Shown: positions 1 through 64,000 of the stretch, one piece after another
Position numbering within the stretch: the stretch's first letter is position 1
Layout of the letters: each line of letters opens with the position of its first letter
Assembly (NCBI GenBank): GCA_004376055.2
Contig: CP049016.1
Coordinates: forward strand, 2,914,001-2,978,000
DNA length: 64,000 bases
From: Nitrospirales bacterium LBB_01
GTDB taxonomy: Bacteria; Nitrospirota; Thermodesulfovibrionia; Thermodesulfovibrionales; Magnetobacteriaceae
Direction: 5' to 3'
Notes under the pieces: generated by a model
The model's database searches: none
The model's input: only the letters and a program-made list of their open reading frames with translations
Told to the model about the DNA's origin: nothing
Translations under genes and position numbers: made by a program

Positions 1-297
1 ATGGGCGCTGCCGTGATGTGGGGAGTTGTTGCTATATTTTTAGCAATAACCGGCTCGTATGTTAAGGCTATAGTTGTTGTAATTGTTGGAATTGTCGCTC
101 TTATAGTAATTGACAATGTTCTTGTACCGATTATCGTAAGCGGTAGAACAAAGGTGCCTGTAGTTATGGTGTTTTTTACTGTGGTTGGCGGCATAGAGTT
201 CTTTGGCCTAATAGGGATAATCATGGGACCGCTTGTCTTTGTGCTTTTTATGTCGATGTTTGAAATTTTTAAGGGACTTGAAAACGATACAAACTGA
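1..297 (+). CDS. AI-2E family transporter (PerM-like), C-terminal fragment
   Basis: Partial gene: the reading frame is already open at the window edge and stops at 297. The 98 residues are almost entirely hydrophobic, with about three membrane segments. The pattern around GGIEFFGLIGIIMGPLVFV matches the conserved C-terminal region of AI-2E/PerM transporters, which are usually about 350 residues, so roughly two thirds lies upstream. These are inner-membrane proteins whose substrates are mostly unproven. The ATG at position 1 is probably internal and not the start. The next gene starts 6 nt downstream, so the two are likely cotranscribed. Confidence 0.75.
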   Translation: MGAAVMWGVVAIFLAITGSYVKAIVVVIVGIVALIVIDNVLVPIIVSGRTKVPVVMVFFTVVGGIEFFGLIGIIMGPLVFVLFMSMFEIFKGLENDTN

Positions 298-302
298 AAA
301 AA

Positions 303-1148
303 ATGAACATTGGCAGATATACAATTTACCCGATAGAGGGTGGATGTTTCAGTCTTGACGGCGGGGCATTGTATGGCATAATACCAAAGCCGTTATGGGA
401 AAAAACTTCGTACCCGGATTCCTTAAACCGTGTGCAGGTGCAGTTGCGAAGTCTTCTTCTTGTTGGCAACGGAAGAAAAATCCTCGTAGATACCGGTATG
501 GGTCTAAACTGGTCTGAGAAATCAAGAGAAATTTACAACTATAACAACACAGTAAATCCAATTGTGGAGTCCTTAAAGGCATACGGGTTTGCTGCTGAGG
601 ATATTACAGACATAATACTAACACATCTCCATTTTGACCATACTGGAGGGTCTGTTGTGTATGAAAACGGAGCATACCGTCCTCAATTTCCACGCGCAGC
701 GTATTATATTCAAAAAAAGCAGTTTGAGTGGGCACAAAGCCCCTCCGATAAGGACAAAGGCAGTTTTATAGAGAGCACATTTATGCCTCTTATGGAGGCA
801 AACGTCCTGTCCTTACTTGATGGTTATACCAGATTAGACGATGAGGTTGAGCTACTTATCTTTAACGGTCATACAAAAGCTCAACAACTTTTAAGAGTAT
901 TTGACAATGATACTTCCCTTTTTTATGCTGGAGATCTCTTTCCGTTTGCTTACCACTTTAAACCGCCATGTATTATAGCCTATGATCTTGACCCGCTGAC
1001 AACGCTTAAGGAAAAGGACGACATCCTGAGACAGGCTTACAAAGAGGGATGGATTGTGTTTTTTCAGCATGACCCTAAAAACACTGCCGTAACCATAGCT
1101 AAAAATGAAAAAGGATTTACGGCGAAAGATATAATTCCAATTGGTTAA
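303..1148 (+). CDS. metallo-beta-lactamase-fold hydrolase
   Basis: The 281-residue protein has the diagnostic zinc motif HLHFDH at about residues 109-114, followed by TGG. Downstream are a metal-ligand Asp in YAGDLFPF (about residue 205) and a C-terminal FFQHDP that can supply the last His. No signal peptide is visible, so it is probably cytoplasmic. The family includes lactonases, glyoxalase II-like thioesterases and other hydrolases; the sequence does not fix the substrate. It follows the transporter fragment by 5 nt, suggesting an operon. Confidence 0.85.
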   Translation: MNIGRYTIYPIEGGCFSLDGGALYGIIPKPLWEKTSYPDSLNRVQVQLRSLLLVGNGRKILVDTGMGLNWSEKSREIYNYNNTVNPIVESLKAYGFAAEDITDIILTHLHFDHTGGSVVYENGAYRPQFPRAAYYIQKKQFEWAQSPSDKDKGSFIESTFMPLMEANVLSLLDGYTRLDDEVELLIFNGHTKAQQLLRVFDNDTSLFYAGDLFPFAYHFKPPCIIAYDLDPLTTLKEKDDILRQAYKEGWIVFFQHDPKNTAVTIAKNEKGFTAKDIIPIG

Positions 1149-1184
1149 TTTGATGCATGTAATCCAGTTTGTCGCATTCTCTCA

Positions 1185-1213
1185 TTGACAATCTCCTTTA
1201 TATATGCTATCGT
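1185..1213 (+). promoter_or_regulatory. sigma70-type promoter of the cupin-like gene
   Basis: TTGACA at 1185-1190, a 17-nt spacer and TATCGT at 1208-1213. The predicted start near 1220 leaves a leader of about 46 nt ending in a strong purine-rich ribosome-binding site. Confidence 0.55.
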
Positions 1214-1265
1214 AAACGTAAGAAGAACAAGGGGACAAAGACAGTATTGAAAGGGGGTAGGTCAC

Positions 1266-1787
1266 TTGAAAAAGCTGTTCGTAGATGGCTTATATACGAT
1301 AACACCGTTTGTAGAATTCAGAAACACACCAAGTGTAAAATTCCACATACTTCCTGAAAATAAAATACCTCGTATAGATTCGGTGGACAGAGTTGAGCAC
1401 GGACCAAACGCCGTTTCTCCAACTATAAAGGGGAGTACAGGACGGTATTGGTATTATCACAAAGCACAGACCGATAATCTTCTCGTTTTCCTTGGCTTGA
1501 GGATTACAGAACTCTATACCCCAAAACATGGGAAGGTAGAAACCATAGAGGTAACGGCTGAGTGTATAAGACACAACGGCGAGGTGGTTATTGACACTCC
1601 TGCGATACTCTCATGGCCGCCTGGTGTGTTTCACAGGGTGTCAAGCGGGCAGGAGGGTTCACTTTCGTTGAATTTCGCAGTACATGAACCAGGTTTCTCA
1701 CTTGAGGACAACTTTGACATTTATGAAGTCGACACGGAAACTGGACGATACAGCGTCATAAGGCACGGGTTTTTAGACCAGAAGTAA
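1266..1787 (+). CDS. cupin-like hypothetical protein
   Basis: The 173-residue soluble protein is rich in beta-strand patterns. The central part (about residues 55-140), with RYWYYHK, SWPPGVFHRV and LSLNFAVHEPGF, resembles a single-domain cupin barrel in which PPGVFHRV would form a metal-side strand. No enzyme family is recognised. The start is a TTG at 1266, supported by the strong ribosome-binding site AAAGGGGGTAGG just upstream; no better ATG fits. It has its own promoter and faces a convergent cytochrome gene. Confidence 0.7.
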   Translation: MKKLFVDGLYTITPFVEFRNTPSVKFHILPENKIPRIDSVDRVEHGPNAVSPTIKGSTGRYWYYHKAQTDNLLVFLGLRITELYTPKHGKVETIEVTAECIRHNGEVVIDTPAILSWPPGVFHRVSSGQEGSLSLNFAVHEPGFSLEDNFDIYEVDTETGRYSVIRHGFLDQK

Positions 1788-1831
1788 TAAAGTTTTCCGC
1801 ACGACAAGTACAGTTAAAATCTCAATAATGA

Positions 1832-2140
1832 TTATTTGGATTCGTTTACTATGTAATCTACTGCTGCCTTAACCTCGTCGTCGGATAAAGTGTTTTCGCC
1901 ACCTTTTGCCGGCATCATACCAACCCCTTCGATTGCGTGCTGGTAGAGAGTCTTTGCGCCTTTAGCAATACGCGGCGACCATAACTCTTTATTGCCAAAC
2001 ACCGGAGCGGTAAGCTTTCCAGTCTTGTGACAAAATGAACAAACTTTGTCAAATACCGCTTTACCGTCGGCACTATATGCGGGCTTATAAGCAATAGATA
2101 CCAACATCAGCACAACTACCGTAAAAATTATCATTTTCAT
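1832..2140 (-). CDS. small class I cytochrome c (c5-like)
   Basis: The 102-residue protein begins with a signal peptide (hydrophobic residues 3-16, likely cleavage after AYSA). One CSFCH heme-binding motif lies at about residues 34-38, and GVGMMPAKGG near residue 75 supplies the likely Met axial ligand. Size and motif spacing fit a periplasmic monoheme cytochrome of the c5/c555 type. It probably carries electrons between periplasmic or membrane redox partners; no partner gene is adjacent. The start ATG has the purine-rich AAAGGGAGCTTAG upstream on the minus strand. Confidence 0.88.
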   Translation of the reverse strand: MKMIIFTVVVLMLVSIAYKPAYSADGKAVFDKVCSFCHKTGKLTAPVFGNKELWSPRIAKGAKTLYQHAIEGVGMMPAKGGENTLSDDEVKAAVDYIVNESK

Positions 2141-2227
2141 AATTCTAAGCTCCCTTTGTTAATATTTACCAAATTACCTCTTATAGAATAGTAACATATT
2201 GCAGGCACCTGAGTAGTAGTAATAAAG

Positions 2228-2302
2228 TCGGGGCGAGAGGATTCGAACCTCCGGCCCCCTGCTCCCAAGGCAGGTGCGCTAACCAGACTGCGCTACGCCC
2301 CG
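2228..2302 (-). tRNA. tRNA-Pro (anticodon TGG)
   Basis: The minus strand folds into a full cloverleaf: 7-bp acceptor CGGGGCG/CGCCCCG, D arm GCGC/GCGC, anticodon stem CCTGC/GCAGG with loop CTTGGGA, and T arm GGAGG TTCGAAT CCTCT. The anticodon is TGG and the discriminator base is A. The 3' CCA is not encoded. Length is 75 nt. Confidence 0.96.
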
Positions 2303-2317
2303 ACACATAGACTTTAT

Positions 2318-2347
2318 ATTCTAATCCTTTATATGCTAAAATGTCAA
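2318..2347 (-). promoter_or_regulatory. promoter of tRNA-Pro
   Basis: Read on the minus strand: TTGACA (2342-2347), 18-nt spacer, TAGAAT (2318-2323). Transcription would begin near 2311, about 9 nt before the mature tRNA 5' end. It overlaps the divergent gspC start region. Confidence 0.65.
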
Positions 2348-2359
2348 ACACGGATTTTG

Positions 2360-2365
2360 TATAAT
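2360..2365 (+). promoter_or_regulatory. -10 box of gspC, likely leaderless
   Basis: A perfect TATAAT ends 6 nt before the preferred gspC ATG at 2372, so transcription would start at or next to the start codon. No convincing -35 box or ribosome-binding site is seen. Confidence 0.4.
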
Positions 2366-2371
2366 TTTGAT

Positions 2372-3232
2372 ATGCTAAAGAAATATCTGTCCATTTTATC
2401 AAGAGGAAATGTCTCTGCTCTTACTGCCGTTTTTGGCGGTATCGTACTTATTGTCTCTGTTCTTCTGATTATCAGAGACGGCGTCACCTTTACCTCTAAA
2501 AACCAGGAGCCATCTGCCATCAACGTTCACTCAATAGGAAAAACCGCCGCTAAGGAACTCTCAGGGTTTGCCCCGATTGTTGAAAAAAACGCATTTGGTC
2601 TCAGAGATTTAAAATTTACTCAGCTTTTACCACTTAAGGGAAAGAACGTCTCTGCCAATATATCCAAATATAAACTTATGGGCACTATAGCCGGTGACAA
2701 AGGAACAGGGTATGCCATATTTGAAGATGGCGGCGGCAAACAGGAAATTTTCAAGGCCGGACAGCGTGTCTCCGATGGTCTTGTCCTTAAAGAGGTTTTA
2801 GCAAAGGAGGCACTTTTTTCAGACGGCACCTCAATTGTCCTTTCTGAAATGCCGTCAGCTCAAACAAGAGAAACCCATACAGGCACAAATGCCTTAGGGA
2901 GAAAAATAGACTCATCCAACTATCAGCTTGATAACACAAAAGTTCAACAAGCTCTTGAAAATCCCAAACAACTGATGACTGAGGCACGGCTGCAACCAAA
3001 TCTGGTTAACGGCAAGCAGGCAGGGTTCATTATGAGAGAAGTTAAGCCGGGCGGGATTTACGACACCCTCGGAATAAAAAATGATGATGTCCTGTTAAAA
3101 ATTAACAGCTATGATATTACAGATCCGGAGGCCGCCCTTCAGGCTTTCACAGCGCTTAGAGGCGTAAGCGAAATCCACCTTGATATTATCCGCGGTGGAA
3201 ACAAAATGACCCTTAACTACAATATTATGTGA
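2372..3232 (+). CDS. gspC: type II secretion system protein GspC
   Basis: Inner-membrane clamp protein of type II secretion that links the platform to the secretin. A short cytoplasmic start is followed by one membrane anchor (about residues 14-34), then a periplasmic HR domain (about 60-170, containing KYKLMGTIAG) and a C-terminal PDZ domain (about 205-286) in which GIYDTLGIKNDDVLLKIN is the recognisable core. The frame stays open up to an ATG at 2333. The ATG at 2372 places the membrane anchor at the usual distance and sits right after a TATAAT. It is the first gene of a gspC-D-E-F-G-H run, with gspD 18 nt downstream. Confidence 0.85.
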   Translation: MLKKYLSILSRGNVSALTAVFGGIVLIVSVLLIIRDGVTFTSKNQEPSAINVHSIGKTAAKELSGFAPIVEKNAFGLRDLKFTQLLPLKGKNVSANISKYKLMGTIAGDKGTGYAIFEDGGGKQEIFKAGQRVSDGLVLKEVLAKEALFSDGTSIVLSEMPSAQTRETHTGTNALGRKIDSSNYQLDNTKVQQALENPKQLMTEARLQPNLVNGKQAGFIMREVKPGGIYDTLGIKNDDVLLKINSYDITDPEAALQAFTALRGVSEIHLDIIRGGNKMTLNYNIM

Positions 3233-3250
3233 TGATGAGGTATTGATACT

Positions 3251-5422
3251 ATGACAAAAAGACTATTTATAAATTTAGTACTCGTTATGTTTGCTTTGAC
3301 TTTTACCTTGCAGGCGGCGGCTGAGGAGGAAAAGATAACTTTCAACTTTGTTGGAGCCGATTTGCCGGCTATTGCAAAGTTTATCAGTGATTTAACCGGT
3401 AAAAATATTATTTTTGACGACCAGTTTAAAGGCAAAATTACAATAATTGCTCCAGCTCCAATTTATAAGTCCGAGGCTTTTAAACTGTTTACCTCTGTGC
3501 TTGAACTTAAAGGTTTTACGGTAATTTCTGCCGGCACTAACACCTATAAAATCATCACAACCGCCGAGGCTAAACAAAAAGGAGTTGAGCTTTCCTCCGA
3601 TAAAATTTTAAATGAAAATTACATTGCAAGGCTTATTCAATTGGAGCACATATCGGGTGATGACGCCGTTAAACTGCTTAGACCGATTATGACTAAAGAC
3701 GGTTTTGTTTCAGAGTTTTCACCCAGAAACATGATTCTTGTTATGGATTCCGGTTCAAATCTTGAAAAAATTCTTAAAATAATCAAAACCATAGACAGAC
3801 CGTCTCAGGAGGATGTGCCCGATATTGTATATCTTAAAAATGCCAACTCTGAAAGCCTTGCCAAAATTATCAACGAAGGTCTAAAGCGCGGCCAGACAAG
3901 ACCTCAGGTTGCAAAAAAGGGTGACTTTGAAGAGGCTTATGTTGTTGCCGACCACAGACTCAATGCAATAGTTGTGTTTGGAAACAAGAGTGATCGAACG
4001 CCGATTAAGAGGCTCATAGGTCTTCTTGATGTGCCGTCCCCTGAGGCAAATGGCGGCATAAATGTATATTTTCTAGAACACGCCAACGCTGATGAGCTTT
4101 CAAAGGTATTAGATAATCTTATAAAGAAAGCCCAACAGCCCTCACAAGACAAAGCTGGCCAAAAACCACAGGCTGCCGCTTTTAACTCTTCTGCGGAAAT
4201 CTCCATCACGCCGGATGTAGCCACCAACTCTTTGGTTGTGATGGCCTCACCCTCTGACTACAAAAACATCGTTGAAGTCATAAGGAAACTTGACAGAAGA
4301 CGCAAGCAGGTTTACGTAGAGGCACTTATAATTGAGGTATCTACGAGTAAATTAGCCGAGCTTGGCACCAAATGGCGCGGTCTTGGCGCTCAGGGCAGCA
4401 CCATGCTAATAGGCGGCGTTGGCTCTATCAGTACCAGCGCTTTGCAAAATGTTATAACTGGGTTAAGCGGTTTTAGCTTAGGAGGCCTCGGTAAGTTTGT
4501 AGACGTCTCATACTCAACAACTGCCGCTGACGGCACAGTGACAACCTCCACAATGTCGGTGCCGGCGCTTGCCGCCCTTTTTAATATAAATGATTTTAAG
4601 GGCGTTATCAATGTTCTTTCCACGCCTCAGATTCTAACCTCAGACAACAAAGAGGCTGAGATAATGGTTGGTGAAAACGTGCCGTTTGTTGCTAAAAGAG
4701 AATCTGACCCATCCAGAACCGCCTCCGTGTTTAACAGCATAGAAAGAAAAGACGTTGGTATCTCTCTTAAAATAACGCCGCACATTACAGAGGGAGATGT
4801 AATTAAACTTGACGTCTATCAGGAGATTTCAGCAGTGTTGGCAGAGAGTAATTCTGACATTACTATAAGTCTGGGGCCTACCACCTCAAAGCGTTCCACA
4901 AAGACTACTATTTTTGCTAAAGACAACGAAACCATAGTAATTGGCGGTCTCTTGCAGGAGCGTGAGGAGACCAACGTATATAAGGTACCCGTTTTAGGCG
5001 ATATTCCTGTCCTTGGGCTGTTATTTAAACAAGACCAAACCACAAAAGCAAAGATAAATCTCATGGTATTTCTAACTCCCCACATAGTGGAAACAAATGA
5101 CAAAGCAGCAGCAATTACAAAAATAAAAGGCACAAGTGTGGTTGATGATTACACATCAGGGAAAACAAAGACAAGAGAAAGGGTTGTTATAAGATTTAGG
5201 GACCCTGTCAGCAAAGAACTGTCTATTAAAATAATTGAGGATTACAGAGCACGTATTGTAAGTGAATTTCCAACTCCTAATCTGTTTTTAATAGAGCTGC
5301 CTCAGGGAAAAACCTTCAAAGAGGCTAAGACTGAATTAGAGCTGATGTCAGAAGTTAAGTATGTTGAACAGGATTATTTTATGGAACGAGTAAAAGAAGA
5401 AAAAAACACCGGTAAGAAATGA
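3251..5422 (+). CDS. gspD: type II secretion secretin GspD with extra C-terminal domain
   Basis: Outer-membrane secretin pore, 723 residues. A signal peptide (about 1-25) is followed by an N0 domain (about 28-100), three N1-N3 ring domains (about 125-350) and the secretin beta-barrel domain starting near VYVEALIIEVS and ending near residue 625 (LMVFLTPHIV). A Gly/Ser/Thr-rich insertion sits within the barrel domain. The last ~82 residues are odd: the segment with VVIRFRDPVS, NLFLIELPQGK and VKYVEQDYF resembles the fervidolysin/subtilase propeptide-like fold instead of the usual secretin S-domain tail. It lies 4 nt before gspE. The secretin call is firm; the tail assignment is inference. Confidence 0.92.
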   Translation: MTKRLFINLVLVMFALTFTLQAAAEEEKITFNFVGADLPAIAKFISDLTGKNIIFDDQFKGKITIIAPAPIYKSEAFKLFTSVLELKGFTVISAGTNTYKIITTAEAKQKGVELSSDKILNENYIARLIQLEHISGDDAVKLLRPIMTKDGFVSEFSPRNMILVMDSGSNLEKILKIIKTIDRPSQEDVPDIVYLKNANSESLAKIINEGLKRGQTRPQVAKKGDFEEAYVVADHRLNAIVVFGNKSDRTPIKRLIGLLDVPSPEANGGINVYFLEHANADELSKVLDNLIKKAQQPSQDKAGQKPQAAAFNSSAEISITPDVATNSLVVMASPSDYKNIVEVIRKLDRRRKQVYVEALIIEVSTSKLAELGTKWRGLGAQGSTMLIGGVGSISTSALQNVITGLSGFSLGGLGKFVDVSYSTTAADGTVTTSTMSVPALAALFNINDFKGVINVLSTPQILTSDNKEAEIMVGENVPFVAKRESDPSRTASVFNSIERKDVGISLKITPHITEGDVIKLDVYQEISAVLAESNSDITISLGPTTSKRSTKTTIFAKDNETIVIGGLLQEREETNVYKVPVLGDIPVLGLLFKQDQTTKAKINLMVFLTPHIVETNDKAAAITKIKGTSVVDDYTSGKTKTRERVVIRFRDPVSKELSIKIIEDYRARIVSEFPTPNLFLIELPQGKTFKEAKTELELMSEVKYVEQDYFMERVKEEKNTGKK

Positions 5423-5426
5423 GCAC

Positions 5427-6941
5427 ATGATAACAGTGGATACGACAGAAGAAACAGCCTTTGATTTAAACCTCATAAAGCACATACCTCTTACGTTTGC
5501 TAAGACCAATATGGTTTTACCAATAAGGAGAGACGCCTCTGTGCTTGAGGGTTATGTCAGCGATATGCAGGGCTCATTTGCCCTTAGTGAGATAGCTGTC
5601 TCCTTAGCACTAAAGTCTAAACCTATATTGATAGACAGAGAAAAACTGCTTGCTCTGATAAACCGCATATACGGAATGGCTGGGAGTGCTGCCGAGGTTA
5701 TGGACAACATGAACGAGGGGGATTTTGACACGGTAGCCACCGAGTTTGAATCCCCTAAAGACATCATGGAACTGACCGGAGATGCCCCTATCATTAGGCT
5801 CTTAAACGCACTCCTTCAGCAGGCGGTTAAGGAAAACGCATCGGATATTCACATAGAGCCGTATGAAAACGATCTTCAGGTACGATTACGTATTGACGGG
5901 ATTTTAAGAAAAATCCTGACCCCTCCTAAAATAATTCAGGATGCTCTCATTAGCAGAGTAAAGATCATGGCCAACATGGACATTGCCCAGAGGAGGCTGC
6001 CTCAAGACGGCAGAATCCGGCTTCTCATCAGCGGCAAAGACATAGACGTCAGGGTGTCTATCATTCCGTCAGTGTTTGGCGAGCGTGCGGTGTTGAGAAT
6101 TCTGGACAGAAAACAGGGACTGATGGGGCTTAGCGCTCTTGGATTTGATGACGTTACAAAGGGTAAACTGGAAACACTCCTAAGCCGCCCTCATGGGATT
6201 TTTCTTGTTACAGGCCCCACAGGCAGCGGAAAAACTACAACACTCTATGCCGCACTTAATCATATCTACTCCGAAGAGAAAAACATCATAACGATTGAAG
6301 ACCCCGTAGAGTATCAGATAAGGGGGATAGCTCAAATCGGCGTAAACACACGCATTGGGCTTACATTCGCAAGCGGTCTTCGCTCTGTACTGAGACACGA
6401 CCCAGACGTTATAATGGTCGGTGAAATTAGGGACTACGACACGGCTGAAATTGCAGTTCAAGCCTCGCTTACCGGACACCTTGTGCTAAGCACCCTGCAC
6501 ACAAACGATGCCGTCTCCTCAGTTACCAGACTGATTGACATGGGGGTGGAGCCGTTTCTTATAGCGTCGTCGCTCTGTGGAGTTGTTGCCGAGCGGCTTA
6601 TCAGAGTAATATGCACTGAGTGTAAGGAGCAATATGAACCGACTGAGCTTGAGAGAAGCTATTTTAGTGTTCCAATACAGACGCTTTTCAGAGGCTGTGG
6701 GTGCCCGCGCTGTAATAATACCGGATATTTTGGGAGAATTGGAATATTTGAACTTTTTGCTATAGATACCGGAGTGTTACCGCTTATAAATTCAAATACC
6801 GATTCCACGGCAATTAAAAACTATGCAGTAGAACACGGAATGAAAACACTTCGTCAGGATGGACTTGTTAAAGCTGCAACCGGACAGACCTCCTTACAAG
6901 AGGTGCTCAGAGTGACTCAAAAAGACGATGCCGGTATTTAA
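5427..6941 (+). CDS. gspE: type II secretion ATPase GspE
   Basis: Cytoplasmic hexameric ATPase that powers pseudopilus assembly, 504 residues. A short N-terminal domain (1-95) is followed by the N2/CTE region and the ATPase core: Walker A GPTGSGKTTT near residue 262, Asp box and Walker B DPDVIMVGEIRD near 325, His box LSTLHTNDA near 355. A four-Cys zinc motif (CTEC near 394 and CPRC near 428) is typical of GspE/PilB. The gene starts 4 nt after gspD and its end overlaps gspF by 14 nt, so translation is probably coupled. Confidence 0.95.
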   Translation: MITVDTTEETAFDLNLIKHIPLTFAKTNMVLPIRRDASVLEGYVSDMQGSFALSEIAVSLALKSKPILIDREKLLALINRIYGMAGSAAEVMDNMNEGDFDTVATEFESPKDIMELTGDAPIIRLLNALLQQAVKENASDIHIEPYENDLQVRLRIDGILRKILTPPKIIQDALISRVKIMANMDIAQRRLPQDGRIRLLISGKDIDVRVSIIPSVFGERAVLRILDRKQGLMGLSALGFDDVTKGKLETLLSRPHGIFLVTGPTGSGKTTTLYAALNHIYSEEKNIITIEDPVEYQIRGIAQIGVNTRIGLTFASGLRSVLRHDPDVIMVGEIRDYDTAEIAVQASLTGHLVLSTLHTNDAVSSVTRLIDMGVEPFLIASSLCGVVAERLIRVICTECKEQYEPTELERSYFSVPIQTLFRGCGCPRCNNTGYFGRIGIFELFAIDTGVLPLINSNTDSTAIKNYAVEHGMKTLRQDGLVKAATGQTSLQEVLRVTQKDDAGI

Positions 6942-8094
6942 GTACAGAGGGTATAACTCAGAGGGCAGACGGCACTCAGGCGCCCTTGAGGCTGATAATG
7001 TCACTGACGCACTGCGGCTTCTTAAACTTAAAGATATTTATCCTGAAAAGGTAGTACATGAAAACAAGACTGGTTTCACATTCTCTATTACAAGTGACGC
7101 AGGCGCTCTTAAGACATTAACGGCACATTTGGCAGTTTTGGTCTCATCGGGGGTAGCAATTGTTGACGCTATGGATACGCTTTCAGAAAGACGAGGGGGA
7201 AAGCTCCGGTCAATGCTTGTGTCAATTAAGGAACGTTTGCGGGCGGGCGCAAGTCTTTCACGCGCTATGGAGGATTACCCTAAATTTTTCCCCGATTTCT
7301 ACATAAGTATGATAAGCGCTGGAGAGACTGGAGGCTGCCTTGACAGCGTGCTCAATGAGTTAGCCGATTTTCTTGAAAGCCGTGACGAAATGGACTCAGC
7401 CGTTAAATCAGCCGCCATATACCCTGCCATAATGCTAACTGTGGGGACTTTCGTGTTAACCTTTGTGTTTGTCTTTGTAGTGCCAAAGCTGGTTAAGATA
7501 TTTGAGGACTCCGACAAGGCGCTGCCGCTAGCAACCGTGATTTTAATAACTATGAGCAATTTCTTAAAGAACTACCTCTGGGCATTGATTGCAGGCATTA
7601 TATGTTTAACTTATATGATACGGCGATACGTTAAAACTCATGCTCTAAAGGTAGGGGAAATCCTTACCAAAATACCGGTTTTGAATTCGCTCTATGTATC
7701 ACGATTTTTAAAGACGACCGGCTCACTTCTTAAAAACGGGGTTCCAATGTTAAAAACGCTGAGGCTCTCATCAAAAACCATAGGAAATGCCTTTTACGAA
7801 AGACAGATTCTTGAGGCGGAAAAAGCGGTCTCTGAGGGACTTTCACTGTCTTTGGCGCTGTCTGATTTTCCGCCGATTGTAAAAGAAATCATATTAACCG
7901 GCGAGCGTACGGGGGCGCTTTCAGATATGCTCCTTAAGACATCCCTTACATACGAAAAGGAATTTAAGGCTGGCACAAAGCGAGCACTAACTGCTCTTGA
8001 GCCTTTAATTGTACTTGTCATGGGATTTATTGTAGGCTTTATAGTGTTTGCCGTGCTCTTGCCGGTGTTTGAGCTTAATCAGTTGATTAGATGA
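6928..8094 (+). CDS. gspF: type II secretion inner-membrane protein GspF
   Basis: Polytopic platform protein of type II secretion/type IV pili, 388 residues. Two repeated GspF domains are visible (about 60-185 and 265-385), each ending in hydrophobic segments; the membrane spans lie near 160-185, 210-230 and 360-382. The N-terminal FKYRGYNSEGRRHSG is the characteristic start of the family. The ATG lies inside the end of gspE, giving a 14-nt overlap. The major pseudopilin gene follows after 16 nt. Confidence 0.94.
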   Translation: MPVFKYRGYNSEGRRHSGALEADNVTDALRLLKLKDIYPEKVVHENKTGFTFSITSDAGALKTLTAHLAVLVSSGVAIVDAMDTLSERRGGKLRSMLVSIKERLRAGASLSRAMEDYPKFFPDFYISMISAGETGGCLDSVLNELADFLESRDEMDSAVKSAAIYPAIMLTVGTFVLTFVFVFVVPKLVKIFEDSDKALPLATVILITMSNFLKNYLWALIAGIICLTYMIRRYVKTHALKVGEILTKIPVLNSLYVSRFLKTTGSLLKNGVPMLKTLRLSSKTIGNAFYERQILEAEKAVSEGLSLSLALSDFPPIVKEIILTGERTGALSDMLLKTSLTYEKEFKAGTKRALTALEPLIVLVMGFIVGFIVFAVLLPVFELNQLIR

Positions 8095-8110
8095 AACCTG
8101 GAGGTTTTTG

Positions 8111-8569
8111 ATGCTAAAACATTTTAGATTGGAGGGCAATTCGGGAGTCAGAGGGTTCACATTGCTTGAGATAATCGTGGTGGTTTTCATATTAAGTCTT
8201 TTAGCGGCAATTGTGGCGCCTAAAATCATAGGCCGCACGGATGACGCACGGATAGCCGATGCAAAAATTCAGATACGAAACTTTGAAACCGCTCTAAAAT
8301 TGTATAAACTGGACACAGGGTTTTTCCCAACCACAGAGCAAGGACTTGAGGCACTGGTAGTAAAACCCACAGTTGGGCAAGTGCCGCAAAATTATCGTGA
8401 GGGCGGTTATCTGGAGAACAAAAAGATTCCCGCTGACCCATGGGGCAGGCCGTATGTATATGTCTCACCCGGCGCTCACGGAGATTACGACATTGTGTCA
8501 TACGGAGCGGACGGTGTGCAAGGCGGTGAGGGCATAAATAAGGATATTGAAAGCTGGAACATCCAATAA
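8111..8569 (+). CDS. gspG: major pseudopilin GspG
   Basis: Major pseudopilin, 152 residues. The type III signal RGFTLLEIIVVV (prepilin peptidase cleaves between G and F, with Glu5 of the mature protein present) is followed by a hydrophobic helix and the globular domain with TTEQGLEALV, DPWGRPY and the calcium-site region near YGADG. This is a near-textbook GspG. The ATG at 8111 is preferred over a TTG one codon upstream because GGAGG ends at 8104, 6 nt away. Its 3' end overlaps the next pseudopilin gene by 23 nt. Confidence 0.95.
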   Translation: MLKHFRLEGNSGVRGFTLLEIIVVVFILSLLAAIVAPKIIGRTDDARIADAKIQIRNFETALKLYKLDTGFFPTTEQGLEALVVKPTVGQVPQNYREGGYLENKKIPADPWGRPYVYVSPGAHGDYDIVSYGADGVQGGEGINKDIESWNIQ

Positions 8570-9023
8570 CAGCCAACGAGGAGTGACCCTGTTAGAGCTG
8601 GTAGTCGTAATGTTTATAATCTCGGTTATAATTGTGCTTTCGTACCCATCTTTTATGAGCCTTAGAGCCTCACCCTCAATTGAAGCCAAGCGGCTTGCCT
8701 CAGTGATTACATATCTAAACGACACATCATCAAACAGACGGCAAACTTGCATTCTTATTGTTGATTTTAAGAAAAAAGAGCTGCGCTGGGAAACCTCTGA
8801 TGGTATTAAGCAAACGTCTTTTAAGTTTCTAAACAGTGTGCTTTTGCCCTCTAAAGGTGAGATTAAAGAGGGGGAGTTACAGGTGTTTTTTGACAGAGAG
8901 GGACTTGGTGAGCTATTTGCCGCATACTTTACCGAAGACAAAAAAACTGTCACACTTATCTATAATCCATTTAGCAGAAGGGTATCAATAGAGCAGGGCA
9001 GAGTGGATTTGACCGCTAAATAG
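8547..9023 (+). CDS. gspH: minor pseudopilin, GspH-like
   Basis: The 158-residue protein has a prepilin signal (RGVTLLELVVVMF, with cleavage before V or after G and Glu5 conserved) and a hydrophobic helix to about residue 35. A C-terminal beta-rich domain follows, containing VIYNPFSRRVS-like strands as in GspH. It probably caps or primes the pseudopilus. The best start is the TTG at 8547 inside gspG, because the signal motif begins only about 11 residues later. No gspI, J, K, L or M follows; the next gene is argJ. The GspH assignment rests on position and length. Confidence 0.75.
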   Translation: MKAGTSNNSQRGVTLLELVVVMFIISVIIVLSYPSFMSLRASPSIEAKRLASVITYLNDTSSNRRQTCILIVDFKKKELRWETSDGIKQTSFKFLNSVLLPSKGEIKEGELQVFFDREGLGELFAAYFTEDKKTVTLIYNPFSRRVSIEQGRVDLTAK

Positions 9024-9035
9024 TGCATAAGTTGA

Positions 9036-9064
9036 TTGAAATTATTTATTTCCGCATGTTATCT
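9036..9064 (+). promoter_or_regulatory. promoter of argJ
   Basis: TTGAAA at 9036-9041, 17-nt spacer, TTATCT at 9059-9064. The predicted transcript starts near 9071, and a CAGGGGG ribosome-binding site precedes the ATG at 9111. Confidence 0.45.
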
Positions 9065-9110
9065 TACTTCAAAGACTAACTGCTTTAGCAATAATCAGGG
9101 GGTATTATAA

Positions 9111-10304
9111 ATGATAAATAAAGATGTGGTAATTCCAAAGGGGTTTTTAATATCAGTGGCTGAGGGTGCCATTAAAAAACCTGGCCGTAAAGATATGACA
9201 CTCATATATTCAACCGTACAGGCACAAGCTGCTGGGGTTTTTACAAAAAACACCGTCAAAGCGGCTCCTGTGATTATAGATATGGAAAGAATGCAAAAGG
9301 GCTTCGGCAGAGCGCTCTTTATAAACAGCGGTAACGCTAATGCCTGTACCGGTAAAAAAGGAATGAATGATGTTCTGAAGATTTCCGCAAAACTTGCAAA
9401 ATTACTCAAAATACCAGCGACCGACATATTCATCTGTTCAACCGGAGTCATAGGCACTCCGCTTCCTATGGATAGAATAACTCCAAAGATACCAGAATTG
9501 GCGCAAAATCTCGGAAAGTCCGCTATGCTTGACGCCGCTTCTGCCATTATGACCACAGATACGTTTCCAAAGCTGTTTTCAACGGAGTTAAAACTTGGTA
9601 AGACTTGTGCCGCACTGTCGGCAATTGCCAAAGGCTCCGGCATGATTTCACCCTCAATGGCTACAATGCTCTCATTTGCCATAACCGATGCAGCTATAAC
9701 AACAGAGGCGCTCAAAGAGGCACTGAGCGTCTCAGTCAATGAAACCTTTAACAGCATTACAGTTGACGGGCAGATGAGCACAAACGACACGGTTATAGTC
9801 CTTGCCAACGGCATTGCCGGAAATAAAACTATAGAAAGCGGCACAAAAGAATTCAAAAAATTTCAAAATGCACTTACAGAGACCTTTTCACAGCTATCTG
9901 ACATGATAGTAAGAGACGGCGAGGGTGCAACCAAATTTATTACTGTAGAGGTCATGGGCGCACCAACGACAGAGGCAGCTAAAGCTATAGCCAAAGAGAT
10001 AGCAAATTCCGCGCTTGTTAAAACCGCAATATACGGGCAGGACGCCAACTGGGGACGCATCATGGCAGCTATGGGCGCATCTGATGTACAGTTTGAACCA
10101 TATGGTGTGGATATATCATTTAACAATGTCAAAGTTGTCCGAAAAGGGCTTTCAACTGACAACGACTCTGCCGCCTCAGCAGTGTTAAAAGAAAAGGAAA
10201 TCCTGATAACTGTAAATTTAAGTATGGGTAAAAGCACAGCAAAAATACGCACTTGTGATTTAACTGAAGAGTATATAAAGATAAATGCTGAATATAGAAC
10301 ATAA
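9111..10304 (+). CDS. argJ: ArgJ, ornithine/glutamate N-acetyltransferase
   Basis: Arginine biosynthesis enzyme of 397 residues. It moves the acetyl group from N-acetylornithine to glutamate and, in bifunctional forms, also uses acetyl-CoA. The self-cleavage site ATML (in SPSMATMLSF, near residue 184) supplies the N-terminal Thr nucleophile of the beta chain. Other conserved stretches are INSGNANACTG, CSTGVIGTPL and GQDANWGRI. The ATG has an AGGGGG site upstream. It has its own promoter and does not belong functionally to the preceding secretion genes. No other arg gene is nearby. Confidence 0.96.
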   Translation: MINKDVVIPKGFLISVAEGAIKKPGRKDMTLIYSTVQAQAAGVFTKNTVKAAPVIIDMERMQKGFGRALFINSGNANACTGKKGMNDVLKISAKLAKLLKIPATDIFICSTGVIGTPLPMDRITPKIPELAQNLGKSAMLDAASAIMTTDTFPKLFSTELKLGKTCAALSAIAKGSGMISPSMATMLSFAITDAAITTEALKEALSVSVNETFNSITVDGQMSTNDTVIVLANGIAGNKTIESGTKEFKKFQNALTETFSQLSDMIVRDGEGATKFITVEVMGAPTTEAAKAIAKEIANSALVKTAIYGQDANWGRIMAAMGASDVQFEPYGVDISFNNVKVVRKGLSTDNDSAASAVLKEKEILITVNLSMGKSTAKIRTCDLTEEYIKINAEYRT

Positions 10305-10367
10305 TTTTGGCTCTGATATTTAAAATATAATTATTAAAAAATTTTTTTTATTTTTTAAAAATTTTAC

Positions 10368-10396
10368 TTGACAAACACGGCAACGTATGTTAGCAT
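10368..10396 (+). promoter_or_regulatory. strong promoter with UP-like element
   Basis: TTGACA at 10368-10373, exactly 17 nt, then TAGCAT at 10391-10396. A long run of A and T tracts lies immediately upstream. Transcription would start near 10403, about 23 nt before a strong hairpin. Confidence 0.6.
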
Positions 10397-10402
10397 ATTT
10401 CA

Positions 10403-10470
10403 TAAGCGCCTCGTTCCTCCCCTAAAAACTGCCGCCCTATCCCAAGGGGGCGGCAGTTTCCTTAATTTTG
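10403..10470 (+). ncRNA. candidate small RNA or attenuated leader
   Basis: Defined only by signals: a strong promoter upstream and a 12-bp hairpin (10426-10459) followed by CCTTAATTTT. The product would be about 60-70 nt. The short T-run is broken, so termination may be partial. If it is read through, this would be an attenuator for the FabG-like gene at 10728. No known RNA family is recognised. Confidence 0.3.
10426..10459 (+). terminator. GC-rich hairpin, probable terminator
   Basis: Arms AAACTGCCGCCC (10426-10437) and GGGCGGCAGTTT (10448-10459) are perfectly complementary with a 10-nt loop. The T-run afterwards is imperfect. A-rich sequence precedes the left arm, so it may also act on the minus strand. 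Confidence 0.6.
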
Positions 10471-10576
10471 TAGCTTTGCCTCTCAGATGATAATTTAACC
10501 TGAAAAGTTTTCCACTAAAAGCCCACTTGCCTTGTGAATTGATTCTCTATGTCTGTTTTTGGGTTAAACAAATAAC

Positions 10577-10604
10577 TTGCTTATTTAATAACATTTATTA
10601 TAAA
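10577..10604 (+). promoter_or_regulatory. promoter of the FabG-like reductase gene
   Basis: TTGCTT at 10577-10582, 16-nt spacer, TATAAA at 10599-10604. Predicted start near 10611. Confidence 0.4.
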
Positions 10605-10727
10605 ATCCCTTGTTGCAGTTGCACCTTGCGTGCGGCTACAGAGGATGAGACCGACGTAGGAGTGTGCAGTTTATTAGCATATAAGTGGTAGTAATCATAC
10701 AAACAAAACGAAGGAGGTAGTGTAGAT

Positions 10728-11471
10728 ATGGATTTGAAAGGAAAGAAAGTAATAATCACAGGCGGCGGACGAGGAATGGGCAGGCAGTTTGGAACTGACC
10801 TCAAAGCAGCCGGAGCAGTGCCGTTTGCCGTTGATGTTATTCAGGAAAACCTTGATGCTCTTAAAAAGGAAACCGGAATAGACGGAGCAATTGTAGATGT
10901 TACCAGTGAGGCGTCAGTTGAGGCATTTTTTGCTGACTATGTAGGAAAGTACGGTGCACCCGATGCGTTGGTTAACAATGCAGGCATAACAGCAGACGGA
11001 CTTTTTGTAAGACAAAAGGGTGAAGAGACACAGAAGTTTCAGCTTTCAAACTGGGATAAAGTCATTGCAGTTAATCAGACCGGAGTGTTCCTCTGTGCAA
11101 GAGAGGCAGCCTATCATATGGTAAAAAATAAGGTGAAAGGGGTAATTGTAAATATTTCCTCAATCAGCCGCTCTGGTAACAAGGGGCAGACCAACTACAC
11201 AGCAACAAAGTCAGCTGTTGACGGAATGACAGTAACCTGGGCCAAAGAGCTATCAGCTTATGGCATCAGAGTGGGCGCCATAGCACCCGGCTACATCAAC
11301 ACCGAGATGGTTGCTAAAATCAGACAGGATGTTCTTGATAAAATAATTCAGCAGATCCCCGTAGGACGTCTTGGCGAGATGTCTGAGATTTCTTTAGCCG
11401 TAAAGTTCATTATAGAAAATGATTTCTTTACCGGCAGAGTACTTGAAGTTGACGGCGGTATGAGAATATAG
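10728..11471 (+). CDS. short-chain dehydrogenase/reductase, FabG-like
   Basis: Classical SDR of 247 residues. It has the nucleotide-binding motif TGGGRGMG near residue 10, NNAG near 87, catalytic Ser in ISSISRSG (near 142) and YTATK (near 157-161), and the C-terminal RVLEVDGGMRI. Closest in pattern to 3-oxoacyl-ACP reductases of fatty-acid synthesis, but the lone context (no fab genes nearby) leaves other keto-reductase roles open. The ATG follows a full GGAGG ribosome-binding site. A hairpin terminator lies just downstream. Confidence 0.85.
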   Translation: MDLKGKKVIITGGGRGMGRQFGTDLKAAGAVPFAVDVIQENLDALKKETGIDGAIVDVTSEASVEAFFADYVGKYGAPDALVNNAGITADGLFVRQKGEETQKFQLSNWDKVIAVNQTGVFLCAREAAYHMVKNKVKGVIVNISSISRSGNKGQTNYTATKSAVDGMTVTWAKELSAYGIRVGAIAPGYINTEMVAKIRQDVLDKIIQQIPVGRLGEMSEISLAVKFIIENDFFTGRVLEVDGGMRI

Positions 11472-11489
11472 TTTTAGGTTAAGTATGAG

Positions 11490-11543
11490 ATAAGGGAGAG
11501 GGTGCAGCCCATTACAAGAAGGTCTCATCCCTCTCCCTATTAT
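11490..11543 (+). terminator. terminator after the FabG-like gene
   Basis: Arms ATAAGGGAGAGGG (11490-11502) and CCCTCTCCCTATTAT (11529-11543) can pair over 9 perfect and further weaker base pairs; a T-rich stretch follows. The 26-nt loop is longer than usual. Confidence 0.55.
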
Positions 11544-11587
11544 CTTCTTCAGAATAAACCCTCACAAATCAAATCTTCATAATAATC

Positions 11588-11596
11588 TGGTATAAT
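11588..11596 (+). promoter_or_regulatory. extended -10 promoter of asnB
   Basis: TGG followed by a perfect TATAAT (11591-11596) makes an extended -10 element. It ends 8 nt before the asnB ATG, so the transcript would be leaderless or nearly so. Confidence 0.5.
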
Positions 11597-11604
11597 CTTA
11601 AACT

Positions 11605-13542
11605 ATGTGCGGAATATTTGGAATCGTTACAAACGGCGCTGCAGTAAATCCTCTGTTAGTTAGCCAACTTACAAACATACTAAAACACCGTGGCCCTGAT
11701 GATGAGGGCTATCTTGCGCTAAATTCCAAAACCGGTACCGTTTATGACCTTATAGGCGATGACAGCGTCATAGAAGGCAGGCACATAAGTTCATTTAATG
11801 AACCGGTTAATATGTTTTTAGGGCACAGACGGCTTGCAATACTTGATTTATCTCCTGCCGCACATCAACCGATGAGCTACCTTAACCGCTACCTTATCTA
11901 TAACGGTGAAATCTATAATTATATTGAGCTGCGCAATGACTTACTTGCGGCAGGTTATGAGTTTACATCAAATAGCGACAGCGAGGTCATCCTTGCCTCG
12001 TATGACAGATGGAAAGACCACTGCATTGATAAATTTAACGGTATGTGGGCTTTTGCGATTTATGACAGGACTGCAAACCGGCTATTTTGCTCACGTGACC
12101 GTTTTGGCGTTAAGCCATTTTATTATGCTACAGGCAAATTTGGCTTTGCCTTTGCCTCAGAAATCAAAGCGCTCCTTGCACATCCCGATATTAACCGAAC
12201 TGTCAATGAAGCTGCCGTTTATGACTACCTTGCAACAGGGAACGAAGGGCAGTTTCTTACCGAAATTGAAGAGCTTCCTCCGGCGCACTCTCTAACCATT
12301 GACCTTCAGAGCGGTTTGAAACTAAAACTAAGAAAATACTATACATTAAGTGTAAACCCGGCTTTAAATGCCTCAGAGGGTGTTACGGCAGATAGTGCTG
12401 CACTTAAAGTCAGAGAGCTTATCCTTAACTCAGTAGCATTACGGCTGCGCTCTGATGTAACAGTCGGCACATGCTTAAGCGGAGGCATTGACAGCACATC
12501 CATAGTGTGCGCAATAGATTCGTTTATAAAAAAAGAAAATATGTTGCAGGTTGGTATCAGACAAAAAACCTTTACGGCAAGCTATAAGGATGCGGCAATT
12601 GATGAGAGCAGATGGGCTAAAATTGTCACATCACAGACAAACACACAGTGGCATCAAACATATCCGAGCGCAGATGAGCTTCTGGGTGATTTGGATAATC
12701 TAATCTACACTCAGGATATTCCCTTTCGGTCAACCAGCATATATGCTCAGTACCGGGTTATGAAACTTGCCCATGAGCATGGCGTTAAGGTTCTGCTTGA
12801 CGGACAGGGGGCAGATGAGCTTTTTGCCGGATATCCGATGTTTTACGGCGCTTTTTTTAGTAATATGCTTAATGAGGGGAATTTGCGGAGGTTTGCCGCT
12901 GAACTTGCTCACATGGGTAATGCTCCGCTTAGTGCCGCATCTGTACTTATGTATATGTTAAAGTCATCGTTAATGAAATCAATTCCCAATTCTCTTAAAA
13001 ACATCTTTACCGGAGGGCTAAATAATCTCCTGTCTGAGAAGTTTAAAAACGCCCATAAGGGGCGGCTCTCAGCACTCCTTAACGGTAAATACTCAGGCAA
13101 CCTCAACACCATGCTGATGCAGTACATGCTTAAGGAAAATCTACAGTGTCTGCTTAAGTATGAAGATAGAAACTCGATGCGCTTTTCAATAGAGTCAAGG
13201 GTTCCCTTTGCTGACGACACACCGCTTATTGAGTATGTGTTTTCGCTTCCCGGAGCGTTTAAAATCCATAACGGCTGGAGTAAATACGTTTTCCGCAGGG
13301 CAGTGTCAGGGCTTGTGCCGGAGGCAATTCAGTGGCGAAAAGACAAAGTTGCATTTAATACACCAGAAAAACTATGGATTAAAGAGATATACCGTTACAT
13401 GAGACAGAGCATTGAACACGAAACAGCCGGTTATTTTAAACCGGCAGTGTTCGGTGAGTTAATGAACTCAGGGGGGGCATGGAGAGCCATTAACTTATCT
13501 ATGTGGCTAAGCGCTTTAAAGAAACCGTCCGCTATCAGATAA
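11605..13542 (+). CDS. asnB: asparagine synthase (glutamine-hydrolysing)
   Basis: A 645-residue two-domain amidotransferase. The N-terminal Ntn glutaminase domain begins MCGIFGI with the catalytic Cys2 (exposed after Met removal), and conserved RGPDDEG and YNGEIYNY follow. The synthetase domain has the ATP-pyrophosphatase motif SGGIDSTS near residue 293. Substrates are aspartate, glutamine and ATP in the housekeeping role. Many AsnB paralogues of this length act in exopolysaccharide or lipid modification clusters, and nothing nearby decides between these. The start is fixed by Cys2. There is no ribosome-binding site; a TATAAT lies 8 nt upstream. Confidence 0.9.
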   Translation: MCGIFGIVTNGAAVNPLLVSQLTNILKHRGPDDEGYLALNSKTGTVYDLIGDDSVIEGRHISSFNEPVNMFLGHRRLAILDLSPAAHQPMSYLNRYLIYNGEIYNYIELRNDLLAAGYEFTSNSDSEVILASYDRWKDHCIDKFNGMWAFAIYDRTANRLFCSRDRFGVKPFYYATGKFGFAFASEIKALLAHPDINRTVNEAAVYDYLATGNEGQFLTEIEELPPAHSLTIDLQSGLKLKLRKYYTLSVNPALNASEGVTADSAALKVRELILNSVALRLRSDVTVGTCLSGGIDSTSIVCAIDSFIKKENMLQVGIRQKTFTASYKDAAIDESRWAKIVTSQTNTQWHQTYPSADELLGDLDNLIYTQDIPFRSTSIYAQYRVMKLAHEHGVKVLLDGQGADELFAGYPMFYGAFFSNMLNEGNLRRFAAELAHMGNAPLSAASVLMYMLKSSLMKSIPNSLKNIFTGGLNNLLSEKFKNAHKGRLSALLNGKYSGNLNTMLMQYMLKENLQCLLKYEDRNSMRFSIESRVPFADDTPLIEYVFSLPGAFKIHNGWSKYVFRRAVSGLVPEAIQWRKDKVAFNTPEKLWIKEIYRYMRQSIEHETAGYFKPAVFGELMNSGGAWRAINLSMWLSALKKPSAIR

Positions 13543-13547
13543 TTCCA

Positions 13548-13718
13548 TTATATGCTGCATATGCCGGCCACAGTGCTAGTTCTTACCGTGTTGTTCATTG
13601 TCAGTGCAATGTCCGGGAAAAAGTACAAGGTATCGCAAGCCGGGCAGCGATACATAGAGCCGCTGACATAGTTGCCTTTTAAAGTAAGTTCGCTGTTACA
13701 ATCATCACATCTAAACAT
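13548..13718 (-). CDS. small zinc-ribbon protein
   Basis: A 56-residue ORF. It has CDDC at residues 4-7 and CPAC at 25-28, the spacing of a two-knuckle zinc ribbon, then a Thr/Asn-rich tail. The start ATG at 13718 is preceded by GGAGGTAAGCC, an excellent ribosome-binding site. It starts 17 nt after the end of the upstream small gene, so the pair is probably an operon. It ends 5 nt from the convergent asnB stop. Function unknown; such mini-ribbons often bind nucleic acid or protein partners. Confidence 0.65.
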   Translation of the reverse strand: MFRCDDCNSELTLKGNYVSGSMYRCPACDTLYFFPDIALTMNNTVRTSTVAGICSI

Positions 13719-13735
13719 GGCTTACCTCCTTTTTT

Positions 13736-13966
13736 TTAACGAAAAGCCATTGAATGAGCAGGAAAAGAAATCTCAAGATCGAGCTTCTTTACCAGTATAA
13801 ATAGGTATCTTAGTGCCTCATCATGATCAGGAAACTCTTTTACAAGTGATTTGGTCTGGGGTAACCTTATGAAAGACGATACATTATCACTGTCTCTCTT
13901 TACTACCTCAACTGAGTAGATGGTACTACCTTCGATGAAATAATGATTTCTTCTTATCTCTACCAT
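13736..13966 (-). CDS. small hypothetical protein
   Basis: A 76-residue soluble protein with the start chosen at the second ATG (13966). The GGAG ribosome-binding site ends 8 nt before it, whereas the earlier ATG at 13975 directly abuts GGAG. No family recognised. The middle part alternates charged and hydrophobic residues and ends in a likely amphipathic helix (DEALRYLFILVKKLDL). It sits upstream of the zinc-ribbon gene in the same orientation. Confidence 0.55.
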   Translation of the reverse strand: MVEIRRNHYFIEGSTIYSVEVVKRDSDNVSSFIRLPQTKSLVKEFPDHDEALRYLFILVKKLDLEISFPAHSMAFR

Positions 13967-13975
13967 TGTCTTCAT

Positions 13976-14289
13976 CTCCTTTTTTTCCAGTTTCCTTATT
14001 TATTCCTCAGTCCGTTAACTCTTTATCGGACATTTTCCTTATAATTATTAGTATGCAAAAAACATGCCATGAGTCAGATTATTGATTCACTGCCAAATGG
14101 CGTAAGTACAAGATTTTTTAATAACAGAGAGTTCCGCAAAAGGAAAGATTTTCCCCAAAAAGGCAATTTTTGCCATTTTTTGTCCACTTTTTACACTTAA
14201 TTCGTATCTCTTGAATATTACAGTTAATAGGTCAGCTTATATTTATAACATCAGGTGTCAACTTTTTGTCATTTTATGCAGACTTGATG
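13976..14289. other. 314-nt AT-rich gap
   Basis: No gene is seen. A small hairpin GGCAA-TTTT-TTGCC-like (14162-14174) followed by a T6 run (14176-14181) could act as a weak plus-strand terminator. The rest probably holds the leader and promoter of the minus-strand small gene pair, but no convincing boxes were identified. Confidence 0.4.
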
Positions 14290-14436
14290 TCAATAAAGAA
14301 AAAAATACTCTTTAATTTCTTCTGTAATCTTAGTTTCTTCTTCGTTTAATCTGCTAAAAACATCTCGAAGCTCAGAGATATCAATAGAGTTCACAGGCAT
14401 TCCTTCTGTTACATCCTCATACAACGCTACAGCCAT
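14290..14436 (-). CDS. 48-residue hypothetical protein
   Basis: Short ORF with a strong ribosome-binding site: AGGAGGAAAGTA directly precedes the ATG at 14436. The product is acidic (many Glu/Asp) with a probable C-terminal helix containing NEEETKITEEIKEYF. No family recognised. It is about 100 nt downstream of the uvrA end in the same orientation. The good translation signal argues for reality; composition alone would not. Confidence 0.45.
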   Translation of the reverse strand: MAVALYEDVTEGMPVNSIDISELRDVFSRLNEEETKITEEIKEYFFLY

Positions 14437-14538
14437 TACTTTCCTCCTGTTTTTCATTATATGCAATAATTTATAAACAAACGCATATTATATTGCAATT
14501 ATGATGCCAGTTGAGTTTTTACGAAGCGGATAGTGTTG

Positions 14539-17259
14539 TTATGTTTTCAATATATATTTGGCAAGGCTCTCTCCGGTGTGTGAGCCTTTAGATTCAATCA
14601 ACTCTTCAGGTGTTCCCTCAAATATGATGCTGCCTCCCTCGTGACCGCCCTCTGGGCCTAAATCAATCACCCAATCGGAGTCCCGTATAACGTCCATGTT
14701 GTGCTCTATCACAACAACCGTGTTGTCAGCGTTTACCAAGCGGTTAAGAAAAGACATAAGTGCTGTGACATCGTGCATGTGAAGCCCTATGGTAGGCTCA
14801 TCCAGTACATACAAAATTCCGTTAGGTCCGGGAGTTCCCAATTCGGCACATATCTTTAACCTCTGAGCCTCGCCGCCTGAGAGTGTCGTTGCTGCCTGTC
14901 CTATTTGAAGGTAGCCCAAACCTATGTCTTTAAGCAATTGGAGTTTCCGCACTACTGCTGCATCATCGTTGAACACATCCAGAGCCTCATCCACAGTAAG
15001 CCCAAGCACCCCGCTAATGTTTAGCCCTCGGTACGTTATGCGCAGGGCATCCTCAGAGTACCGCATCCCCTTACACTGCGGGCATTTTACATACAAGTCC
15101 TCAAAAAAATACATTTCCAACTTTTCAAATCCCTCCCCCTTGCAGTGTTCACATCTGCCGCCTTTTACGTTAAAGGAGAAAAACCCGGGCGTGTATCCAT
15201 GAATCTTTGCCTCAGTCTGCTCAGAAAATATTTTTCGGATGTTGTCAAAAAACTTCATATACGTGGCGGGATTTGAGCGAGGAGTTCTTCCTATTGGCGA
15301 TTGATCTACCAGACAGACGCCATTTAGCTTGTCAACTCCACAAATACTATCATAAGGAAGGGGTTTTTCATCATTGACACTATGTTTCAAGTGTTTTGCC
15401 ACGGCTCTGTGCAGAGTTTCCACAATCAGGGAGCTTTTACCGGAGCCTGACACTCCAGTTACCACAGTCAGCGTATTAGCGGGTATTTTTAAGTTTACAT
15501 TGTTAAGGTTATGTCCTTTTGCTCCAGTAATTTCTATAAACCCTGTGGGGGTTCTTTTCAATCTCTTACGTTTCTGGGTTTCCCCAGAAAGATATTTTGC
15601 CGTAATGGTGTCTGAGTTACGGAAATCAGCAATTGTACCTGAAAAGACAATGTTACCTCCATTTTTACCGCCCCCAGGTCCAAGCTCTATGACCCAATCG
15701 GATGCCGCTATAATTTCAGGGTCATGCTCAACCACAATCACGGTGTTACCCAAAGCAGACAGCTCTTTTATGATTTCCATAATCCGGCCGTTGTCTCTGC
15801 TGTGGAGTCCAACCGTAGGCTCATCAAGCACATAGAGAGTACCGGCCAATCGGCAAGAAAGTTGGTTGGCAAGATTAACCCGCTGATACTCTCCGCCGGA
15901 GAGCGTCATCGTTTGGCGGTCAAGGGTCAGATAACTTAGTCCCATCTTAATCATGACAGCGAGTTTTGCAAGGATGTGTCTGTGTGCCTCATGAATTACA
16001 GCTCGCTCATGTTCAGTCAGCGGTGGAGTTAGGAGAAACTCGTGTAGCTCACTAACAGTCATAGCGTTCATATCGGCAAGACTCTTGCCGCCGATTTTGT
16101 ATGACAGCACCTCTTCTTTCAGCCGAGTTCCCTTGCACTTGGGACACACCTCTGCCACTCGGTATTTACTTAAAAACACTCTTACGTGGAGTTTGTACCG
16201 TTTTTCAGCAAGCGCTTCAAAAAAATCATCTATTCCGTAAAGGCCGCTTCCGCCTTTATAGAGAATTTCCCACTCCGCAGGGCTAAACTCCTGAAGGGGT
16301 TTTCGTGTGTCAAGTCCATTTTTAGCTGCATTCCTTAGAAGCTGACTTTTCCACCAGCTAAAGCCGGGTTTTTCAAACGGCTCTATTGCGCCCTCAGATA
16401 GACTCAGTGACATATCGGGGATTACCAGTGACGTGTCATAGATTAGCACATTGCCAAATCCCTTACACTGTGGGCACGCACCTACCGGGTGATTAAACGA
16501 AAACAGTATTGGCATCGGCTCTGGGAGCACCCTGCCGCAGCTGTCGCAGGAGTGTTTGTCGGAGTACGTAAAGCTATCCCCATCTGGAGACATGATTTTT
16601 ATCTTGCCGTCGCCCTCTTTCCACGCTAGCTCAAGCGATTCAAAAAGGCGCGGGTCATCGGCTATGATAAGCCTGTCCAAAACTACCTCATGCCTTTCGG
16701 CGTCCTCGGCAATTTCAAATATATCCACTGTTTCGCTGTCTTTATAGATTCTGTAAAACCCTCGCTCCTTAAGACTTGTCAGTGTCTCTCCGGTTTCAAA
16801 CATTATCATTGCACGTCTGTCTTTGTGGTTGGTAATCAGCTCCTCATACACTTTTTCCACGTCCCATCTGACAATGCCGCTGCCGCAGGATGGACAAATC
16901 GGAGAGGCCATTTTAGCAAACACGACTCTCAGAAGATCATAAACCTCTGTAACCGTACCGACAGTTGAACGAGAGCCTTTAACCGGATTCCTTTGGCTTA
17001 ATGCAATGGCAGGGCGGATGTTTTCAGCCTCGTCAATATCGGGCTTGTCAAGTTTCTCTAAAAAAAGCTTAGCGTACGTTGACAGTGATTCTATAAAGCG
17101 CCACTGTCCCTCGGCAAAGATGGTGTCAAAGGCAAGCGAGGATTTCCCTGAGCCTGAAAGCCCGGTTATCGCAATGACCCTGTCGTGCGGGATTTTAATA
17201 TCAATATTTTTAAGGTTATTCTGTCTGATACCTTTTATTTCAAGCCAACTGCTGTGCAT
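14539..17259 (-). CDS. uvrA: UvrABC system protein A
   Basis: DNA damage-recognition ATPase of nucleotide excision repair, 906 residues, slightly shorter than the E. coli protein. Two ABC ATPase modules are visible: Walker A GLSGSGKSS near residue 33 and GVSGSGKSS near 605, signatures LSGGEYQR near 457 and LSGGEAQR near 797. Zinc-binding Cys pairs lie in CDSCGRV/CPQCKGFG (about 238-266) and CEHCKGEG/CPQCKGMR (about 708-735). The motif DQSPIGRTPRSNPATY is diagnostic. No other uvr gene is adjacent. The start ATG is the first in frame; no strong ribosome-binding site is obvious. Confidence 0.97.
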   Translation of the reverse strand: MHSSWLEIKGIRQNNLKNIDIKIPHDRVIAITGLSGSGKSSLAFDTIFAEGQWRFIESLSTYAKLFLEKLDKPDIDEAENIRPAIALSQRNPVKGSRSTVGTVTEVYDLLRVVFAKMASPICPSCGSGIVRWDVEKVYEELITNHKDRRAMIMFETGETLTSLKERGFYRIYKDSETVDIFEIAEDAERHEVVLDRLIIADDPRLFESLELAWKEGDGKIKIMSPDGDSFTYSDKHSCDSCGRVLPEPMPILFSFNHPVGACPQCKGFGNVLIYDTSLVIPDMSLSLSEGAIEPFEKPGFSWWKSQLLRNAAKNGLDTRKPLQEFSPAEWEILYKGGSGLYGIDDFFEALAEKRYKLHVRVFLSKYRVAEVCPKCKGTRLKEEVLSYKIGGKSLADMNAMTVSELHEFLLTPPLTEHERAVIHEAHRHILAKLAVMIKMGLSYLTLDRQTMTLSGGEYQRVNLANQLSCRLAGTLYVLDEPTVGLHSRDNGRIMEIIKELSALGNTVIVVEHDPEIIAASDWVIELGPGGGKNGGNIVFSGTIADFRNSDTITAKYLSGETQKRKRLKRTPTGFIEITGAKGHNLNNVNLKIPANTLTVVTGVSGSGKSSLIVETLHRAVAKHLKHSVNDEKPLPYDSICGVDKLNGVCLVDQSPIGRTPRSNPATYMKFFDNIRKIFSEQTEAKIHGYTPGFFSFNVKGGRCEHCKGEGFEKLEMYFFEDLYVKCPQCKGMRYSEDALRITYRGLNISGVLGLTVDEALDVFNDDAAVVRKLQLLKDIGLGYLQIGQAATTLSGGEAQRLKICAELGTPGPNGILYVLDEPTIGLHMHDVTALMSFLNRLVNADNTVVVIEHNMDVIRDSDWVIDLGPEGGHEGGSIIFEGTPEELIESKGSHTGESLAKYILKT

Positions 17260-17303
17260 CGTTATATTTTAACATTTTACTGTAACAAGGGAACCTATAT
17301 TTT

Positions 17304-17333
17304 TTGTAAAATAGGTCGTATTAATGCTATAAT
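17304..17333 (+). promoter_or_regulatory. promoter of the tupA-like/kinase operon
   Basis: TTGTAA at 17304-17309, 18-nt spacer, perfect TATAAT at 17328-17333. Start near 17340, about 32 nt before the ATG at 17372. The same box pair occurs at 44416-44445. Confidence 0.6.
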
Positions 17334-17371
17334 TAAACAGGCAATAAAATTATGGATATGAACCTAATTTG

Positions 17372-18244
17372 ATGAACACTTTGTCAAGTTATTGCAAAGT
17401 AATAGCTATGGGTTTCTTTGTTTTGGTTTGTCTGCTCACCGATGGCTGCTGCAAGCAGCCAAAGGACTCATCAAAAAAGAGCGGACAGGTTTTAAGACTT
17501 GCTACTACCACAACTACCATTGAGTCTGGCCTAATGGACTGGGTCATCCCAATTTTTGAAAAGAGATACGGCATTAGCGTTGATATTAAAATGGCTGGAA
17601 CCGGTGCAACCATTGATGCAGCAAGAGAAGGCAAGGCTGATGTTATTTTAGTTCACTCAAGAGAGGATGAGGATAAATTTGTAACAGATGGTTGTGGCAT
17701 CAATAGAAGAGATGTTATGTACAATGATTTTATAATACTTGGCCCACCTGATGATCCGTTACATTTGAAAAAAGAACCCGATGTGCTCTCAGCAATGAAA
17801 GTACTTTACAACAAAAAAGCCACTTTCATCTCACGGGGGGATAACTCGGGCACACACGCAAAAGAAATGATTCTATGGAAACTTCTTAATATCACACCAA
17901 AGGGCGATTGGTATATTTCAGCAAAAAAAGACGTATTGACGACACTTAAAATCGCATCTGAAAAAAAGGCTTATGTTTTGGCTGATAGAAGCACCTATCT
18001 ATTTCATAAAGAAGAGCTGAACCTCGTTATTGTCGTGGAGGGAGATAGCAAATTATTTAATCCCTACGGCGTTATTGCTGTTAGCCCATCAAAAGTTACC
18101 GGCGTAAATTATGAAGGTGCTATGAAATTTGTAAACTTTGTTACATCCATGGAAGGACAGGAGGTAATATGCGGTTACGGAAGACTGCGATTTAACAAAT
18201 CTTTATTTACCCCATTGGCAATTAAAAGCAGTGTTTGCAAATGA
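17372..18244 (+). CDS. tungstate-type substrate-binding lipoprotein (TupA-like)
   Basis: The 290-residue protein begins with a lipoprotein signal peptide: a hydrophobic stretch followed by the lipobox LTDGC, so it should be anchored in the membrane facing the periplasm. The mature start RLATTTTTIESGLMDWVIP and the later VHSREDED, ISRGDNSGTH and NPYGVIAV match the TupA/WtpA-type oxyanion-binding family, in which TTTS/T and the Asp-rich segments bind tungstate. No ABC permease or ATPase gene is adjacent. Instead its stop overlaps the start of a sensor kinase by 4 nt (ATGA), so the two are translationally coupled. A sensory role for the binding protein is inference. Confidence 0.82.
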   Translation: MNTLSSYCKVIAMGFFVLVCLLTDGCCKQPKDSSKKSGQVLRLATTTTTIESGLMDWVIPIFEKRYGISVDIKMAGTGATIDAAREGKADVILVHSREDEDKFVTDGCGINRRDVMYNDFIILGPPDDPLHLKKEPDVLSAMKVLYNKKATFISRGDNSGTHAKEMILWKLLNITPKGDWYISAKKDVLTTLKIASEKKAYVLADRSTYLFHKEELNLVIVVEGDSKLFNPYGVIAVSPSKVTGVNYEGAMKFVNFVTSMEGQEVICGYGRLRFNKSLFTPLAIKSSVCK

Positions 18245-21195
18245 AGAAACTGCAAAATAAAATACTGGCGGGTTTTCTTCCGCTGGTGATCATTCCAACA
18301 ATTATTGTTGCTGTAATTTTTTTATACGTTCTGATAGATGACTACCATGATGATTCAAAAGAGTTGCTCTCTCAAAGCATTCGAGGGGTTGTGACGGAGT
18401 TAAATCTATTAGAACTTAACCTTCTTCATAGCGCCCAAACAACCGCCATGCGAAAAGATATATCACAAATGTTGGAAAGTAATAACATATCTGCTTTATT
18501 ACCCTTATTGCAGGAAATTCAAACCATGTTAGGCGCAAGCCTCATCAGGATAGTCAGTCCCGAGGGGTTTGTCATAGCTAATGAAAATATGGCAATACCA
18601 GAAAATGGGAAAAAGTTTAGATTTTATCCTGAAATATTAGAAAAAGTATTAAAAGGAGAAGATGTAACCGCTATATTAGGAACACGCAAGGGTATTGTGT
18701 GTAAGGCTTTTGTGCCAATCAAGACAGATGGTAAACCTGTAGGCATGTTACAGGTTGGTAAGATATTAGATAACGAATTCCTGAATCAAGTAAAGGATAA
18801 ATACAGGGTGGATGGCATTGTTTATAACGGAGATCTCCCACAGGCATCTACTTTCACAGATTCCACTGTACTTAATGATGATGACCTCAAAGTATTGCTT
18901 GCCGATGTGAAAAAAAGTAACACGCAAATAATTAGGGAAATGACACTTGGCACATCAAGATATTATGTTGTAGCCAAACCTTTAGGGTATGAAAAGAAAT
19001 TGTCAGGAGTATTAATGCTTGCGTTGTTAACAGATGAATACATTGAAAGAATGAGAGGGTTGGTTGTGGGCTCGCTGATTCTTTTAGCGCTGTTGGTGTT
19101 AATTAGCATATTCATTTCCCGCCGCATATCACTAAACATCTCAAAGCCAATTGGGGAGTTATCCAAGGTAACACAATCTATAGCAGAAGGTTCTACTTTG
19201 GTTACTGTCAATATAAAATCCCAAGATGAAGTCGGCGTTTTAGCATACTCCTTTAACAAGATGATTGGGGAGTTAAAAAAATATCAAGATCACCTCACTG
19301 AACTTGTAGAAGAGAAAACCATGGAATTAACAAAAACAAACGCAGAATTAGTAAAGGAGATATCAGAGCGTATAAAAGCTGAGGAGCAAAAAGAACAAAC
19401 CCTGAATCTCCTCCAAAATATTGCAAACAGTGTCCCAGGTGCCATATATCAATTCAGACTGAGTCAGGATGGAAGCTCTTGTTTTCCGTACGCAAGTGCC
19501 GCCTTTCGGGATATATACCGTATTGCTCCTGAGGAGGTTAAAGAAGATGCCTCCAGAGTATTCACTTTATTACACCCTGACGACTATGACAGCCTCTTTG
19601 CATCTGTCCGGAAATCAGCTGAAGATTTGACGCAATGGCAGCATGAATCCCGTCTGGTATTTGACGATGGCACAGTGCGCTGGGCACATGGTAATGCAAT
19701 GCCTCAACGAGAAGCTGACGGTTCGATACTCTGGCAGGGCTTCATCACAGACATCACAGAGCGTAAGAGAATGGAGCAGGCATTATCAGAACAATTACAG
19801 ATACTAAAATTAATATCAGAGGTGGATATTGTACTATCATTGAATAAGTCTATGAATGATATGTTGCAAAGGTGTTGTGAAATTATTGTTATATACTTAA
19901 AAATGGCGTTTATTCGTATATGGCTTCTAAATACAGATACTAATAACCTTGAGTTGCAAGCAAGTGCAGGGATATATACTCATACAGACGGAGGGCATGC
20001 AAAAATACCAGTTGGAATGTATAAAATAGGCAAGATAGCTGAGGAGGCAAAACCGCATCTAACTAATTCTGTGCAAACCGATACACGGGTCAGTAATAAG
20101 GAATGGGCTATTAAAGAAGGCATGGCAGCCTTTGCAGGGTATCCTTTGATATTTGAGGGCTTGGTGTTGGGAGTAATCGCAGGATTTTCAAAAAATGAAT
20201 TAACCGAATCAAGTCTCAATGCGTTAGGGTCTCTTTCATACAATATATCTATTGCAATAAAAAACAAACAAGCAGAAAGTGAGTTGATTATAGCTAAAAA
20301 GCAAGCAGAAGATAAAACCAGAGAAGTCGTAAAAATCAATGAGGAATTGGAAACTGAGATATCTATACGAAAAGGGATAGAGGCTGAACTGCATGACATG
20401 AATGTCCATCTTGAAAAGAGGGTAGAAGATGAGATAGCTAAAATGAGACAACAGGAGCAGATGCTCATCCAGCAGTCAAAACTTGCAAGCATGGGAGAGA
20501 TGATAGGGCTTATTGCACACCAATGGAGGCAGCCTCTGAATGCTTTGGCACTAAATGTCCAGGATATGAATGAAGCTTATATCTACGGAGAAATGGATGA
20601 GAAATATGTCGAGAAATCAGTTAACTCTTCTATGCAGCAAATAGGATTTATGTCAAAGACGATAGACGATTTCAGAAACTTTTTCATGCCGACAAAAAAG
20701 AAGGTACAGTTTGATGTTAACTCAGCTATAGAAGAATTGCTCTCGATGTTTTTGCAGATATTTAACAAGAGCGATATAGATTTTTCAGTTAAAGTTGAGC
20801 ATGATACAGTGCTGCTAACTGAGGGTTACCCAAGCGAGTTCAAACAGGTGGTACTAAACATACTGAATAATTCAAAAGATGCAATCATTTCAAAAATTGG
20901 CTCTGATACTAATAAGCATGGAAAAATAGAAATCAATTTATGTAACAATGAAAGCAAATCCAAAATTATTGTTTCAATAAAAGACAATGGCGGCGGGATT
21001 CCTGATGATGTAATAGAGAAAATCTTTGACTCCTATTTTACAACGAAAGGCGCAGAGGGCACAGGCGTTGGTCTTTACATGTCAAAAACGATAATTGAAA
21101 CGAATATGGGTGGAAGCCTGACGGTTAAAAATGTCGATGGCGGAGCTGAGTTTGTAATTAGTTTAAATACGTCCGGCGGTAATGACAGGGCTTAA
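18241..21195 (+). CDS. membrane sensor histidine kinase with PAS and GAF domains
   Basis: A 984-residue kinase. Transmembrane helix 1 (about 9-32), periplasmic Cache-like sensor (33-270), helix 2 (273-293), HAMP (294-346), coiled coil, PAS (393-510 with LHPDDY and a PAC end ITDITERKRMEQ), GAF (520-675), second coiled coil, dimerisation/phosphoacceptor helix with HQWRQPLNAL (His760) and a HATPase domain (858-980: N box ILNNSKDAI, DNGGGIP, GTGVGLYMSK). The kinase subfamily with HQWRQPL often lacks a linked regulator, and none is adjacent here. The ATG at 18241 overlaps the stop of the binding-protein gene. The 3' end overlaps the next gene by 14 nt. Confidence 0.92.
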   Translation: MKKLQNKILAGFLPLVIIPTIIVAVIFLYVLIDDYHDDSKELLSQSIRGVVTELNLLELNLLHSAQTTAMRKDISQMLESNNISALLPLLQEIQTMLGASLIRIVSPEGFVIANENMAIPENGKKFRFYPEILEKVLKGEDVTAILGTRKGIVCKAFVPIKTDGKPVGMLQVGKILDNEFLNQVKDKYRVDGIVYNGDLPQASTFTDSTVLNDDDLKVLLADVKKSNTQIIREMTLGTSRYYVVAKPLGYEKKLSGVLMLALLTDEYIERMRGLVVGSLILLALLVLISIFISRRISLNISKPIGELSKVTQSIAEGSTLVTVNIKSQDEVGVLAYSFNKMIGELKKYQDHLTELVEEKTMELTKTNAELVKEISERIKAEEQKEQTLNLLQNIANSVPGAIYQFRLSQDGSSCFPYASAAFRDIYRIAPEEVKEDASRVFTLLHPDDYDSLFASVRKSAEDLTQWQHESRLVFDDGTVRWAHGNAMPQREADGSILWQGFITDITERKRMEQALSEQLQILKLISEVDIVLSLNKSMNDMLQRCCEIIVIYLKMAFIRIWLLNTDTNNLELQASAGIYTHTDGGHAKIPVGMYKIGKIAEEAKPHLTNSVQTDTRVSNKEWAIKEGMAAFAGYPLIFEGLVLGVIAGFSKNELTESSLNALGSLSYNISIAIKNKQAESELIIAKKQAEDKTREVVKINEELETEISIRKGIEAELHDMNVHLEKRVEDEIAKMRQQEQMLIQQSKLASMGEMIGLIAHQWRQPLNALALNVQDMNEAYIYGEMDEKYVEKSVNSSMQQIGFMSKTIDDFRNFFMPTKKKVQFDVNSAIEELLSMFLQIFNKSDIDFSVKVEHDTVLLTEGYPSEFKQVVLNILNNSKDAIISKIGSDTNKHGKIEINLCNNESKSKIIVSIKDNGGGIPDDVIEKIFDSYFTTKGAEGTGVGLYMSKTIIETNMGGSLTVKNVDGGAEFVISLNTSGGNDRA

Positions 21196-22783
21196 AGGAA
21201 ACACAGATGTAAATCCCAAGTCATTTTTCGCTCTTCTAACCATCCTCATATTAACGGCTTGTGTTTATATTCAAGTTATACACTTTGAGCTTGTAAGCTA
21301 CGATGATTTCAAATATGTTAGAGATAATCCACATATAGCAGATGGGCTGACCTTGAAGGGTGTTGTGTGGGCGCTTAGAGCCGACTATGATTCAAATTGG
21401 TTTCCTCTTACCTGGGTTTCTCATATGGCAGACATATCTCTGTTTGGAAAAACCCACCCCGGAGGTCATCATTTTACTAACCTTATGATTCATCTTGTAA
21501 ATGTGTGTCTGCTGTTTCTGCTCTTTAAGTTAATATCAAATAGGAATGTTTTTTTAGCGGCAGGCGCTGCCGCATTGTTAGCTTTGCATCCTCTTAATGT
21601 GGAAACTGTAGCGTGGGTATCTGAGAGAAAAAACCTGCTTTGTGCGATGTTTTGGTTGCTTAGTTTAATCTGCTATGTAAAATATGGACAGGTGCGTAAA
21701 AGGATTTTCTATTTTGCATCCCTTCTTTTCTTTGTCCTTGCCCTGATGTCTAAACCAATGGCTGTGACTTTGCCGTTTGTAATATTACTGTTTGATTTTT
21801 GGCCGCTTCAAAGATTTAGGACTATCCGTTGGCGAAAAATAGCGGTAGAAAAAATCCCCTTTTTTGTTCTTACTACTCTCTCTTCAATTGTGACATACAA
21901 ACTTCAACACGATACCGGATTAACGGCAGATTTCAATACTTTACCTCTAAACATGAGAACTCTAAACGCTGTAAACTCCTACGTGCAATATTTAATTAAA
22001 CTGGTTTCTCCGGTTAACCTTGCAGTCATTTATCCATACGGCGCTCAATCGCTTAGCTATCCGATTATCTTAAAAACGCTGGTTTTGATACTGATTACAG
22101 CATTTGCTCTTTGGAAAGCTAAGCGGTATCCATATCTCATAATGGGTTGGCTTTATTATATGGGAACTCTCGTTCCTGTTATTCAGATTGTTCAAATTGG
22201 CATAGCTCCAATGGCAGACAGATACACCTATCTGCCGATGATGGGAATTTACATTATGCTTGGCTTTGGAATTAAAGATTTGGTAATGCGCTTTCCTAAA
22301 ACTCTGTATTTTTTTATTTCAGCAATTGTCGTTTTTATTTCAATCCTTTCCGTAATGACATACTTTCAGGCTGCTTCGTGGAGAAACTCTCACACTTTGT
22401 ATAAACACGCAATAGATGTTTCACCCAATGATTTCGTTGCTTACAACAATTACGGGTTAGACCTTATGGAGCACGGACAAACAGATGAGGCGATAGCGGC
22501 ATTTTCCAAGGGGCTTAGTATTATGCCGACAAACAAAAAGATTAATTATTCAATGTACATAGCGCTTATGAAAAAAGGCAGGGTGGATGAGGCACAGGTA
22601 CATCTCCTAATCTCAACTTATTTTCTTAAAGATAGAGACAAACAAATTGCACTTGCTCTGATAAAGATAAACCAATATGAGCGCGCGGTTTTTTTTCTCA
22701 CCGAATACACTAAAAATAACCCAGCCGATAAAGAGGCTATGAAAGCGCTTGCCGATTCTCAGATTAAACTAAAAGATAGATGA
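21182..22783 (+). CDS. TMTC-like multi-pass membrane protein with TPRs
   Basis: A 533-residue protein with about ten membrane helices and a C-terminal TPR region (about 410-533). The conserved segments SYDDFKYVRDNPHI, WFPLTWVSHMADISLFG, GGHHFTNL, LHPLNVETVAWVSERKNLL and MSKPMAVTLPFVILL define a bacterial family related to eukaryotic TMTC/GT-C glycosyltransferases, where the DD near the N terminus would bind a lipid-linked sugar. A paralogue occurs at 44457. The gene overlaps the kinase by 14 nt. The glycosyltransferase role is inferred; the donor and acceptor are unknown. Confidence 0.8.
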   Translation: MTGLKGNTDVNPKSFFALLTILILTACVYIQVIHFELVSYDDFKYVRDNPHIADGLTLKGVVWALRADYDSNWFPLTWVSHMADISLFGKTHPGGHHFTNLMIHLVNVCLLFLLFKLISNRNVFLAAGAAALLALHPLNVETVAWVSERKNLLCAMFWLLSLICYVKYGQVRKRIFYFASLLFFVLALMSKPMAVTLPFVILLFDFWPLQRFRTIRWRKIAVEKIPFFVLTTLSSIVTYKLQHDTGLTADFNTLPLNMRTLNAVNSYVQYLIKLVSPVNLAVIYPYGAQSLSYPIILKTLVLILITAFALWKAKRYPYLIMGWLYYMGTLVPVIQIVQIGIAPMADRYTYLPMMGIYIMLGFGIKDLVMRFPKTLYFFISAIVVFISILSVMTYFQAASWRNSHTLYKHAIDVSPNDFVAYNNYGLDLMEHGQTDEAIAAFSKGLSIMPTNKKINYSMYIALMKKGRVDEAQVHLLISTYFLKDRDKQIALALIKINQYERAVFFLTEYTKNNPADKEAMKALADSQIKLKDR

Positions 22784-24271
22784 CTAACTCCCCTTTAAAA
22801 TCATCTGATTGGTTTTAGAGCGGGTCTCACCTATGGATGTAACATAGACAGCGGGGCTGTCATGAACCGGACACTTGTTTTGGCAAATGCCGCAACCAAT
22901 GCAGTGTTTTGTATCAATGAAGGGGCGCTTTAGTGTTTTAGTGCTCCCGTCTCTCATGGTAAGCTCTACATTTTGAAACCAAATTGCTTTTGGCGAGGTC
23001 GGGCAGACCTCCTCACATACGATACACTCTATGTTCATGGCCCACGGTAGACATCTGCCGCGGTTATAGAAGGCTGTGCCGATTTTTGTTTTTATCTTTT
23101 TTTCAACAGTTAGCGGCACGATAGCGCCTGTTGGGCAGACATGTCCGCAGAGCACGCAATTATGTTCACAGTAGCCTATTTTATTAATTAATACCGGACT
23201 CCACAAGCCCTCAAGACCGGCCTCAAGCAGGGCAGGCTGAAGCACATTAGTTGGGCACACACGCATACACTCTCCGCACTTTATACAGCGCCTCAGAAAA
23301 TCTCCCTCTGGAATTGACCCGGGAGGACGGATTACGCTCTCCGTATCCAGCGTGCGGGCGTTAACGGCGCTCCTCATCATAGGAAACAACACAGCTGAGG
23401 CAACAGCGGTCTCTATAATTCGGCGGCGGCTTACATCTATTGGCAGATGTTCGGAACTTTGTTGTGTTTTTAATCCATAGTGCAATGCTCCCTCAGGGCA
23501 CTCCTCAATGCACGTCATACAGAGATGGCACTCACTTTGCCTAAGCTCCGAGTGAGGCTCACATGCGCCGTGACAGTATTTAAGACATTTGCGGCAATCG
23601 TTACATTTCTTGGTATCACGAAAAATCCTTAGCGGAGAATATATTGATAGCACCCCTAAAAGCGCTCCAAGCGGACACAGTGCCCGGCACCAAAAGCGCG
23701 TCAAAAATCTGTTTGCAAACATTAGTGATATAAATATCAGAGTGATAATCATCCCGCCGCTAAATATCGGCTGTTTAAGGTACATCGTAAATGCAGTGTG
23801 ATTTATTGCAGGATAGAGGGAAACGGTAAAGGAGCGGGTCAAAAGGGAAATCGGGTCAAATAGTCCGCTTTGAAGCGAGCCAAAAGCCGCCAACACTATT
23901 AAAAAAGTCAGCAGATAATATTTAAATGCAAAAAAACTGCGGTAGGAGTTAATTTTGTTATGGTCAACATTTTTGCGCTTATTAAAAATATGACTTATCC
24001 ACTGATTTAATATCCCCATGGGACATATCCACGAGCAGAAAAAGCGTCCTAAAAAAACAGTCGGAATTATGACAAGAAGCGATAAAACGATACCCTTATA
24101 CACGGTAAAGCTGCTTAGAAGCGAGGCAAGAAACGTAAGCGGGCTAATCTCCAGAAAGAGAGATGTTTCATAGCCCTTTAGGTGTCTGAAATCTGTGGCA
24201 AAAAGAAGAACAACAAAGAGAACGAAAAAAAACACTGAATATATACGGCGTATGGCGGGTAGTTTACTCAA
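22784..24271 (-). CDS. NapH/CcoG-like membrane polyferredoxin
   Basis: A 495-residue integral membrane electron-transfer protein. Four to five N-terminal helices include the NapH-type motifs FCSWICPMG and FWCRALCPLG. They are followed by many 4Fe-4S motifs: CNDCRKCLKYC, CHLCMTCIEECP, CIKCGECMRVCP, CVLCGHVCP, CIVCEEVCP and CIGCGICQNKCP. A region near residue 285 (SRRRIIETA) looks like a former Tat junction, suggesting fusion of a NapH-like and a NapG-like protein. Its start overlaps the DUF362 gene stop by 4 nt. It probably links the quinone pool to periplasmic Fe-S partners; the exact reaction is unknown. Confidence 0.85.
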   Translation of the reverse strand: MSKLPAIRRIYSVFFFVLFVVLLFATDFRHLKGYETSLFLEISPLTFLASLLSSFTVYKGIVLSLLVIIPTVFLGRFFCSWICPMGILNQWISHIFNKRKNVDHNKINSYRSFFAFKYYLLTFLIVLAAFGSLQSGLFDPISLLTRSFTVSLYPAINHTAFTMYLKQPIFSGGMIITLIFISLMFANRFLTRFWCRALCPLGALLGVLSIYSPLRIFRDTKKCNDCRKCLKYCHGACEPHSELRQSECHLCMTCIEECPEGALHYGLKTQQSSEHLPIDVSRRRIIETAVASAVLFPMMRSAVNARTLDTESVIRPPGSIPEGDFLRRCIKCGECMRVCPTNVLQPALLEAGLEGLWSPVLINKIGYCEHNCVLCGHVCPTGAIVPLTVEKKIKTKIGTAFYNRGRCLPWAMNIECIVCEEVCPTSPKAIWFQNVELTMRDGSTKTLKRPFIDTKHCIGCGICQNKCPVHDSPAVYVTSIGETRSKTNQMILKGS

Positions 24272-25248
24272 ACGGAGAATTCCTCATGTCTTGGGCGCCA
24301 GTCGAATTTTCCTGTTCCTCTTGTCTCGGCAATCTTAAGAAAAGCGACATCCTCGGTTTTTAAATCCAGATATTTTAGACAGTAGGCGTCAATTGCGACC
24401 TCATCAGTGCCGGCTATTATTGTGTTTTCAACTGACACATCGGCAAGGTTTCCGCCTGTGGGGCCGCCTCTTTTAAGCACCCGTGTAGCGTCCATAACAG
24501 TCAGCGTGGGTCTAACGGCAGCGGCAAGATCAGAGATTGAGATATTTATCTCCTGATGAAGGCGGTTGCGTTTCCCTCCCAAAATTCCGTACCAATTTTT
24601 CATTGAAAGCGTGCATTTGCTAAGAGAGTGGTGTTTTAAAACTGGAATGTTTATTACTCTGTCTGCCTGATGCAAAAAACTGACAACTGGCCACACTTTC
24701 AGGATTTCGCCCCTTAAGTCGGTGGAGAGAAAATCGTTTTCCGTAGGAATCTTGACCTTGCCACCAGCTTTTAACACAGCAGGCTCAATTCCTGAGCGGG
24801 CAAAGCTTCTGAAAGGGTCATTAATTGACACATCTGTGACCCACACTTCTCTTGCACCGGCAGATAGACAGAGCGTGACAACAGCCGCCACAACTTCTGG
24901 GTTGGTGTTTGCGGCAATTTCGGGCTGCCTGTCCCAACCGACATTAGGTTTAAGGAGCACACGCTGTCCTTTTTCCACAAACTTTGATATGCCGCCCAGT
25001 TTTTCCACCGCAGCCGTAACCATCTTAAGCACATCCTTGCCGTGAACTATGCAAAGTTTTGGATACGCATCGGGAATAGTTACGCGGTAGTCTTTCAGGA
25101 CATGGATTTTCCCCTCATGCCTTTTAACAGGCTCTTTGCTGTAAAAAACAACCCCTGTAGCAGCCGCTCCAAGAGAAAGAGCACACGCCTTTAGAAAATT
25201 GCGTCTCTCTGGTGAGACGATCTTTGTGCCGGGTTTATCCTCTTTCAT
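24268..25248 (-). CDS. Tat-exported DUF362 protein
   Basis: A 326-residue protein. The twin-arginine motif RRNFLK at about residues 16-21 and the following hydrophobic stretch indicate Tat export, which suggests folding or cofactor loading in the cytoplasm. The rest is the DUF362 core: LLKPNVGWDRQP, TNPEVVAAVV, VINIPVLKHHSLSKCTLSMKNWYG and GTDEVAIDA. This version has no ferredoxin tail; its coupled neighbour (4-nt overlap) provides the clusters. Biochemistry of the family is poorly known. Confidence 0.82.
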   Translation of the reverse strand: MKEDKPGTKIVSPERRNFLKACALSLGAAATGVVFYSKEPVKRHEGKIHVLKDYRVTIPDAYPKLCIVHGKDVLKMVTAAVEKLGGISKFVEKGQRVLLKPNVGWDRQPEIAANTNPEVVAAVVTLCLSAGAREVWVTDVSINDPFRSFARSGIEPAVLKAGGKVKIPTENDFLSTDLRGEILKVWPVVSFLHQADRVINIPVLKHHSLSKCTLSMKNWYGILGGKRNRLHQEINISISDLAAAVRPTLTVMDATRVLKRGGPTGGNLADVSVENTIIAGTDEVAIDAYCLKYLDLKTEDVAFLKIAETRGTGKFDWRPRHEEFSV

Positions 25249-25279
25249 TTATACATTCCGCAAGAAAATCACAGGTAGT

Positions 25280-25285
25280 ATTATA
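25280..25285 (-). promoter_or_regulatory. -10 box upstream of the DUF362/NapH-like pair
   Basis: The minus strand reads a perfect TATAAT here, about 32 nt upstream of the DUF362 ATG. No good -35 box is seen at 16-18 nt, although TTGAAC lies closer. Confidence 0.35.
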
Positions 25286-25532
25286 CCACTTTGCGTTCAA
25301 ATAGGTTTAAGTCAGTTTTGGGCAATAGTTTAGCCATACAACCATAAACCTATAAATAACAGCGCAAACGACGGTGCTTAAAGTTTCGAACACCAGATCG
25401 CCAAAAGCTTAGAGGGCAACTGTTTGAAACATAGACAATGGAATACGTTTTGTATAATGTTTTACCGATGCCCTGTGGCTATTTTCTGACATGATACAAA
25501 ACATAGAATATGAAATTAAGAATATGTTATGC

Positions 25533-26248
25533 TTAACCGTAGCTTAGATGTGTTCCCTTTTTAAACCAATCATGATTAGATTCGGAAAAATCGATAAAAT
25601 TAAGTGTTCTTTTATAATATTCCGAAAAACAAGGATCAGTTTCCATCCCTGAAACTACAGTACGAATGTCTGTTACTCGCGTTTCACGCCACTTCCGGGG
25701 CCAATCAACAACAATGCCTGTAATGAAAGGATTCTCCTTTTCTTTGTAATGACTCTTGTATGGCAAGATTGTATGCAGGTGGAAGTCATTATTAAAGTCA
25801 GGCACAGAGAATGATGGTCCAAATGAGACGCCAATCCACTGTTGTATTCGCTCGGCTCCAACAGCCTCTATAATTGGACCTCCCAAATATGTACTACTTT
25901 CACTATCCAGAATTGCCTCGCCTACAGCGATTATTCCTCGAAGAGGTCATGTTCAAGCCCATAACAAATAGTTTCTGATATAAGCTGTGTAAAGCTTGGA
26001 AGTGATATCTTACTGTATTTAGTCCAAAAGAGAAGCGTGTCGCTAAAATATGCATTACCAATTACTAACCAACCAACAGCAACGTGACCTCCTGGAGTTG
26101 GAACTATATCAATTCCTCCTGTTTGTTGTCTTACATATTCAATCAATTTGGTGTATCGATCTTTTATTCCATCCAATCCTATCGACTTAAAAAGGTTTTT
26201 AAATCCGAGAACATCAAGAAGACATATGACTTGCAATTCATCTTTCAT
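25533..26248 (-). pseudogene. frameshifted soluble protein of unknown family
   Basis: Two adjacent reading frames make one protein. The first starts at the ATG at 26248, preceded by GGGAGGATTTA, with MKDELQVICLLDVLGFKN, and stops at 25931 after EHDLFEE. A different frame continues at once with RGIIAVGEAIL and then GGPIIEAVGAERIQQWIG to 25533. The joined product of about 238 residues resembles cyclase-like/DUF-type proteins with the motif LRGxIxVGEA. Restoring one base near 25940 reconnects the frames. It is either a real loss of function or a sequencing error. Base use looks more AT-rich than the flanking redox genes. Confidence 0.65.
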
Positions 26249-26584
26249 TAAATCCTCCCTTGCATCTATGGACACATATCCATGCAGTATTAGGTAATAA
26301 TATACCAAAAGTGACCACAATCATGTTAGAAATAATTATATTGCAATGAATATGAGACAAAATGATTAAGTTCAGCTAAGCTTACACAACGCCACGAATA
26401 AACAATACCAAGTAGCAACCTAAATTATAATATTAAAGAGGAGATTACCACGTCGCTTCCGCTCCTCGTAATGACAGATAGGGACACCCATGCACACCCC
26501 CAGCCGTCATTGCGAACCCCCGAAGGGGGTGTGGCAATCTCGCCCTATGAACAGACTTTGTGTTGAAGCAATCTTGCTAAATGT
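26249..26584. other. intergenic region with two inverted repeat copies
   Basis: No gene. Apart from the repeats at 26441-26541 it is AT-rich filler. Any promoter for the frameshifted gene would lie at its left end; none is clear. Confidence 0.5.
26441..26541. repeat. inverted pair of a dispersed GTCATT..CGA..CGAAG..GTGG.AATCTC repeat
   Basis: Arm 1 (26441-26475, read on the minus strand) and arm 2 (26506-26541) share the pattern GTCATTxCGA, central CGAAG or GGAAG, GTGGxAATCTC. Arm 2 also has a perfect internal palindrome ACCCCC-GAA-GGGGGT. The two copies can form a large hairpin. Such elements are common intergenic repeats in many bacterial genomes. Confidence 0.75.
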
Positions 26585-27496
26585 TCATTGTTTGATAACC
26601 TTACCAATAATCTCATCATCAACATCTCCATAAAGGGCAAACACCTTTTCACCGCTTGGTATCAGATACCACGTCCCCTCGTAGGGGTCAGTTATTTTAT
26701 AGTATTTAGCGTTAGAGCGCATTATCTCTTCAAACTTGATTTTTGAAGTATTTAAAAACGATATTGTCTGCTGGGCAATTGCAGTGGAGTCCTCTTTTTT
26801 GGCGCTAAGAAGCGCGATAGTCACATGTCTGCTGCCGATGGCGTATTCCCGCTCCAAAACATTTTTCATAAAATCAACACCGCGGTAGCTTTCCTTTATA
26901 AAGTGTGTAGCGGTCGGGGTTCCAATATCAGGAAATGCGGCAAAAAGTGGGAATGGTTCAGGTTTTGGATTAACCGCGGATGCAACTTTCCCAGCGATGC
27001 TTTTCATATCAAAACCGCCAGAAAATGACGTAATCTTAACAAAATACCTGCCTGTAAAGAAGTTTATACCCTTTGACGTCATATATCCCATGTTTCCGAT
27101 TTCTACAGATTCCGCCCCCTCTGCAAGCTCTCCCGTCAGTACGCCAAAGGCCTGAATTGGCAGCGACATATCATAAATTTCCACCGTAATATCGGGACTT
27201 GCCGGATTTCCGTTTGCCTTAATGTATTCAACAACGTTGAGCGAGACAAAACCGTTACCTATAAAATAATCGGCATGACCGTCAATGTACTCATAGAGGT
27301 TATCCTTAGAAAATGTGCGCGGATTTGGCAGCTGTTTTAACTCATCAATTGCGGCTGGCAGATTAAAGCCTGCACCATGAGATTTAAAATCAATCACGGC
27401 AGGGTCATAGCGCTGTCCGGTCAGATAGATGACTGCCGCAATTATCGGCAGTAGTCCCAACAGCGAGTATGAGGCAATGTTTGAGGCAGACCTCAT
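26585..27496 (-). CDS. DUF6599-type membrane-anchored protein
   Basis: A 303-residue protein with one N-terminal membrane segment (about 7-25) and a periplasmic domain. Characteristic stretches are NLYEYIDGHADYFIGNGF, VEIYDMSLPIQAFGVL and FTGRYFVKITSF, which match the family now called DUF6599. It is often found beside Fe-S aldo/keto reductases, as here. The start overlaps the reductase stop by 4 nt. Function is unknown. Confidence 0.65.
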   Translation of the reverse strand: MRSASNIASYSLLGLLPIIAAVIYLTGQRYDPAVIDFKSHGAGFNLPAAIDELKQLPNPRTFSKDNLYEYIDGHADYFIGNGFVSLNVVEYIKANGNPASPDITVEIYDMSLPIQAFGVLTGELAEGAESVEIGNMGYMTSKGINFFTGRYFVKITSFSGGFDMKSIAGKVASAVNPKPEPFPLFAAFPDIGTPTATHFIKESYRGVDFMKNVLEREYAIGSRHVTIALLSAKKEDSTAIAQQTISFLNTSKIKFEEIMRSNAKYYKITDPYEGTWYLIPSGEKVFALYGDVDDEIIGKVIKQ

Positions 27497-28719
27497 ACGA
27501 TAACCGAATCGCTTCCTGCACTCTCAAAAGTTAGCGACTTGTGCGCTTCTAAAAGCATATTACCCACCGGCAGCCCGTACGGGCAAGCTCCCGTGCAAGA
27601 CTTATTTGTGCAAGTCTTGCATACATCGGCTTTGTTTTTTAGTGAGGCATAGGAGCTCATGGCGCGCTTTTCCATGTTGTAATCATGAAAGTACATTGCA
27701 TAACGCAACGAGGAGGCAATTTCCACTCCATAAGGACATGCCGACTGACAGGTGTCACAGCCTGTGCGGCAGTAGCTTGAGCCATATTTGGCAGCGTATC
27801 TTTGTAAAATTTGCTCATCGCGTGCCGTGTAATCTTTTCCTGACGCCGGCAGGTAGTTATCAAGGTCGCTTATGCTTTTAATTGTAACAATAAGACCGTT
27901 AACCTCCGGGTGTTTCAGTGACCATTTAAACGCTGACTGCGCAAAGTCCGCGCCTTTAAACTCAAGGTTCATATCCTTAGCGCCGGCAAGGGTTTTCATA
28001 GCGATAACGCCTACGCTGCGTTTTTTGGCTTCTTTTATCACATCGGGAAGCTGCGGGAATTTCATAAAATTAAAAGACGGCATTATCATGTCAAACTTTC
28101 CGCTTTTTACCGCCTCCATTAGAAGTGTTTCCATGTTAGAGGGTCCGTGAGAGGATACTGCAATAAACTTTATCTTACCGCTTTGTTTGAGAGTGTCAAC
28201 GGCTGAGAGCATATTTTCGTCAAACAGGCGTTTCATCTCCGCTTCTTTTTCTTTGCTTGACTCTCCGATTGCGTGGACGAAACAGAAGTCCAGATAATCG
28301 GTTTTCATGCGCTTAAGGCTGTCTTCTACCGACTTAATATATATGTCTTTGGGGGTGCCGGCGGGAAGGTGCCCAGGATATGGCAGCTGACTGCAAAACT
28401 TAGAGGCTATGATAATCTTCTCACGCTTAATGTTTTTCATCGCTTCTCCAATAAACTCCTCCGAGCGTCCGTAATCTGGAGCGGTGTCAAAGTAGTTTAC
28501 ACCGCGGTCAATAGCGCGAAGCACCATAGAAGCCGAGGGAATATGCCCGCCTCCAAACGATATGTCACTCATCTTAAGACCGGTTTTCCCGATTTCCTGA
28601 TAGCGTTTTACTGTGGCTTGCGTGTCATCCGCTGCCTCAGTGCTTTTGAGATCAAAGGTTGATGCGGCGGCAAGCGCTGTAAAAGCAACTCCGCTTTTTA
28701 AAAAATCTCGTCTTTCCAT
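27493..28719 (-). CDS. Tat-exported aldo/keto reductase with two 4Fe-4S motifs
   Basis: A 408-residue protein. The N-terminal RRDFLK plus hydrophobic stretch is a Tat signal. The aldo/keto reductase barrel (about 40-310) keeps the catalytic Asp and Tyr in FDTAPDYG, Lys in ASKF and His in FVHAIG. A ferredoxin-like tail carries CRTGCDTCQSACP and CKTCTNKSCTGACP. The combination suggests electron exchange with Fe-S partners instead of simple NADPH chemistry, but that is inference. It is coupled by 4 nt to the DUF6599 gene. The ATG has AGGAGGAAAGG upstream. Confidence 0.88.
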   Translation of the reverse strand: MERRDFLKSGVAFTALAAASTFDLKSTEAADDTQATVKRYQEIGKTGLKMSDISFGGGHIPSASMVLRAIDRGVNYFDTAPDYGRSEEFIGEAMKNIKREKIIIASKFCSQLPYPGHLPAGTPKDIYIKSVEDSLKRMKTDYLDFCFVHAIGESSKEKEAEMKRLFDENMLSAVDTLKQSGKIKFIAVSSHGPSNMETLLMEAVKSGKFDMIMPSFNFMKFPQLPDVIKEAKKRSVGVIAMKTLAGAKDMNLEFKGADFAQSAFKWSLKHPEVNGLIVTIKSISDLDNYLPASGKDYTARDEQILQRYAAKYGSSYCRTGCDTCQSACPYGVEIASSLRYAMYFHDYNMEKRAMSSYASLKNKADVCKTCTNKSCTGACPYGLPVGNMLLEAHKSLTFESAGSDSVIV

Positions 28720-28788
28720 TGTACCTTTCCTCCTGATAGTGTTTCAGTTTTCCATCTTCACGCATATTATATCATAAGGAATGTAGTT

Positions 28789-30444
28789 TTAAAGACCAAG
28801 TATATGCAGCACACCCTTAAGCGGTATGGGCAGCCACTCAGGACGGTTATTGAGTTCATACCCAAGTTCATAAATTGCCTTTTCAAGCATAAACACTCTC
28901 AGAAGATTTTCAAACTCTACCCGGCCTGTGGGTATAAACTCACTGTCCTTTACCGTTTCTAAATATGAGCTAAGGAATATGCCGCTTGTGTAAAAGTACC
29001 AGAGATCTGCCCATGGCGCTAATTCCATCACGTCTTTTTGTGTAAAAATTGCCGATTTTAGCAGTGTGCTGTGTGGGGCATAGTGAAGGGAGCGAATCAT
29101 GCCGGCCAGGTCTCTTAACGGAGATCTCTTAAGTCTTCTGTCAGAAAGAGTGCACAGAGGTTCTCCCTCAAAATCTATAATTACAAACTCATTTCCTCTA
29201 CAAAGTACCTGTCCCAAATGGTAGTCGCCGTGAATCCGTATTTTTGATGCTGTGATTTTCATTTTCACAATTAACTTGAAGAATTGAAGCACATCCTTTT
29301 CATGGTTTAGTATATTTTCCGATTCTTCTTTAACAAGATCCGGCAGGGTTTTCAAGTTTTTTCTCAAGAGTTCAAAATTTCTCTTAGCCATATTCTGCAT
29401 AGATTGATACAGGGAGCGCTGATATAGGGCGCTGAAAGGCTCCGGTGTAAAGTCAGGGTTATTGTTGTGTGCGGCAAAGGTAAGGTGCATATCGGCAGTG
29501 GTTTTACCAAGCTTTGAGACCATCTCTATAAACCTTATACCAAAAAGGTCAACTATAAGTTTGGGAATGTTTTCGTTGTTAACATCCAGCAAACTCTTGT
29601 GCAATTCCTTTATCCCGCTTGGATTGGGTTTTAGAGACAGAATGTCTTCATAGAACATTGTTATATTGCCAACAGTGTATTTCCAAGCGTCACCTTCATT
29701 TTGAATATATCTCTGAAGATTTGCAATAAACATCGGTTCAGACGACTGATTGTGTTTGTACTCAAGCAAGCCCATAAAGACGGGCGTATTTTCAGCTATA
29801 GAGCTTTTGTCGCCTTTTTCAGATATAAATCGTAATAATTCGATATCCGGGTTTATGCCCTCTTCAAGCTTTCTGAAAAGCTTCATTATCAGCTTCTTTT
29901 CATAAAACAGTGAACTGTTGCTTTGGTCTGCTTTCAGCACCTGAGTGGATTCTATATCGTAGTAACTGTCACCGTGGTGTTTCATCCTTCTTTCATAAAA
30001 TGCAATCAAGTGTCCATTTATGCCTTTTACCGATTTTCGTTTTATGATAAATGACAGCAACGCACGCCTAAAAGCATCATCATAAGTGGCATCGTAAATT
30101 ATACCCTCTCCGTACTCAGTTGTAACATTTGCAATCACTGCAAAGGGATAATCATCCAACAATTGTTTGGATTCAGAGGCGGCAGCGAAGGAAACTGGCA
30201 GCAGGTAAATTTCAGGCAGACCGTCTGAGTACGTTATCCTAATTAATAAGATATGGGCAGAGTTTCCATTAATAAGAATATCTTCTATAATTTCTACATC
30301 CTGAACCTTTCTTGCTTTACCGGCAAACCATCTGCAAGATGTCAAGTATGAAGGCAACACTTCTTTTTCAAGTGTTTTTTTAGCTTTGCCGGAAAAAACC
30401 TCTTCAAACTTAATGGTCATCGCCATCACTCTGACTTTGCTCAT
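28789..30444 (-). CDS. maltokinase-like protein (TreS-associated)
   Basis: A 551-residue protein of the maltose/glucosamine kinase fold. It starts with the cap region (LTSCRWFAGKARKV) and has the aminoglycoside-kinase-like catalytic core near residue 405: IHGDYHLGQVL and, about 20 residues later, IDFEGEP. Maltokinase makes maltose 1-phosphate from maltose in the GlgE pathway of alpha-glucan synthesis, and is often fused or next to trehalose synthase. Here only a decayed treS fragment remains just upstream, so its substrate supply may be lost or encoded elsewhere. The gene itself is full length. Confidence 0.82.
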   Translation of the reverse strand: MSKVRVMAMTIKFEEVFSGKAKKTLEKEVLPSYLTSCRWFAGKARKVQDVEIIEDILINGNSAHILLIRITYSDGLPEIYLLPVSFAAASESKQLLDDYPFAVIANVTTEYGEGIIYDATYDDAFRRALLSFIIKRKSVKGINGHLIAFYERRMKHHGDSYYDIESTQVLKADQSNSSLFYEKKLIMKLFRKLEEGINPDIELLRFISEKGDKSSIAENTPVFMGLLEYKHNQSSEPMFIANLQRYIQNEGDAWKYTVGNITMFYEDILSLKPNPSGIKELHKSLLDVNNENIPKLIVDLFGIRFIEMVSKLGKTTADMHLTFAAHNNNPDFTPEPFSALYQRSLYQSMQNMAKRNFELLRKNLKTLPDLVKEESENILNHEKDVLQFFKLIVKMKITASKIRIHGDYHLGQVLCRGNEFVIIDFEGEPLCTLSDRRLKRSPLRDLAGMIRSLHYAPHSTLLKSAIFTQKDVMELAPWADLWYFYTSGIFLSSYLETVKDSEFIPTGRVEFENLLRVFMLEKAIYELGYELNNRPEWLPIPLKGVLHILGL

Positions 30445-30537
30445 GTGCGCCTCATTAGCTATTATTTGCTCATCTTTCAGAACAAACTAGAAATAATCAT
30501 ACGCACTCAAAGTAAATACATAAGGGGTTTCTTTCCA

Positions 30538-30931
30538 CATCGATTACCATTTCAAACCAGTGCTCAACCACTTTAAACATAGCCTTTTGCACCTCAGAGT
30601 TATCAAAATTCAAATCCTGTTGATGAGAATAAAACCTGTGCCAGTAGTAGGACTTTGCTACAGGGTCCCAGGTCCAGTTGGAGGCTTCAAAGTCTTTAAA
30701 TATTATCCGTGCCTCTTTGTATTTTTCGGGATTATCGCTCCAGACATAAAAATTCCGTTTAGACGAGCCGGGCTTTTCTTGCCTCCTGAAACCACTGGTG
30801 TTTATCGGATGTGTGATTAAGGATAAGCTCTGTGATTACACGGATTTCTCTTTTGTGAGCCTCATTTAAAAAACTCTTAAAATCTTTCATTGTGCCGTAG
30901 TTTTCGTGTATGTTGTAGTAAACTGTTATTT
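30538..30931 (-). pseudogene. trehalose synthase (treS) internal fragment, frameshifted
   Basis: Reading the minus strand gives YYNIHENYGTMKDFKSFL and RVITELILNHTSDKHQWFQEARKA. After a one-base shift near 30772, SSKRNFYVWSDNPEKY, RIIFKDFEASNWTWDP and HRFYSHQQDLNFDN follow. This is the typical trehalose synthase/maltose alpha-glucosyltransferase sequence around the second conserved alpha-amylase region. Only about 130 of roughly 550 expected codons remain. Both ends stop abruptly: at 30931 against a truncated hicA, and near 30538 before the maltokinase gene. It is a deletion remnant of a former treS-maltokinase locus. Confidence 0.85.
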
Positions 30932-31039
30932 TATATTCCCGTTAGATATGCCAATGTGTTTTCCCTTGCTAACTATATGAAACCCAAATTTGCTAAAGGC
31001 CTTAATTGCGCGTTCTGTTGAAACATCAGTGAAAAGCAT
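30926..31039 (-). pseudogene. truncated hicA-like toxin gene
   Basis: The ATG at 31039 overlaps the end of hicB. The 37-residue product contains AIKAFSKFGFHIVSKGKHIGIS, matching the N-terminal half of the HicA (YcfA) mRNA interferase, where the conserved catalytic His falls in the GSHI-like position (here GKHI). The remaining strand and helix are missing: the sequence switches into the treS fragment just after GNIK. It is therefore probably inactive. Confidence 0.6.
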
Positions 31040-31238
31040 TTTCTACGGGAACACTTATTTTATATACAGATTTGTCCCTTAACTCAAATTCTACCATTTC
31101 AAGATACGTACTAATGGCGTCTTTTATATTTTCCTGAGCTTCTTCAAGGGTATCCCCCTGGCTATGACAACCCCGAAGAAGAGGACAATTGGCATCACAT
31201 CCGTATTCTGTTTTATTTATAATTACAGGGGATTCCAT
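31026..31238 (-). CDS. HicB-like antitoxin
   Basis: A 70-residue protein of the HicB/UPF0150 type: short beta strands, CPLLRGCHSQGDTLEEAQENIKDAISTYLE and a helix, with no separate DNA-binding tail. It would normally neutralise HicA. The gene order here is antitoxin before toxin, with overlapping ends. A GGAGGAGTA-type ribosome-binding site precedes the ATG. The partner is truncated, so this is now an orphan antitoxin. Confidence 0.8.
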   Translation of the reverse strand: MESPVIINKTEYGCDANCPLLRGCHSQGDTLEEAQENIKDAISTYLEMVEFELRDKSVYKISVPVENAFH

Positions 31239-31287
31239 TTTTATACTCCTCCGTTATCTGCCTAACAACACACAGCTATATATAAAT

Positions 31288-31342
31288 TATACGTAATATA
31301 TTCAAAAAAAAGAAACCTATAACAATGGACAATATACGTAAT
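31288..31342. repeat. repeated TATACGTAAT upstream of hicB
   Basis: Two exact copies of TATACGTAAT (31288-31297 and 31333-31342) lie in the hicB promoter region, 45 bp apart. The first overlaps a minus-strand TATAAT-like box, making them candidate operator sites. Confidence 0.35.
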
Positions 31343-31361
31343 GTTCAAAACTTATTCATAA

Positions 31362-31879
31362 TTACGATTGTGAAACGGTAATCTTAACAACAGAGCGGTC
31401 AACGTACTTGTCGTAAATCGTATAAGTTATGGCTTCAACGGAGATATGGCAGTTTGTGCTTAAAACGGCGATAACAGCATTTAGTCTTTCACGTGCCTGT
31501 CTCAGCGCATTTCTGCGTTCGGGATAGACTTCTATATTTATTTTAATTTTAGCGTAAACATCTTTTAGTTCGAGTATTTTTGACCTCATCTCATCTGATA
31601 TAGTTGTATCCCATCTTTTAAATATAAGAGGGGTGATAAACGGTTCGGTCTCTGTTTTTAAAACTATCGGTAGATTTAATTGATTACTTAGTAGTTTTTG
31701 TAAAACAGAGTGCTCATCGGCAGAAAATGGAGTGTCTTTTCTTACTTTTAATGCAAGGACAACGGTATCAATGTTATTGTCAAAAATGATGGAATAATTC
31801 AAAACAGTTGAGGGAACAATAAAAAAATGAAACAGAAGAATATCATGTGTTTAGTCGAACTTTTTAAAATGGTTTTCAT
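31362..31879 (-). pseudogene. putative secreted protein, frameshifted at an A/T homopolymer
   Basis: The ATG at 31879, with GGAG 7 nt upstream, begins a signal-peptide-like sequence (MKTILKSSTKH followed by a hydrophobic stretch), but this frame stops after 26 residues. The following 146-codon frame (31362-31802) has no good start of its own. Adding one base to the T7 run on the minus strand (31821-31827) joins the two into a single secreted protein of about 170 residues. No family recognised; the mature part is mixed alpha/beta with RWDTTISDEMRSKIL. The start shares a base with the stop of the preceding ORF. Confidence 0.5.
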
Positions 31880-32073
31880 TACTGTTCTCCTTTTGCTACC
31901 AGTTTTATATTTTTTGTATTTTCAAATTCGGGGATTTCCACTAGACAAAGGGTTTTACAGCCAAGCTTAGATAGATAGATGTTACTGCTGCTTAAGAGCG
32001 CTAATAGACCTCTTATATCGCAATTGTACGATCTCCATGCCTTTCCTTTAGCAAAAGTGGAGGAGTTTACCAT
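31879..32073 (-). CDS. 64-residue hypothetical protein
   Basis: Short ORF without a clear ribosome-binding site. Its stop codon overlaps the start of the frameshifted secreted protein (TAATG), which is the best argument that it is translated. No domain is recognised, and the Cys/Leu-rich middle gives no functional clue. It may be the 3' remnant of a longer gene. Confidence 0.35.
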   Translation of the reverse strand: MVNSSTFAKGKAWRSYNCDIRGLLALLSSSNIYLSKLGCKTLCLVEIPEFENTKNIKLVAKGEQ

Positions 32074-32151
32074 AATAGAATGAAAAAGCTATAGGAAAAT
32101 TTTTTTGAGAAGCGTTTAAGATGTTTGATTATTATGTGCTACAACATTGTT

Positions 32152-33969
32152 CTACTCTACGGTTACGCTTTTTGCAAGATTTCTTGGCTGATCCACATCA
32201 CAGCCTCTGATTACTGCAATGTGATATGCAAGGAGCTGAAGGGGCGCTGTCATAAGTACCGAGTTTAAATATATATTTGAAAATGGTACCGATATAAAAT
32301 GATGTGCCATATTTCTTACATAAGCATCTTCATAGTTAGAAACCACAATGGTTGTGCCTCCGCGTGATTTAACCTCTTCGATATTGCTGAGGACTTTTTC
32401 ATATAGCGCATCCTTTGACAAAAGGATTACTACAGGCAGTCCGTCATCTATAAGGGCAATTGGGCCGTGTTTCATCTCACCTGCGGGATAACCCTCGGCA
32501 TGAATATAGGAAATCTCTTTGAGTTTAAGAGCGCCCTCAAGAGCAATTGGATATAGAATGCCGCGTCCAAGAAAAAGAAAATCATTAGCCTTATGAAGTG
32601 TGCGGGCAAGTTTCTCTATTTCGGTATCCATTAACAAAATTTGCTCAAAAAGAGCGGGAAGATGCAGTAAATCTTTTATAAGCTCCTCTGTGTCACTGTG
32701 GTTAGGAGCAAGTGCAAGTGCAAAAAGATACAGAGAGACCAACTGCGTTACAAAGGCCTTAGTGGAGGCAACCCCAATTTCCGGGCCCGAATGGGTGTAA
32801 AACACATGGTCAGACTCTCGGGATGCTGTGCTTCCAACTACGTTACAGATGGTTAATGCGGAGGCCCCGCATTTTTTAGCCTCTCTGAGCGCCGCAAGTG
32901 TGTCAGCTGTCTCTCCCGACTGGGTTATAGAAATAAACAAATCCCCTTTTCTAATTATCGGCTTTCTATACCTAAATTCCGAGGATATATCAACCTCAAC
33001 AGGCACTCGTGCAAGGGATTCAATCATATACTTGCCGCAAAGTCCTGCGTGCCACGATGTGCCGCAAGCGCTTATAAATATTTTTTTTATGTTTTTTAAC
33101 TCTGAAGCGGTTAGTCCAAACTCATACAGATTAACCTCCGCCCGCTCTGAGTTAATTCTACCCGTAATAGTGTCGGCAATTGCCCGCGGCTCTTCATATA
33201 TCTCCTTAAGCATGAAGTGTTTATAACCGCCCTTTTCGGCCATCGCAGAACTCCACGTAATTTTTATTGGCTCTCTGTGGACAGGGACTCCGTCAAAGTC
33301 TAAAATCTCAACGCCATCTTTGGTTAAAATAGCTATCTCTCCGTCCTCCATAAACACAACATCGCGTGTGCTGGATAAAAAGGCTGGCACATCGGAGGCA
33401 GAAAAGTATTCGCCCTCGCCTAGCCCAATAACAAGCGGGCTGTCTTTGCGGGCACAGACGATTTTCCCCGGCTCCCGTTCACTCAGCACGTTTAGCGCAT
33501 ATGAGCCGTTTAGGCGTTTAACTGTCTTTCTTACGGCATCCTCAAGCGGCACACCCTCCGTATAGTAGTCATTTATTATGTGGCAGATTACCTCAGTGTC
33601 AGTGTCGGATTTAAACTCTTTGCCCTTCACCAGAAGTTCTTGTTTTAGCTCAATAAAATTTTCTATGATTCCGTTATGCACTATTGCGATAGAACCAACC
33701 CTGTGGGGGTGAGCATTGTTTTCGGTCGGTGAGCCATGCGTTGCCCATCTAGTGTGCCCAATTCCCACAAAACTTTGAGGTTTAATCTGATTAACCTTAT
33801 TAAAAAGCTCGTTCATTTTCCCCTTACACCGCACAATGTCCATCTTGTTTTCGGTATTTATGTAAGCAATGCCGGCTGAGTCATACCCTCTGTATTCCAG
33901 CTTCTTAAGGCCGTCCAGTATTAAAGTGGCAGCGTTATTAATTCCTACGTATCCTATTATTCCACACAT
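32152..33969 (-). CDS. glmS: glucosamine-6-phosphate synthase
   Basis: Makes glucosamine 6-phosphate from fructose 6-phosphate and glutamine, the first step to UDP-GlcNAc for peptidoglycan and LPS. The 605-residue protein starts MCGIIGYVG with the catalytic Cys of the glutaminase domain, conserved GHTRWATHG and the SIS isomerase domains, one containing SACGTSWHAG and SITQSGETADT, the other GRGILYPIALEGALKLKE. The C-terminal DQPRNLAKSVTVE is diagnostic. It starts 2 nt after glmU, so the two consecutive pathway enzymes form an operon. No glmS ribozyme-like leader is apparent. Confidence 0.97.
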   Translation of the reverse strand: MCGIIGYVGINNAATLILDGLKKLEYRGYDSAGIAYINTENKMDIVRCKGKMNELFNKVNQIKPQSFVGIGHTRWATHGSPTENNAHPHRVGSIAIVHNGIIENFIELKQELLVKGKEFKSDTDTEVICHIINDYYTEGVPLEDAVRKTVKRLNGSYALNVLSEREPGKIVCARKDSPLVIGLGEGEYFSASDVPAFLSSTRDVVFMEDGEIAILTKDGVEILDFDGVPVHREPIKITWSSAMAEKGGYKHFMLKEIYEEPRAIADTITGRINSERAEVNLYEFGLTASELKNIKKIFISACGTSWHAGLCGKYMIESLARVPVEVDISSEFRYRKPIIRKGDLFISITQSGETADTLAALREAKKCGASALTICNVVGSTASRESDHVFYTHSGPEIGVASTKAFVTQLVSLYLFALALAPNHSDTEELIKDLLHLPALFEQILLMDTEIEKLARTLHKANDFLFLGRGILYPIALEGALKLKEISYIHAEGYPAGEMKHGPIALIDDGLPVVILLSKDALYEKVLSNIEEVKSRGGTTIVVSNYEDAYVRNMAHHFISVPFSNIYLNSVLMTAPLQLLAYHIAVIRGCDVDQPRNLAKSVTVE

Positions 33970-33971
33970 GT

Positions 33972-35360
33972 TTAATCCTTCTTAGTTCGCTGTTTTATTA
34001 AAGTCCAGTTGTCGATGTGCTGTTGCTTAGTGCGAGCTACGGCAAGCGCATCCTCAGGGACGTCTTTTGTAATTGTTGAGCCAGCCGCAATAACAGCGTT
34101 TTTATTAATTGTCACAGGGGCCACAAGCTGAGTGCCGCTCCCTACAAACACCCCGTCTTTAATAACTGTTTTGTGCTTATTTTTGCCGTCATAGTTACAT
34201 GTTATAGTGCCAGCTCCAATATTTATATCTTTGCCCAGTTCGGAATCCCCTATGTAGGTCAAATGTGACGCTTTTGAGTTATAGCCGATTGTGGAGTTTT
34301 TAACCTCTACAAAATTGCCGATTTTACCCTTTGGGCCTATCGTTGAGCCTGGTCTAATGTGTGCAAACGGCCCTATGACGGAACCAGTGAGAATCTTTGA
34401 GGCGTCAATTACAGTTGAGTCCTTAATCACAACATCGTCTTCTAATGCAACATTGAGAAGTCTTGAGCCGGGATATATTGTGCAGTTTGCGCCTATGTGG
34501 GTGTTTCCCTCAAGGACTACGTTTGGATAAATAAATGTGTCCTTTCCTATGGTAACTTCAGGCGATATAAACACCGACTCTGTATCCAAAATAGTAACGC
34601 CGTTATTAAGCCAATGCTCTGCAATTTCTCTCTGGAGTACCTTTTGAGCGGCTAATAGTTCTTGCCTTGAGTTAATTCCAAAAAACTCCTTCTCATCGGC
34701 AGCCTTAAAGGCAGCTGTCTTAAACCCTTCTTTTATGGATAGTTCCACAATGTCGGTTAAGTAAAATTCGCCGTTTTTATCATTTGCTTTAATTTTTTCA
34801 ATAAGCGGCAGCACAGAGGAACTAATCACATAAAATCCGCTGTTTACCTCAGTGATTTTTTTAATATCCTCTGAGGCATCGCTTAGCTCAACAATTTGGC
34901 TGATTTCGTCATTAACCCTTACAATACGCCCATAAGCCCCCGGAATTGAGGCGTCAAACGTAACAACGGTAAGAGAGTTTTTATTTTGCAGGTGGAAATC
35001 TATAACGCTTTCTAAAGTTTTACTTTTGATAAGCGGCGTGTCTCCGGTAACGACCAGAATAAGGTCGTATGAGTCTTTAATCACGCTGAGAGCCGATTTT
35101 AGGGCGTCCGCCGTACCAAGCGGTTTTTCCTGATATGCAAATTCTACGGAATTTGACTTTATGATGTCTTTCACTTTTTCCGTGTGATGAGAAATAACAA
35201 CAACGGTTTTTTCAATATCGGATATTTTAGAAAGACAATCAAGCGCATAACAAACCATAGGCTTACTCAAAATTTTATGCAGAACTTTTGGCAGTGAGGA
35301 ATTCATCCTTTTTCCAAGGCCGGCAGCCAAAATTACGCCGCATATTTTCTTGTTTTCCAT
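33972..35360 (-). CDS. glmU: bifunctional GlmU
   Basis: Bifunctional N-acetylglucosamine-1-phosphate uridyltransferase and glucosamine-1-phosphate acetyltransferase. N-terminal pyrophosphorylase: LAAGLGKRMNSSLPKVLH, KPLGTADAL, VTGDTPL. C-terminal left-handed beta-helix with hexapeptide repeats and FVEVKNSTIG, AGTITCNYDG and FVGSGTQLVAP. The frame is open to 35423, but the ATG at 35360 is chosen because GAAGGA lies 5 nt upstream and the nucleotide-binding motif then starts near residue 11. It is 462 residues, close to the family norm. It is followed directly by glmS. Confidence 0.96.
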   Translation of the reverse strand: MENKKICGVILAAGLGKRMNSSLPKVLHKILSKPMVCYALDCLSKISDIEKTVVVISHHTEKVKDIIKSNSVEFAYQEKPLGTADALKSALSVIKDSYDLILVVTGDTPLIKSKTLESVIDFHLQNKNSLTVVTFDASIPGAYGRIVRVNDEISQIVELSDASEDIKKITEVNSGFYVISSSVLPLIEKIKANDKNGEFYLTDIVELSIKEGFKTAAFKAADEKEFFGINSRQELLAAQKVLQREIAEHWLNNGVTILDTESVFISPEVTIGKDTFIYPNVVLEGNTHIGANCTIYPGSRLLNVALEDDVVIKDSTVIDASKILTGSVIGPFAHIRPGSTIGPKGKIGNFVEVKNSTIGYNSKASHLTYIGDSELGKDINIGAGTITCNYDGKNKHKTVIKDGVFVGSGTQLVAPVTINKNAVIAAGSTITKDVPEDALAVARTKQQHIDNWTLIKQRTKKD

Positions 35361-35419
35361 TACATTCCTTCTAAGGTTATCTTTATTGTCTGGTTCATGA
35401 TCCAGCCAGTTCGGCTCTG

Positions 35420-35749
35420 TCATTGTGCTAATTTAATAAGTAATTTCTTATGTCTTTCGATAGAGGCATCTATGCGTTTGATGTTTTCTATTTTTTGGGA
35501 TACCGGAGAAATTGGCGGCTCGCCATGTGTCCGGGCAACGTTGTCAAGATGTTCGTGTGCAAAGCGGCGCACCTCATCTGAGTTAAAGCTGCCTCCCTCA
35601 GCCTCGGCTGCCTCCAGCTCTGAGCGAAGTTGTGAAACCCTTGCGTAATTGACAGCGTAACGAACTGCATCCTCTGCAGTGGGGAAAAGCCCTGCATCAA
35701 GTTCAGCTTCTACCCACTGAGCGGCATCTGGTGTTAATTCAACTTTCAC
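35420..35749 (-). CDS. ParD-like antitoxin
   Basis: A 109-residue protein with an N-terminal ribbon-helix-helix-like start (KVELTPDAAQWVEAEL, then FPTAEDAVRYAVN), typical of ParD/CopG-family antitoxins, and a Glu/Asp-rich C-terminal half that would bind a toxin. No parE gene is adjacent. The GTG at 35749 is chosen because AAGGA lies upstream at a workable distance. It lies 60 nt upstream of glmU in the same direction. It may be an orphan antitoxin or a chromosomal regulator. Confidence 0.65.
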   Translation of the reverse strand: MKVELTPDAAQWVEAELDAGLFPTAEDAVRYAVNYARVSQLRSELEAAEAEGGSFNSDEVRRFAHEHLDNVARTHGEPPISPVSQKIENIKRIDASIERHKKLLIKLAQ

Positions 35750-35838
35750 AACTACACATCCTTTCAAATGATAATACACTATTTTACCACAAAGGGTGCA
35801 GAGAAACCAACATGCCGATGTTCACTTAATTGCAGCGG

Positions 35839-36621
35839 CTACGGCTTTGAAAGAAAGTCCAGTAATTTCTCATAAGATTTTTTGTCTCCATAACTTGTCC
35901 TTTCTATATCATAAAGTAAAAGTGGAATATCTTTTTCATCGCAATCATCCAGCTTTAAGGGGATAACTTTTTTACCTGTTGTTTCTTTAATGGTTTTATG
36001 TAAAACTGCACCATACTCCGCCCTGCACCAATTTGACGTTCCAAGATTCTTACTCAGGCAAACCATAACATGTTTGCTATTTTGCAGGCCATCCTCTATT
36101 TTGTTTAATATATGGTCATATTTTATTTGCTCATTATCAATCCAATAGGTTATTCCTCTTTTCTTGAGACGAGGCAGTATCTTCTTGATAATAAAATCCT
36201 TATCCTTTGATGAGTGGCAAATAAACACATCGTAATTTTTTGTTATTTCAGTTTCTTGTTCTTTTAATGAAGCAAAATACTCTCTTATGGCGCTAATGCC
36301 ATTTGTTGCTATATCAATGGGTGGGGTTACAAGGGGGTTATTATTAAGCCAAAGCGTTAGCAAGTCAGTAAGTTTTCCAATCTCAGGGGGGAGGTCACTT
36401 AGTTGGTTCACATGTATACAAAGCTTTTGCAAGTTATTAAGTTTTCCAAGCTTGGGAGGCAGGCTTTATAGTTCGTTGAAAGATATATCAAGTGTTTGCA
36501 AGTTAGTGAGTTTTCCAATCTTAGGGGAAAGGCTTGTGATTCCTCTGTGTGATAAGTCTAACCAAGTCTCATTGTCTTTATATGCTTTATTGATTACTTC
36601 TAATAGTTCTTTTTCATCCAT
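35839..36621 (-). pseudogene. LRR-TIR protein gene with an in-frame stop
   Basis: The frame starts at the ATG at 36621 (MDEKELLEVINKAYKDNE). Leucine-rich repeats follow (TSLSPKIGKLTNLQTLDIS, then SLPPKLGKLNNLQKL and DLPPEIGKLTDLLTL). A TAA at 36466-36468 replaces one codon in the second repeat, and the frame continues intact to 35839. The C-terminal part (about residues 130-260) is a TIR domain: YDVFICHSSKDKDF near its start and SNWCRAEYG, with the Glu position that is catalytic in NAD-consuming TIR domains. Unbroken, it would have 260 codons. The LRR-TIR layout suggests an immune or signalling role; that is inference. Confidence 0.8.
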
Positions 36622-36788
36622 TTTAAATAAACCCCCGCAATTGTCCCTCTAATTAATCCTGTTAATTTTCTATCATAGCAGCGCCAACACGTTCTGCTAT
36701 TGATGACTATTGCATTCCACAGGTTAATTGTACAGATTATATGATTTTTTTGCAAATTGCCTGTGCAGTTAGCTCCGCAAACAAAAAA

Positions 36789-36887
36789 CTGGATTCCTGC
36801 CTTCGCAGGAATGACAAGAAAAAAAGGAATGACAGAAAAAAGAAACGCACTCTTCTTTGTCATTCCAGCCTCCGAGCTGGAATCCAG
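36789..36887. repeat. inverted CTGGATTCC...GGAATGACA repeat pair
   Basis: Arm A 36789-36816 begins CTGGATTCCTGCC and ends GGAATGACA. Arm B 36858-36887 is the same element inverted (TGTCATTCCAGCC to GGAATCCAG). Each arm contains its own short palindrome. This type of intergenic repeat is widespread in bacterial genomes. Confidence 0.75.
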
Positions 36888-36986
36888 TCTTTTAAATATA
36901 TCATTTGCTGACAGAAAACCCTCTGCCGGAGTTAACTCAATAAGCATTTTTTGCAATTATTCAAATTGAGAACAAAAATGGAATTA

Positions 36987-37052
36987 AACACAGATAAACA
37001 CGGATTATTACTATTTCTTTCATCTGCGAAAATCTGCGTCATCTGCGGATAA
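36987..37052. repeat. CAGATAAACACGGATT / CATCTGCGGAT dispersed repeat
   Basis: Contains ACACAGATAAACACGGATT and ATCTGCGTCATCTGCGGAT. A related copy with inverted order lies at 57106-57166. It is a short intergenic repeat of unknown origin. Confidence 0.6.
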
Positions 37053-37081
37053 AAATCCTTTTAAAAATACCTACAAACAGC

Positions 37082-38179
37082 CTATCGTCTTAGCTCAACA
37101 CGCATCTTTACTTCTATAATTTTATTGTCCCTGAGGAGTTTTATAGTTACAAATTCATCGGGTTTTTTTACTGATAGTATTTTCATTACGTCTTGCATGT
37201 AGGCTACTTTTGTGCCGTTTACCTCAAATATTACATCGCCTCCGAGATAAATAGATGTGCCGCTTATACTTACCGGCTTGACTCCGCCCTTGATTCCTGC
37301 TTTAAACGCAGGGCCTCCGGTAACTACCTCTGATACCAATATCCCTCTACTAACCGGTAATCCTATAGCTTTGGCAAGGTTTTCCCAAATCGGCAATCCG
37401 ACTATTCCTATCCACGGCCTCCGTGTCTTGCCGTACTTTATCAAATCAGGAATTACAGCCTTTGCCGTATTAATTGGGATAGCAAATCCAATTCCTACAT
37501 TTCCGCCTGAGGGCGTAAATATTGCCGAGTTAATGCCTATCATTTTCCCATCAGTGTCAAGAAGCGGGCCTCCGGAATTCCCCGGATTAATTGGAGTATC
37601 AGTCTGAATAACATCCTCTATCACTCTGCCGTGCTCTGTGGTGAGCGGCCTCCCTAAAGCGCTTATAATGCCTGCCGTCAATGTGGAATTTAGTCCAAAC
37701 GGATTTCCGATAGCAAAGACCCTCTGCCCAACCTGAAGACCCTCTGAGTTTCCAAATTCAAGCGCCTTAAAAACCGCGGTTTTTTCGGTTAAAATTTTTA
37801 TTATTGCAATATCGCTGTCAGCATCGGCACCGATAAATTTGGCCTTAAACTTCTTACCGTCATTCATGACGATGGTTATCTCAGCGGTGTCTTCAACTAC
37901 GTGGAGGTTGGTAATAACGTAACCATCTGGAGTGATTATTGAGCCAGAACCAGAGCCTTTTTGCGGATAAACCGAAAAGAAATCCCTCATCAGTGTGGTT
38001 GTGGTTATGTTTACGACAGAGGGACTGGCATTCTTAAAGACAGAGATATTTATCTCCTCTTCGGGGGTCAGCTTTGCTCCAAATGCAGCTTGCGAGGATA
38101 AGACAATTAAGATAATCGGTAATATAATAAGGCGTCTCGTCAAGGAGCGCCGACTAACGAATTGTCTTATTTTATTACG
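37082..38179 (-). CDS. HtrA/DegP-type serine protease with PDZ domain
   Basis: A 365-residue trypsin-like periplasmic protease for envelope protein quality control. The signal/anchor helix (about 17-35) is followed by the protease domain with the catalytic triad His94 (TNLHVVED), Asp124 (DSDIAIIKI) and Ser203 (GNSGGPL). One PDZ domain covers about 265-360. The length fits DegS or single-PDZ HtrA. The ATG at 38179 overlaps the yebC stop by 5 nt and puts the signal sequence at the N terminus; the frame is open for 26 more codons upstream, but those lie inside yebC. Confidence 0.93.
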
Positions 38180-38927
38180 CATCCGTAGGAGAAAAACCCT
38201 CCGGCAAGTCAAAATTAGCGTAAATGTTTTGAACGTCGTCAAGCTCATCGAGGGCATCCATTAGATTTATCAGTTTCTCTGCTGTTGCGCTATCCACAGA
38301 GACATAGTTATCAGGAATCATAGTTATCTCTGACGATGAGACGGCAATGCCGGAGTTTATGAGAGCAGTTCTCACCGCTTCAACGCTGTCGGCGGTTGTT
38401 ATTATTTCATAGTGCTCGTCCTCAGGTTCATTTTTCATATCCTCGGCTCCTGCTTCAAGCGCTATAGTCATCAGTTGATCCTCAGTGGCTGCCTTTTTAT
38501 CAATTGTGATAGTGCCCTTTTTTTGAAACATCCATGCCACGCAGCCTGATTCGCCCAGATTGCCGCCGCTTTTAGACAGAAGCCTTCTGATTTCGGCAAC
38601 TGTCCTGTTTCTGTTGTCTGTCATAGCCTCAATCAGCAAAGCAACTCCGGCAATTCCGTATCCCTCATACATAATCTCCTCGTACATAGCTCCCGGAAGC
38701 TCGCCCGTTCCTTTTTGGATAGCCCGCTTTATATTGTCGTAAGGCATATTGTATAACTTTGCTTTTTCAATAGCGGTGCGCAGGCGGACGTTACCGTCAG
38801 GATCTCCTCCACCTATTCTTGCCGCTACGGTTATTTCCTTTACGACTTTTGAAAAAACCTTTCCCCGTTTAGAATCCGTTGTTGCCTTTTTTCTTTTTAT
38901 CTGCGACCATTTAGAATGACCAGACAT
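38175..38927 (-). CDS. yebC: YebC/TACO1-family protein
   Basis: A 250-residue protein with the family start [20 protein letters not shown] and conserved [35 protein letters not shown] and [10 protein letters not shown]. YebC-family proteins are described as transcriptional regulators and, more recently, as aids to ribosomes on proline-rich or stalled sequences. The ATG at 38927 is preceded by GGAGGAGTG. It overlaps the htrA-like gene downstream, suggesting joint expression. Confidence 0.95.
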
Positions 38928-39007
38928 CACTCCTCCAATTTAAAAATATCAACGCATACAGCAAATATTATAATATATATTAAACGAATAATTCATTAAG
39001 TTTTATT

Positions 39008-39016
39008 TGTTATACT
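39008..39016 (+). promoter_or_regulatory. extended -10 promoter of polA
   Basis: TGT followed by TATACT (39011-39016) makes an extended -10 element. The predicted start near 39023 gives a leader of about 37 nt with AGGAA before the ATG. Confidence 0.4.
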
Positions 39017-39059
39017 ATTTGATGGTTCTACTACTTACATAGAGCACAGGAAACTTTAA

Positions 39060-41612
39060 ATGGAAAAGGAAATATACTTAGTTGACGCAACGGCGTTTCT
39101 GTACCGGGCATATTTTGGCGTAAGGTCGCTTACCTCGCCCACTGGTTTTCCAACAAACGCAATATACGGCCTCACCACTATGATGCTTAAGCTGATTAAT
39201 GAAAAAAAGCCCCATGCGATGGCTCTAATATTTGACTCTAAAGAGAAAACCCACAGACATACACTCTATGAGGCTTATAAGGCACATAGACCGACGCCAC
39301 CGGAGGATTTTATCAGGCAGATTGAACCGGCTAAACAGGTGATTGAGGCTCTCGGCGTTAAAAACATAGCTCTTTCCGGCTTTGAGGCCGATGATATAAT
39401 GGCTACCCTTGCGCTTAGATTTGCCGCACCCAATACGCCAGTTTTTATTGTCTCAGGGGATAAGGATATGTTTCAAATTATCGGAGCAAATATCAAAATG
39501 TTTGACCCGGTTAAAAACGTAGTGCTTGATGAAAACTATGTACAAAATCGGTTTTTGCTCCCGCCTGAAAGAATCCATGAGCTTATGGCGATAACAGGAG
39601 ATGAGTCGGACGGTGTGCCTGGGGTTAAGGGCGTTGGAGAGAAGACGGCTGTTGAAATCTTAAAAAATTACGCAAGTTTAAATGAGCTTTTAAGCGCTCC
39701 CGAAAAAATTAAAAATGAACGCATCCGGAGACTTATCACAGAAAACGCAGAAACCATCCGACTGAGCGATTCCCTTGTTAAGCTCTATACCAATGTGCCG
39801 CTTGCAATGTCGTATGATGAGTTAATTTTAAAAGAGCCTGCATGGGAGGCTCTGAGAGCGGATTTTCTAAAGTATGGTTTTTCGTCTCTTCTAAGAATGA
39901 TTCCAACAACGACCGGAAATGATAAACCCGCTGAAATTATTGTCCCTAAAGAAATAACATCTCTGACTGAATTATCAAAAACGACAAAGGCTCAGCAAAG
40001 CTCAGGCATAGTTGCAATAAAAAGCTATAGCAAAGGAACCGGCGGATTTTTCCCCGAAAGAGGGATTTCGTTTTCGTTTGACGGGGGTATTTCCTCCAGT
40101 GTGACGTTAAACACCGATGCCGAGAAAAAGACCGCCATATTTATCGATATGTTCCAAAACAAGGATATTCAAAAGGTCTCTTATGACATGAAAGAGGAGC
40201 TCCACCGCTTTGACATCATAAGCTTTGAAAACATTCATGACATAATGATAGCTGCTCACATACTTAATCCAAACCGTGTAAACCGGCAGTTAAAAGACAT
40301 TGCCATTGACTATGCTATGGATATTTACAATGAGGATATAACTATACTTAAACTTCACGAGATACTTATAGGAAAACTAAAAGAATCAAAACTCTACGGC
40401 GTGTATGAAAACGTTGAAATGGCGCTATTACCTGTGCTTTATGAAATAGAGCGGGCTGGGGTTAAGTTAAACAGGGAGCGGGTGAATGAGCTTTCGGTAA
40501 AATTTGATGAGGAGCTAAAAACTGCAGAAAGGCGGATATTTTTCATTGCAGGCTGTGAGTTTAATATAAACTCCCCTAAGCAGCTCCAGGAGGTGCTCTT
40601 TGATAAACTTAAACTCTCTCCCGGCAAAAAGATAAAAACCGGCTATTCAACCGACACCGCCGTGCTTGAGTCGCTTAGCGCTAAACATGAACTTCCGGCT
40701 GAAATCATTCTATACCGAAATCTTGCCAAAATAAAAAACACCTATCTGGATACACTGCCGGGGTTTGTTAACGCCGCAACAGGCCGCATTCACACCACCT
40801 TTAACCAGTGTGCAACGGCTACCGGACGTTTGAGCACCACTAACCCAAACCTCCAAAATATTCCCATTAAGGGACCCTGGGCAACGCCGCTGAGAGAAGC
40901 GTTTTGTGCCGATGACGGCTGTATCATAATGTCAGCCGATTACTCTCAGATAGAGCTTCGCATACTAGCCCACCTTAGTAGCGACTTAGGTTTTATTGAG
41001 GCATTTCAAAACAACGAGGACATCCACACTCAAACAGCCGCTGACATTTTTAATTTGCCAGCACTACGGGTAACCTCAGAGCACCGCAGGGCTGCTAAAA
41101 GCATAAACTTTGGCATAGTCTATGGGATGTCATCTTTTGGTCTTTCAGAGGCGCTTAAGATTTCTAAGAATGACGCCAAAAACTATATAGAATCCTTCTT
41201 TACGAAACACCCCGAGGTGAGTGCATTTATTACAAAGACTATAGAAGAAGCAAAACGACTTGGATATACGGAAACGATTCTTGGCAGAAGACGGGAAATT
41301 GAGGGTATTTTAAGCTCTAACAAAGCAGCTGCATCACAAGCCGAGCGGCTTGCCGTAAATTCTCCGATACAAGGCTCGGCGGCAGATATAATTAAATTAG
41401 CAATGATTAACCTTCACAAAAAAATTAAGTCACTCGGATTAAAAACAAAGATGGTGCTTCAGGTGCATGATGAGCTTGTGTTTGAAGTACCTGAAAGTGA
41501 GCTTGAGATGGCAAAGGGATTAATCAAGATGGAAATGGAAAACTGCTATCCTCTTAAGGTACCGCTTACTGTTGACATCGGGGTTGGTAAAAACTGGGCT
41601 GAGGCTCATTAA
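39060..41612 (+). CDS. polA: DNA polymerase I
   Basis: An 850-residue repair and Okazaki-fragment polymerase. The N-terminal 5'-3' exonuclease (1 to about 290) has DATAFLYRAYFG, SGDKDMFQI and GVPGVKGVGEKTA. The middle domain lacks the DxE motif expected of an active 3'-5' proofreading exonuclease (the corresponding start reads GIVAIKSYSKG), so proofreading is probably lost, as in Taq polymerase. The polymerase domain is complete: motif A DYSQIELRILAHLS, motif B RRAAKSINFGIVYGMS, motif C QVHDELVFE. The ATG has AGGAA upstream. It stands alone on the plus strand, 9 nt before the transglycosylase gene. Confidence 0.97.
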   Translation: MEKEIYLVDATAFLYRAYFGVRSLTSPTGFPTNAIYGLTTMMLKLINEKKPHAMALIFDSKEKTHRHTLYEAYKAHRPTPPEDFIRQIEPAKQVIEALGVKNIALSGFEADDIMATLALRFAAPNTPVFIVSGDKDMFQIIGANIKMFDPVKNVVLDENYVQNRFLLPPERIHELMAITGDESDGVPGVKGVGEKTAVEILKNYASLNELLSAPEKIKNERIRRLITENAETIRLSDSLVKLYTNVPLAMSYDELILKEPAWEALRADFLKYGFSSLLRMIPTTTGNDKPAEIIVPKEITSLTELSKTTKAQQSSGIVAIKSYSKGTGGFFPERGISFSFDGGISSSVTLNTDAEKKTAIFIDMFQNKDIQKVSYDMKEELHRFDIISFENIHDIMIAAHILNPNRVNRQLKDIAIDYAMDIYNEDITILKLHEILIGKLKESKLYGVYENVEMALLPVLYEIERAGVKLNRERVNELSVKFDEELKTAERRIFFIAGCEFNINSPKQLQEVLFDKLKLSPGKKIKTGYSTDTAVLESLSAKHELPAEIILYRNLAKIKNTYLDTLPGFVNAATGRIHTTFNQCATATGRLSTTNPNLQNIPIKGPWATPLREAFCADDGCIIMSADYSQIELRILAHLSSDLGFIEAFQNNEDIHTQTAADIFNLPALRVTSEHRRAAKSINFGIVYGMSSFGLSEALKISKNDAKNYIESFFTKHPEVSAFITKTIEEAKRLGYTETILGRRREIEGILSSNKAAASQAERLAVNSPIQGSAADIIKLAMINLHKKIKSLGLKTKMVLQVHDELVFEVPESELEMAKGLIKMEMENCYPLKVPLTVDIGVGKNWAEAH

Positions 41613-41621
41613 GGGCTTATT

Positions 41622-42695
41622 ATGCTAACAAGGGGGTTTTTTATATCTTTTATAATATTAATGCTTATTTCAACCTCAGAGGCATCAGCCAAATCCAAAC
41701 ATCATCAACACAAACAGGCTGTTAAGGCAAAACCAGCACCGGTTAAAACTAATACCGCACCGAAAACACTCTCAGATGAGGAGCTTATAGATAAGCTCTT
41801 ATACGGCGCACCTTCTGTGTATTCCCCTGCCGGCAAGTCAAATGTTAAACGGGTTTTAAGATGGAAAACCGTGCTGAGCGAAAAAGATATTCAATACGAC
41901 ACTGACATTTTAACGTACAAGGGAAATAACGCAATGGGGCTTAGGACGTCGTATCAAAACCTGATAGCCGGCTGGCAGCGGCTTGTAAAGAGCGGTCATC
42001 TGAGAATGATTTACAACAAATGCCGTGCCAATGCTGTCCCGTTTGAGATAGTGTTATTAGCGCTTGCTGAGTCCTCATGGAATGCCACTGCGTTGTCATC
42101 ATCAGGAGCTGGCGGCTATTGGCAATTCATGCCGGATACCGCAAAGTCCTACGGTCTAATTGACACTCTAAGAGGTCATGACCATAGAAACGATCCTGAA
42201 CTCAGCACAGATGCGGCCATAGCGCTGCTTAAAGATAATTTTAATATGACCTATTCGTGGGACAGAGCTTTTGGTGTTAAGGGTAAAAAACCCACAAACT
42301 CAGAACGATGGCTGTGGGCCTTCTGGACATACAACAGCTCCCCTAAAAGTGTATCACACTACTACCGCCAAAGCAAAGGCAACTCCTCCGTGTTTTATAA
42401 GTATGTTGAAAATGTTGAAAACGCCAACTATGTACATAAGATATTCGGTATCAAAGAAGTCCTGAGAGATTACGTCAAACAAACAAGAAAATACCCCTAT
42501 AAAAAATACGAAAACACACCTTATGGAGAGTATATTCAGAAATGGTACACGTTAACAGTGTGCGAGCGCAAAGACCTCCTTTCAGAGGTTAACAAGCAAT
42601 TTCAGAGACCCGCCGCTAAAAAACCGGATGTGCTCGCTGTGCGCATTAAAAGAGAGACTGATTATGTCTCAGCCCTTTGTAAAGCTGTGGAGTGA
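41622..42695 (+). CDS. lytic transglycosylase (SLT/MltD-like)
   Basis: A 357-residue secreted peptidoglycan lytic enzyme. A signal peptide (about 1-23) is followed by a Lys/Pro/His-rich linker and a catalytic SLT domain (about 115-270). The catalytic Glu lies in LALAESSWNATALS, followed by the typical GAGGYWQFMPDTAKSYGL and AFWTYNSSP. No LysM repeats follow, so it is shorter than MltD. It begins 9 nt after polA; murB follows, though with its own promoter. Confidence 0.9.
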   Translation: MLTRGFFISFIILMLISTSEASAKSKHHQHKQAVKAKPAPVKTNTAPKTLSDEELIDKLLYGAPSVYSPAGKSNVKRVLRWKTVLSEKDIQYDTDILTYKGNNAMGLRTSYQNLIAGWQRLVKSGHLRMIYNKCRANAVPFEIVLLALAESSWNATALSSSGAGGYWQFMPDTAKSYGLIDTLRGHDHRNDPELSTDAAIALLKDNFNMTYSWDRAFGVKGKKPTNSERWLWAFWTYNSSPKSVSHYYRQSKGNSSVFYKYVENVENANYVHKIFGIKEVLRDYVKQTRKYPYKKYENTPYGEYIQKWYTLTVCERKDLLSEVNKQFQRPAAKKPDVLAVRIKRETDYVSALCKAVE

Positions 42696-42718
42696 TAAAT
42701 AACTTCTCTTCTCTATAT

Positions 42719-42747
42719 TTGCCAAATTATCGCTCTTATTGTTATCT
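42719..42747 (+). promoter_or_regulatory. promoter of murB, near-leaderless
   Basis: TTGCCA at 42719-42724, 17-nt spacer, TTATCT at 42742-42747. The -10 box ends 9 nt before the murB ATG, and no ribosome-binding site is present. Confidence 0.5.
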
Positions 42748-42756
42748 TAACCGTTA

Positions 42757-43806
42757 ATGCAATTAAATGTACTAAAAAACTATCCACTGTCGGAGCTTAC
42801 AACGTTTAAAATTGGAGGAGCTGCCAGGTTTTATGTTAAGGCAGAGAGCACTGACAGCGTTTATGACTCAATTGACTTTGCAAAGCAGCATGGTGTTCCT
42901 TTTTATGTTTTAGGCGGGGGCAGTAATCTATTAGTAAGTGACAAAGGCTATGACGGCGTGATTATTCATATGTCAAACACGGAGACTGAGACTAGGACGG
43001 ATGGTGAGAGTGTCTATAAGACCTGTGGAGCAGGCGTTGTTTGGGACAATTTTGTAAGCGAATGTGTCAATGAGAATCTTTTTGGAGTGGAGTGTCTTTC
43101 TGGAATACCGGGAACAGTGGGGGCATCTCCGGTTCAAAACATTGGCGCATACGGGCAGTCTGTGGACAACCTGATTTCTGAGGTCACAGCCCTTGATGCA
43201 ACTACTGGAGATATTGTCAAATTTAGTAACGCTGACTGTAAATTTTCCTACAGAAAAAGCTTCTTTAATTCTGAAGGGTTTGGTCAGTATATTATTGTAT
43301 CGGTCAAGTATATTTTAAAGCGGACTGGTAAGCCAAATGTTAAATATCATGACCTTGAGAAGTATTTCCTAAAAAACGCCAATATAACTCTGCAAGAGGT
43401 CAGAACAGCGATACTAAAAATCAGAGAATACAAGGGAATGCTGCAAATGGAGGGTTTTAGGGGATTTAAGTGTGCCGGATCATTTTTTAAAAACCCGGTT
43501 GTTTCAGCCGCTCATTTTGACAATATATCAGACATAATAAATGCTGCAGCATCAGCCAGAAACTGGTACTGGCCGATAGCGAATTCATCGGAGGTAAAAG
43601 TCTCAGCCGCTTGTCTCATTGAAAATTGTTTTGGTAAGGGTTTTAGAACAGGTCGTGTTGGATTATCCCCAAACCATACGCTTGCAATTGTTAACTATGA
43701 CGATGCAACATTTGACGAAGTTATGGACTTTGCTAAACAAATAGAGGACACAGTTTATGAACGGTTTAAGGTAACTCTTGACCGAGAGGTACAGATACTA
43801 AGATAA
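42757..43806 (+). CDS. murB: UDP-N-acetylenolpyruvoylglucosamine reductase
   Basis: A 349-residue FAD enzyme that reduces UDP-GlcNAc-enolpyruvate to UDP-MurNAc in peptidoglycan synthesis. FAD-binding stretches: NYPLSELTTFKIGG, GGGSNLLVSD, GIPGTVGASPVQNIGAYGQ. Active-site pieces: YRKSFF and GSFFKNPVV, with a C-terminal Glu in LDREVQIL. The extra YRKS loop places it in type I. The start has no ribosome-binding site, but a promoter ends 9 nt upstream. Confidence 0.95.
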   Translation: MQLNVLKNYPLSELTTFKIGGAARFYVKAESTDSVYDSIDFAKQHGVPFYVLGGGSNLLVSDKGYDGVIIHMSNTETETRTDGESVYKTCGAGVVWDNFVSECVNENLFGVECLSGIPGTVGASPVQNIGAYGQSVDNLISEVTALDATTGDIVKFSNADCKFSYRKSFFNSEGFGQYIIVSVKYILKRTGKPNVKYHDLEKYFLKNANITLQEVRTAILKIREYKGMLQMEGFRGFKCAGSFFKNPVVSAAHFDNISDIINAAASARNWYWPIANSSEVKVSAACLIENCFGKGFRTGRVGLSPNHTLAIVNYDDATFDEVMDFAKQIEDTVYERFKVTLDREVQILR

Positions 43807-43811
43807 CTTAC

Positions 43812-44327
43812 TCAGACTATGTAATTTTCTGCAATGCTGTCGTTTTTTATCATTTTAGAAAGCTCCATAGCCCTGCCGTGCACCTGAGCTGCCCACTGAC
43901 TTTGCAGCATTTGTCGTGAGGCGCTTTCGTAGTTACCAACCTCAATATCGTGTAGTGTTTGTTTAAAGCCAAGCAGCACTCCAATTCCCATATTAAAACA
44001 CATATCAATAAGTACAATTTTTCTGACATCCGAGAGTGTTTCATAAAAACTCAGATGATGTTTCAACTGTATTTCACAGTCATGAATATCGTTTTCAAGT
44101 AAAAACATAGCAGTCTCTCTATTTATACCGGATAGTTTAATCTTAGTAAGAACATCATTAACCGACAACCCGCTCTCTATGGAGTCAGCCTCAGTTTCAG
44201 ATACTCCTTTAGTATCCAGATTTCTCCCGACTCCGATAGTCAGATATCCTTTCGTGTCCTTATAGGCTTTCAGCTTCAATCCCTCATGGCGTATTAACAT
44301 ATTTTGAAGAGTTTTGTAGAAATCCAT
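43812..44327 (-). CDS. T4-type (GH24) lysozyme
   Basis: A 171-residue glycoside hydrolase of the phage T4 lysozyme family. The catalytic triad is visible: Glu in RHEGLKLKAYKD, Asp in YKDTKG and Thr in YLTIGVGRNLD. Structural residues such as DMCFNMGIG and GRAMELSKMI follow. No signal peptide, holin or phage structural gene is nearby, so it is a domesticated or orphan phage gene. A ribosome-binding site AAAGGAGATAAGG precedes the ATG. Convergent with murB, 5 nt apart. Confidence 0.88.
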   Translation of the reverse strand: MDFYKTLQNMLIRHEGLKLKAYKDTKGYLTIGVGRNLDTKGVSETEADSIESGLSVNDVLTKIKLSGINRETAMFLLENDIHDCEIQLKHHLSFYETLSDVRKIVLIDMCFNMGIGVLLGFKQTLHDIEVGNYESASRQMLQSQWAAQVHGRAMELSKMIKNDSIAENYIV

Positions 44328-44415
44328 TAAACCTTATCTCCTTTTTTTATAGTATTTAGTTATCTTACTCAATATTTAGGCGGCGGGTGAAAATTGTGAT
44401 AAAACCATAGAGATG

Positions 44416-44445
44416 TTGTAATACCAGTCATTGTTTTCATATAAT
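44416..44445 (+). promoter_or_regulatory. promoter of the second TMTC-like gene
   Basis: TTGTAA at 44416-44421, 18-nt spacer, perfect TATAAT at 44440-44445. The -10 box ends 11 nt before the ATG at 44457, leaving a leader of about 5 nt at most. Confidence 0.55.
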
Positions 44446-44456
44446 ATGCCTGACCC

Positions 44457-46202
44457 ATGATGCCCGCTAAAGACGATAACATGATTGAATTGCCCAACAC
44501 AAGAAAATCCATAATTATCATGACGGTCGTGCTGTTAGCTCTTTTCACACTGATTGCGTATCTGCCAGCCCGCAGTAATAATTTCATATCCTTTGACGAT
44601 GACTCTTATATTACTGAAAACCCTCACATCAAAGACGGCATAACGCTAAATGCCATAAAATGGGCATTTACCGAATACTACAGCTACAACTACCATCCTC
44701 TCACATGGCTTACCCACATGGCAGACATCTCTCTCTTTGGCTTAAACCCTGCCGGACATCACTTGACAAATGTTTTTTTTCATTGTTGTAACGTTGTCCT
44801 TCTTTTTCTTACGCTGACGTATATGACAAAACAGGCGTGGGGTGCTTTCATAGTTTCAGCCCTGTTTGCGCTTGTGCCTGTTAATGTTGAAACCATTTCA
44901 TGGGTATCAGAAAGAAAAAATCTTCTATCAACTTTTTTTTGGTTTCTAACGATACTTTCCTATACCCGTTACGTAAAGCGCAGAGACAGTGCAGGATATG
45001 CGCTTACGATTATATGTTTTCTTTTGGGGCTGCTATCTAAGCCAATGCTTGTCACGCTTCCGTTTGTTTTATTGCTTTTGGATTTCTGGCCTTTAAGGCG
45101 ATTTACCGCAGAGAGCACGAAAAAACTATTTATTGAAAAGCTGCCGTTTATAGGATTAAGTCTGATTTTTATTTTTATCACCATATTCACTCAAAAAAGC
45201 GGCGGCAACGTTGTTCCCCTCTATATGCTGCCCGCTGGAATTCGTCTTGAAAATACTTTCCTTTCATATGTGCGTTATATAGAAAAAATATTTTGGCCAT
45301 ACAATTTCTCAATATTTTATCCGTATGTATTACCGAAATTAATTTTACCTGTTATTGCCTCAGTAGGAGTTGTTTTAGTTATAACGTCATTTTCAATTAT
45401 GAAGCGGCAACGCTATCCGTGGCTTTTTACCGGCTGGTTTTGGTTTGCAGGGACACTTATTCCTGTGATACAACTTGTGCAGGTCGGATGGGCCTCAATG
45501 GCGGACAGGTACGCATATATCCCCCAAATAGGTATTTTTATTGCACTGTCATGGTCTTTGGTTAATTTGCTTAAAGAAAAAACATATCTACAAAAACCGA
45601 TGGCTTTAGTGTTTATACTTATAATGGGTTTCTTGTATATGAGGACTCATGAGGAGTTGAAACACTGGAGGAACTCCGAGACTCTGTATTTGCACGCAAT
45701 GGAGGTGACAAATGACAATTACGTAGCACTTGGCGAGTATGGGCTGTGTCTTATGAATAAAGGTAAGGTGAGGGAGTCAATCCCGTACTTTTTAAAAGCT
45801 CTTGCGATATTGCCTGATAGTCCGACTCTTAATTACTATACATGGAAAGCATACAAGACTATAGGTGAGCCAGATGCAGCCAATCGGTACTTTTTGAAGG
45901 CATCCCCTCTTTTAACTGGGGATACCACCCCACCATTAGCTAAAATGCTTGGTGTTTCACTGCTAAAGATTGGGCGGTATACGGAGGCTCGGGATAGTTT
46001 TATGGAGTCTCTTAAAATTTCAAACACAGATACCGAAATATATGAAGGACTTGCTCAAGCTCTCATTGGGCTAAACAAGAAAGAGGAGGCGCTTAAGTTT
46101 GTTGAAACAGGATTACAATTAAAACCAGACGCACCCGGACTTTTAAAACTCAAACGAGAATTGTCCTGTCATCAGATTGGAAAGATGAAAAATGATAAAT
46201 AA
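44457..46202 (+). CDS. TMTC-like multi-pass membrane protein with TPRs (second copy)
   Basis: A 581-residue paralogue of the protein at 21182. Shared conserved segments: ISFDDDSYITENPHIKDGI, HPLTWLTHMADISLFGLNPAGHHLTN, VPVNVETISWVSERKNLLS, LSKPMLVTLPFVLLLLDFWPL and QVGWASMADRYAYIPQIG. About ten membrane helices are followed by three to four TPRs (about 400-570). It overlaps the next gene, a UbiA-family prenyltransferase, by 11 nt. The pairing with a lipid-carrier enzyme supports a role as a lipid-linked-sugar glycosyltransferase, but the substrate is not known. Confidence 0.82.
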   Translation: MMPAKDDNMIELPNTRKSIIIMTVVLLALFTLIAYLPARSNNFISFDDDSYITENPHIKDGITLNAIKWAFTEYYSYNYHPLTWLTHMADISLFGLNPAGHHLTNVFFHCCNVVLLFLTLTYMTKQAWGAFIVSALFALVPVNVETISWVSERKNLLSTFFWFLTILSYTRYVKRRDSAGYALTIICFLLGLLSKPMLVTLPFVLLLLDFWPLRRFTAESTKKLFIEKLPFIGLSLIFIFITIFTQKSGGNVVPLYMLPAGIRLENTFLSYVRYIEKIFWPYNFSIFYPYVLPKLILPVIASVGVVLVITSFSIMKRQRYPWLFTGWFWFAGTLIPVIQLVQVGWASMADRYAYIPQIGIFIALSWSLVNLLKEKTYLQKPMALVFILIMGFLYMRTHEELKHWRNSETLYLHAMEVTNDNYVALGEYGLCLMNKGKVRESIPYFLKALAILPDSPTLNYYTWKAYKTIGEPDAANRYFLKASPLLTGDTTPPLAKMLGVSLLKIGRYTEARDSFMESLKISNTDTEIYEGLAQALIGLNKKEEALKFVETGLQLKPDAPGLLKLKRELSCHQIGKMKNDK

Positions 46203-47052
46203 AATCCTTTTATATATAAAAATCATGCGTCCCAAACATTGGGTTAAAAATCTCTTTATACTATCCGCTCCTTTTTTTGGTGGTGTACTTTTTACAAAAC
46301 AAAACATATTGATAACGTTGTTGTCACAGGTTTGCTTTGCACTTGCCGCAAGTGCGATGTATGTGTTTAATGATTTAAAGGACTGTGAATCTGACCTGCT
46401 GCATCCTGGAAAGGCACATCGCCCGCTGGCCTCAGGCAGCATATCTAATACCGGAGCGGTTTGTTTACTTACAACATTAGTAGTTCTTTCCGTATTGATT
46501 TCTACAGGTTTAAACAGTAGTTTTACTGTGTATATGGTGCTCTATCTGATTTTACAGGCAGGTTACAGCCTATACTTTAAACACATAGCGGTGGTGGATA
46601 TATTTTTAATAGCGTCTGGGTTTGTGCTTAGGGTGTTTGCAGGCGGTGGAGCGTACAACGTGGAAATATCCAAATGGTTGTTTCTTACGATGTTTATGGT
46701 CTCTCTGACTCTTGCCTCCGGCAAACGTCTTGCTGAGACAGCCTATCTTGAGAAAGATGTGTCATCAAAACACCGGAAAGCGCTTGGCAGCTACCCTGCA
46801 GGGCTGCTTAATGATGTGCTTGTAATAACCTCAGCCTCAGCCCTTATGTGCTATGTCCTCTATACGACAGAACAGCAGAGCAGTCTTGTGTTTACAGTCC
46901 CTGTGGTCACATTTGGGCTTATCAGGTATTTGGCACTTTCAAAGGCTAATCAGGGGGACCCTACCGATGCCCTTGTGAAAGACCCGTGGCTTGCAGCAAC
47001 CGTAATTGTGTGGATGCTGCTTGTAGCACTGCTCAGGTACGGAGTAACTTAG
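46192..47052 (+). CDS. UbiA-family prenyltransferase, DPPR synthase-like
   Basis: A 286-residue membrane protein with about eight helices. The start MRPKHWVKNLFI, Asp-rich motif NDLKDCESDLLHPGKAHRPLASG and later SGFVLRVFAGG are typical of decaprenyl-phosphate phosphoribosyltransferases (UbiA superfamily), which attach phosphoribose to a polyprenyl phosphate as the first step to lipid-linked arabinose or ribose. The gene overlaps the TMTC-like gene by 11 nt, so the two are probably a functional unit. A tRNA gene follows downstream. Confidence 0.85.
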   Translation: MINKILLYIKIMRPKHWVKNLFILSAPFFGGVLFTKQNILITLLSQVCFALAASAMYVFNDLKDCESDLLHPGKAHRPLASGSISNTGAVCLLTTLVVLSVLISTGLNSSFTVYMVLYLILQAGYSLYFKHIAVVDIFLIASGFVLRVFAGGGAYNVEISKWLFLTMFMVSLTLASGKRLAETAYLEKDVSSKHRKALGSYPAGLLNDVLVITSASALMCYVLYTTEQQSSLVFTVPVVTFGLIRYLALSKANQGDPTDALVKDPWLAATVIVWMLLVALLRYGVT

Positions 47053-47123
47053 AGGATGCTGCGATTTAATATAAAAATATAGATTGACTGAAAGCAGACA
47101 TGTTTTATAAAATACTCTCAACC

Positions 47124-47198
47124 AGGCGCATAGCTCAGTGGTAGAGCGCTACCTTGACACGGTAGAGGTCGGGGGTTCGATACCCCCTGTGCCTACCA
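47124..47198 (+). tRNA. tRNA-Val (anticodon GAC)
   Basis: Complete cloverleaf: acceptor AGGCGCA/TGTGCCT (with one G-T pair), D stem GCTC/GAGC, anticodon stem CTACC/GGTAG with loop TTGACAC, T arm GGGGG TTCGATA CCCCC. Discriminator A and encoded CCA (47196-47198). Confidence 0.96.
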
Positions 47199-47235
47199 TG
47201 TAGAAAATGAAAACTTACGTTACATATATTTATTC

Positions 47236-48891
47236 ATGACTTTTTTAACAAAAATTGGATTTAAAGGCATACTTATATCTGTATTGCTCTTAATGAATAT
47301 CCTGATGACGTCTATATATGCCAGCTATCTGTACAGTAACAACAAGAAACTCATAATGGAAAACATAGACGGCAGGCTTTTAACCACTGCGTATGGCTTT
47401 AAGTTTTTTGCCGATCCATACCACGATATAATTGCAGGAAGGCATTTCTATTCGCAAGGAAACACGCTTTCTCAGAAAAAAGATTCTATCTCTGTTCTTG
47501 AGTACACCGAACATATTAAACAAGTGTTGGGATTTTATGAAAAAGTCGGGGTAGAGGCCGCTTATACTTTAGTGCACGATAATGGAAAGTTCTATTTCAC
47601 TTTGGATACTCCGTCTGCAGACGAATTTGCAAGAGGGAAAGTAACCCCGTTTTACTACCCGTATAAAGATGCAAGCATTGGGCTTAAGGAGGCTTATAAA
47701 AACACAAAAACCTATTATGACAATTACCGGGATGAGTGGGGAAAGCATCGTTCGGTTTTTTTGCCGACTGTTTCATCCGAAGGTGAAAAATATGTTATAG
47801 GAGTGGATGTCAAGTTAGAAGATGTTCAAAACAGTCTCAAAGAAACCCTTATCAAGTCAATCTCAATAGGAATGGCTTTACTTATTATAAACATATTGCT
47901 TATATATATAATTTCGTCAAAGATTTCCAGAGCATTAAGCAGCCTTTCCAAAGCTACAGGGGAAATAGCCATGGGCAATCTGGACACGATACTTCCGAAT
48001 ATTCAGCTTGGAAAAGAGTTGGCAACTCTCACGGATTCATTTGATAATATGAAAATATCTCTTAAAAACTACATCAGAGAACAGGTCAGAAACGAGGCAG
48101 AAAAACAATTAATAGAAAATCAACTAAAAATAGCCCACGACATTCAAATGGATATCTTACCATTAGGGTTTCCAGCTTTTGCTGGAAAAGCAAAGGAGTT
48201 TGATTTAGTTGCTTTTATTAAACCTGCCCAATCGGTAGGAGGCGATCTTTACGATTACATTTTAATTGACGATGACAACGTGTTTTTCACTATAGGGGAT
48301 GTCTCCGGAAAGGGGATAGCTGCCGCCCTTTTTATGGCCATCACCATGACTTTGGTGAAATCGTTGGTAGATCGGAGGGTAACTACAGGAGAGATTCTTA
48401 CAAAAGTTAATCAAGCTCTGTCCTTAAACAATGAAACCAGTATGTTTGTCACTATGTTTTCTTGCATATTGAATACTCAAACAGGGCTGCTTTACTACTC
48501 TAACGGCGGTCACAATCCACCTATAATTGTTGATGACAACGGCGCCGAGTTTCTTAAGATAGAAGAGGAAATACCTTTAGGTATCGGAGAGCATACTTTT
48601 ACAACTCATAGCATACAGTTAAAACATCAAACAAAGATATTTTTATACACCGATGGAGTTACAGAGGCTGAGAACATAAATGGCGATATGTACTCAGAGA
48701 GCAAATTGCTTGAGACAGTTAAACAAAACAGTTCTAAAACTGTAACTAAGGTAATAGATAGCGTTTATTCTGACGTTTTGGCTTTTTCTGAAGGAGCTAA
48801 GCAATTTGATGACATAACAATGTTAGCCGTACAATATTTTGGTACTTTGCCTTCTTACACGGGTTTGAATCCCTTTGGGGACGCCATTTAA
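47236..48891 (+). CDS. membrane PP2C (RsbU/SpoIIE-type) phosphatase with HAMP
   Basis: A 551-residue signalling phosphatase. Helix 1 (about 9-30), periplasmic Cache-like sensor (about 31-210), helix 2 (about 212-232), HAMP (about 233-290), then a PP2C SpoIIE domain (about 320-545) with the metal-binding motifs VGGDLYDY and GDVSGKGIAAALFM, and DDITMLAVQ near the end. Such proteins usually dephosphorylate an anti-sigma-factor antagonist in partner-switching systems. No antagonist, anti-sigma or sigma gene is adjacent. It starts 37 nt after tRNA-Val and might be read from the tRNA promoter. Confidence 0.9.
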   Translation: MTFLTKIGFKGILISVLLLMNILMTSIYASYLYSNNKKLIMENIDGRLLTTAYGFKFFADPYHDIIAGRHFYSQGNTLSQKKDSISVLEYTEHIKQVLGFYEKVGVEAAYTLVHDNGKFYFTLDTPSADEFARGKVTPFYYPYKDASIGLKEAYKNTKTYYDNYRDEWGKHRSVFLPTVSSEGEKYVIGVDVKLEDVQNSLKETLIKSISIGMALLIINILLIYIISSKISRALSSLSKATGEIAMGNLDTILPNIQLGKELATLTDSFDNMKISLKNYIREQVRNEAEKQLIENQLKIAHDIQMDILPLGFPAFAGKAKEFDLVAFIKPAQSVGGDLYDYILIDDDNVFFTIGDVSGKGIAAALFMAITMTLVKSLVDRRVTTGEILTKVNQALSLNNETSMFVTMFSCILNTQTGLLYYSNGGHNPPIIVDDNGAEFLKIEEEIPLGIGEHTFTTHSIQLKHQTKIFLYTDGVTEAENINGDMYSESKLLETVKQNSSKTVTKVIDSVYSDVLAFSEGAKQFDDITMLAVQYFGTLPSYTGLNPFGDAI

Positions 48892-48897
48892 CGCTTC

Positions 48898-49896
48898 TTA
48901 CGGCAAATGTTTAAAAGCATAATACAGAACGCCTGTGCCAATGGATGCTGCTCTGAGGGCGATAAATAAAGGTGACAGCAGCCCTACGAGCATATCTCTT
49001 TTTAAAGAAAACAGCATAAATGGCAGCGTTACGGCAAGAAAACCAAAAAACGAAACTAAAGCAACAAAAACAGCCGGCATATCTAAATACGTGTGCCAAA
49101 AAAGCGGAATAAGCGGAAGTGAAAACAGTGTGCCAAAAAGCGCAAGTATCTGTACTTTAAGAGTTTGCGGCGTATAGGTGTCTTTTACCATTTTACCGGG
49201 AAATCTTTTATAGACTGCCATTCTCCAGTACCCACGCCAAAATTTGAGCTTAGCATATCGCAAAACCGAATCAGGATGCCCAAGGTGATTAACAATCGCA
49301 TCAGGATTAAAAACCATCTTTAGTCCCATGCTTGAAAGCTTATACGACAGCTCGGTGTCTTCATTGTTGGCTACAGGAAATGACTCGTCAAATCCCCCAA
49401 CATGCTCAAACACATCTTTTCGAAACGCTGCCGAGTAGGTATCTATCATGTCAATTGAGGGAGCTTTTTTAAGCATCTCGTAGCGCTCTTCAAATTCAAT
49501 TTGGGCAAACCGTGCAGTAAGAGACTTTAGTGGGGTGCGATAGACTCCTTTTACGGCTTTCACCGTTAAATCGGAAAACGGCTTTAACATTTCAGCTAAC
49601 CACTCTGGTGTTGCCACACAATCGGAGTCGGTAAACAGGATGATTTCACCTTTGGCCTCCTTAGCTCCCAGATTTCTGGCTGATGCTGGGCCCCCGTTAG
49701 GTTTACTGATGTATTTGACTGGCAGTGTTTGGATAATTTCAGCAGTTTTGTCAGTTGAGCCGTCGTCAACTACTATTATTTCGTAGTCGTCTTTATTAAA
49801 ACTCTGCTCTGTGAGAGCCGTTATGCAGTCTTTTATCGTTTTTTCGGCGTTAAAGGCCGGCACTATTACGGATGCTTTTAACATCTTTACTGTCAC
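48898..49896 (-). CDS. family 2 glycosyltransferase
   Basis: A 332-residue protein. The GT-A domain has VIVPAFNAEKTIKDCI, VVDDGSTDKT, the DxD-like TDSDC and the acceptor-side NNEDTELSYK. Two to three C-terminal membrane helices (about 245-325) anchor it at the inner membrane. It probably transfers a sugar to a lipid-linked or surface glycan. It is the last gene of a four-gene minus-strand run with a radical SAM, a DUF362-ferredoxin and a GT9 gene, 7 nt after the radical SAM gene. Confidence 0.9.
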   Translation of the reverse strand: MTVKMLKASVIVPAFNAEKTIKDCITALTEQSFNKDDYEIIVVDDGSTDKTAEIIQTLPVKYISKPNGGPASARNLGAKEAKGEIILFTDSDCVATPEWLAEMLKPFSDLTVKAVKGVYRTPLKSLTARFAQIEFEERYEMLKKAPSIDMIDTYSAAFRKDVFEHVGGFDESFPVANNEDTELSYKLSSMGLKMVFNPDAIVNHLGHPDSVLRYAKLKFWRGYWRMAVYKRFPGKMVKDTYTPQTLKVQILALFGTLFSLPLIPLFWHTYLDMPAVFVALVSFFGFLAVTLPFMLFSLKRDMLVGLLSPLFIALRAASIGTGVLYYAFKHLP

Positions 49897-49903
49897 AGTT
49901 TGT

Positions 49904-51370
49904 TTAATTTGAGATATCCGAGCCCTTTATCAGATATTTTAAAAACGTGCGGGCTGATTTAACTGTGCGTTTTCTTTCCTCTGGGTCATTAAGTACCTGT
50001 CGGAGTTTATAAAACATATAGTCAGGGCGCAGATAAAACTTGCGTCTGGCATTATCGCAAAATCGGACAAGCTCAGCCGATGTTAAGCTCTCAGTTCTGA
50101 TTACTGTATTATGAAGCCCGCCCGGAGTGAGCCACTTTGAAAAATCATCGGTACTTATATAGCCCCTTTCGTCAAACCACTTAAATGCCTCCGTGCCGGG
50201 ATAAATCATCATAGGGTAAAACTGCACAGTGTCAGGGTTTAACTTTTTGGCAAGAGACAGGGTCTCGTTCATCGTTTTTTGGGTCTCACCCGGGAAACCC
50301 ACCATAAAGCAGCCATGAATTAAAATCCCTGCCCTGCGCGCATCTTCCATAAAAGCCTTAGACTGCTCAATCGTTATTTTCTTTTTCATGCTGTCAAGCA
50401 TCTCCTGACTGCCGCTTTCAAACCCCACACACATACATCTGCACCCGGCCTCTTTCATTTTCCGCATAGTTTCGTAATCCAATGAGGCACGCGCATTAGC
50501 CGTCCATGAGATGTTAATTCCACGTGCTATTATACCCTCTGAAATCTCAACACATCGCTTTTTACTGATTGTAAACGTGTCGTCTTCAAAAAACACTGCT
50601 CTTGCGTTTGGAAAGTTCTCAACAATATACTGCATCTCATCAAGGACGTTTTCAACACTTCGCATCCTGAGTTTGTGTCCCATAACGGTCTGCGGATATA
50701 CACAAAACACACACTCGTGCGGACAGCCGCGAGTTGTGGTGATTGTCACCATTGGGTAGAGCGCATTGGGGTTAAAGTAGTGCTCTATATTTAGAAATCG
50801 CTTATACATCGGGCTTACGTGCGGCAGCTGGTCGAGATCCTCCAACGGCAGGCGGCTCTCTGTAAAAATGAATTTCCCCTTATGACGATACGCTATGCCG
50901 GTTACACTAAACTGGGTAACGCCTGCCATAAGCGTATTTGCAAGGTCAACAATTGAGTTATCATACTCTCCGATTGCAACTGCATCAATGGAGTCATTGA
51001 GGTTAAGACATTCCTCAGGCATCGCCGAGACATGGGTACCGACAAGGATTATAAAGCACTTCGGCAGTGCGGCTTTAATCTCCTTACAAAACTCAGCGTC
51101 GTTTTGTATGCTTGGCGTGCTTGTGTCAACTACGATTAGAGCAGGAGCAAATTGTTTAAGTCTCATGACAACATCCTGACGGGAGGTTCCGGCAGCAGGG
51201 GCATCTATTAAATCAACGGTAAAGCCCTCCCTGTCTGCCAAAGCACAGGCAGCGGCAAGCCACATGGGAAAGTACAGGGTGCCGCTTTTGGTTACAGCAG
51301 GGCTTCTTTGAGAGCGTGAGAATTTCTCTAAATACGGCGGATTTAAAAAAGTTATTCTAAATTTTTTCAT
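49904..51370 (-). CDS. B12-binding radical SAM protein
   Basis: A 488-residue protein with an N-terminal cobalamin-binding-like domain (about 5-165), a radical SAM core with the cluster motif CPHECVFC near residue 214, and a C-terminal extension with YPMMIYPGTEAF. Class B cobalamin-dependent radical SAM enzymes methylate or rearrange unactivated carbons. The true substrate is unknown; neighbouring glycosyltransferases suggest an envelope glycan or lipid. It starts 2 nt after the upstream DUF362-ferredoxin gene ends. Confidence 0.9.
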   Translation of the reverse strand: MKKFRITFLNPPYLEKFSRSQRSPAVTKSGTLYFPMWLAAACALADREGFTVDLIDAPAAGTSRQDVVMRLKQFAPALIVVDTSTPSIQNDAEFCKEIKAALPKCFIILVGTHVSAMPEECLNLNDSIDAVAIGEYDNSIVDLANTLMAGVTQFSVTGIAYRHKGKFIFTESRLPLEDLDQLPHVSPMYKRFLNIEHYFNPNALYPMVTITTTRGCPHECVFCVYPQTVMGHKLRMRSVENVLDEMQYIVENFPNARAVFFEDDTFTISKKRCVEISEGIIARGINISWTANARASLDYETMRKMKEAGCRCMCVGFESGSQEMLDSMKKKITIEQSKAFMEDARRAGILIHGCFMVGFPGETQKTMNETLSLAKKLNPDTVQFYPMMIYPGTEAFKWFDERGYISTDDFSKWLTPGGLHNTVIRTESLTSAELVRFCDNARRKFYLRPDYMFYKLRQVLNDPEERKRTVKSARTFLKYLIKGSDISN

Positions 51371-51372
51371 TT

Positions 51373-52632
51373 TTACAGTTTCCTTATAATATTATCATAT
51401 TGTCTGATTTGCTCAGACATAAAACCCAGCTCTCCGTGAAAATTTATAGCCTTTTCAGGACACACACAATAGCAGTAAAGACACTGAATACACCCCGCTG
51501 GTGTTGATGCGCCGCCTTTAGAAAAACTCTCCGGCAGCTTTATATCAACCGGACAGTAATCATTGCACTTTCCACAGTTTGTGCAAGCCGTCTCATTAAG
51601 AGATAGACCATCAAAGCGCATTTCATCCTTTATAAACACATCTTGTCTAAGCCCTGTAGCAAAAAGAATCTTACCAAAAATCTCCGTCTGACACAGGTAG
51701 TTGAAAAAGGGCGTGTTTCTTACGGCAAGGAAATACTTTTGTCTGACTGGGTGGTGAATGAAGGTTGCGATGGGCCCGGCCTCAGGGGGTTTAAATGAAT
51801 ACGTATCATCAAATTTGTAATTATTTACAAAATCAAAATGCTCCTGAGTTATGATATTGCGTTTGACGGCATTCTGAATAGGGCCAACCTTTTTTAGATT
51901 AAAAGAGGCAAATTTCGTCATCAGCATATCAATTAAAAACGGGTCGGTTCCAAAAAACACAGCACCTGTCTTTAGAGGTGTTCCACGAGTTGGCCCTAAT
52001 CCCTCCATTGATACAACAGCATCTACGATATGCAGATGTGGTTTGAGGGCAAGGTTCAGATTTACGATATTTTCAGAAAGTGAGGCATGGGTTTTCTTTT
52101 TGTTAGGCTGCCCAACGAGACATCCCATCAGGTTTTTAAGACAGACACTCATACCGGCCTCAAAATGCGTCTTTAGCTTTGGCATGTTGATAAAGAGTTC
52201 CGCATCTATGCACTCCTTTGCAACACCTGCCTTAATTCCTTTTGCAAAGTTAACGTCCAAAGTGTAAGAGTAGTTAAAGTCTTTAATTTTAACCCCATAG
52301 TGAGCAGCAAGTTTGTCATAAGAGAGCCTCTCTATTACGCTGATGTTACTTCTGTAAAATCCGCTGTTAGTGCCCTCTCCTATGGTTATATCCAAATACC
52401 CAGACTCTTTCAAAAACTCAATGACTGAAGCAATCACTCTTAGGTCTGTCGTGTTACCGGTTAGAGCGTTCATGTTGCTGTTAAGATTTGGTTTTATCAG
52501 TATGCTTGCGTGTTTATCTCCTGGTAATAGCTCTCTGTACTTTGTACTAAGGGTTTCCTTAATACCGGTTTTAAGCTCTTTTACAGTCTGCGCTTTAAGA
52601 GTGTCAAACTTAAACATTTCGCTGCTCCGCAT
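51373..52632 (-). CDS. DUF362 protein with 4Fe-4S ferredoxin domain
   Basis: A 419-residue protein. The DUF362 domain (about 40-300: ILIKPNLNSNMNALTGNTTD, FINMPKLKTHFEAGMSVCLKN) is followed by a two-cluster ferredoxin tail: CTNCGKCNDYCPVDI and CIQCLYCYCVCPEKAI. Unlike the one at 24268 it has no Tat signal, so it is cytoplasmic. It sits between a radical SAM and a GT9 gene and could supply electrons to the radical SAM enzyme. It overlaps the GT9 gene; the ATG at 52617 is an equally good start. Confidence 0.85.
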   Translation of the reverse strand: MRSSEMFKFDTLKAQTVKELKTGIKETLSTKYRELLPGDKHASILIKPNLNSNMNALTGNTTDLRVIASVIEFLKESGYLDITIGEGTNSGFYRSNISVIERLSYDKLAAHYGVKIKDFNYSYTLDVNFAKGIKAGVAKECIDAELFINMPKLKTHFEAGMSVCLKNLMGCLVGQPNKKKTHASLSENIVNLNLALKPHLHIVDAVVSMEGLGPTRGTPLKTGAVFFGTDPFLIDMLMTKFASFNLKKVGPIQNAVKRNIITQEHFDFVNNYKFDDTYSFKPPEAGPIATFIHHPVRQKYFLAVRNTPFFNYLCQTEIFGKILFATGLRQDVFIKDEMRFDGLSLNETACTNCGKCNDYCPVDIKLPESFSKGGASTPAGCIQCLYCYCVCPEKAINFHGELGFMSEQIRQYDNIIRKL

Positions 52633-53773
52633 TTAGTTCGTTTAAGAGACTTTCCACTTCAGTTACCACATCATCCACTGTAATGCTTTTCATACAGGCA
52701 TGGTATTGACTAATGTGACAGGAGCTCTCATCACAGCTAAAGCGACACTGAAACTCAGTTTTTTCAACCACACGGTGAATGTTTCCGTATGGACCGGTTT
52801 CAATGCTTTTTGAGGGGCCAAATATGGCTACTGTGGGTAGTTTCATAGCCGATGCCACATGAAGTGGAGCGCTGTCGTTACAGATAAAGAGCTGAGATTG
52901 TTTTAGTACCCATGCAAACTCTCTGATATTGAGGCGTCCTGTCAGGTTTGCGACTTTATGCGTCATCTGAGAAACTATCTCCCCTACCAGCGTTGCATCA
53001 TCCTTTGATGCTGCAATTACCGGATGAATATTAAATCTATCAATAAGTTTATCATATAACATTGCATACTTTTCTGTAAACCACCTTTTAAGCGGAATGC
53101 GGGCTCCGGGATGAAGCACAACAAACGGCGCTGTAATTTTATCATCTTTTAGTATTTTGGCGACCCTTTCTTTTTCCACATCGGTAGGATATATAGCCCA
53201 ATCCACGGAGTTTACATCAGCGCCAAGATATCTGGCTATATCCAAATGATATTCTACCTTATGTTTAAGGGTTTCATACGGTACAACGTCAGTCAGCAGG
53301 TAACCGCCACCGCCCACATCGTAGCTAACCTTGCGTTTGGCTCTGATGGGAGCAGCAAGCAGCAGGATTTCCCTGATGTCAGCCCGTGCCTCTATTACAA
53401 TATCAAATGAGTGTTTCCGTATTTCCATTAGAAAGTTAAGATACTTACCCTTTGCAGTGTTATAAAACCAGAACGGGTTATAGGTTAGAATCTCATCCAG
53501 ATGCGGGTTATTTGCCAGTGCCTGAGCGGCTCCCTCAGACGTAAGAAAGGTAAGTTTGGCATTGGGAAAATGCTCTTTTAGAGGTTTAAGAATAGGAATA
53601 GTCATAATGGCGTCACCGATATAGGCAGTTCTGATAATCAGTATTGATTTTACAGCCTCCGGGGCAATTGCCTGTGGCTTATTAAAAATCTTAAACGGAG
53701 TATAGAGAGCCCTTCCTACAATATCCGCCGCTTGTGTGACAATTAGCTTTCTCCGGTTTATTATCTTATACAT
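52610..53773 (-). CDS. family 9 glycosyltransferase (heptosyltransferase-like)
   Basis: A 387-residue GT-B enzyme with the GT9 features ILIIRTAYIGDAIMTIPIL near the N terminus, HPGARIPLKRWF in the middle, NDSAPLHVASAMKLPTVAIFGPS for nucleotide-sugar binding and a Cys-rich C-terminal segment. Typical members add heptose to the LPS core. The rfaE1-like gene at 55193 fits with heptose use in this organism. First gene of the minus-strand cluster ending at 48898. Confidence 0.9.
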   Translation of the reverse strand: MYKIINRRKLIVTQAADIVGRALYTPFKIFNKPQAIAPEAVKSILIIRTAYIGDAIMTIPILKPLKEHFPNAKLTFLTSEGAAQALANNPHLDEILTYNPFWFYNTAKGKYLNFLMEIRKHSFDIVIEARADIREILLLAAPIRAKRKVSYDVGGGGYLLTDVVPYETLKHKVEYHLDIARYLGADVNSVDWAIYPTDVEKERVAKILKDDKITAPFVVLHPGARIPLKRWFTEKYAMLYDKLIDRFNIHPVIAASKDDATLVGEIVSQMTHKVANLTGRLNIREFAWVLKQSQLFICNDSAPLHVASAMKLPTVAIFGPSKSIETGPYGNIHRVVEKTEFQCRFSCDESSCHISQYHACMKSITVDDVVTEVESLLNELNAEQRNV

Positions 53774-53924
53774 CGCCTATTGAATTATACATTTATGGCT
53801 AAATATGAGCAAGTATTGAATGAAAAATCATTAAACTCTATATGTGTTTATATAATAAACCGAAGATTTTATTGTAAACTCTGTGTTAGATTAGTTGCAA
53901 ACACATTTAGTAAAAAGGCTGACT

Positions 53925-55169
53925 ATGAACATTATTAGAGGACTTATTGGGATTATAACGCTTCTTCTTTTTTCCTGGATTATTAGCGAAAACAGGAAAG
54001 CGATAAAGCTAAAACCTGTGATTTCTGGTATACTTCTACAGATATTGCTTGTAGTTTTGATGTTGAAAGTACAAATTTTCAAAGATATTTTTCTATTTTT
54101 GAATAAAGCTGTGGCAGTTTTAGAGAAATCAACTCAAGCTGGGACGTCTCTTGTTTTTGGCTATATAGGCGGAGGGAAAGTCCCCTTTGAGGAGATTATT
54201 CCTGGCGGCTCCTATGTGTTGGCCTTTCAATCGTTACCGATGGTGTTAATCGTAAGCGCTCTATCGTCTTTGCTATTTTACTGGCGGATATTACCATACG
54301 TAGTGCGGGGGTTTTCTTATACTCTTCAGAAAACTATGGGGGTTGGGGGGGCAGTGGGGTTAAGCACATCGGCAAATATTTTCCTTGGTATGGTGGAGTC
54401 ACCGCTTTTTGTCAAACCGTACCTCAGACAGATGTCACGGGGCGAGCTGTTTGCGGTTATGTCAACAGGCATGGCAGGCATTGCCGGTACGGTTATGATT
54501 TTGTATGCGAGCATTTTAGGTTCTGTAATTCCAGATGTTCTTGGACAAATTCTTCTTGCCTCAGTAGTGAGCGCTATTGCGTCTCTGGTATTTTCCTTTA
54601 TAATGGTGCCGCCGGTTGGTGAGCCGACATCAGGCGACATTACTGTCCCCCAGACTGCACGCAGCTCACTGGATGCTGTTGTTAAGGGCACGGAGGAGGG
54701 CATAGGTTTGTTAATAAACATAGTAGCTACGCTTGTTGTTTTTGTTGCACTTGTGCATCTTGCAAACTATGGGCTTTCTATGTTAGGCGTTTTTTATGGC
54801 GGACCGTTAACATTACAAAGGGTTTTAGGCCTAATAATGTCCCCTTTTGTATGGGCTATAGGGATACCGTGGTCAGAGGCACAAGTGGCTGGATCGCTTA
54901 TGGGAACCAAAACGGTCTTAAATGAGTTTGTAGCCTACATAGACATGTCTAAATTGCCACCGGGGACACTTTGCCAAAGAAGCAACATGATAATGCTCTA
55001 TACGTTGTGCGGCTTTGCCAACCTCGGAAGTCTCGGAATACTTATCGCCGGCCTTAGTTCGATGGTGCCTGAAAAAAAGGACGAAATTATCTCACTCGGT
55101 TTTAAGTCCATTATCTCAGGCACACTATCCTCCAGCATGACAGGCGCCATTATCGGTATGTTTTATTAG
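53925..55169 (+). CDS. NupC-type concentrative nucleoside transporter
   Basis: A 414-residue membrane protein with ten or so helices and the CNT family's conserved segments, including GYIGGGKVPF, STSANIFLGMVESPLFVKPYL, MSTGMAGIAGTVM and a central GIPWSEAQVAGSLMGTKTVLNEFVAYIDM. It imports nucleosides with sodium or proton. The frame opens at a TTG (53895), but the ATG at 53925 has AAAAGG 6-7 nt upstream and starts at the natural first helix. Monocistronic by position. Confidence 0.92.
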   Translation: MNIIRGLIGIITLLLFSWIISENRKAIKLKPVISGILLQILLVVLMLKVQIFKDIFLFLNKAVAVLEKSTQAGTSLVFGYIGGGKVPFEEIIPGGSYVLAFQSLPMVLIVSALSSLLFYWRILPYVVRGFSYTLQKTMGVGGAVGLSTSANIFLGMVESPLFVKPYLRQMSRGELFAVMSTGMAGIAGTVMILYASILGSVIPDVLGQILLASVVSAIASLVFSFIMVPPVGEPTSGDITVPQTARSSLDAVVKGTEEGIGLLINIVATLVVFVALVHLANYGLSMLGVFYGGPLTLQRVLGLIMSPFVWAIGIPWSEAQVAGSLMGTKTVLNEFVAYIDMSKLPPGTLCQRSNMIMLYTLCGFANLGSLGILIAGLSSMVPEKKDEIISLGFKSIISGTLSSSMTGAIIGMFY

Positions 55170-55192
55170 ACTTAGTAAAACGTGTTTTTCTG

Positions 55193-56164
55193 TTAATTCT
55201 CTGTATCGTTTAGTGAATGCAGCAAGGCATCAACAGTGGTTACTGCAGTACCAACGAAGCCTACAACAATGCCTGCGGCATGATTTGCTATCACAGCGCT
55301 TTCCACTAAAGAGGCGCCTGATACATACGCAAGTGTAAATGCCGATATTACCGTGTCTCCGGCGCCAGTGACGTCATAAACGGCTTTTGCTACTGTAGGA
55401 ATATGATGAACCTGCGTTTCATAAAAAAGACTCATCCCCTCATCCCCTCTGGTTATCAGCACGCTGTTAAGGTTCAGGGTTTTAAGGAGTTTTTTACCGG
55501 CTCGCTCCAGCGATTGTTTGTCTTCTATGGCAACCCCTGAACCCTCCTGCGCCTCCTTTTTATTAGGGGTTATCATGGAAAGCCCATGATAGTATTGAAA
55601 GTGGCCTACTTTTGGGTCAGCAGATATAAATTTATGGTCACCTACGGTCTTATCTACAAGAAACTTAATAAAACCCTGAGTTATTACACCTTTTTTGTAA
55701 TCTGAAATAATAATAGCGTCAAATTTATCTAAATTATCACCAACATACTCTGTTATGTGTTTCAGGGCTGATTTGCCTATGGCGGCCCTGCTCTCTTTGT
55801 CAAAACGTACCACCTGCTGGCCGTGTGCTATGACGCGGGATTTTGTGGTTGTAGGCCTCTCATCGCGGTATATGCCCTCGGTGCGTATCCCGCGCTCTTT
55901 AAACAGAGATGATAAAACTGCCTCGTTGTAATCATCGCCTGCCACCCCTGATACTGTTACGGATGCTCCCAGTGAAACCACATTGTGAGCCACATTACCG
56001 GCCCCACCTAGCAGATAGCTTTCCCTCTCCACATCGACAACCGGCACAGGGGCCTCCGGTGAGATCCTCTCCACCTTGCCCCACACATAGTGGTCAAGTA
56101 TTATATCCCCTATGACCAGAATGTGCCTGTCTTTAAATTTTTCCAATATGTTTTTAAAAGACAT
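55193..56164 (-). CDS. rfaE1: D-glycero-beta-D-manno-heptose-7-phosphate kinase
   Basis: A 323-residue PfkB-family sugar kinase of the RfaE/HldE first domain: GDIILDHYVWGKVERISPEAPVPVV near the start, LLGGAGNVAHN, DYKKGVI, and the catalytic DVTGAGDTVISAFTLA with Asp as base. It phosphorylates heptose 7-phosphate at O-1 for LPS inner core synthesis. The nucleotidyltransferase domain fused in E. coli HldE is absent, so a separate gene must exist elsewhere. A TATAGT box ends 4 nt before the ATG. Confidence 0.93.
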   Translation of the reverse strand: MSFKNILEKFKDRHILVIGDIILDHYVWGKVERISPEAPVPVVDVERESYLLGGAGNVAHNVVSLGASVTVSGVAGDDYNEAVLSSLFKERGIRTEGIYRDERPTTTKSRVIAHGQQVVRFDKESRAAIGKSALKHITEYVGDNLDKFDAIIISDYKKGVITQGFIKFLVDKTVGDHKFISADPKVGHFQYYHGLSMITPNKKEAQEGSGVAIEDKQSLERAGKKLLKTLNLNSVLITRGDEGMSLFYETQVHHIPTVAKAVYDVTGAGDTVISAFTLAYVSGASLVESAVIANHAAGIVVGFVGTAVTTVDALLHSLNDTEN

Positions 56165-56201
56165 CGATACTATAATGATATAACACGCAGCAACTATAAA
56201 T

Positions 56202-56264
56202 CAATAAGGAATCCTGCATAACATGCCTGTAAAAGACAACATTTCAACAAGGGATTCCTTATTG
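56202..56264. repeat. 13-bp perfect inverted repeat
   Basis: CAATAAGGAATCC (56202-56214) and GGATTCCTTATTG (56252-56264) are perfect inverted copies with a 37-bp gap. The right arm overlaps the -35 box of the next promoter, so it is a candidate operator. Confidence 0.65.
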
Positions 56265-56290
56265 ACAAAACTTTTTAAAACTTTTACACT
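56262..56290 (+). promoter_or_regulatory. promoter of the formylglycine-enzyme-fold gene
   Basis: TTGACA at 56262-56267, 17-nt spacer, TACACT at 56285-56290. The leader is about 57 nt to the ATG at 56354. Confidence 0.55.
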
Positions 56291-56353
56291 AATTAGAACG
56301 AGCAGTTACTTCTCCATTTGTGAGAATGCTACTATTTACTAAGGGGACATTTG

Positions 56354-57082
56354 ATGAGAAAGATAGTAACCATTCTGGTGTGTACGGCTATTGTGCTTAC
56401 AGCCGTATTAGTACTAAAAAACAACGCATATGGTGAAACGTTTACAGACAGTGTTACGTCAATGGAATTTGTTAAAATAGGCGACGGCTTGTATATGGGC
56501 AAATATGAAGTTACAAATGCTCAGTATAGAAAATTCAAGCCCGACCACAACAGCAGAGCGGTTGACGGAATGTCTTTAAACGGGGATAACCAGCCTGTGG
56601 TATATGTGTCTTTTGAGGAGGCTGAGGACTTTGCAAAGTGGTTGTCACATAAGACAGGGATGAGCTTTAGACTACCTGCGAGCAAGGAGTGGGAGAGTGC
56701 CTGCAGGGCTGGTACAGATAATGACAAATACTGGCAAAAACCTGAAGATGCCTGTCGTTATGCTAATCTTTTAGATATAACGCATAGAGATAAATTGATA
56801 AAAGAAAATCTTAGGGGAGACTCTACTAATATTAAATGTGAGGATGGTTTTGTAGTAACGGCTCCAGTAGGCAGTAAAGAGCCAAACAAGTTTGGATTGT
56901 ATGATATGTTGGGAAATGTGTCGGAGTGGACGGCTACTACCTCTGGTGACATGCGTATTGTACGTGGAGGCAGTTGGCACTCTAACTCTGACTTAGCAGA
57001 CTGTTATAGATTTAATACATCTTTTCCCAACACATGGGATGGTGATTTAGGTTTTCGTCTTGTCTATGAAAAGAAGCAGTAA
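56354..57082 (+). CDS. SUMF1/FGE-fold secreted protein
   Basis: A 242-residue protein with an N-terminal signal sequence (about 1-25) and one formylglycine-generating-enzyme/sulfatase-modifying-factor domain: MEFVKIGDGLYMGKYEVTNAQY, PVVYVSFEEAEDFAKWLS, FRLPASKEWESACRAG, LYDMLGNVSEWTATTS and IVRGGSWHSNSD, ending GDLGFRLVYE. The fold is shared by sulfatase activators, EgtB-type enzymes and many binding proteins. The paired active-site Cys of true FGE is not evident, so a structural or binding role is as likely. The ATG at 56354 is preferred over a TTG one codon before; GGGGA lies upstream. Confidence 0.85.
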   Translation: MRKIVTILVCTAIVLTAVLVLKNNAYGETFTDSVTSMEFVKIGDGLYMGKYEVTNAQYRKFKPDHNSRAVDGMSLNGDNQPVVYVSFEEAEDFAKWLSHKTGMSFRLPASKEWESACRAGTDNDKYWQKPEDACRYANLLDITHRDKLIKENLRGDSTNIKCEDGFVVTAPVGSKEPNKFGLYDMLGNVSEWTATTSGDMRIVRGGSWHSNSDLADCYRFNTSFPNTWDGDLGFRLVYEKKQ

Positions 57083-57105
57083 CAGACTTAAAAAAGCTAC
57101 TCCGC

Positions 57106-57166
57106 AGATGACACAGATAAACGCAGATTAAAAAAACAAATCTGTGGAAATCTGCGGAAGAAATCC
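57106..57166. repeat. CCGCAGATGACACAGATAAA dispersed repeat
   Basis: Contains CCGCAGATGACACAGATAAA and AATCTGTGGAAATCTGCGGA. It is related, in inverted order, to the element at 36987-37052. Confidence 0.55.
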
Positions 57167-57194
57167 TTATTCTGTATAGCCCTGTGCTGTTGCA

Positions 57195-59093
57195 CTATTT
57201 AAGATACAGAAAATTCTTAGCCTTTTCATCGTAGGAGATAATAACACTGTCTTTTGGCTTTAAGTTTTTATCAATATCCAGCTCGCTCTTTTTGTCGGGA
57301 AACAGGGTCTCCTCCATTCTAAAGCTAAGTGCTGCCTGCTTGGGAACAACCAGTATTTCGTCATAAACAAACACTGAGGAATCTCTCCTTATACCACGCG
57401 CATAGTACACTTTTGAATATATTGGTTTGTTGTTTTCAAGCAGTTCCACTTTAATTGGAGAGCGTTCGCTGGCCACTGACGAGGTTGATCTGTACTTGAA
57501 AGTCAGAATAATTACGGCTTTGTCCTCTGGATAAAATGCCTTCAGATCGTTTGTAAGCGGATAAAGAACTGCCACGAGTATAAGTAGTATTATCGTTGCC
57601 AGAACATAGTTTAACTTTTTGCGTCCTATGATAACCAGTTTATCTGTCTTAAGGTTGCTATCAATATCCGAGATGAACTTTTCGAGTTCTTTTGTGATAT
57701 TTTCAATCGAGGTTGTCTCAAATACCCGAATTGCTGAGACATCCACATCTTTGCTTAACGAGGGTTTTCTGTTTTTTTCATACCTCTGTACCATCCACTT
57801 ACATCCCTCTCTGTAGTTGCAGTCTCCCTCCTCGCACCCAACCATAAAAACACCCTTAACGCCTGAGGCTAAAATATCTTTGGCGTGATTAACATGCACC
57901 GAACCAATGCAGGGAACATCAAACGCCATAACACCGTCTTTTTGCGGAATTTCAGCCGTAAATTTACACCTGAATGCTACAATTTTTGGCATCATCGTCT
58001 TAACTGTGTCAAGTACCTCTGCCCACGGATAATCCTCAAGTGTGATAGATTTAAAACTGCAAGCGCCAACACAAATGCCACAAGCTGCACATTTGCTTTC
58101 ATTTACCACAGCTTTCTTTTTGCCGCCCTCTATACGGCTCATCGTCACGGCCTCATAGGGGCAGTCTATGTAGCAGCGCTCACACCCCGTGCATCTTTCA
58201 CGGTCTATTACGGCAGGGAAAACTTTTTTCCCTTTTATCAACCACGGGAAAATTATCAGAAGCAAAAGTCCACCGGAAATCACAAGCCACATCGTAGATA
58301 TCGGCATAATGTTTAAGAGCGGATATATGAAAAAATACGCCCAGTCCATGTGAATTTCAAAAGGAATGCTTGAAAGACTTGCGCCTACGTCACTCTTTGC
58401 TTTAAGCACATAGCTCAGCACCAACATATTGATAAGAAGAGTTATCCATAGAAACTTAGGAGGAACCAGCTTCGGACGCGCATTTCTCATAACATGAATC
58501 CACAGCACAAACACAATGCCTATAGTCAGTGCCACGTGAAAATAGAGCAGCATCCTGAATAATCCACCAAGCATTTTCACATCAATTCCAAAAAATGTGC
58601 TCATCATAGAGTCGCCAAACACCGGTAAGTAGCTCAGAAACTTTCCCGTAAGAACGCCGATAAGCTGTGCCTTAGCGTCCCACACTAATATATAGCCCGA
58701 TATTCCGATGGTAAGAAAAATCAACAGGGCCAGCACACCTGTTATCCACGCTACCCACCGAAACGTGCGGAAACGATCCGTGACCAACACGTGCATTGTG
58801 TGTACAACAGTGGTAAATATCAGGGCAGCAGAGGTGTATCTGTGAAGACCTCTCATAAGATTGCCTAAAAAACTCGCCGTTATGCCCTCAACCGAGGAAA
58901 AGCAAAATCTGGGGTCTATATTGTAAAACAAGTACAGGTATATTCCCGATATTGTATCTACAACAAGCAGGAAAATGGCTATTGCGCCAAGGTAGTGAAG
59001 CGGATTAAGTTTTAATGAAAACACGCTGCTCATGGCATCGGAAACACGGTGAAACGCCTTTAATGGCGCTGCTGGTTTAGTAAGTTCTTTCAT
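57195..59093 (-). CDS. cytochrome b / ferredoxin / MvhD-like fusion protein
   Basis: A 632-residue membrane redox protein. The N-terminal cytochrome b6-type core (about 20-290, seven or so helices) has heme-ligand His pairs in LHRYTSAALIFTTVVHTMHVL and YFHVALTIGIVFVLWIHVM. A two-cluster ferredoxin follows (CTGCERCYIDCP, CAACGICVGACS, about 303-350). Then comes an MvhD/FrhD-like domain (about 355-470) with FRCKFTAEIPQKDG, DVPCIGSVHVNHAKD and GCEEGDCNYREGCKW. One more membrane helix (about 495-515) and a beta-rich periplasmic domain end the protein. It probably joins quinone, Fe-S and cytochrome electron transfer. Divergent from the oxidase-like operon. Confidence 0.85.
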   Translation of the reverse strand: MKELTKPAAPLKAFHRVSDAMSSVFSLKLNPLHYLGAIAIFLLVVDTISGIYLYLFYNIDPRFCFSSVEGITASFLGNLMRGLHRYTSAALIFTTVVHTMHVLVTDRFRTFRWVAWITGVLALLIFLTIGISGYILVWDAKAQLIGVLTGKFLSYLPVFGDSMMSTFFGIDVKMLGGLFRMLLYFHVALTIGIVFVLWIHVMRNARPKLVPPKFLWITLLINMLVLSYVLKAKSDVGASLSSIPFEIHMDWAYFFIYPLLNIMPISTMWLVISGGLLLLIIFPWLIKGKKVFPAVIDRERCTGCERCYIDCPYEAVTMSRIEGGKKKAVVNESKCAACGICVGACSFKSITLEDYPWAEVLDTVKTMMPKIVAFRCKFTAEIPQKDGVMAFDVPCIGSVHVNHAKDILASGVKGVFMVGCEEGDCNYREGCKWMVQRYEKNRKPSLSKDVDVSAIRVFETTSIENITKELEKFISDIDSNLKTDKLVIIGRKKLNYVLATIILLILVAVLYPLTNDLKAFYPEDKAVIILTFKYRSTSSVASERSPIKVELLENNKPIYSKVYYARGIRRDSSVFVYDEILVVPKQAALSFRMEETLFPDKKSELDIDKNLKPKDSVIISYDEKAKNFLYLK

Positions 59094-59125
59094 GTTTTAT
59101 CCTACCTGTTAAAGTTAGAGTTATA

Positions 59126-59143
59126 CTATGACATATATCATAG
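59126..59143. promoter_or_regulatory. Crp/Fnr-like palindrome
   Basis: CTATGACATATATCATAG: 6-bp arms CTATGA/TCATAG around a 6-bp spacer, the same half-site spacing (TGA-N6-TCA) used by Crp/Fnr-family regulators. It lies 33 nt upstream of the cytochrome b fusion start codon and about 80 nt upstream of the divergent operon's -35 box. Which regulator binds is unknown. Confidence 0.5.
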
Positions 59144-59221
59144 CAGTACCAGCTGACATAAAGAATGTAACATAAGTCACCAATTTCATTGAGAAGTTTT
59201 TTTTACTTGCGATTTATGTTA

Positions 59222-59250
59222 TTGACTTTTTATTTTTTTTAATATACACT
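59222..59250 (+). promoter_or_regulatory. promoter of the cytochrome c/oxidase-like operon
   Basis: TTGACT at 59222-59227, 17-nt spacer, TACACT at 59245-59250. A T-rich spacer and A/T-rich flanks. The start near 59257 gives a leader of about 158 nt. Confidence 0.5.
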
Positions 59251-59414
59251 GTGCAGGATTTTGAGAGAATGGCAGCTTTAGAGACTATTACAGTTATGGA
59301 GAATTTTAGGATTTTTGGAGTGTTTAGGGAGGCATGGATATTTTACTCTATGTAAGCCGTTTTTTTTTGTAACATAGGGAACTCAAAACAATTTACCCCA
59401 TAAGGAGGGCAAAA

Positions 59415-60179
59415 ATGAAAGGCAGAGTTGTATCGTTAGTAGTTCTTGGTGTTGTTTTTTGGGCTTTTGTTGTAGGGGAAAGTTATGGAGCAGACCCGCA
59501 GGCTCAGCTTGGAAAAACAGTGTATGAGAGAAGATGTGCATTTTGCCACGGACTAAGCGGCAATGGACATGGCACAGCAGAGTTCGTCTACAAGAAGAAG
59601 GAAGGGAAAATATGGAAGCTTTATCCACGTGATTTTACCTTTGGGTCATTCAAGTTTAGATCAACGCCTACCGGCTCACTGCCTACAGATGCGGATCTGA
59701 TGAGAATACTGACCCGCGGCATCCCAAGGTCAAGTATGCCGGCTGGCAGGGATCTTTCCGATGCGGAAAAAAACGCTGTCATCCAGTATATCAAGACATT
59801 TTCTGCAAGATGGAAAAATGAACAGCCAGGAGAGTCTATCCATGTTTCAGCTAAGCCTGACTACGTGGGAAGCCCCGAGTCTGTAGCAAAGGGCGAGCAG
59901 GTATGGAAAAACATGAAGTGCTGGGAATGCCATGGTGAGCAAGGCAAAGGAGACGGTACAAAGTCTGAGACAATCAAAGACGATATGAAAAGACCGATAC
60001 TCCCGTTTGACTTTACAATAGGGGCCTTAAAGAGAGGTTCAGCTCCAGAGGATATCTACCTTGCATACACAACAGGACTTGACGGAACCGGAATGCCCTC
60101 TTATGAGGATTCACTCAATGAGGAGGATCGCTGGAATTTGGTGTCTTATACGCAAAAGTTAATGGGAGTGGTTAAATAA
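59415..60179 (+). CDS. diheme cytochrome c
   Basis: A 254-residue periplasmic protein. A signal peptide (about 1-25) is followed by two class I cytochrome c domains: CAFCH at residues 41-45 with a Met ligand in SSMPAG near 108, and CWECH at 169-173 with Met in GTGMPSY. It is the likely electron donor to the CuA subunit encoded two genes on. GGAGG lies 9 nt before the ATG. Its stop region overlaps the upstream signals of the small subunit gene. Confidence 0.92.
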   Translation: MKGRVVSLVVLGVVFWAFVVGESYGADPQAQLGKTVYERRCAFCHGLSGNGHGTAEFVYKKKEGKIWKLYPRDFTFGSFKFRSTPTGSLPTDADLMRILTRGIPRSSMPAGRDLSDAEKNAVIQYIKTFSARWKNEQPGESIHVSAKPDYVGSPESVAKGEQVWKNMKCWECHGEQGKGDGTKSETIKDDMKRPILPFDFTIGALKRGSAPEDIYLAYTTGLDGTGMPSYEDSLNEEDRWNLVSYTQKLMGVVK

Positions 60180-60193
60180 TGGAGGTGAAAAAT

Positions 60194-60361
60194 ATGGATG
60201 ACAGAACAGCTCTTGAGAAACTTCTTGATAATCCGATAGCACTTTTAATACTTTCAAACGTCATATTTGCCCTCACCTACTTTGTATGGGGGGCATACAA
60301 AATTGTAACCATACCTCAGGTGCCGCAAGCCCTTAAAGATTTGATAATGGGAGGGAAATAA
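60194..60361 (+). CDS. small single-helix oxidase subunit
   Basis: A 55-residue protein with one membrane helix (about 13-35) flanked by charged residues, ending in a short amphipathic tail. It lies between the cytochrome c and subunit II genes and is probably a small accessory subunit like those of ba3-type or cbb3-type oxidases. The first in-frame ATG (60179) contains the ribosome-binding site GGAGGTG in its own codons, so the ATG at 60194 is the true start. The next gene begins 1 nt after the stop. Confidence 0.7.
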   Translation: MDDRTALEKLLDNPIALLILSNVIFALTYFVWGAYKIVTIPQVPQALKDLIMGGK

Positions 60362-60362
60362 C

Positions 60363-60893
60363 ATGGCATTAGTTTCTCCAGAAAAAGGATGGTTTCAAAA
60401 GAAGGTCGCAAAAGATGAAAAGATGTGGATAACGTTTGCTACCATAGTTGCACTGGCGTTGTTTGCAATCATGGTGTTATGGCATGTGGTAGGTAAACAA
60501 AACCCATCTTACACAGTCTATAGCACATCACCTGATGAGTTTTACAAGATGGCACAGGCTAATTGGAAGCAGTACAAGGTTGGCGAGGAAAGCGGCATAC
60601 CGGTTGTAAAGCCGGCGCCGGATGGCGACGTTTATGTTATCGGCACAACGTGGAGCTGGGAACCAGTCATTATTCTTAAAAAGGGAGCCAAGTACAGGTT
60701 TCACGTATCGTCTATGGATCTCCTTCATGGCTTTTCTCTGCAGCCAATGAACATGAACTTTTTAATTCATCCTGGCTATGATTATGTGCTGACGTTTAAG
60801 CCTACATACAGTGGTGATTTCCGATTAATCTGTAACGAGTACTGCGGCCCTGGTCATCATACGATGATAGGTAAGATAGTAGTAGAAGATTAA
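60363..60893 (+). CDS. CuA subunit II of a heme-copper oxidase/NO reductase
   Basis: A 176-residue protein with one N-terminal helix (about 22-43) and a periplasmic cupredoxin domain. All CuA ligands are present: His122 (LLHGF), Cys157 and Cys161 (CNEYC), His165 and Met168 (GPGHHTM). The short length and single helix match subunit II of ba3-type (B-family) oxidases and of CuA-containing NO reductases. It accepts electrons from cytochrome c. A strong GGGAGG site precedes the ATG; it starts 1 nt after the small subunit. Confidence 0.93.
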   Translation: MALVSPEKGWFQKKVAKDEKMWITFATIVALALFAIMVLWHVVGKQNPSYTVYSTSPDEFYKMAQANWKQYKVGEESGIPVVKPAPDGDVYVIGTTWSWEPVIILKKGAKYRFHVSSMDLLHGFSLQPMNMNFLIHPGYDYVLTFKPTYSGDFRLICNEYCGPGHHTMIGKIVVED

Positions 60894-60916
60894 AGCTGAA
60901 GGAGGAGCACAATATA

Positions 60917-62587
60917 ATGTTTACTACATGCGATATTACCGGATTTAAAGTAGATAAACGGGTGTTGCCCTTGATAAAGGCAAATGCAGTTGTATCTGTC
61001 GTGGCGCTTCTTTTGGCCGTTGTGGCAGCCATGCTGGTGTTGTTTACAAGATGGCAGGTGGTACATCTTTTACCCGTTGATTGGTATTACAGGATACTGA
61101 CTCTCCACGGAGTGGTTGCATTGGTTGTGTGGATAGTTTTTTGGGAAATGGCAGGGCTTTTGTTTGGCTCAACTGTTGTGCTAAATGCGCGAATGGTTAC
61201 CCCGTGGCTGGCCTGGGTGGCTTTTGTCATGATGGTTATAGGCACCGCCCTTGTAGCCTTCGCAGTGCTTACAGGAAAGGCTGACGTTCTATTTACCTCG
61301 TATGCGCCGCTTAGGGCTGACCCGTTGTATTATCTGGGGATTATACTGTTTGCAGTTGGTGCATTAATAGTCATTGGAATTTTCTTTGCAAACATAATAG
61401 TTGCCAAGAAAGAGAAAACATATGGGGATGGGCCGCTTCCGCTCTTTACATTTGGTCTGCTTACTGCGGCCATTTTAGGTGTTGGAACGCTTTTACCTGG
61501 CGCAGTAATTTATGTACCTACGTTTCTATGGTCGCTTGGGCTTATTGACTCAGTAAACACCATAGTTTACAGACTGATATTCTGGGGCTTTGGACATTCG
61601 GCACAGCAGGTTAACGTTGCCGCTATGATATCGGTATGGTATCTTGGCGCATTCTTAACTGTTGGCGGAACTTCAATCAATGAAAAAGTCAGCAGAATAG
61701 CGTTTTTGTTTTACATGATAGGTATAAACCTGGCGTCTGCTCACCATCTGTTGGTTGATCCGATACCATCCCCATCGTGGAAGGTGTTAAACACCAGTTA
61801 CTTTATGTATCTTGCAGTGTTGGCCTCTATGATTCACGCATTTGCAGTTCCCTCGGCAGTTGAAGTAGCTCAGAGACGGCGTGGATATACAAAGGGATTA
61901 TTTGACTGGCTAAAAAATTGTCCGTGGGGAAATCCGGCTTTTGTAGCCGTGTTTTTAGCCATAATAATATTTGGGTTTATAGGCGGTGTTACCGGCGTTA
62001 TCAATGGTGCTGAACAGGCCAATATGATAATCCATAACACGATAGCAGTGCCGGGTCACTTTAAAGGCACAGTTGTTGGAGGAACCACACTGACCTTTAT
62101 GGGTGCTACGTACTATCTTATACCGCTTATATTTAGAAAGAAAATATCCATGTTTGGTCTTGCAAAGGCAGTGCCATGGTTGTTTGCCGGCGGTGTTGTT
62201 ATTCTTTCTGCCGGAATGTCAACCCTGGGTTACCTTGGTGTGCCAAGAAGACACTGGGACATAACCTTTGGTGGAGGACCCTTTACTTACTCGTTCCCTG
62301 CCATTACCGACTTGTTCTGGGTTGTGGCTGTGGTAGGTGGAGTCATAGCATTCCTTGGCGTTTTAGCGTGGGTGCTTGTAGTTGTCGTATCGGTGTTTTT
62401 TGGAACGCCTGTCAGAGGGAAACAGGATATGCAGCTTACACTTTCTGACATGCCGCCAGCGGAGGAGCATCACACCGGATTTGTTGCTCCCGGAACTTTC
62501 GCTCTTACGATAATCTTTATGATAGCGTTTTTAATATTTACCACCCTCAACTGGGGATGGCTGAGTGTTATGTGGGAGGTTAAGTAG
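60917..62587 (+). CDS. heme-copper oxidase superfamily subunit I, NO reductase-like
   Basis: A 556-residue catalytic subunit with 12-13 membrane helices. Metal ligands seen: His64 for the low-spin heme, His227 (FGHSAQQ) and His276-His277 (SAHHLLVDP) for CuB, His373 and His381 (PGHFKG) at the high-spin heme. Two positions are unusual. The residue four after His227, where oxygen reductases have the cross-linked Tyr, is Gln231. The residue two after His381, normally the second low-spin heme His, is Lys383. These changes, a CuA subunit and the SCO gene point to a NO reductase-like member (compare norSY-senC). Oxygen reduction is not excluded by sequence alone. Confidence 0.85.
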   Translation: MFTTCDITGFKVDKRVLPLIKANAVVSVVALLLAVVAAMLVLFTRWQVVHLLPVDWYYRILTLHGVVALVVWIVFWEMAGLLFGSTVVLNARMVTPWLAWVAFVMMVIGTALVAFAVLTGKADVLFTSYAPLRADPLYYLGIILFAVGALIVIGIFFANIIVAKKEKTYGDGPLPLFTFGLLTAAILGVGTLLPGAVIYVPTFLWSLGLIDSVNTIVYRLIFWGFGHSAQQVNVAAMISVWYLGAFLTVGGTSINEKVSRIAFLFYMIGINLASAHHLLVDPIPSPSWKVLNTSYFMYLAVLASMIHAFAVPSAVEVAQRRRGYTKGLFDWLKNCPWGNPAFVAVFLAIIIFGFIGGVTGVINGAEQANMIIHNTIAVPGHFKGTVVGGTTLTFMGATYYLIPLIFRKKISMFGLAKAVPWLFAGGVVILSAGMSTLGYLGVPRRHWDITFGGGPFTYSFPAITDLFWVVAVVGGVIAFLGVLAWVLVVVVSVFFGTPVRGKQDMQLTLSDMPPAEEHHTGFVAPGTFALTIIFMIAFLIFTTLNWGWLSVMWEVK

Positions 62588-62598
62588 GCTTAAGAAGG

Positions 62599-63402
62599 GT
62601 GAAATTTGCCCTGCTTGTCCTCTTAATAGTGAGTCTATTTGGAGCTAACGCTGCGGAGGCTGATATGAAGTCGCCTAATGAAAAGGCGACTCTCAACACA
62701 GCCCTCCCAAGTGTTATGCTCATTGACTCGTACGGAAAGACAGTTTCACTTAAGGAGATAATTGGCGGTAAGGTACTGATAATCAGCCTTATCTACACAA
62801 AATGTCAAACCGCCTGTCTTCTTATTACAGACAGTGTTCTAAGTGTGGTGGATAAAGTTGAAGGTCAGGGTGAGAACTATAACGTTCTCACCCTGACCTT
62901 TGATCCAAATGACGACCAAAAGCAGCTTGAAGAGTTCAGGCATATCTGGCGACTTGACAAAAAGCGCGGCTGGACAGTTGCACGCGGAGAAAAGAGCGAG
63001 GTTGATACGCTCCTTAAAGCCTTAGATTTCCACTACGCCTTAGATGGCGAGACCGGTGAGTTTTTGCACCCAAACATGCTGATTGTAATCACTCCTAAGG
63101 GTAAAATCTCAAAGTACATCTATGGTGTAAATTATGATGAGAATAACTTAAAGGCCAGCATTTTAGCTGCAAAAAAGGAGGGCTCATCACTTAGTCTCAC
63201 TGAGGGTGTGCTCCTTTGGTGCTATCGTTATGATCCTCTAACTGGGGCATACATTTTTGACTGGGCGCTTGTATGTGAACTAATCGGAGGGATAACTTTT
63301 TTCATCTCCATACCTTTTTTCTTTTGGGGCAGACTGGTACTGTCAAAAATTAAAACTCTCTCCGCTAAGATTTTCCTCAGACGTAGTTTCTCAGATAGTT
63401 AA
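62599..63402 (+). CDS. SCO1/SenC-type copper chaperone
   Basis: A 267-residue membrane protein. Signal/anchor (about 1-20), thioredoxin fold with the copper-binding CxxxC (Cys69 and Cys73 in KCQTAC) and the distal His region DFHYALDGETGEFLHP, then a C-terminal helix (about 225-250), which is unusual for SCO proteins and resembles versions from oxidase operons of this kind. It delivers copper to the CuA site. The start is the GTG at 62599 with AAGAAGG 5 nt upstream. Last gene of the operon. Confidence 0.9.
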   Translation: MKFALLVLLIVSLFGANAAEADMKSPNEKATLNTALPSVMLIDSYGKTVSLKEIIGGKVLIISLIYTKCQTACLLITDSVLSVVDKVEGQGENYNVLTLTFDPNDDQKQLEEFRHIWRLDKKRGWTVARGEKSEVDTLLKALDFHYALDGETGEFLHPNMLIVITPKGKISKYIYGVNYDENNLKASILAAKKEGSSLSLTEGVLLWCYRYDPLTGAYIFDWALVCELIGGITFFISIPFFFWGRLVLSKIKTLSAKIFLRRSFSDS

Positions 63403-63427
63403 AGAATATTCCTAAACTCAAATTTGG

Positions 63428-63433
63428 TATTAT
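63428..63433 (+). promoter_or_regulatory. possible -10 box of tilS
   Basis: TATTAT ends 5 nt before the GTG start, as in the other near-leaderless genes of this window. No -35 box is clear. Confidence 0.25.
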
Positions 63434-63438
63434 AACCT

Positions 63439-64000
63439 GTGGCAACCATAGCTAAGGTAAGAAACACTATCCTGCTGCATTCCATGCTGAATCCCTCTGA
63501 GACCGTATTAGTGGGACTCTCCGGAGGTGCAGATTCCGTGTGTCTGCTCCATGTGCTTAAATCTCTAAATTTAAATCTTAACCTGCATACCTTATACGTT
63601 GACCACAGAATGAGACCGCAGGAAACTCCAGCTGAGATAGAATTCTGTACCAACTTATGCAAATCTATTGACATACCATTTGAGGTCAGAACTATTGCCG
63701 ATTCTCAGTTGATAAAACATAACAAACAAGAAACCTTGAGAAATCTGCGATATCAGATATTTGAAGATGCTGCATCAGAGTTAAACGCATCTAAGGTTGC
63801 CCTTGGTCATAACATGGACGATCAGGCTGAGACGATTTTAATAAACCTGCTAAGAGGCTCTGGTATGAAGGGGCTTTCTGGAATCCCACCGGTAAGGGGA
63901 ACTTTTATAAGGCCAATTATTGCACTAAGAAGATATGAAATTGAGCATTATCTTAAATCAAAGGGTATCTCGTTTATTACTGATTCCTCAAATCTTAAGT
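63439..64000 (+). CDS. tilS: tRNA(Ile)-lysidine synthetase, 5' part
   Basis: The gene runs off the window end. The visible 187 residues contain the PP-loop SGGADSVCLLHVLK, followed by LYVDHRMRP, ALGHNMDDQAETILINLLRGSG and IRPIIALRRYEIEHYL, the usual TilS order. The enzyme attaches lysine to C34 of tRNA-Ile(CAU) so it reads AUA. The GTG at 63439 is the best start, since the loop then begins at a normal distance. No ribosome-binding site is seen. Confidence 0.93.
   Translation, partial: MATIAKVRNTILLHSMLNPSETVLVGLSGGADSVCLLHVLKSLNLNLNLHTLYVDHRMRPQETPAEIEFCTNLCKSIDIPFEVRTIADSQLIKHNKQETLRNLRYQIFEDAASELNASKVALGHNMDDQAETILINLLRGSGMKGLSGIPPVRGTFIRPIIALRRYEIEHYLKSKGISFITDSSNLK

What the first reader, a model, noticed from the sequence alone, without database searches (positions are those of the whole stretch)
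5162..5422. Secretin GspD ending in a subtilase-propeptide-like domain
The last ~82 residues (VVIRFRDPVS, NLFLIELPQGK, VKYVEQDYF) resemble the fervidolysin/subtilase inhibitor propeptide fold, not a known secretin tail. Such a domain at the outer-membrane or periplasmic mouth could dock secreted proteases or a pilotin-like partner.
Basis: partly seen in the sequence, partly recalled or inferred. Interest (0 to 1): 0.65.

Follow-up and report, generated by a model that had tools for sequence, protein, structure and literature searches.

The report
Secretion pore with a protease-inhibitor tail
The outer-membrane pore of this bacterium's type II secretion machine ends in a small domain with the fold of the built-in inhibitor of subtilisin proteases, a fusion kept across a whole class of Nitrospirota, which suggests that the pore itself may hold or restrain proteases passing through it.

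Summary
GspD (window 3251-5422) ends in a domain (residues ~643-708, window 5177-5374) that matches Pfam PF22148, the fervidolysin N-terminal prodomain, above its cut-off. [quoted passage not shown] The tail occurs in about 97 sampled genomes of 15 families of one class and is under purifying selection in the window's genus.

New evidence bears on function. (i) The tails resemble stand-alone prodomain proteins more than subtilase prodomains; 18 of 21 stand-alones sit directly upstream of a subtilase (S8) gene. (ii) The protease-contacting E-x-N/D motif is conserved, and many tails end where a cleaved propeptide would end. (iii) In three families an S8 gene with the same prodomain lies in or against the gsp operon.

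Against: the window's own complete genome encodes no S8 subtilase (only two sedolisin-like proteins), and about 20 other tail-bearing genomes lack one.

Best reading: a trans-acting propeptide-like protease-holding module built into the secretin. The fold is shown; the binding is inferred. Main rival: a secretin-assembly role, replacing the pilotin-binding tail. I found no description of this fusion in the open-access papers searched.

The parts
3251..5422 (+). gspD, type II secretion secretin, 723 aa, with C-terminal propeptide-like domain
   Evidence: TIGR02517 518 bits; Secretin, Secretin_N and N0 Pfam domains
5096..5152 (+). Helix after the barrel (residues 616-634), placed like the first S-domain helix; no pilotin-binding second helix recognised
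   Evidence: Full-length AlphaFold2 model, low confidence here; S-domain definition from PMC6532946
5177..5374 (+). Fervidolysin/subtilisin propeptide-like domain (residues 643-708)
   Evidence: PF22148 above cut-off; [quoted passage not shown] best PDB matches are subtilisin prosegments
5366..5374 (+). E706-Q-D708, equivalent of the helix-capping Glu69/Asp71 of the subtilisin BPN' propeptide
   Evidence: Conservation table: E in 96% of GspD tails, N/E/D in about 95%; capping role in PMC6993865
5375..5419 (+). C-terminal extension beyond the conserved Tyr (ends at Tyr+14; most relatives end at Tyr+5 to Tyr+8)
2333..3232 (+). gspC (T2SSC and PDZ) directly upstream
   Evidence: T2SSC score just under its Pfam cut-off, position and PDZ support it
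5427..6941 (+). gspE ATPase
   Evidence: T2SSE Pfam 464 bits
6928..9023 (+). gspF, gspG and gspH-like genes (6928-8094, 8108-8569, 8547-9023)
   Evidence: ORFs; pseudopilin motifs GFTLLE and GVTLLE; homologues in the gsp operons of relatives

Best explanation
The GspD tail is a subtilase-propeptide domain that works in trans. Each secretin subunit carries one copy on the periplasmic side, after the barrel and one helix, so the assembled pore should carry a ring of them. In the class as a whole its ancestral job is most likely to bind the catalytic domain of subtilases that use the same secretion system, holding them positioned and inhibited near the pore (and perhaps helping them fold), as stand-alone propeptide-like inhibitors do. 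Shown here: the fold, the conservation, the fusion, the protease-facing motif, the closeness to stand-alone prodomain proteins paired with S8 genes, and S8 genes inside gsp operons of relatives. Inferred: periplasmic placement in a ring, physical binding, inhibition, effect on secretion. In the window's own species the S8 partner is missing, so there the domain must serve another partner or a structural role.
For: Profile and fold. Nearest relatives outside GspD: all 78 tails have a stand-alone prodomain protein, not an S8 prodomain, as nearest other-class tip; 18 of 21 stand-alones lie directly upstream of an S8 gene on the same strand, mostly overlapping it. Motif: E conserved in 96% and N/E/D in about 95% of tails, matching BPN' Glu69/Asp71 and the Glu/Asn of the malaria inhibitor SUB1-ProM (PMC6993865). 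C-termini: 49 of 79 tails end at Tyr+5 to +8 and 20 of 21 stand-alones at Tyr+5/+6, while the predicted autoprocessing site of the S8 proteins is at Tyr+5/+6 in 56 of 64. Operons: an S8 with this prodomain overlaps the last (gspN-like) gene at the 3' end of the gsp operon in one family, lies between gspF and gspG in three genera of a second, and sits next to gspC in a third; in one genome it is in frame with GspG. Rough chance of three such families of 14: 1e-4 to 1e-3.
Against: The window's complete genome has no S8 subtilase, yet its tail is under purifying selection (dN/dS 0.14-0.29 in the genus). 21 of 97 tail-bearing genomes have no clear S8. Most families with the tail have no S8 gene near gspD. 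The operon-linked S8 proteins already carry their own prodomain. Many tails, the window's included, extend well past the expected end point. Motif integrity does not track S8 presence (p 0.47 and 0.31). No binding was tested.
Confidence: 0.45

Rival explanations
1. The domain has been taken over as a structural or assembly module of the secretin. It sits where other GspDs have the pilotin-binding part of the S-domain and helps targeting, oligomer packing or contact with an unknown outer-membrane partner, without binding proteases.
For: It lies where the second half of the S-domain would be; no PulS/OutS or AspS pilotin was found in the own genome; it is kept under purifying selection where no S8 exists and in about 20 other genomes without a clear S8.
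Against: The protease-contacting E-x-N/D motif and, in many tails, a propeptide-like end point are retained, which a purely structural role would not require; S8 genes entered gsp operons in three families; some GspDs of the class lack the tail altogether, so it is not indispensable for assembly.
Confidence: 0.35
2. The domain is a defensive inhibitor that shields the secretin, or the periplasm around it, from subtilases, the cell's own or those of neighbours.
For: Stand-alone proteins of this fold are potent subtilase inhibitors (PMC6993865); it would explain retention in genomes without their own S8.
Against: The stand-alone relatives are paired with endogenous S8 genes; a domain on the periplasmic side (inferred) would not meet foreign proteases readily.
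Confidence: 0.12
3. A neutral relic of an ancient fusion without present function.
For: In the window's genus the tail evolves faster than the rest of GspD (dN/dS 0.14-0.29 against 0.02-0.08).
Against: dN/dS stays well below 1; the domain is kept with an intact fold across 15 families.
Confidence: 0.04

Closest known systems
Fervidolysin N-terminal prodomain and subtilisin BPN'/E prosegments (Pfam PF22148; PDB 1r6v, 1spb, 1scj)
   Same: Sequence profile match above cut-off, same fold, same helix-capping acidic motif
   Different: Here the domain is C-terminal on a secretin, with no protease in the same chain
Stand-alone propeptide-like inhibitors: POIA1, yeast proteinase B inhibitor, Arabidopsis inhibitor 1, Plasmodium SUB1-ProM (MEROPS I9)
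   Same: Propeptide fold separated from a protease; SUB1-ProM is encoded next to subtilase genes, like the bacterial stand-alones found here
   Different: Free small proteins with demonstrated inhibition; here fused to an outer-membrane pore and untested
GspD/PulD/EpsD secretins with an S-domain bound by PulS or AspS pilotins (PMC6532946, PMC3542185)
   Same: Secretin core, N domains and a first helix after the barrel
   Different: A folded propeptide-like domain follows in place of a recognised pilotin-binding helix; neither pilotin family was found in the genome
ORF2, the external chaperone of Aeromonas sobria serine protease (from general knowledge)
   Same: A separate protein acting on a subtilase in place of, or beside, a propeptide
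   Different: Free chaperone, not fused to the secretion machine

Membership tests
Fervidolysin/subtilisin propeptide-like domain (PF22148, I9-like) | Profile match above the curated cut-off | tested here: met
   26.7 bits against 21 in the whole protein; 47 of 49 relatives match
[quoted passage not shown]
   Core pLDDT about 90; Foldseek ranks 1-21 are all subtilase propeptides or pro-forms, best E 1.8e-3, prob 1.0; Z 8.0-8.6 for prosegments, just above the range usual for common folds
Fervidolysin/subtilisin propeptide-like domain (PF22148, I9-like) | Acidic helix-capping pair near the end of the last strand | tested here: met
   E706 and D708 in the window; E 96%, N/E/D about 95% in tails
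Subtilase zymogen (propeptide in cis) | Catalytic S8 domain follows in the same chain | tested here: not met
   GspD ends after the domain; no Peptidase_S8 match in it
Subtilase inhibitor acting in trans | Binds and inhibits a subtilase | not testable with these tools
   Only circumstantial: gene neighbourhood, motif and end point
Type II secretion secretin GspD | Equivalog model match and gsp operon context | tested here: met
   TIGR02517 518 bits; gspC-D-E-F-G-H order
Pilotin-dependent GspD | S-domain second helix and cognate PulS/OutS or AspS pilotin | tested here: inconclusive
   No PF16549 or PF09691 match in the complete genome; the helix motif itself was not tested and other pilotins are possible

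The most novel reading that the evidence does not exclude
The type II pore carries a built-in ring of propeptides that captures its own subtilase cargo, keeps it inactive in the periplasm and releases it on passage, so the channel is a cargo-specific receptor and inhibitor in one.
Probability: 0.3. Interest if true: 0.82.

Novelty: new variant of a known kind. Interest (0 to 1): 0.58.

Why it matters
How type II secretion recognises its folded cargo is a long-standing open question. A secretin fused to a domain whose known relatives bind subtilases gives a concrete, testable receptor-cargo pair, and the gsp-linked subtilases in relatives name the candidate cargo. It also suggests that a class-wide lineage replaced the usual pilotin-binding tail by a protease-binding fold.

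Tried and rejected
Chance resemblance: rejected by family-wide profile matches and structure. Plain S-domain: rejected, the domain follows the first S-like helix. Own subtilase partner: the two PF00082 hits of the genome read as sedolisins by my inspection of their sequences, and the S8 of sister genome G001 is a membrane protein with a different N-terminal region, so neither is a good partner. Decay of motif or end point in genomes without S8: no significant difference; only the profile score is lower (p 0.036, not corrected for kinship). Simple co-occurrence of tail and S8 is uninformative, since tail-less GspD genomes also have S8. A first collection scan with the wide alignment A1 failed for lack of conserved stretches. 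phmmer of the single tail against the PDB found nothing; the profile found weak matches. The full-length GspD model has low overall confidence (pTM 0.29), so domain placement is tentative. Literature: no paper on a secretin with this domain among the open-access texts searched.

Full report
The observation. The ORF at window 3251-5422 encodes a 723-residue GspD inside a gspC-D-E-F-G-H cluster. Its C-terminal stretch matches Pfam PF22148, the fervidolysin N-terminal prodomain, above the curated cut-off, residues 643-707. It is the only match over the cut-off in the complete genome.

Spread. Of 100 related genomes searched with the whole GspD, about fifty GspD orthologues extend to the end of the tail. 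A phylum-wide profile search found the tail on secretin-sized ORFs in about 97 sampled genomes, which I counted by hand from the listed rows: 15 families, all in the window's class (own order plus f15, f16, f19 and f21 outside it). Named relatives are Nitrospirota MAGs, several labelled Thermodesulfovibrionales or Thermodesulfovibrionia, plus one MAG labelled Syntrophaceae, so I infer the window is from that class. 47 of 49 tails hit PF22148 individually, the best at 7.5e-21; the window's own tail (E 2.7e-7) is a weaker match. A few GspDs of the class lack the tail (L027/L060, L058, L059), as do other secretins of the same genomes.

Fold. [quoted passage not shown] Foldseek puts subtilisin BPN' prosegment first (E 1.8e-3, probability 1.0), with fervidolysin at rank 5 and the stand-alone inhibitor POIA1 at rank 15. 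VIA-align gives Z 8.0-8.6 for the prosegments; that is only just above the range seen for common folds, but together with the profile match the assignment is firm. In the full-length model, whose overall confidence is low, a helix at 616-634 precedes the domain, where other GspDs have the first helix of the S-domain; the pilotin-binding second helix described in PMC6532946 has no recognised counterpart. That the tail faces the periplasm is inferred from known secretin structures.

What the domain is related to. In a collection of 80 named loci the domain occurs in three settings: on GspD, as the prodomain of S8 subtilases, and as stand-alone proteins of about 109-170 residues, mainly in Nitrospira but also in MAGs labelled Chloroflexi, Deltaproteobacteria, Nitrospinae and Omnitrophica. 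18 of 21 stand-alones lie directly upstream of an S8 gene on the same strand, mostly overlapping it by ORF bounds; several have lipobox-like signals. In a FastTree of the domain the S8 prodomains group together (support 0.96, with two stand-alones inside); the GspD tails fall on one side of one split without error, but with weak support (0.29); every GspD tail has a stand-alone as its nearest other-class tip. With 83 columns this tree is only a guide, and the profile that gathered the sequences was built from GspD tails.

Protease-facing features. In BPN' the propeptide residues Glu69 and Asp71 cap two helices of the protease, and the malaria inhibitor SUB1-ProM has Glu and Asn there (PMC6993865). 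The GspD tails keep E in 96% and N, E or D in about 95%; the window has E706 and D708. Propeptides end at the cleavage site. Anchoring on the Asp of the thermitase-like mature start (my own alignment, from memory of thermitase), the S8 proteins here have the site at Tyr+5 or +6 in 56 of 64; stand-alones end at Tyr+5/+6 in 20 of 21; GspD tails end at Tyr+5/+6 in 31 and at Tyr+5 to +8 in 49 of 79, the rest being longer with two exceptions. The window ends at Tyr+14.

Neighbourhood. In family f10 an S8 gene with this prodomain follows the gsp operon, its ORF overlapping the last gene (gspN-like by position), and a second lies upstream of gspC in several genera; in f3 it lies between gspF and gspG in three genera; in f2 it is directly upstream of gspC. 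In one f3 genome the S8 frame runs without a stop into GspG; a sequencing error or lost stop is possible. In the other families sampled no S8 lay within roughly 8 kb. A rough binomial estimate for three of 14 families is 1e-4 to 1e-3; the copy number and window size were assumed, and the families were looked at before the estimate was made.

The window's own case. Its genome, one contig at 99.87% completeness, has only two PF00082 hits, which by inspection are sedolisin-like, without an evident signal peptide. 21 of 97 tail-bearing genomes have no clear S8 (the lists were copied by hand from truncated tables, and G002 and G003, counted there as positive, have only weak hits). Still the window's prodomain is under purifying selection: dN/dS 0.14-0.29 where it could be computed, against 0.02-0.08 for the rest of GspD. 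So the domain does something even without an S8 partner in the genome. Motif integrity and end point do not differ significantly with S8 presence.

Judgement. The fold and the fusion are shown. Protease binding in the class is the most economical reading of motif, relatives and operons, but it is unproven and cannot hold in its simplest form for this organism. A structural role in place of the pilotin-binding tail is the main rival; no PulS/OutS or AspS pilotin was found, though other pilotins or none may be used. No paper describing such a secretin was found in the open-access library; subscription papers were not searched, and since Pfam already detects the domain, databases may list the architecture.

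Noticed in passing
L103-L105, L110, L166, L177, L183, L189, L190 (Nitrospira) and L147, L161, L172, L175, L192: Pairs of a small stand-alone prodomain protein, often with a lipobox-like signal, and a directly following S8 subtilase that carries its own second prodomain.
   Followed up: partly
L207:14030-16822: A subtilase frame continues without a stop into the major pseudopilin GspG; in a related genome (L229) the two genes overlap by ORF bounds.
   Followed up: partly
L179:9812-10243: A stand-alone prodomain protein about 2 kb upstream of a gspC-gspD cluster whose GspD lacks the tail, in a Syntrophobacterales MAG.
   Followed up: no
L119, L133, L134: GspD versions with about 220-230 further residues after the propeptide-like domain, of unknown nature.
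   Followed up: no
L107:3882-7013 (own genome 1660881-1664012): Two adjacent sedolisin-like genes, the only clan SB-like peptidases picked up by PF00082 in the genome.
   Followed up: partly
window 9111-10304: The gsp cluster stops after gspH and is followed by an unrelated gene resembling argJ (my reading of the sequence); no further pseudopilin-like gene was seen in the window.
   Followed up: no
L098, L100, L101, L150, L222: The gsp-linked subtilases end in a hydrophobic segment and basic residues like a C-terminal sorting signal, and some start with a lipobox-like signal.
   Followed up: no
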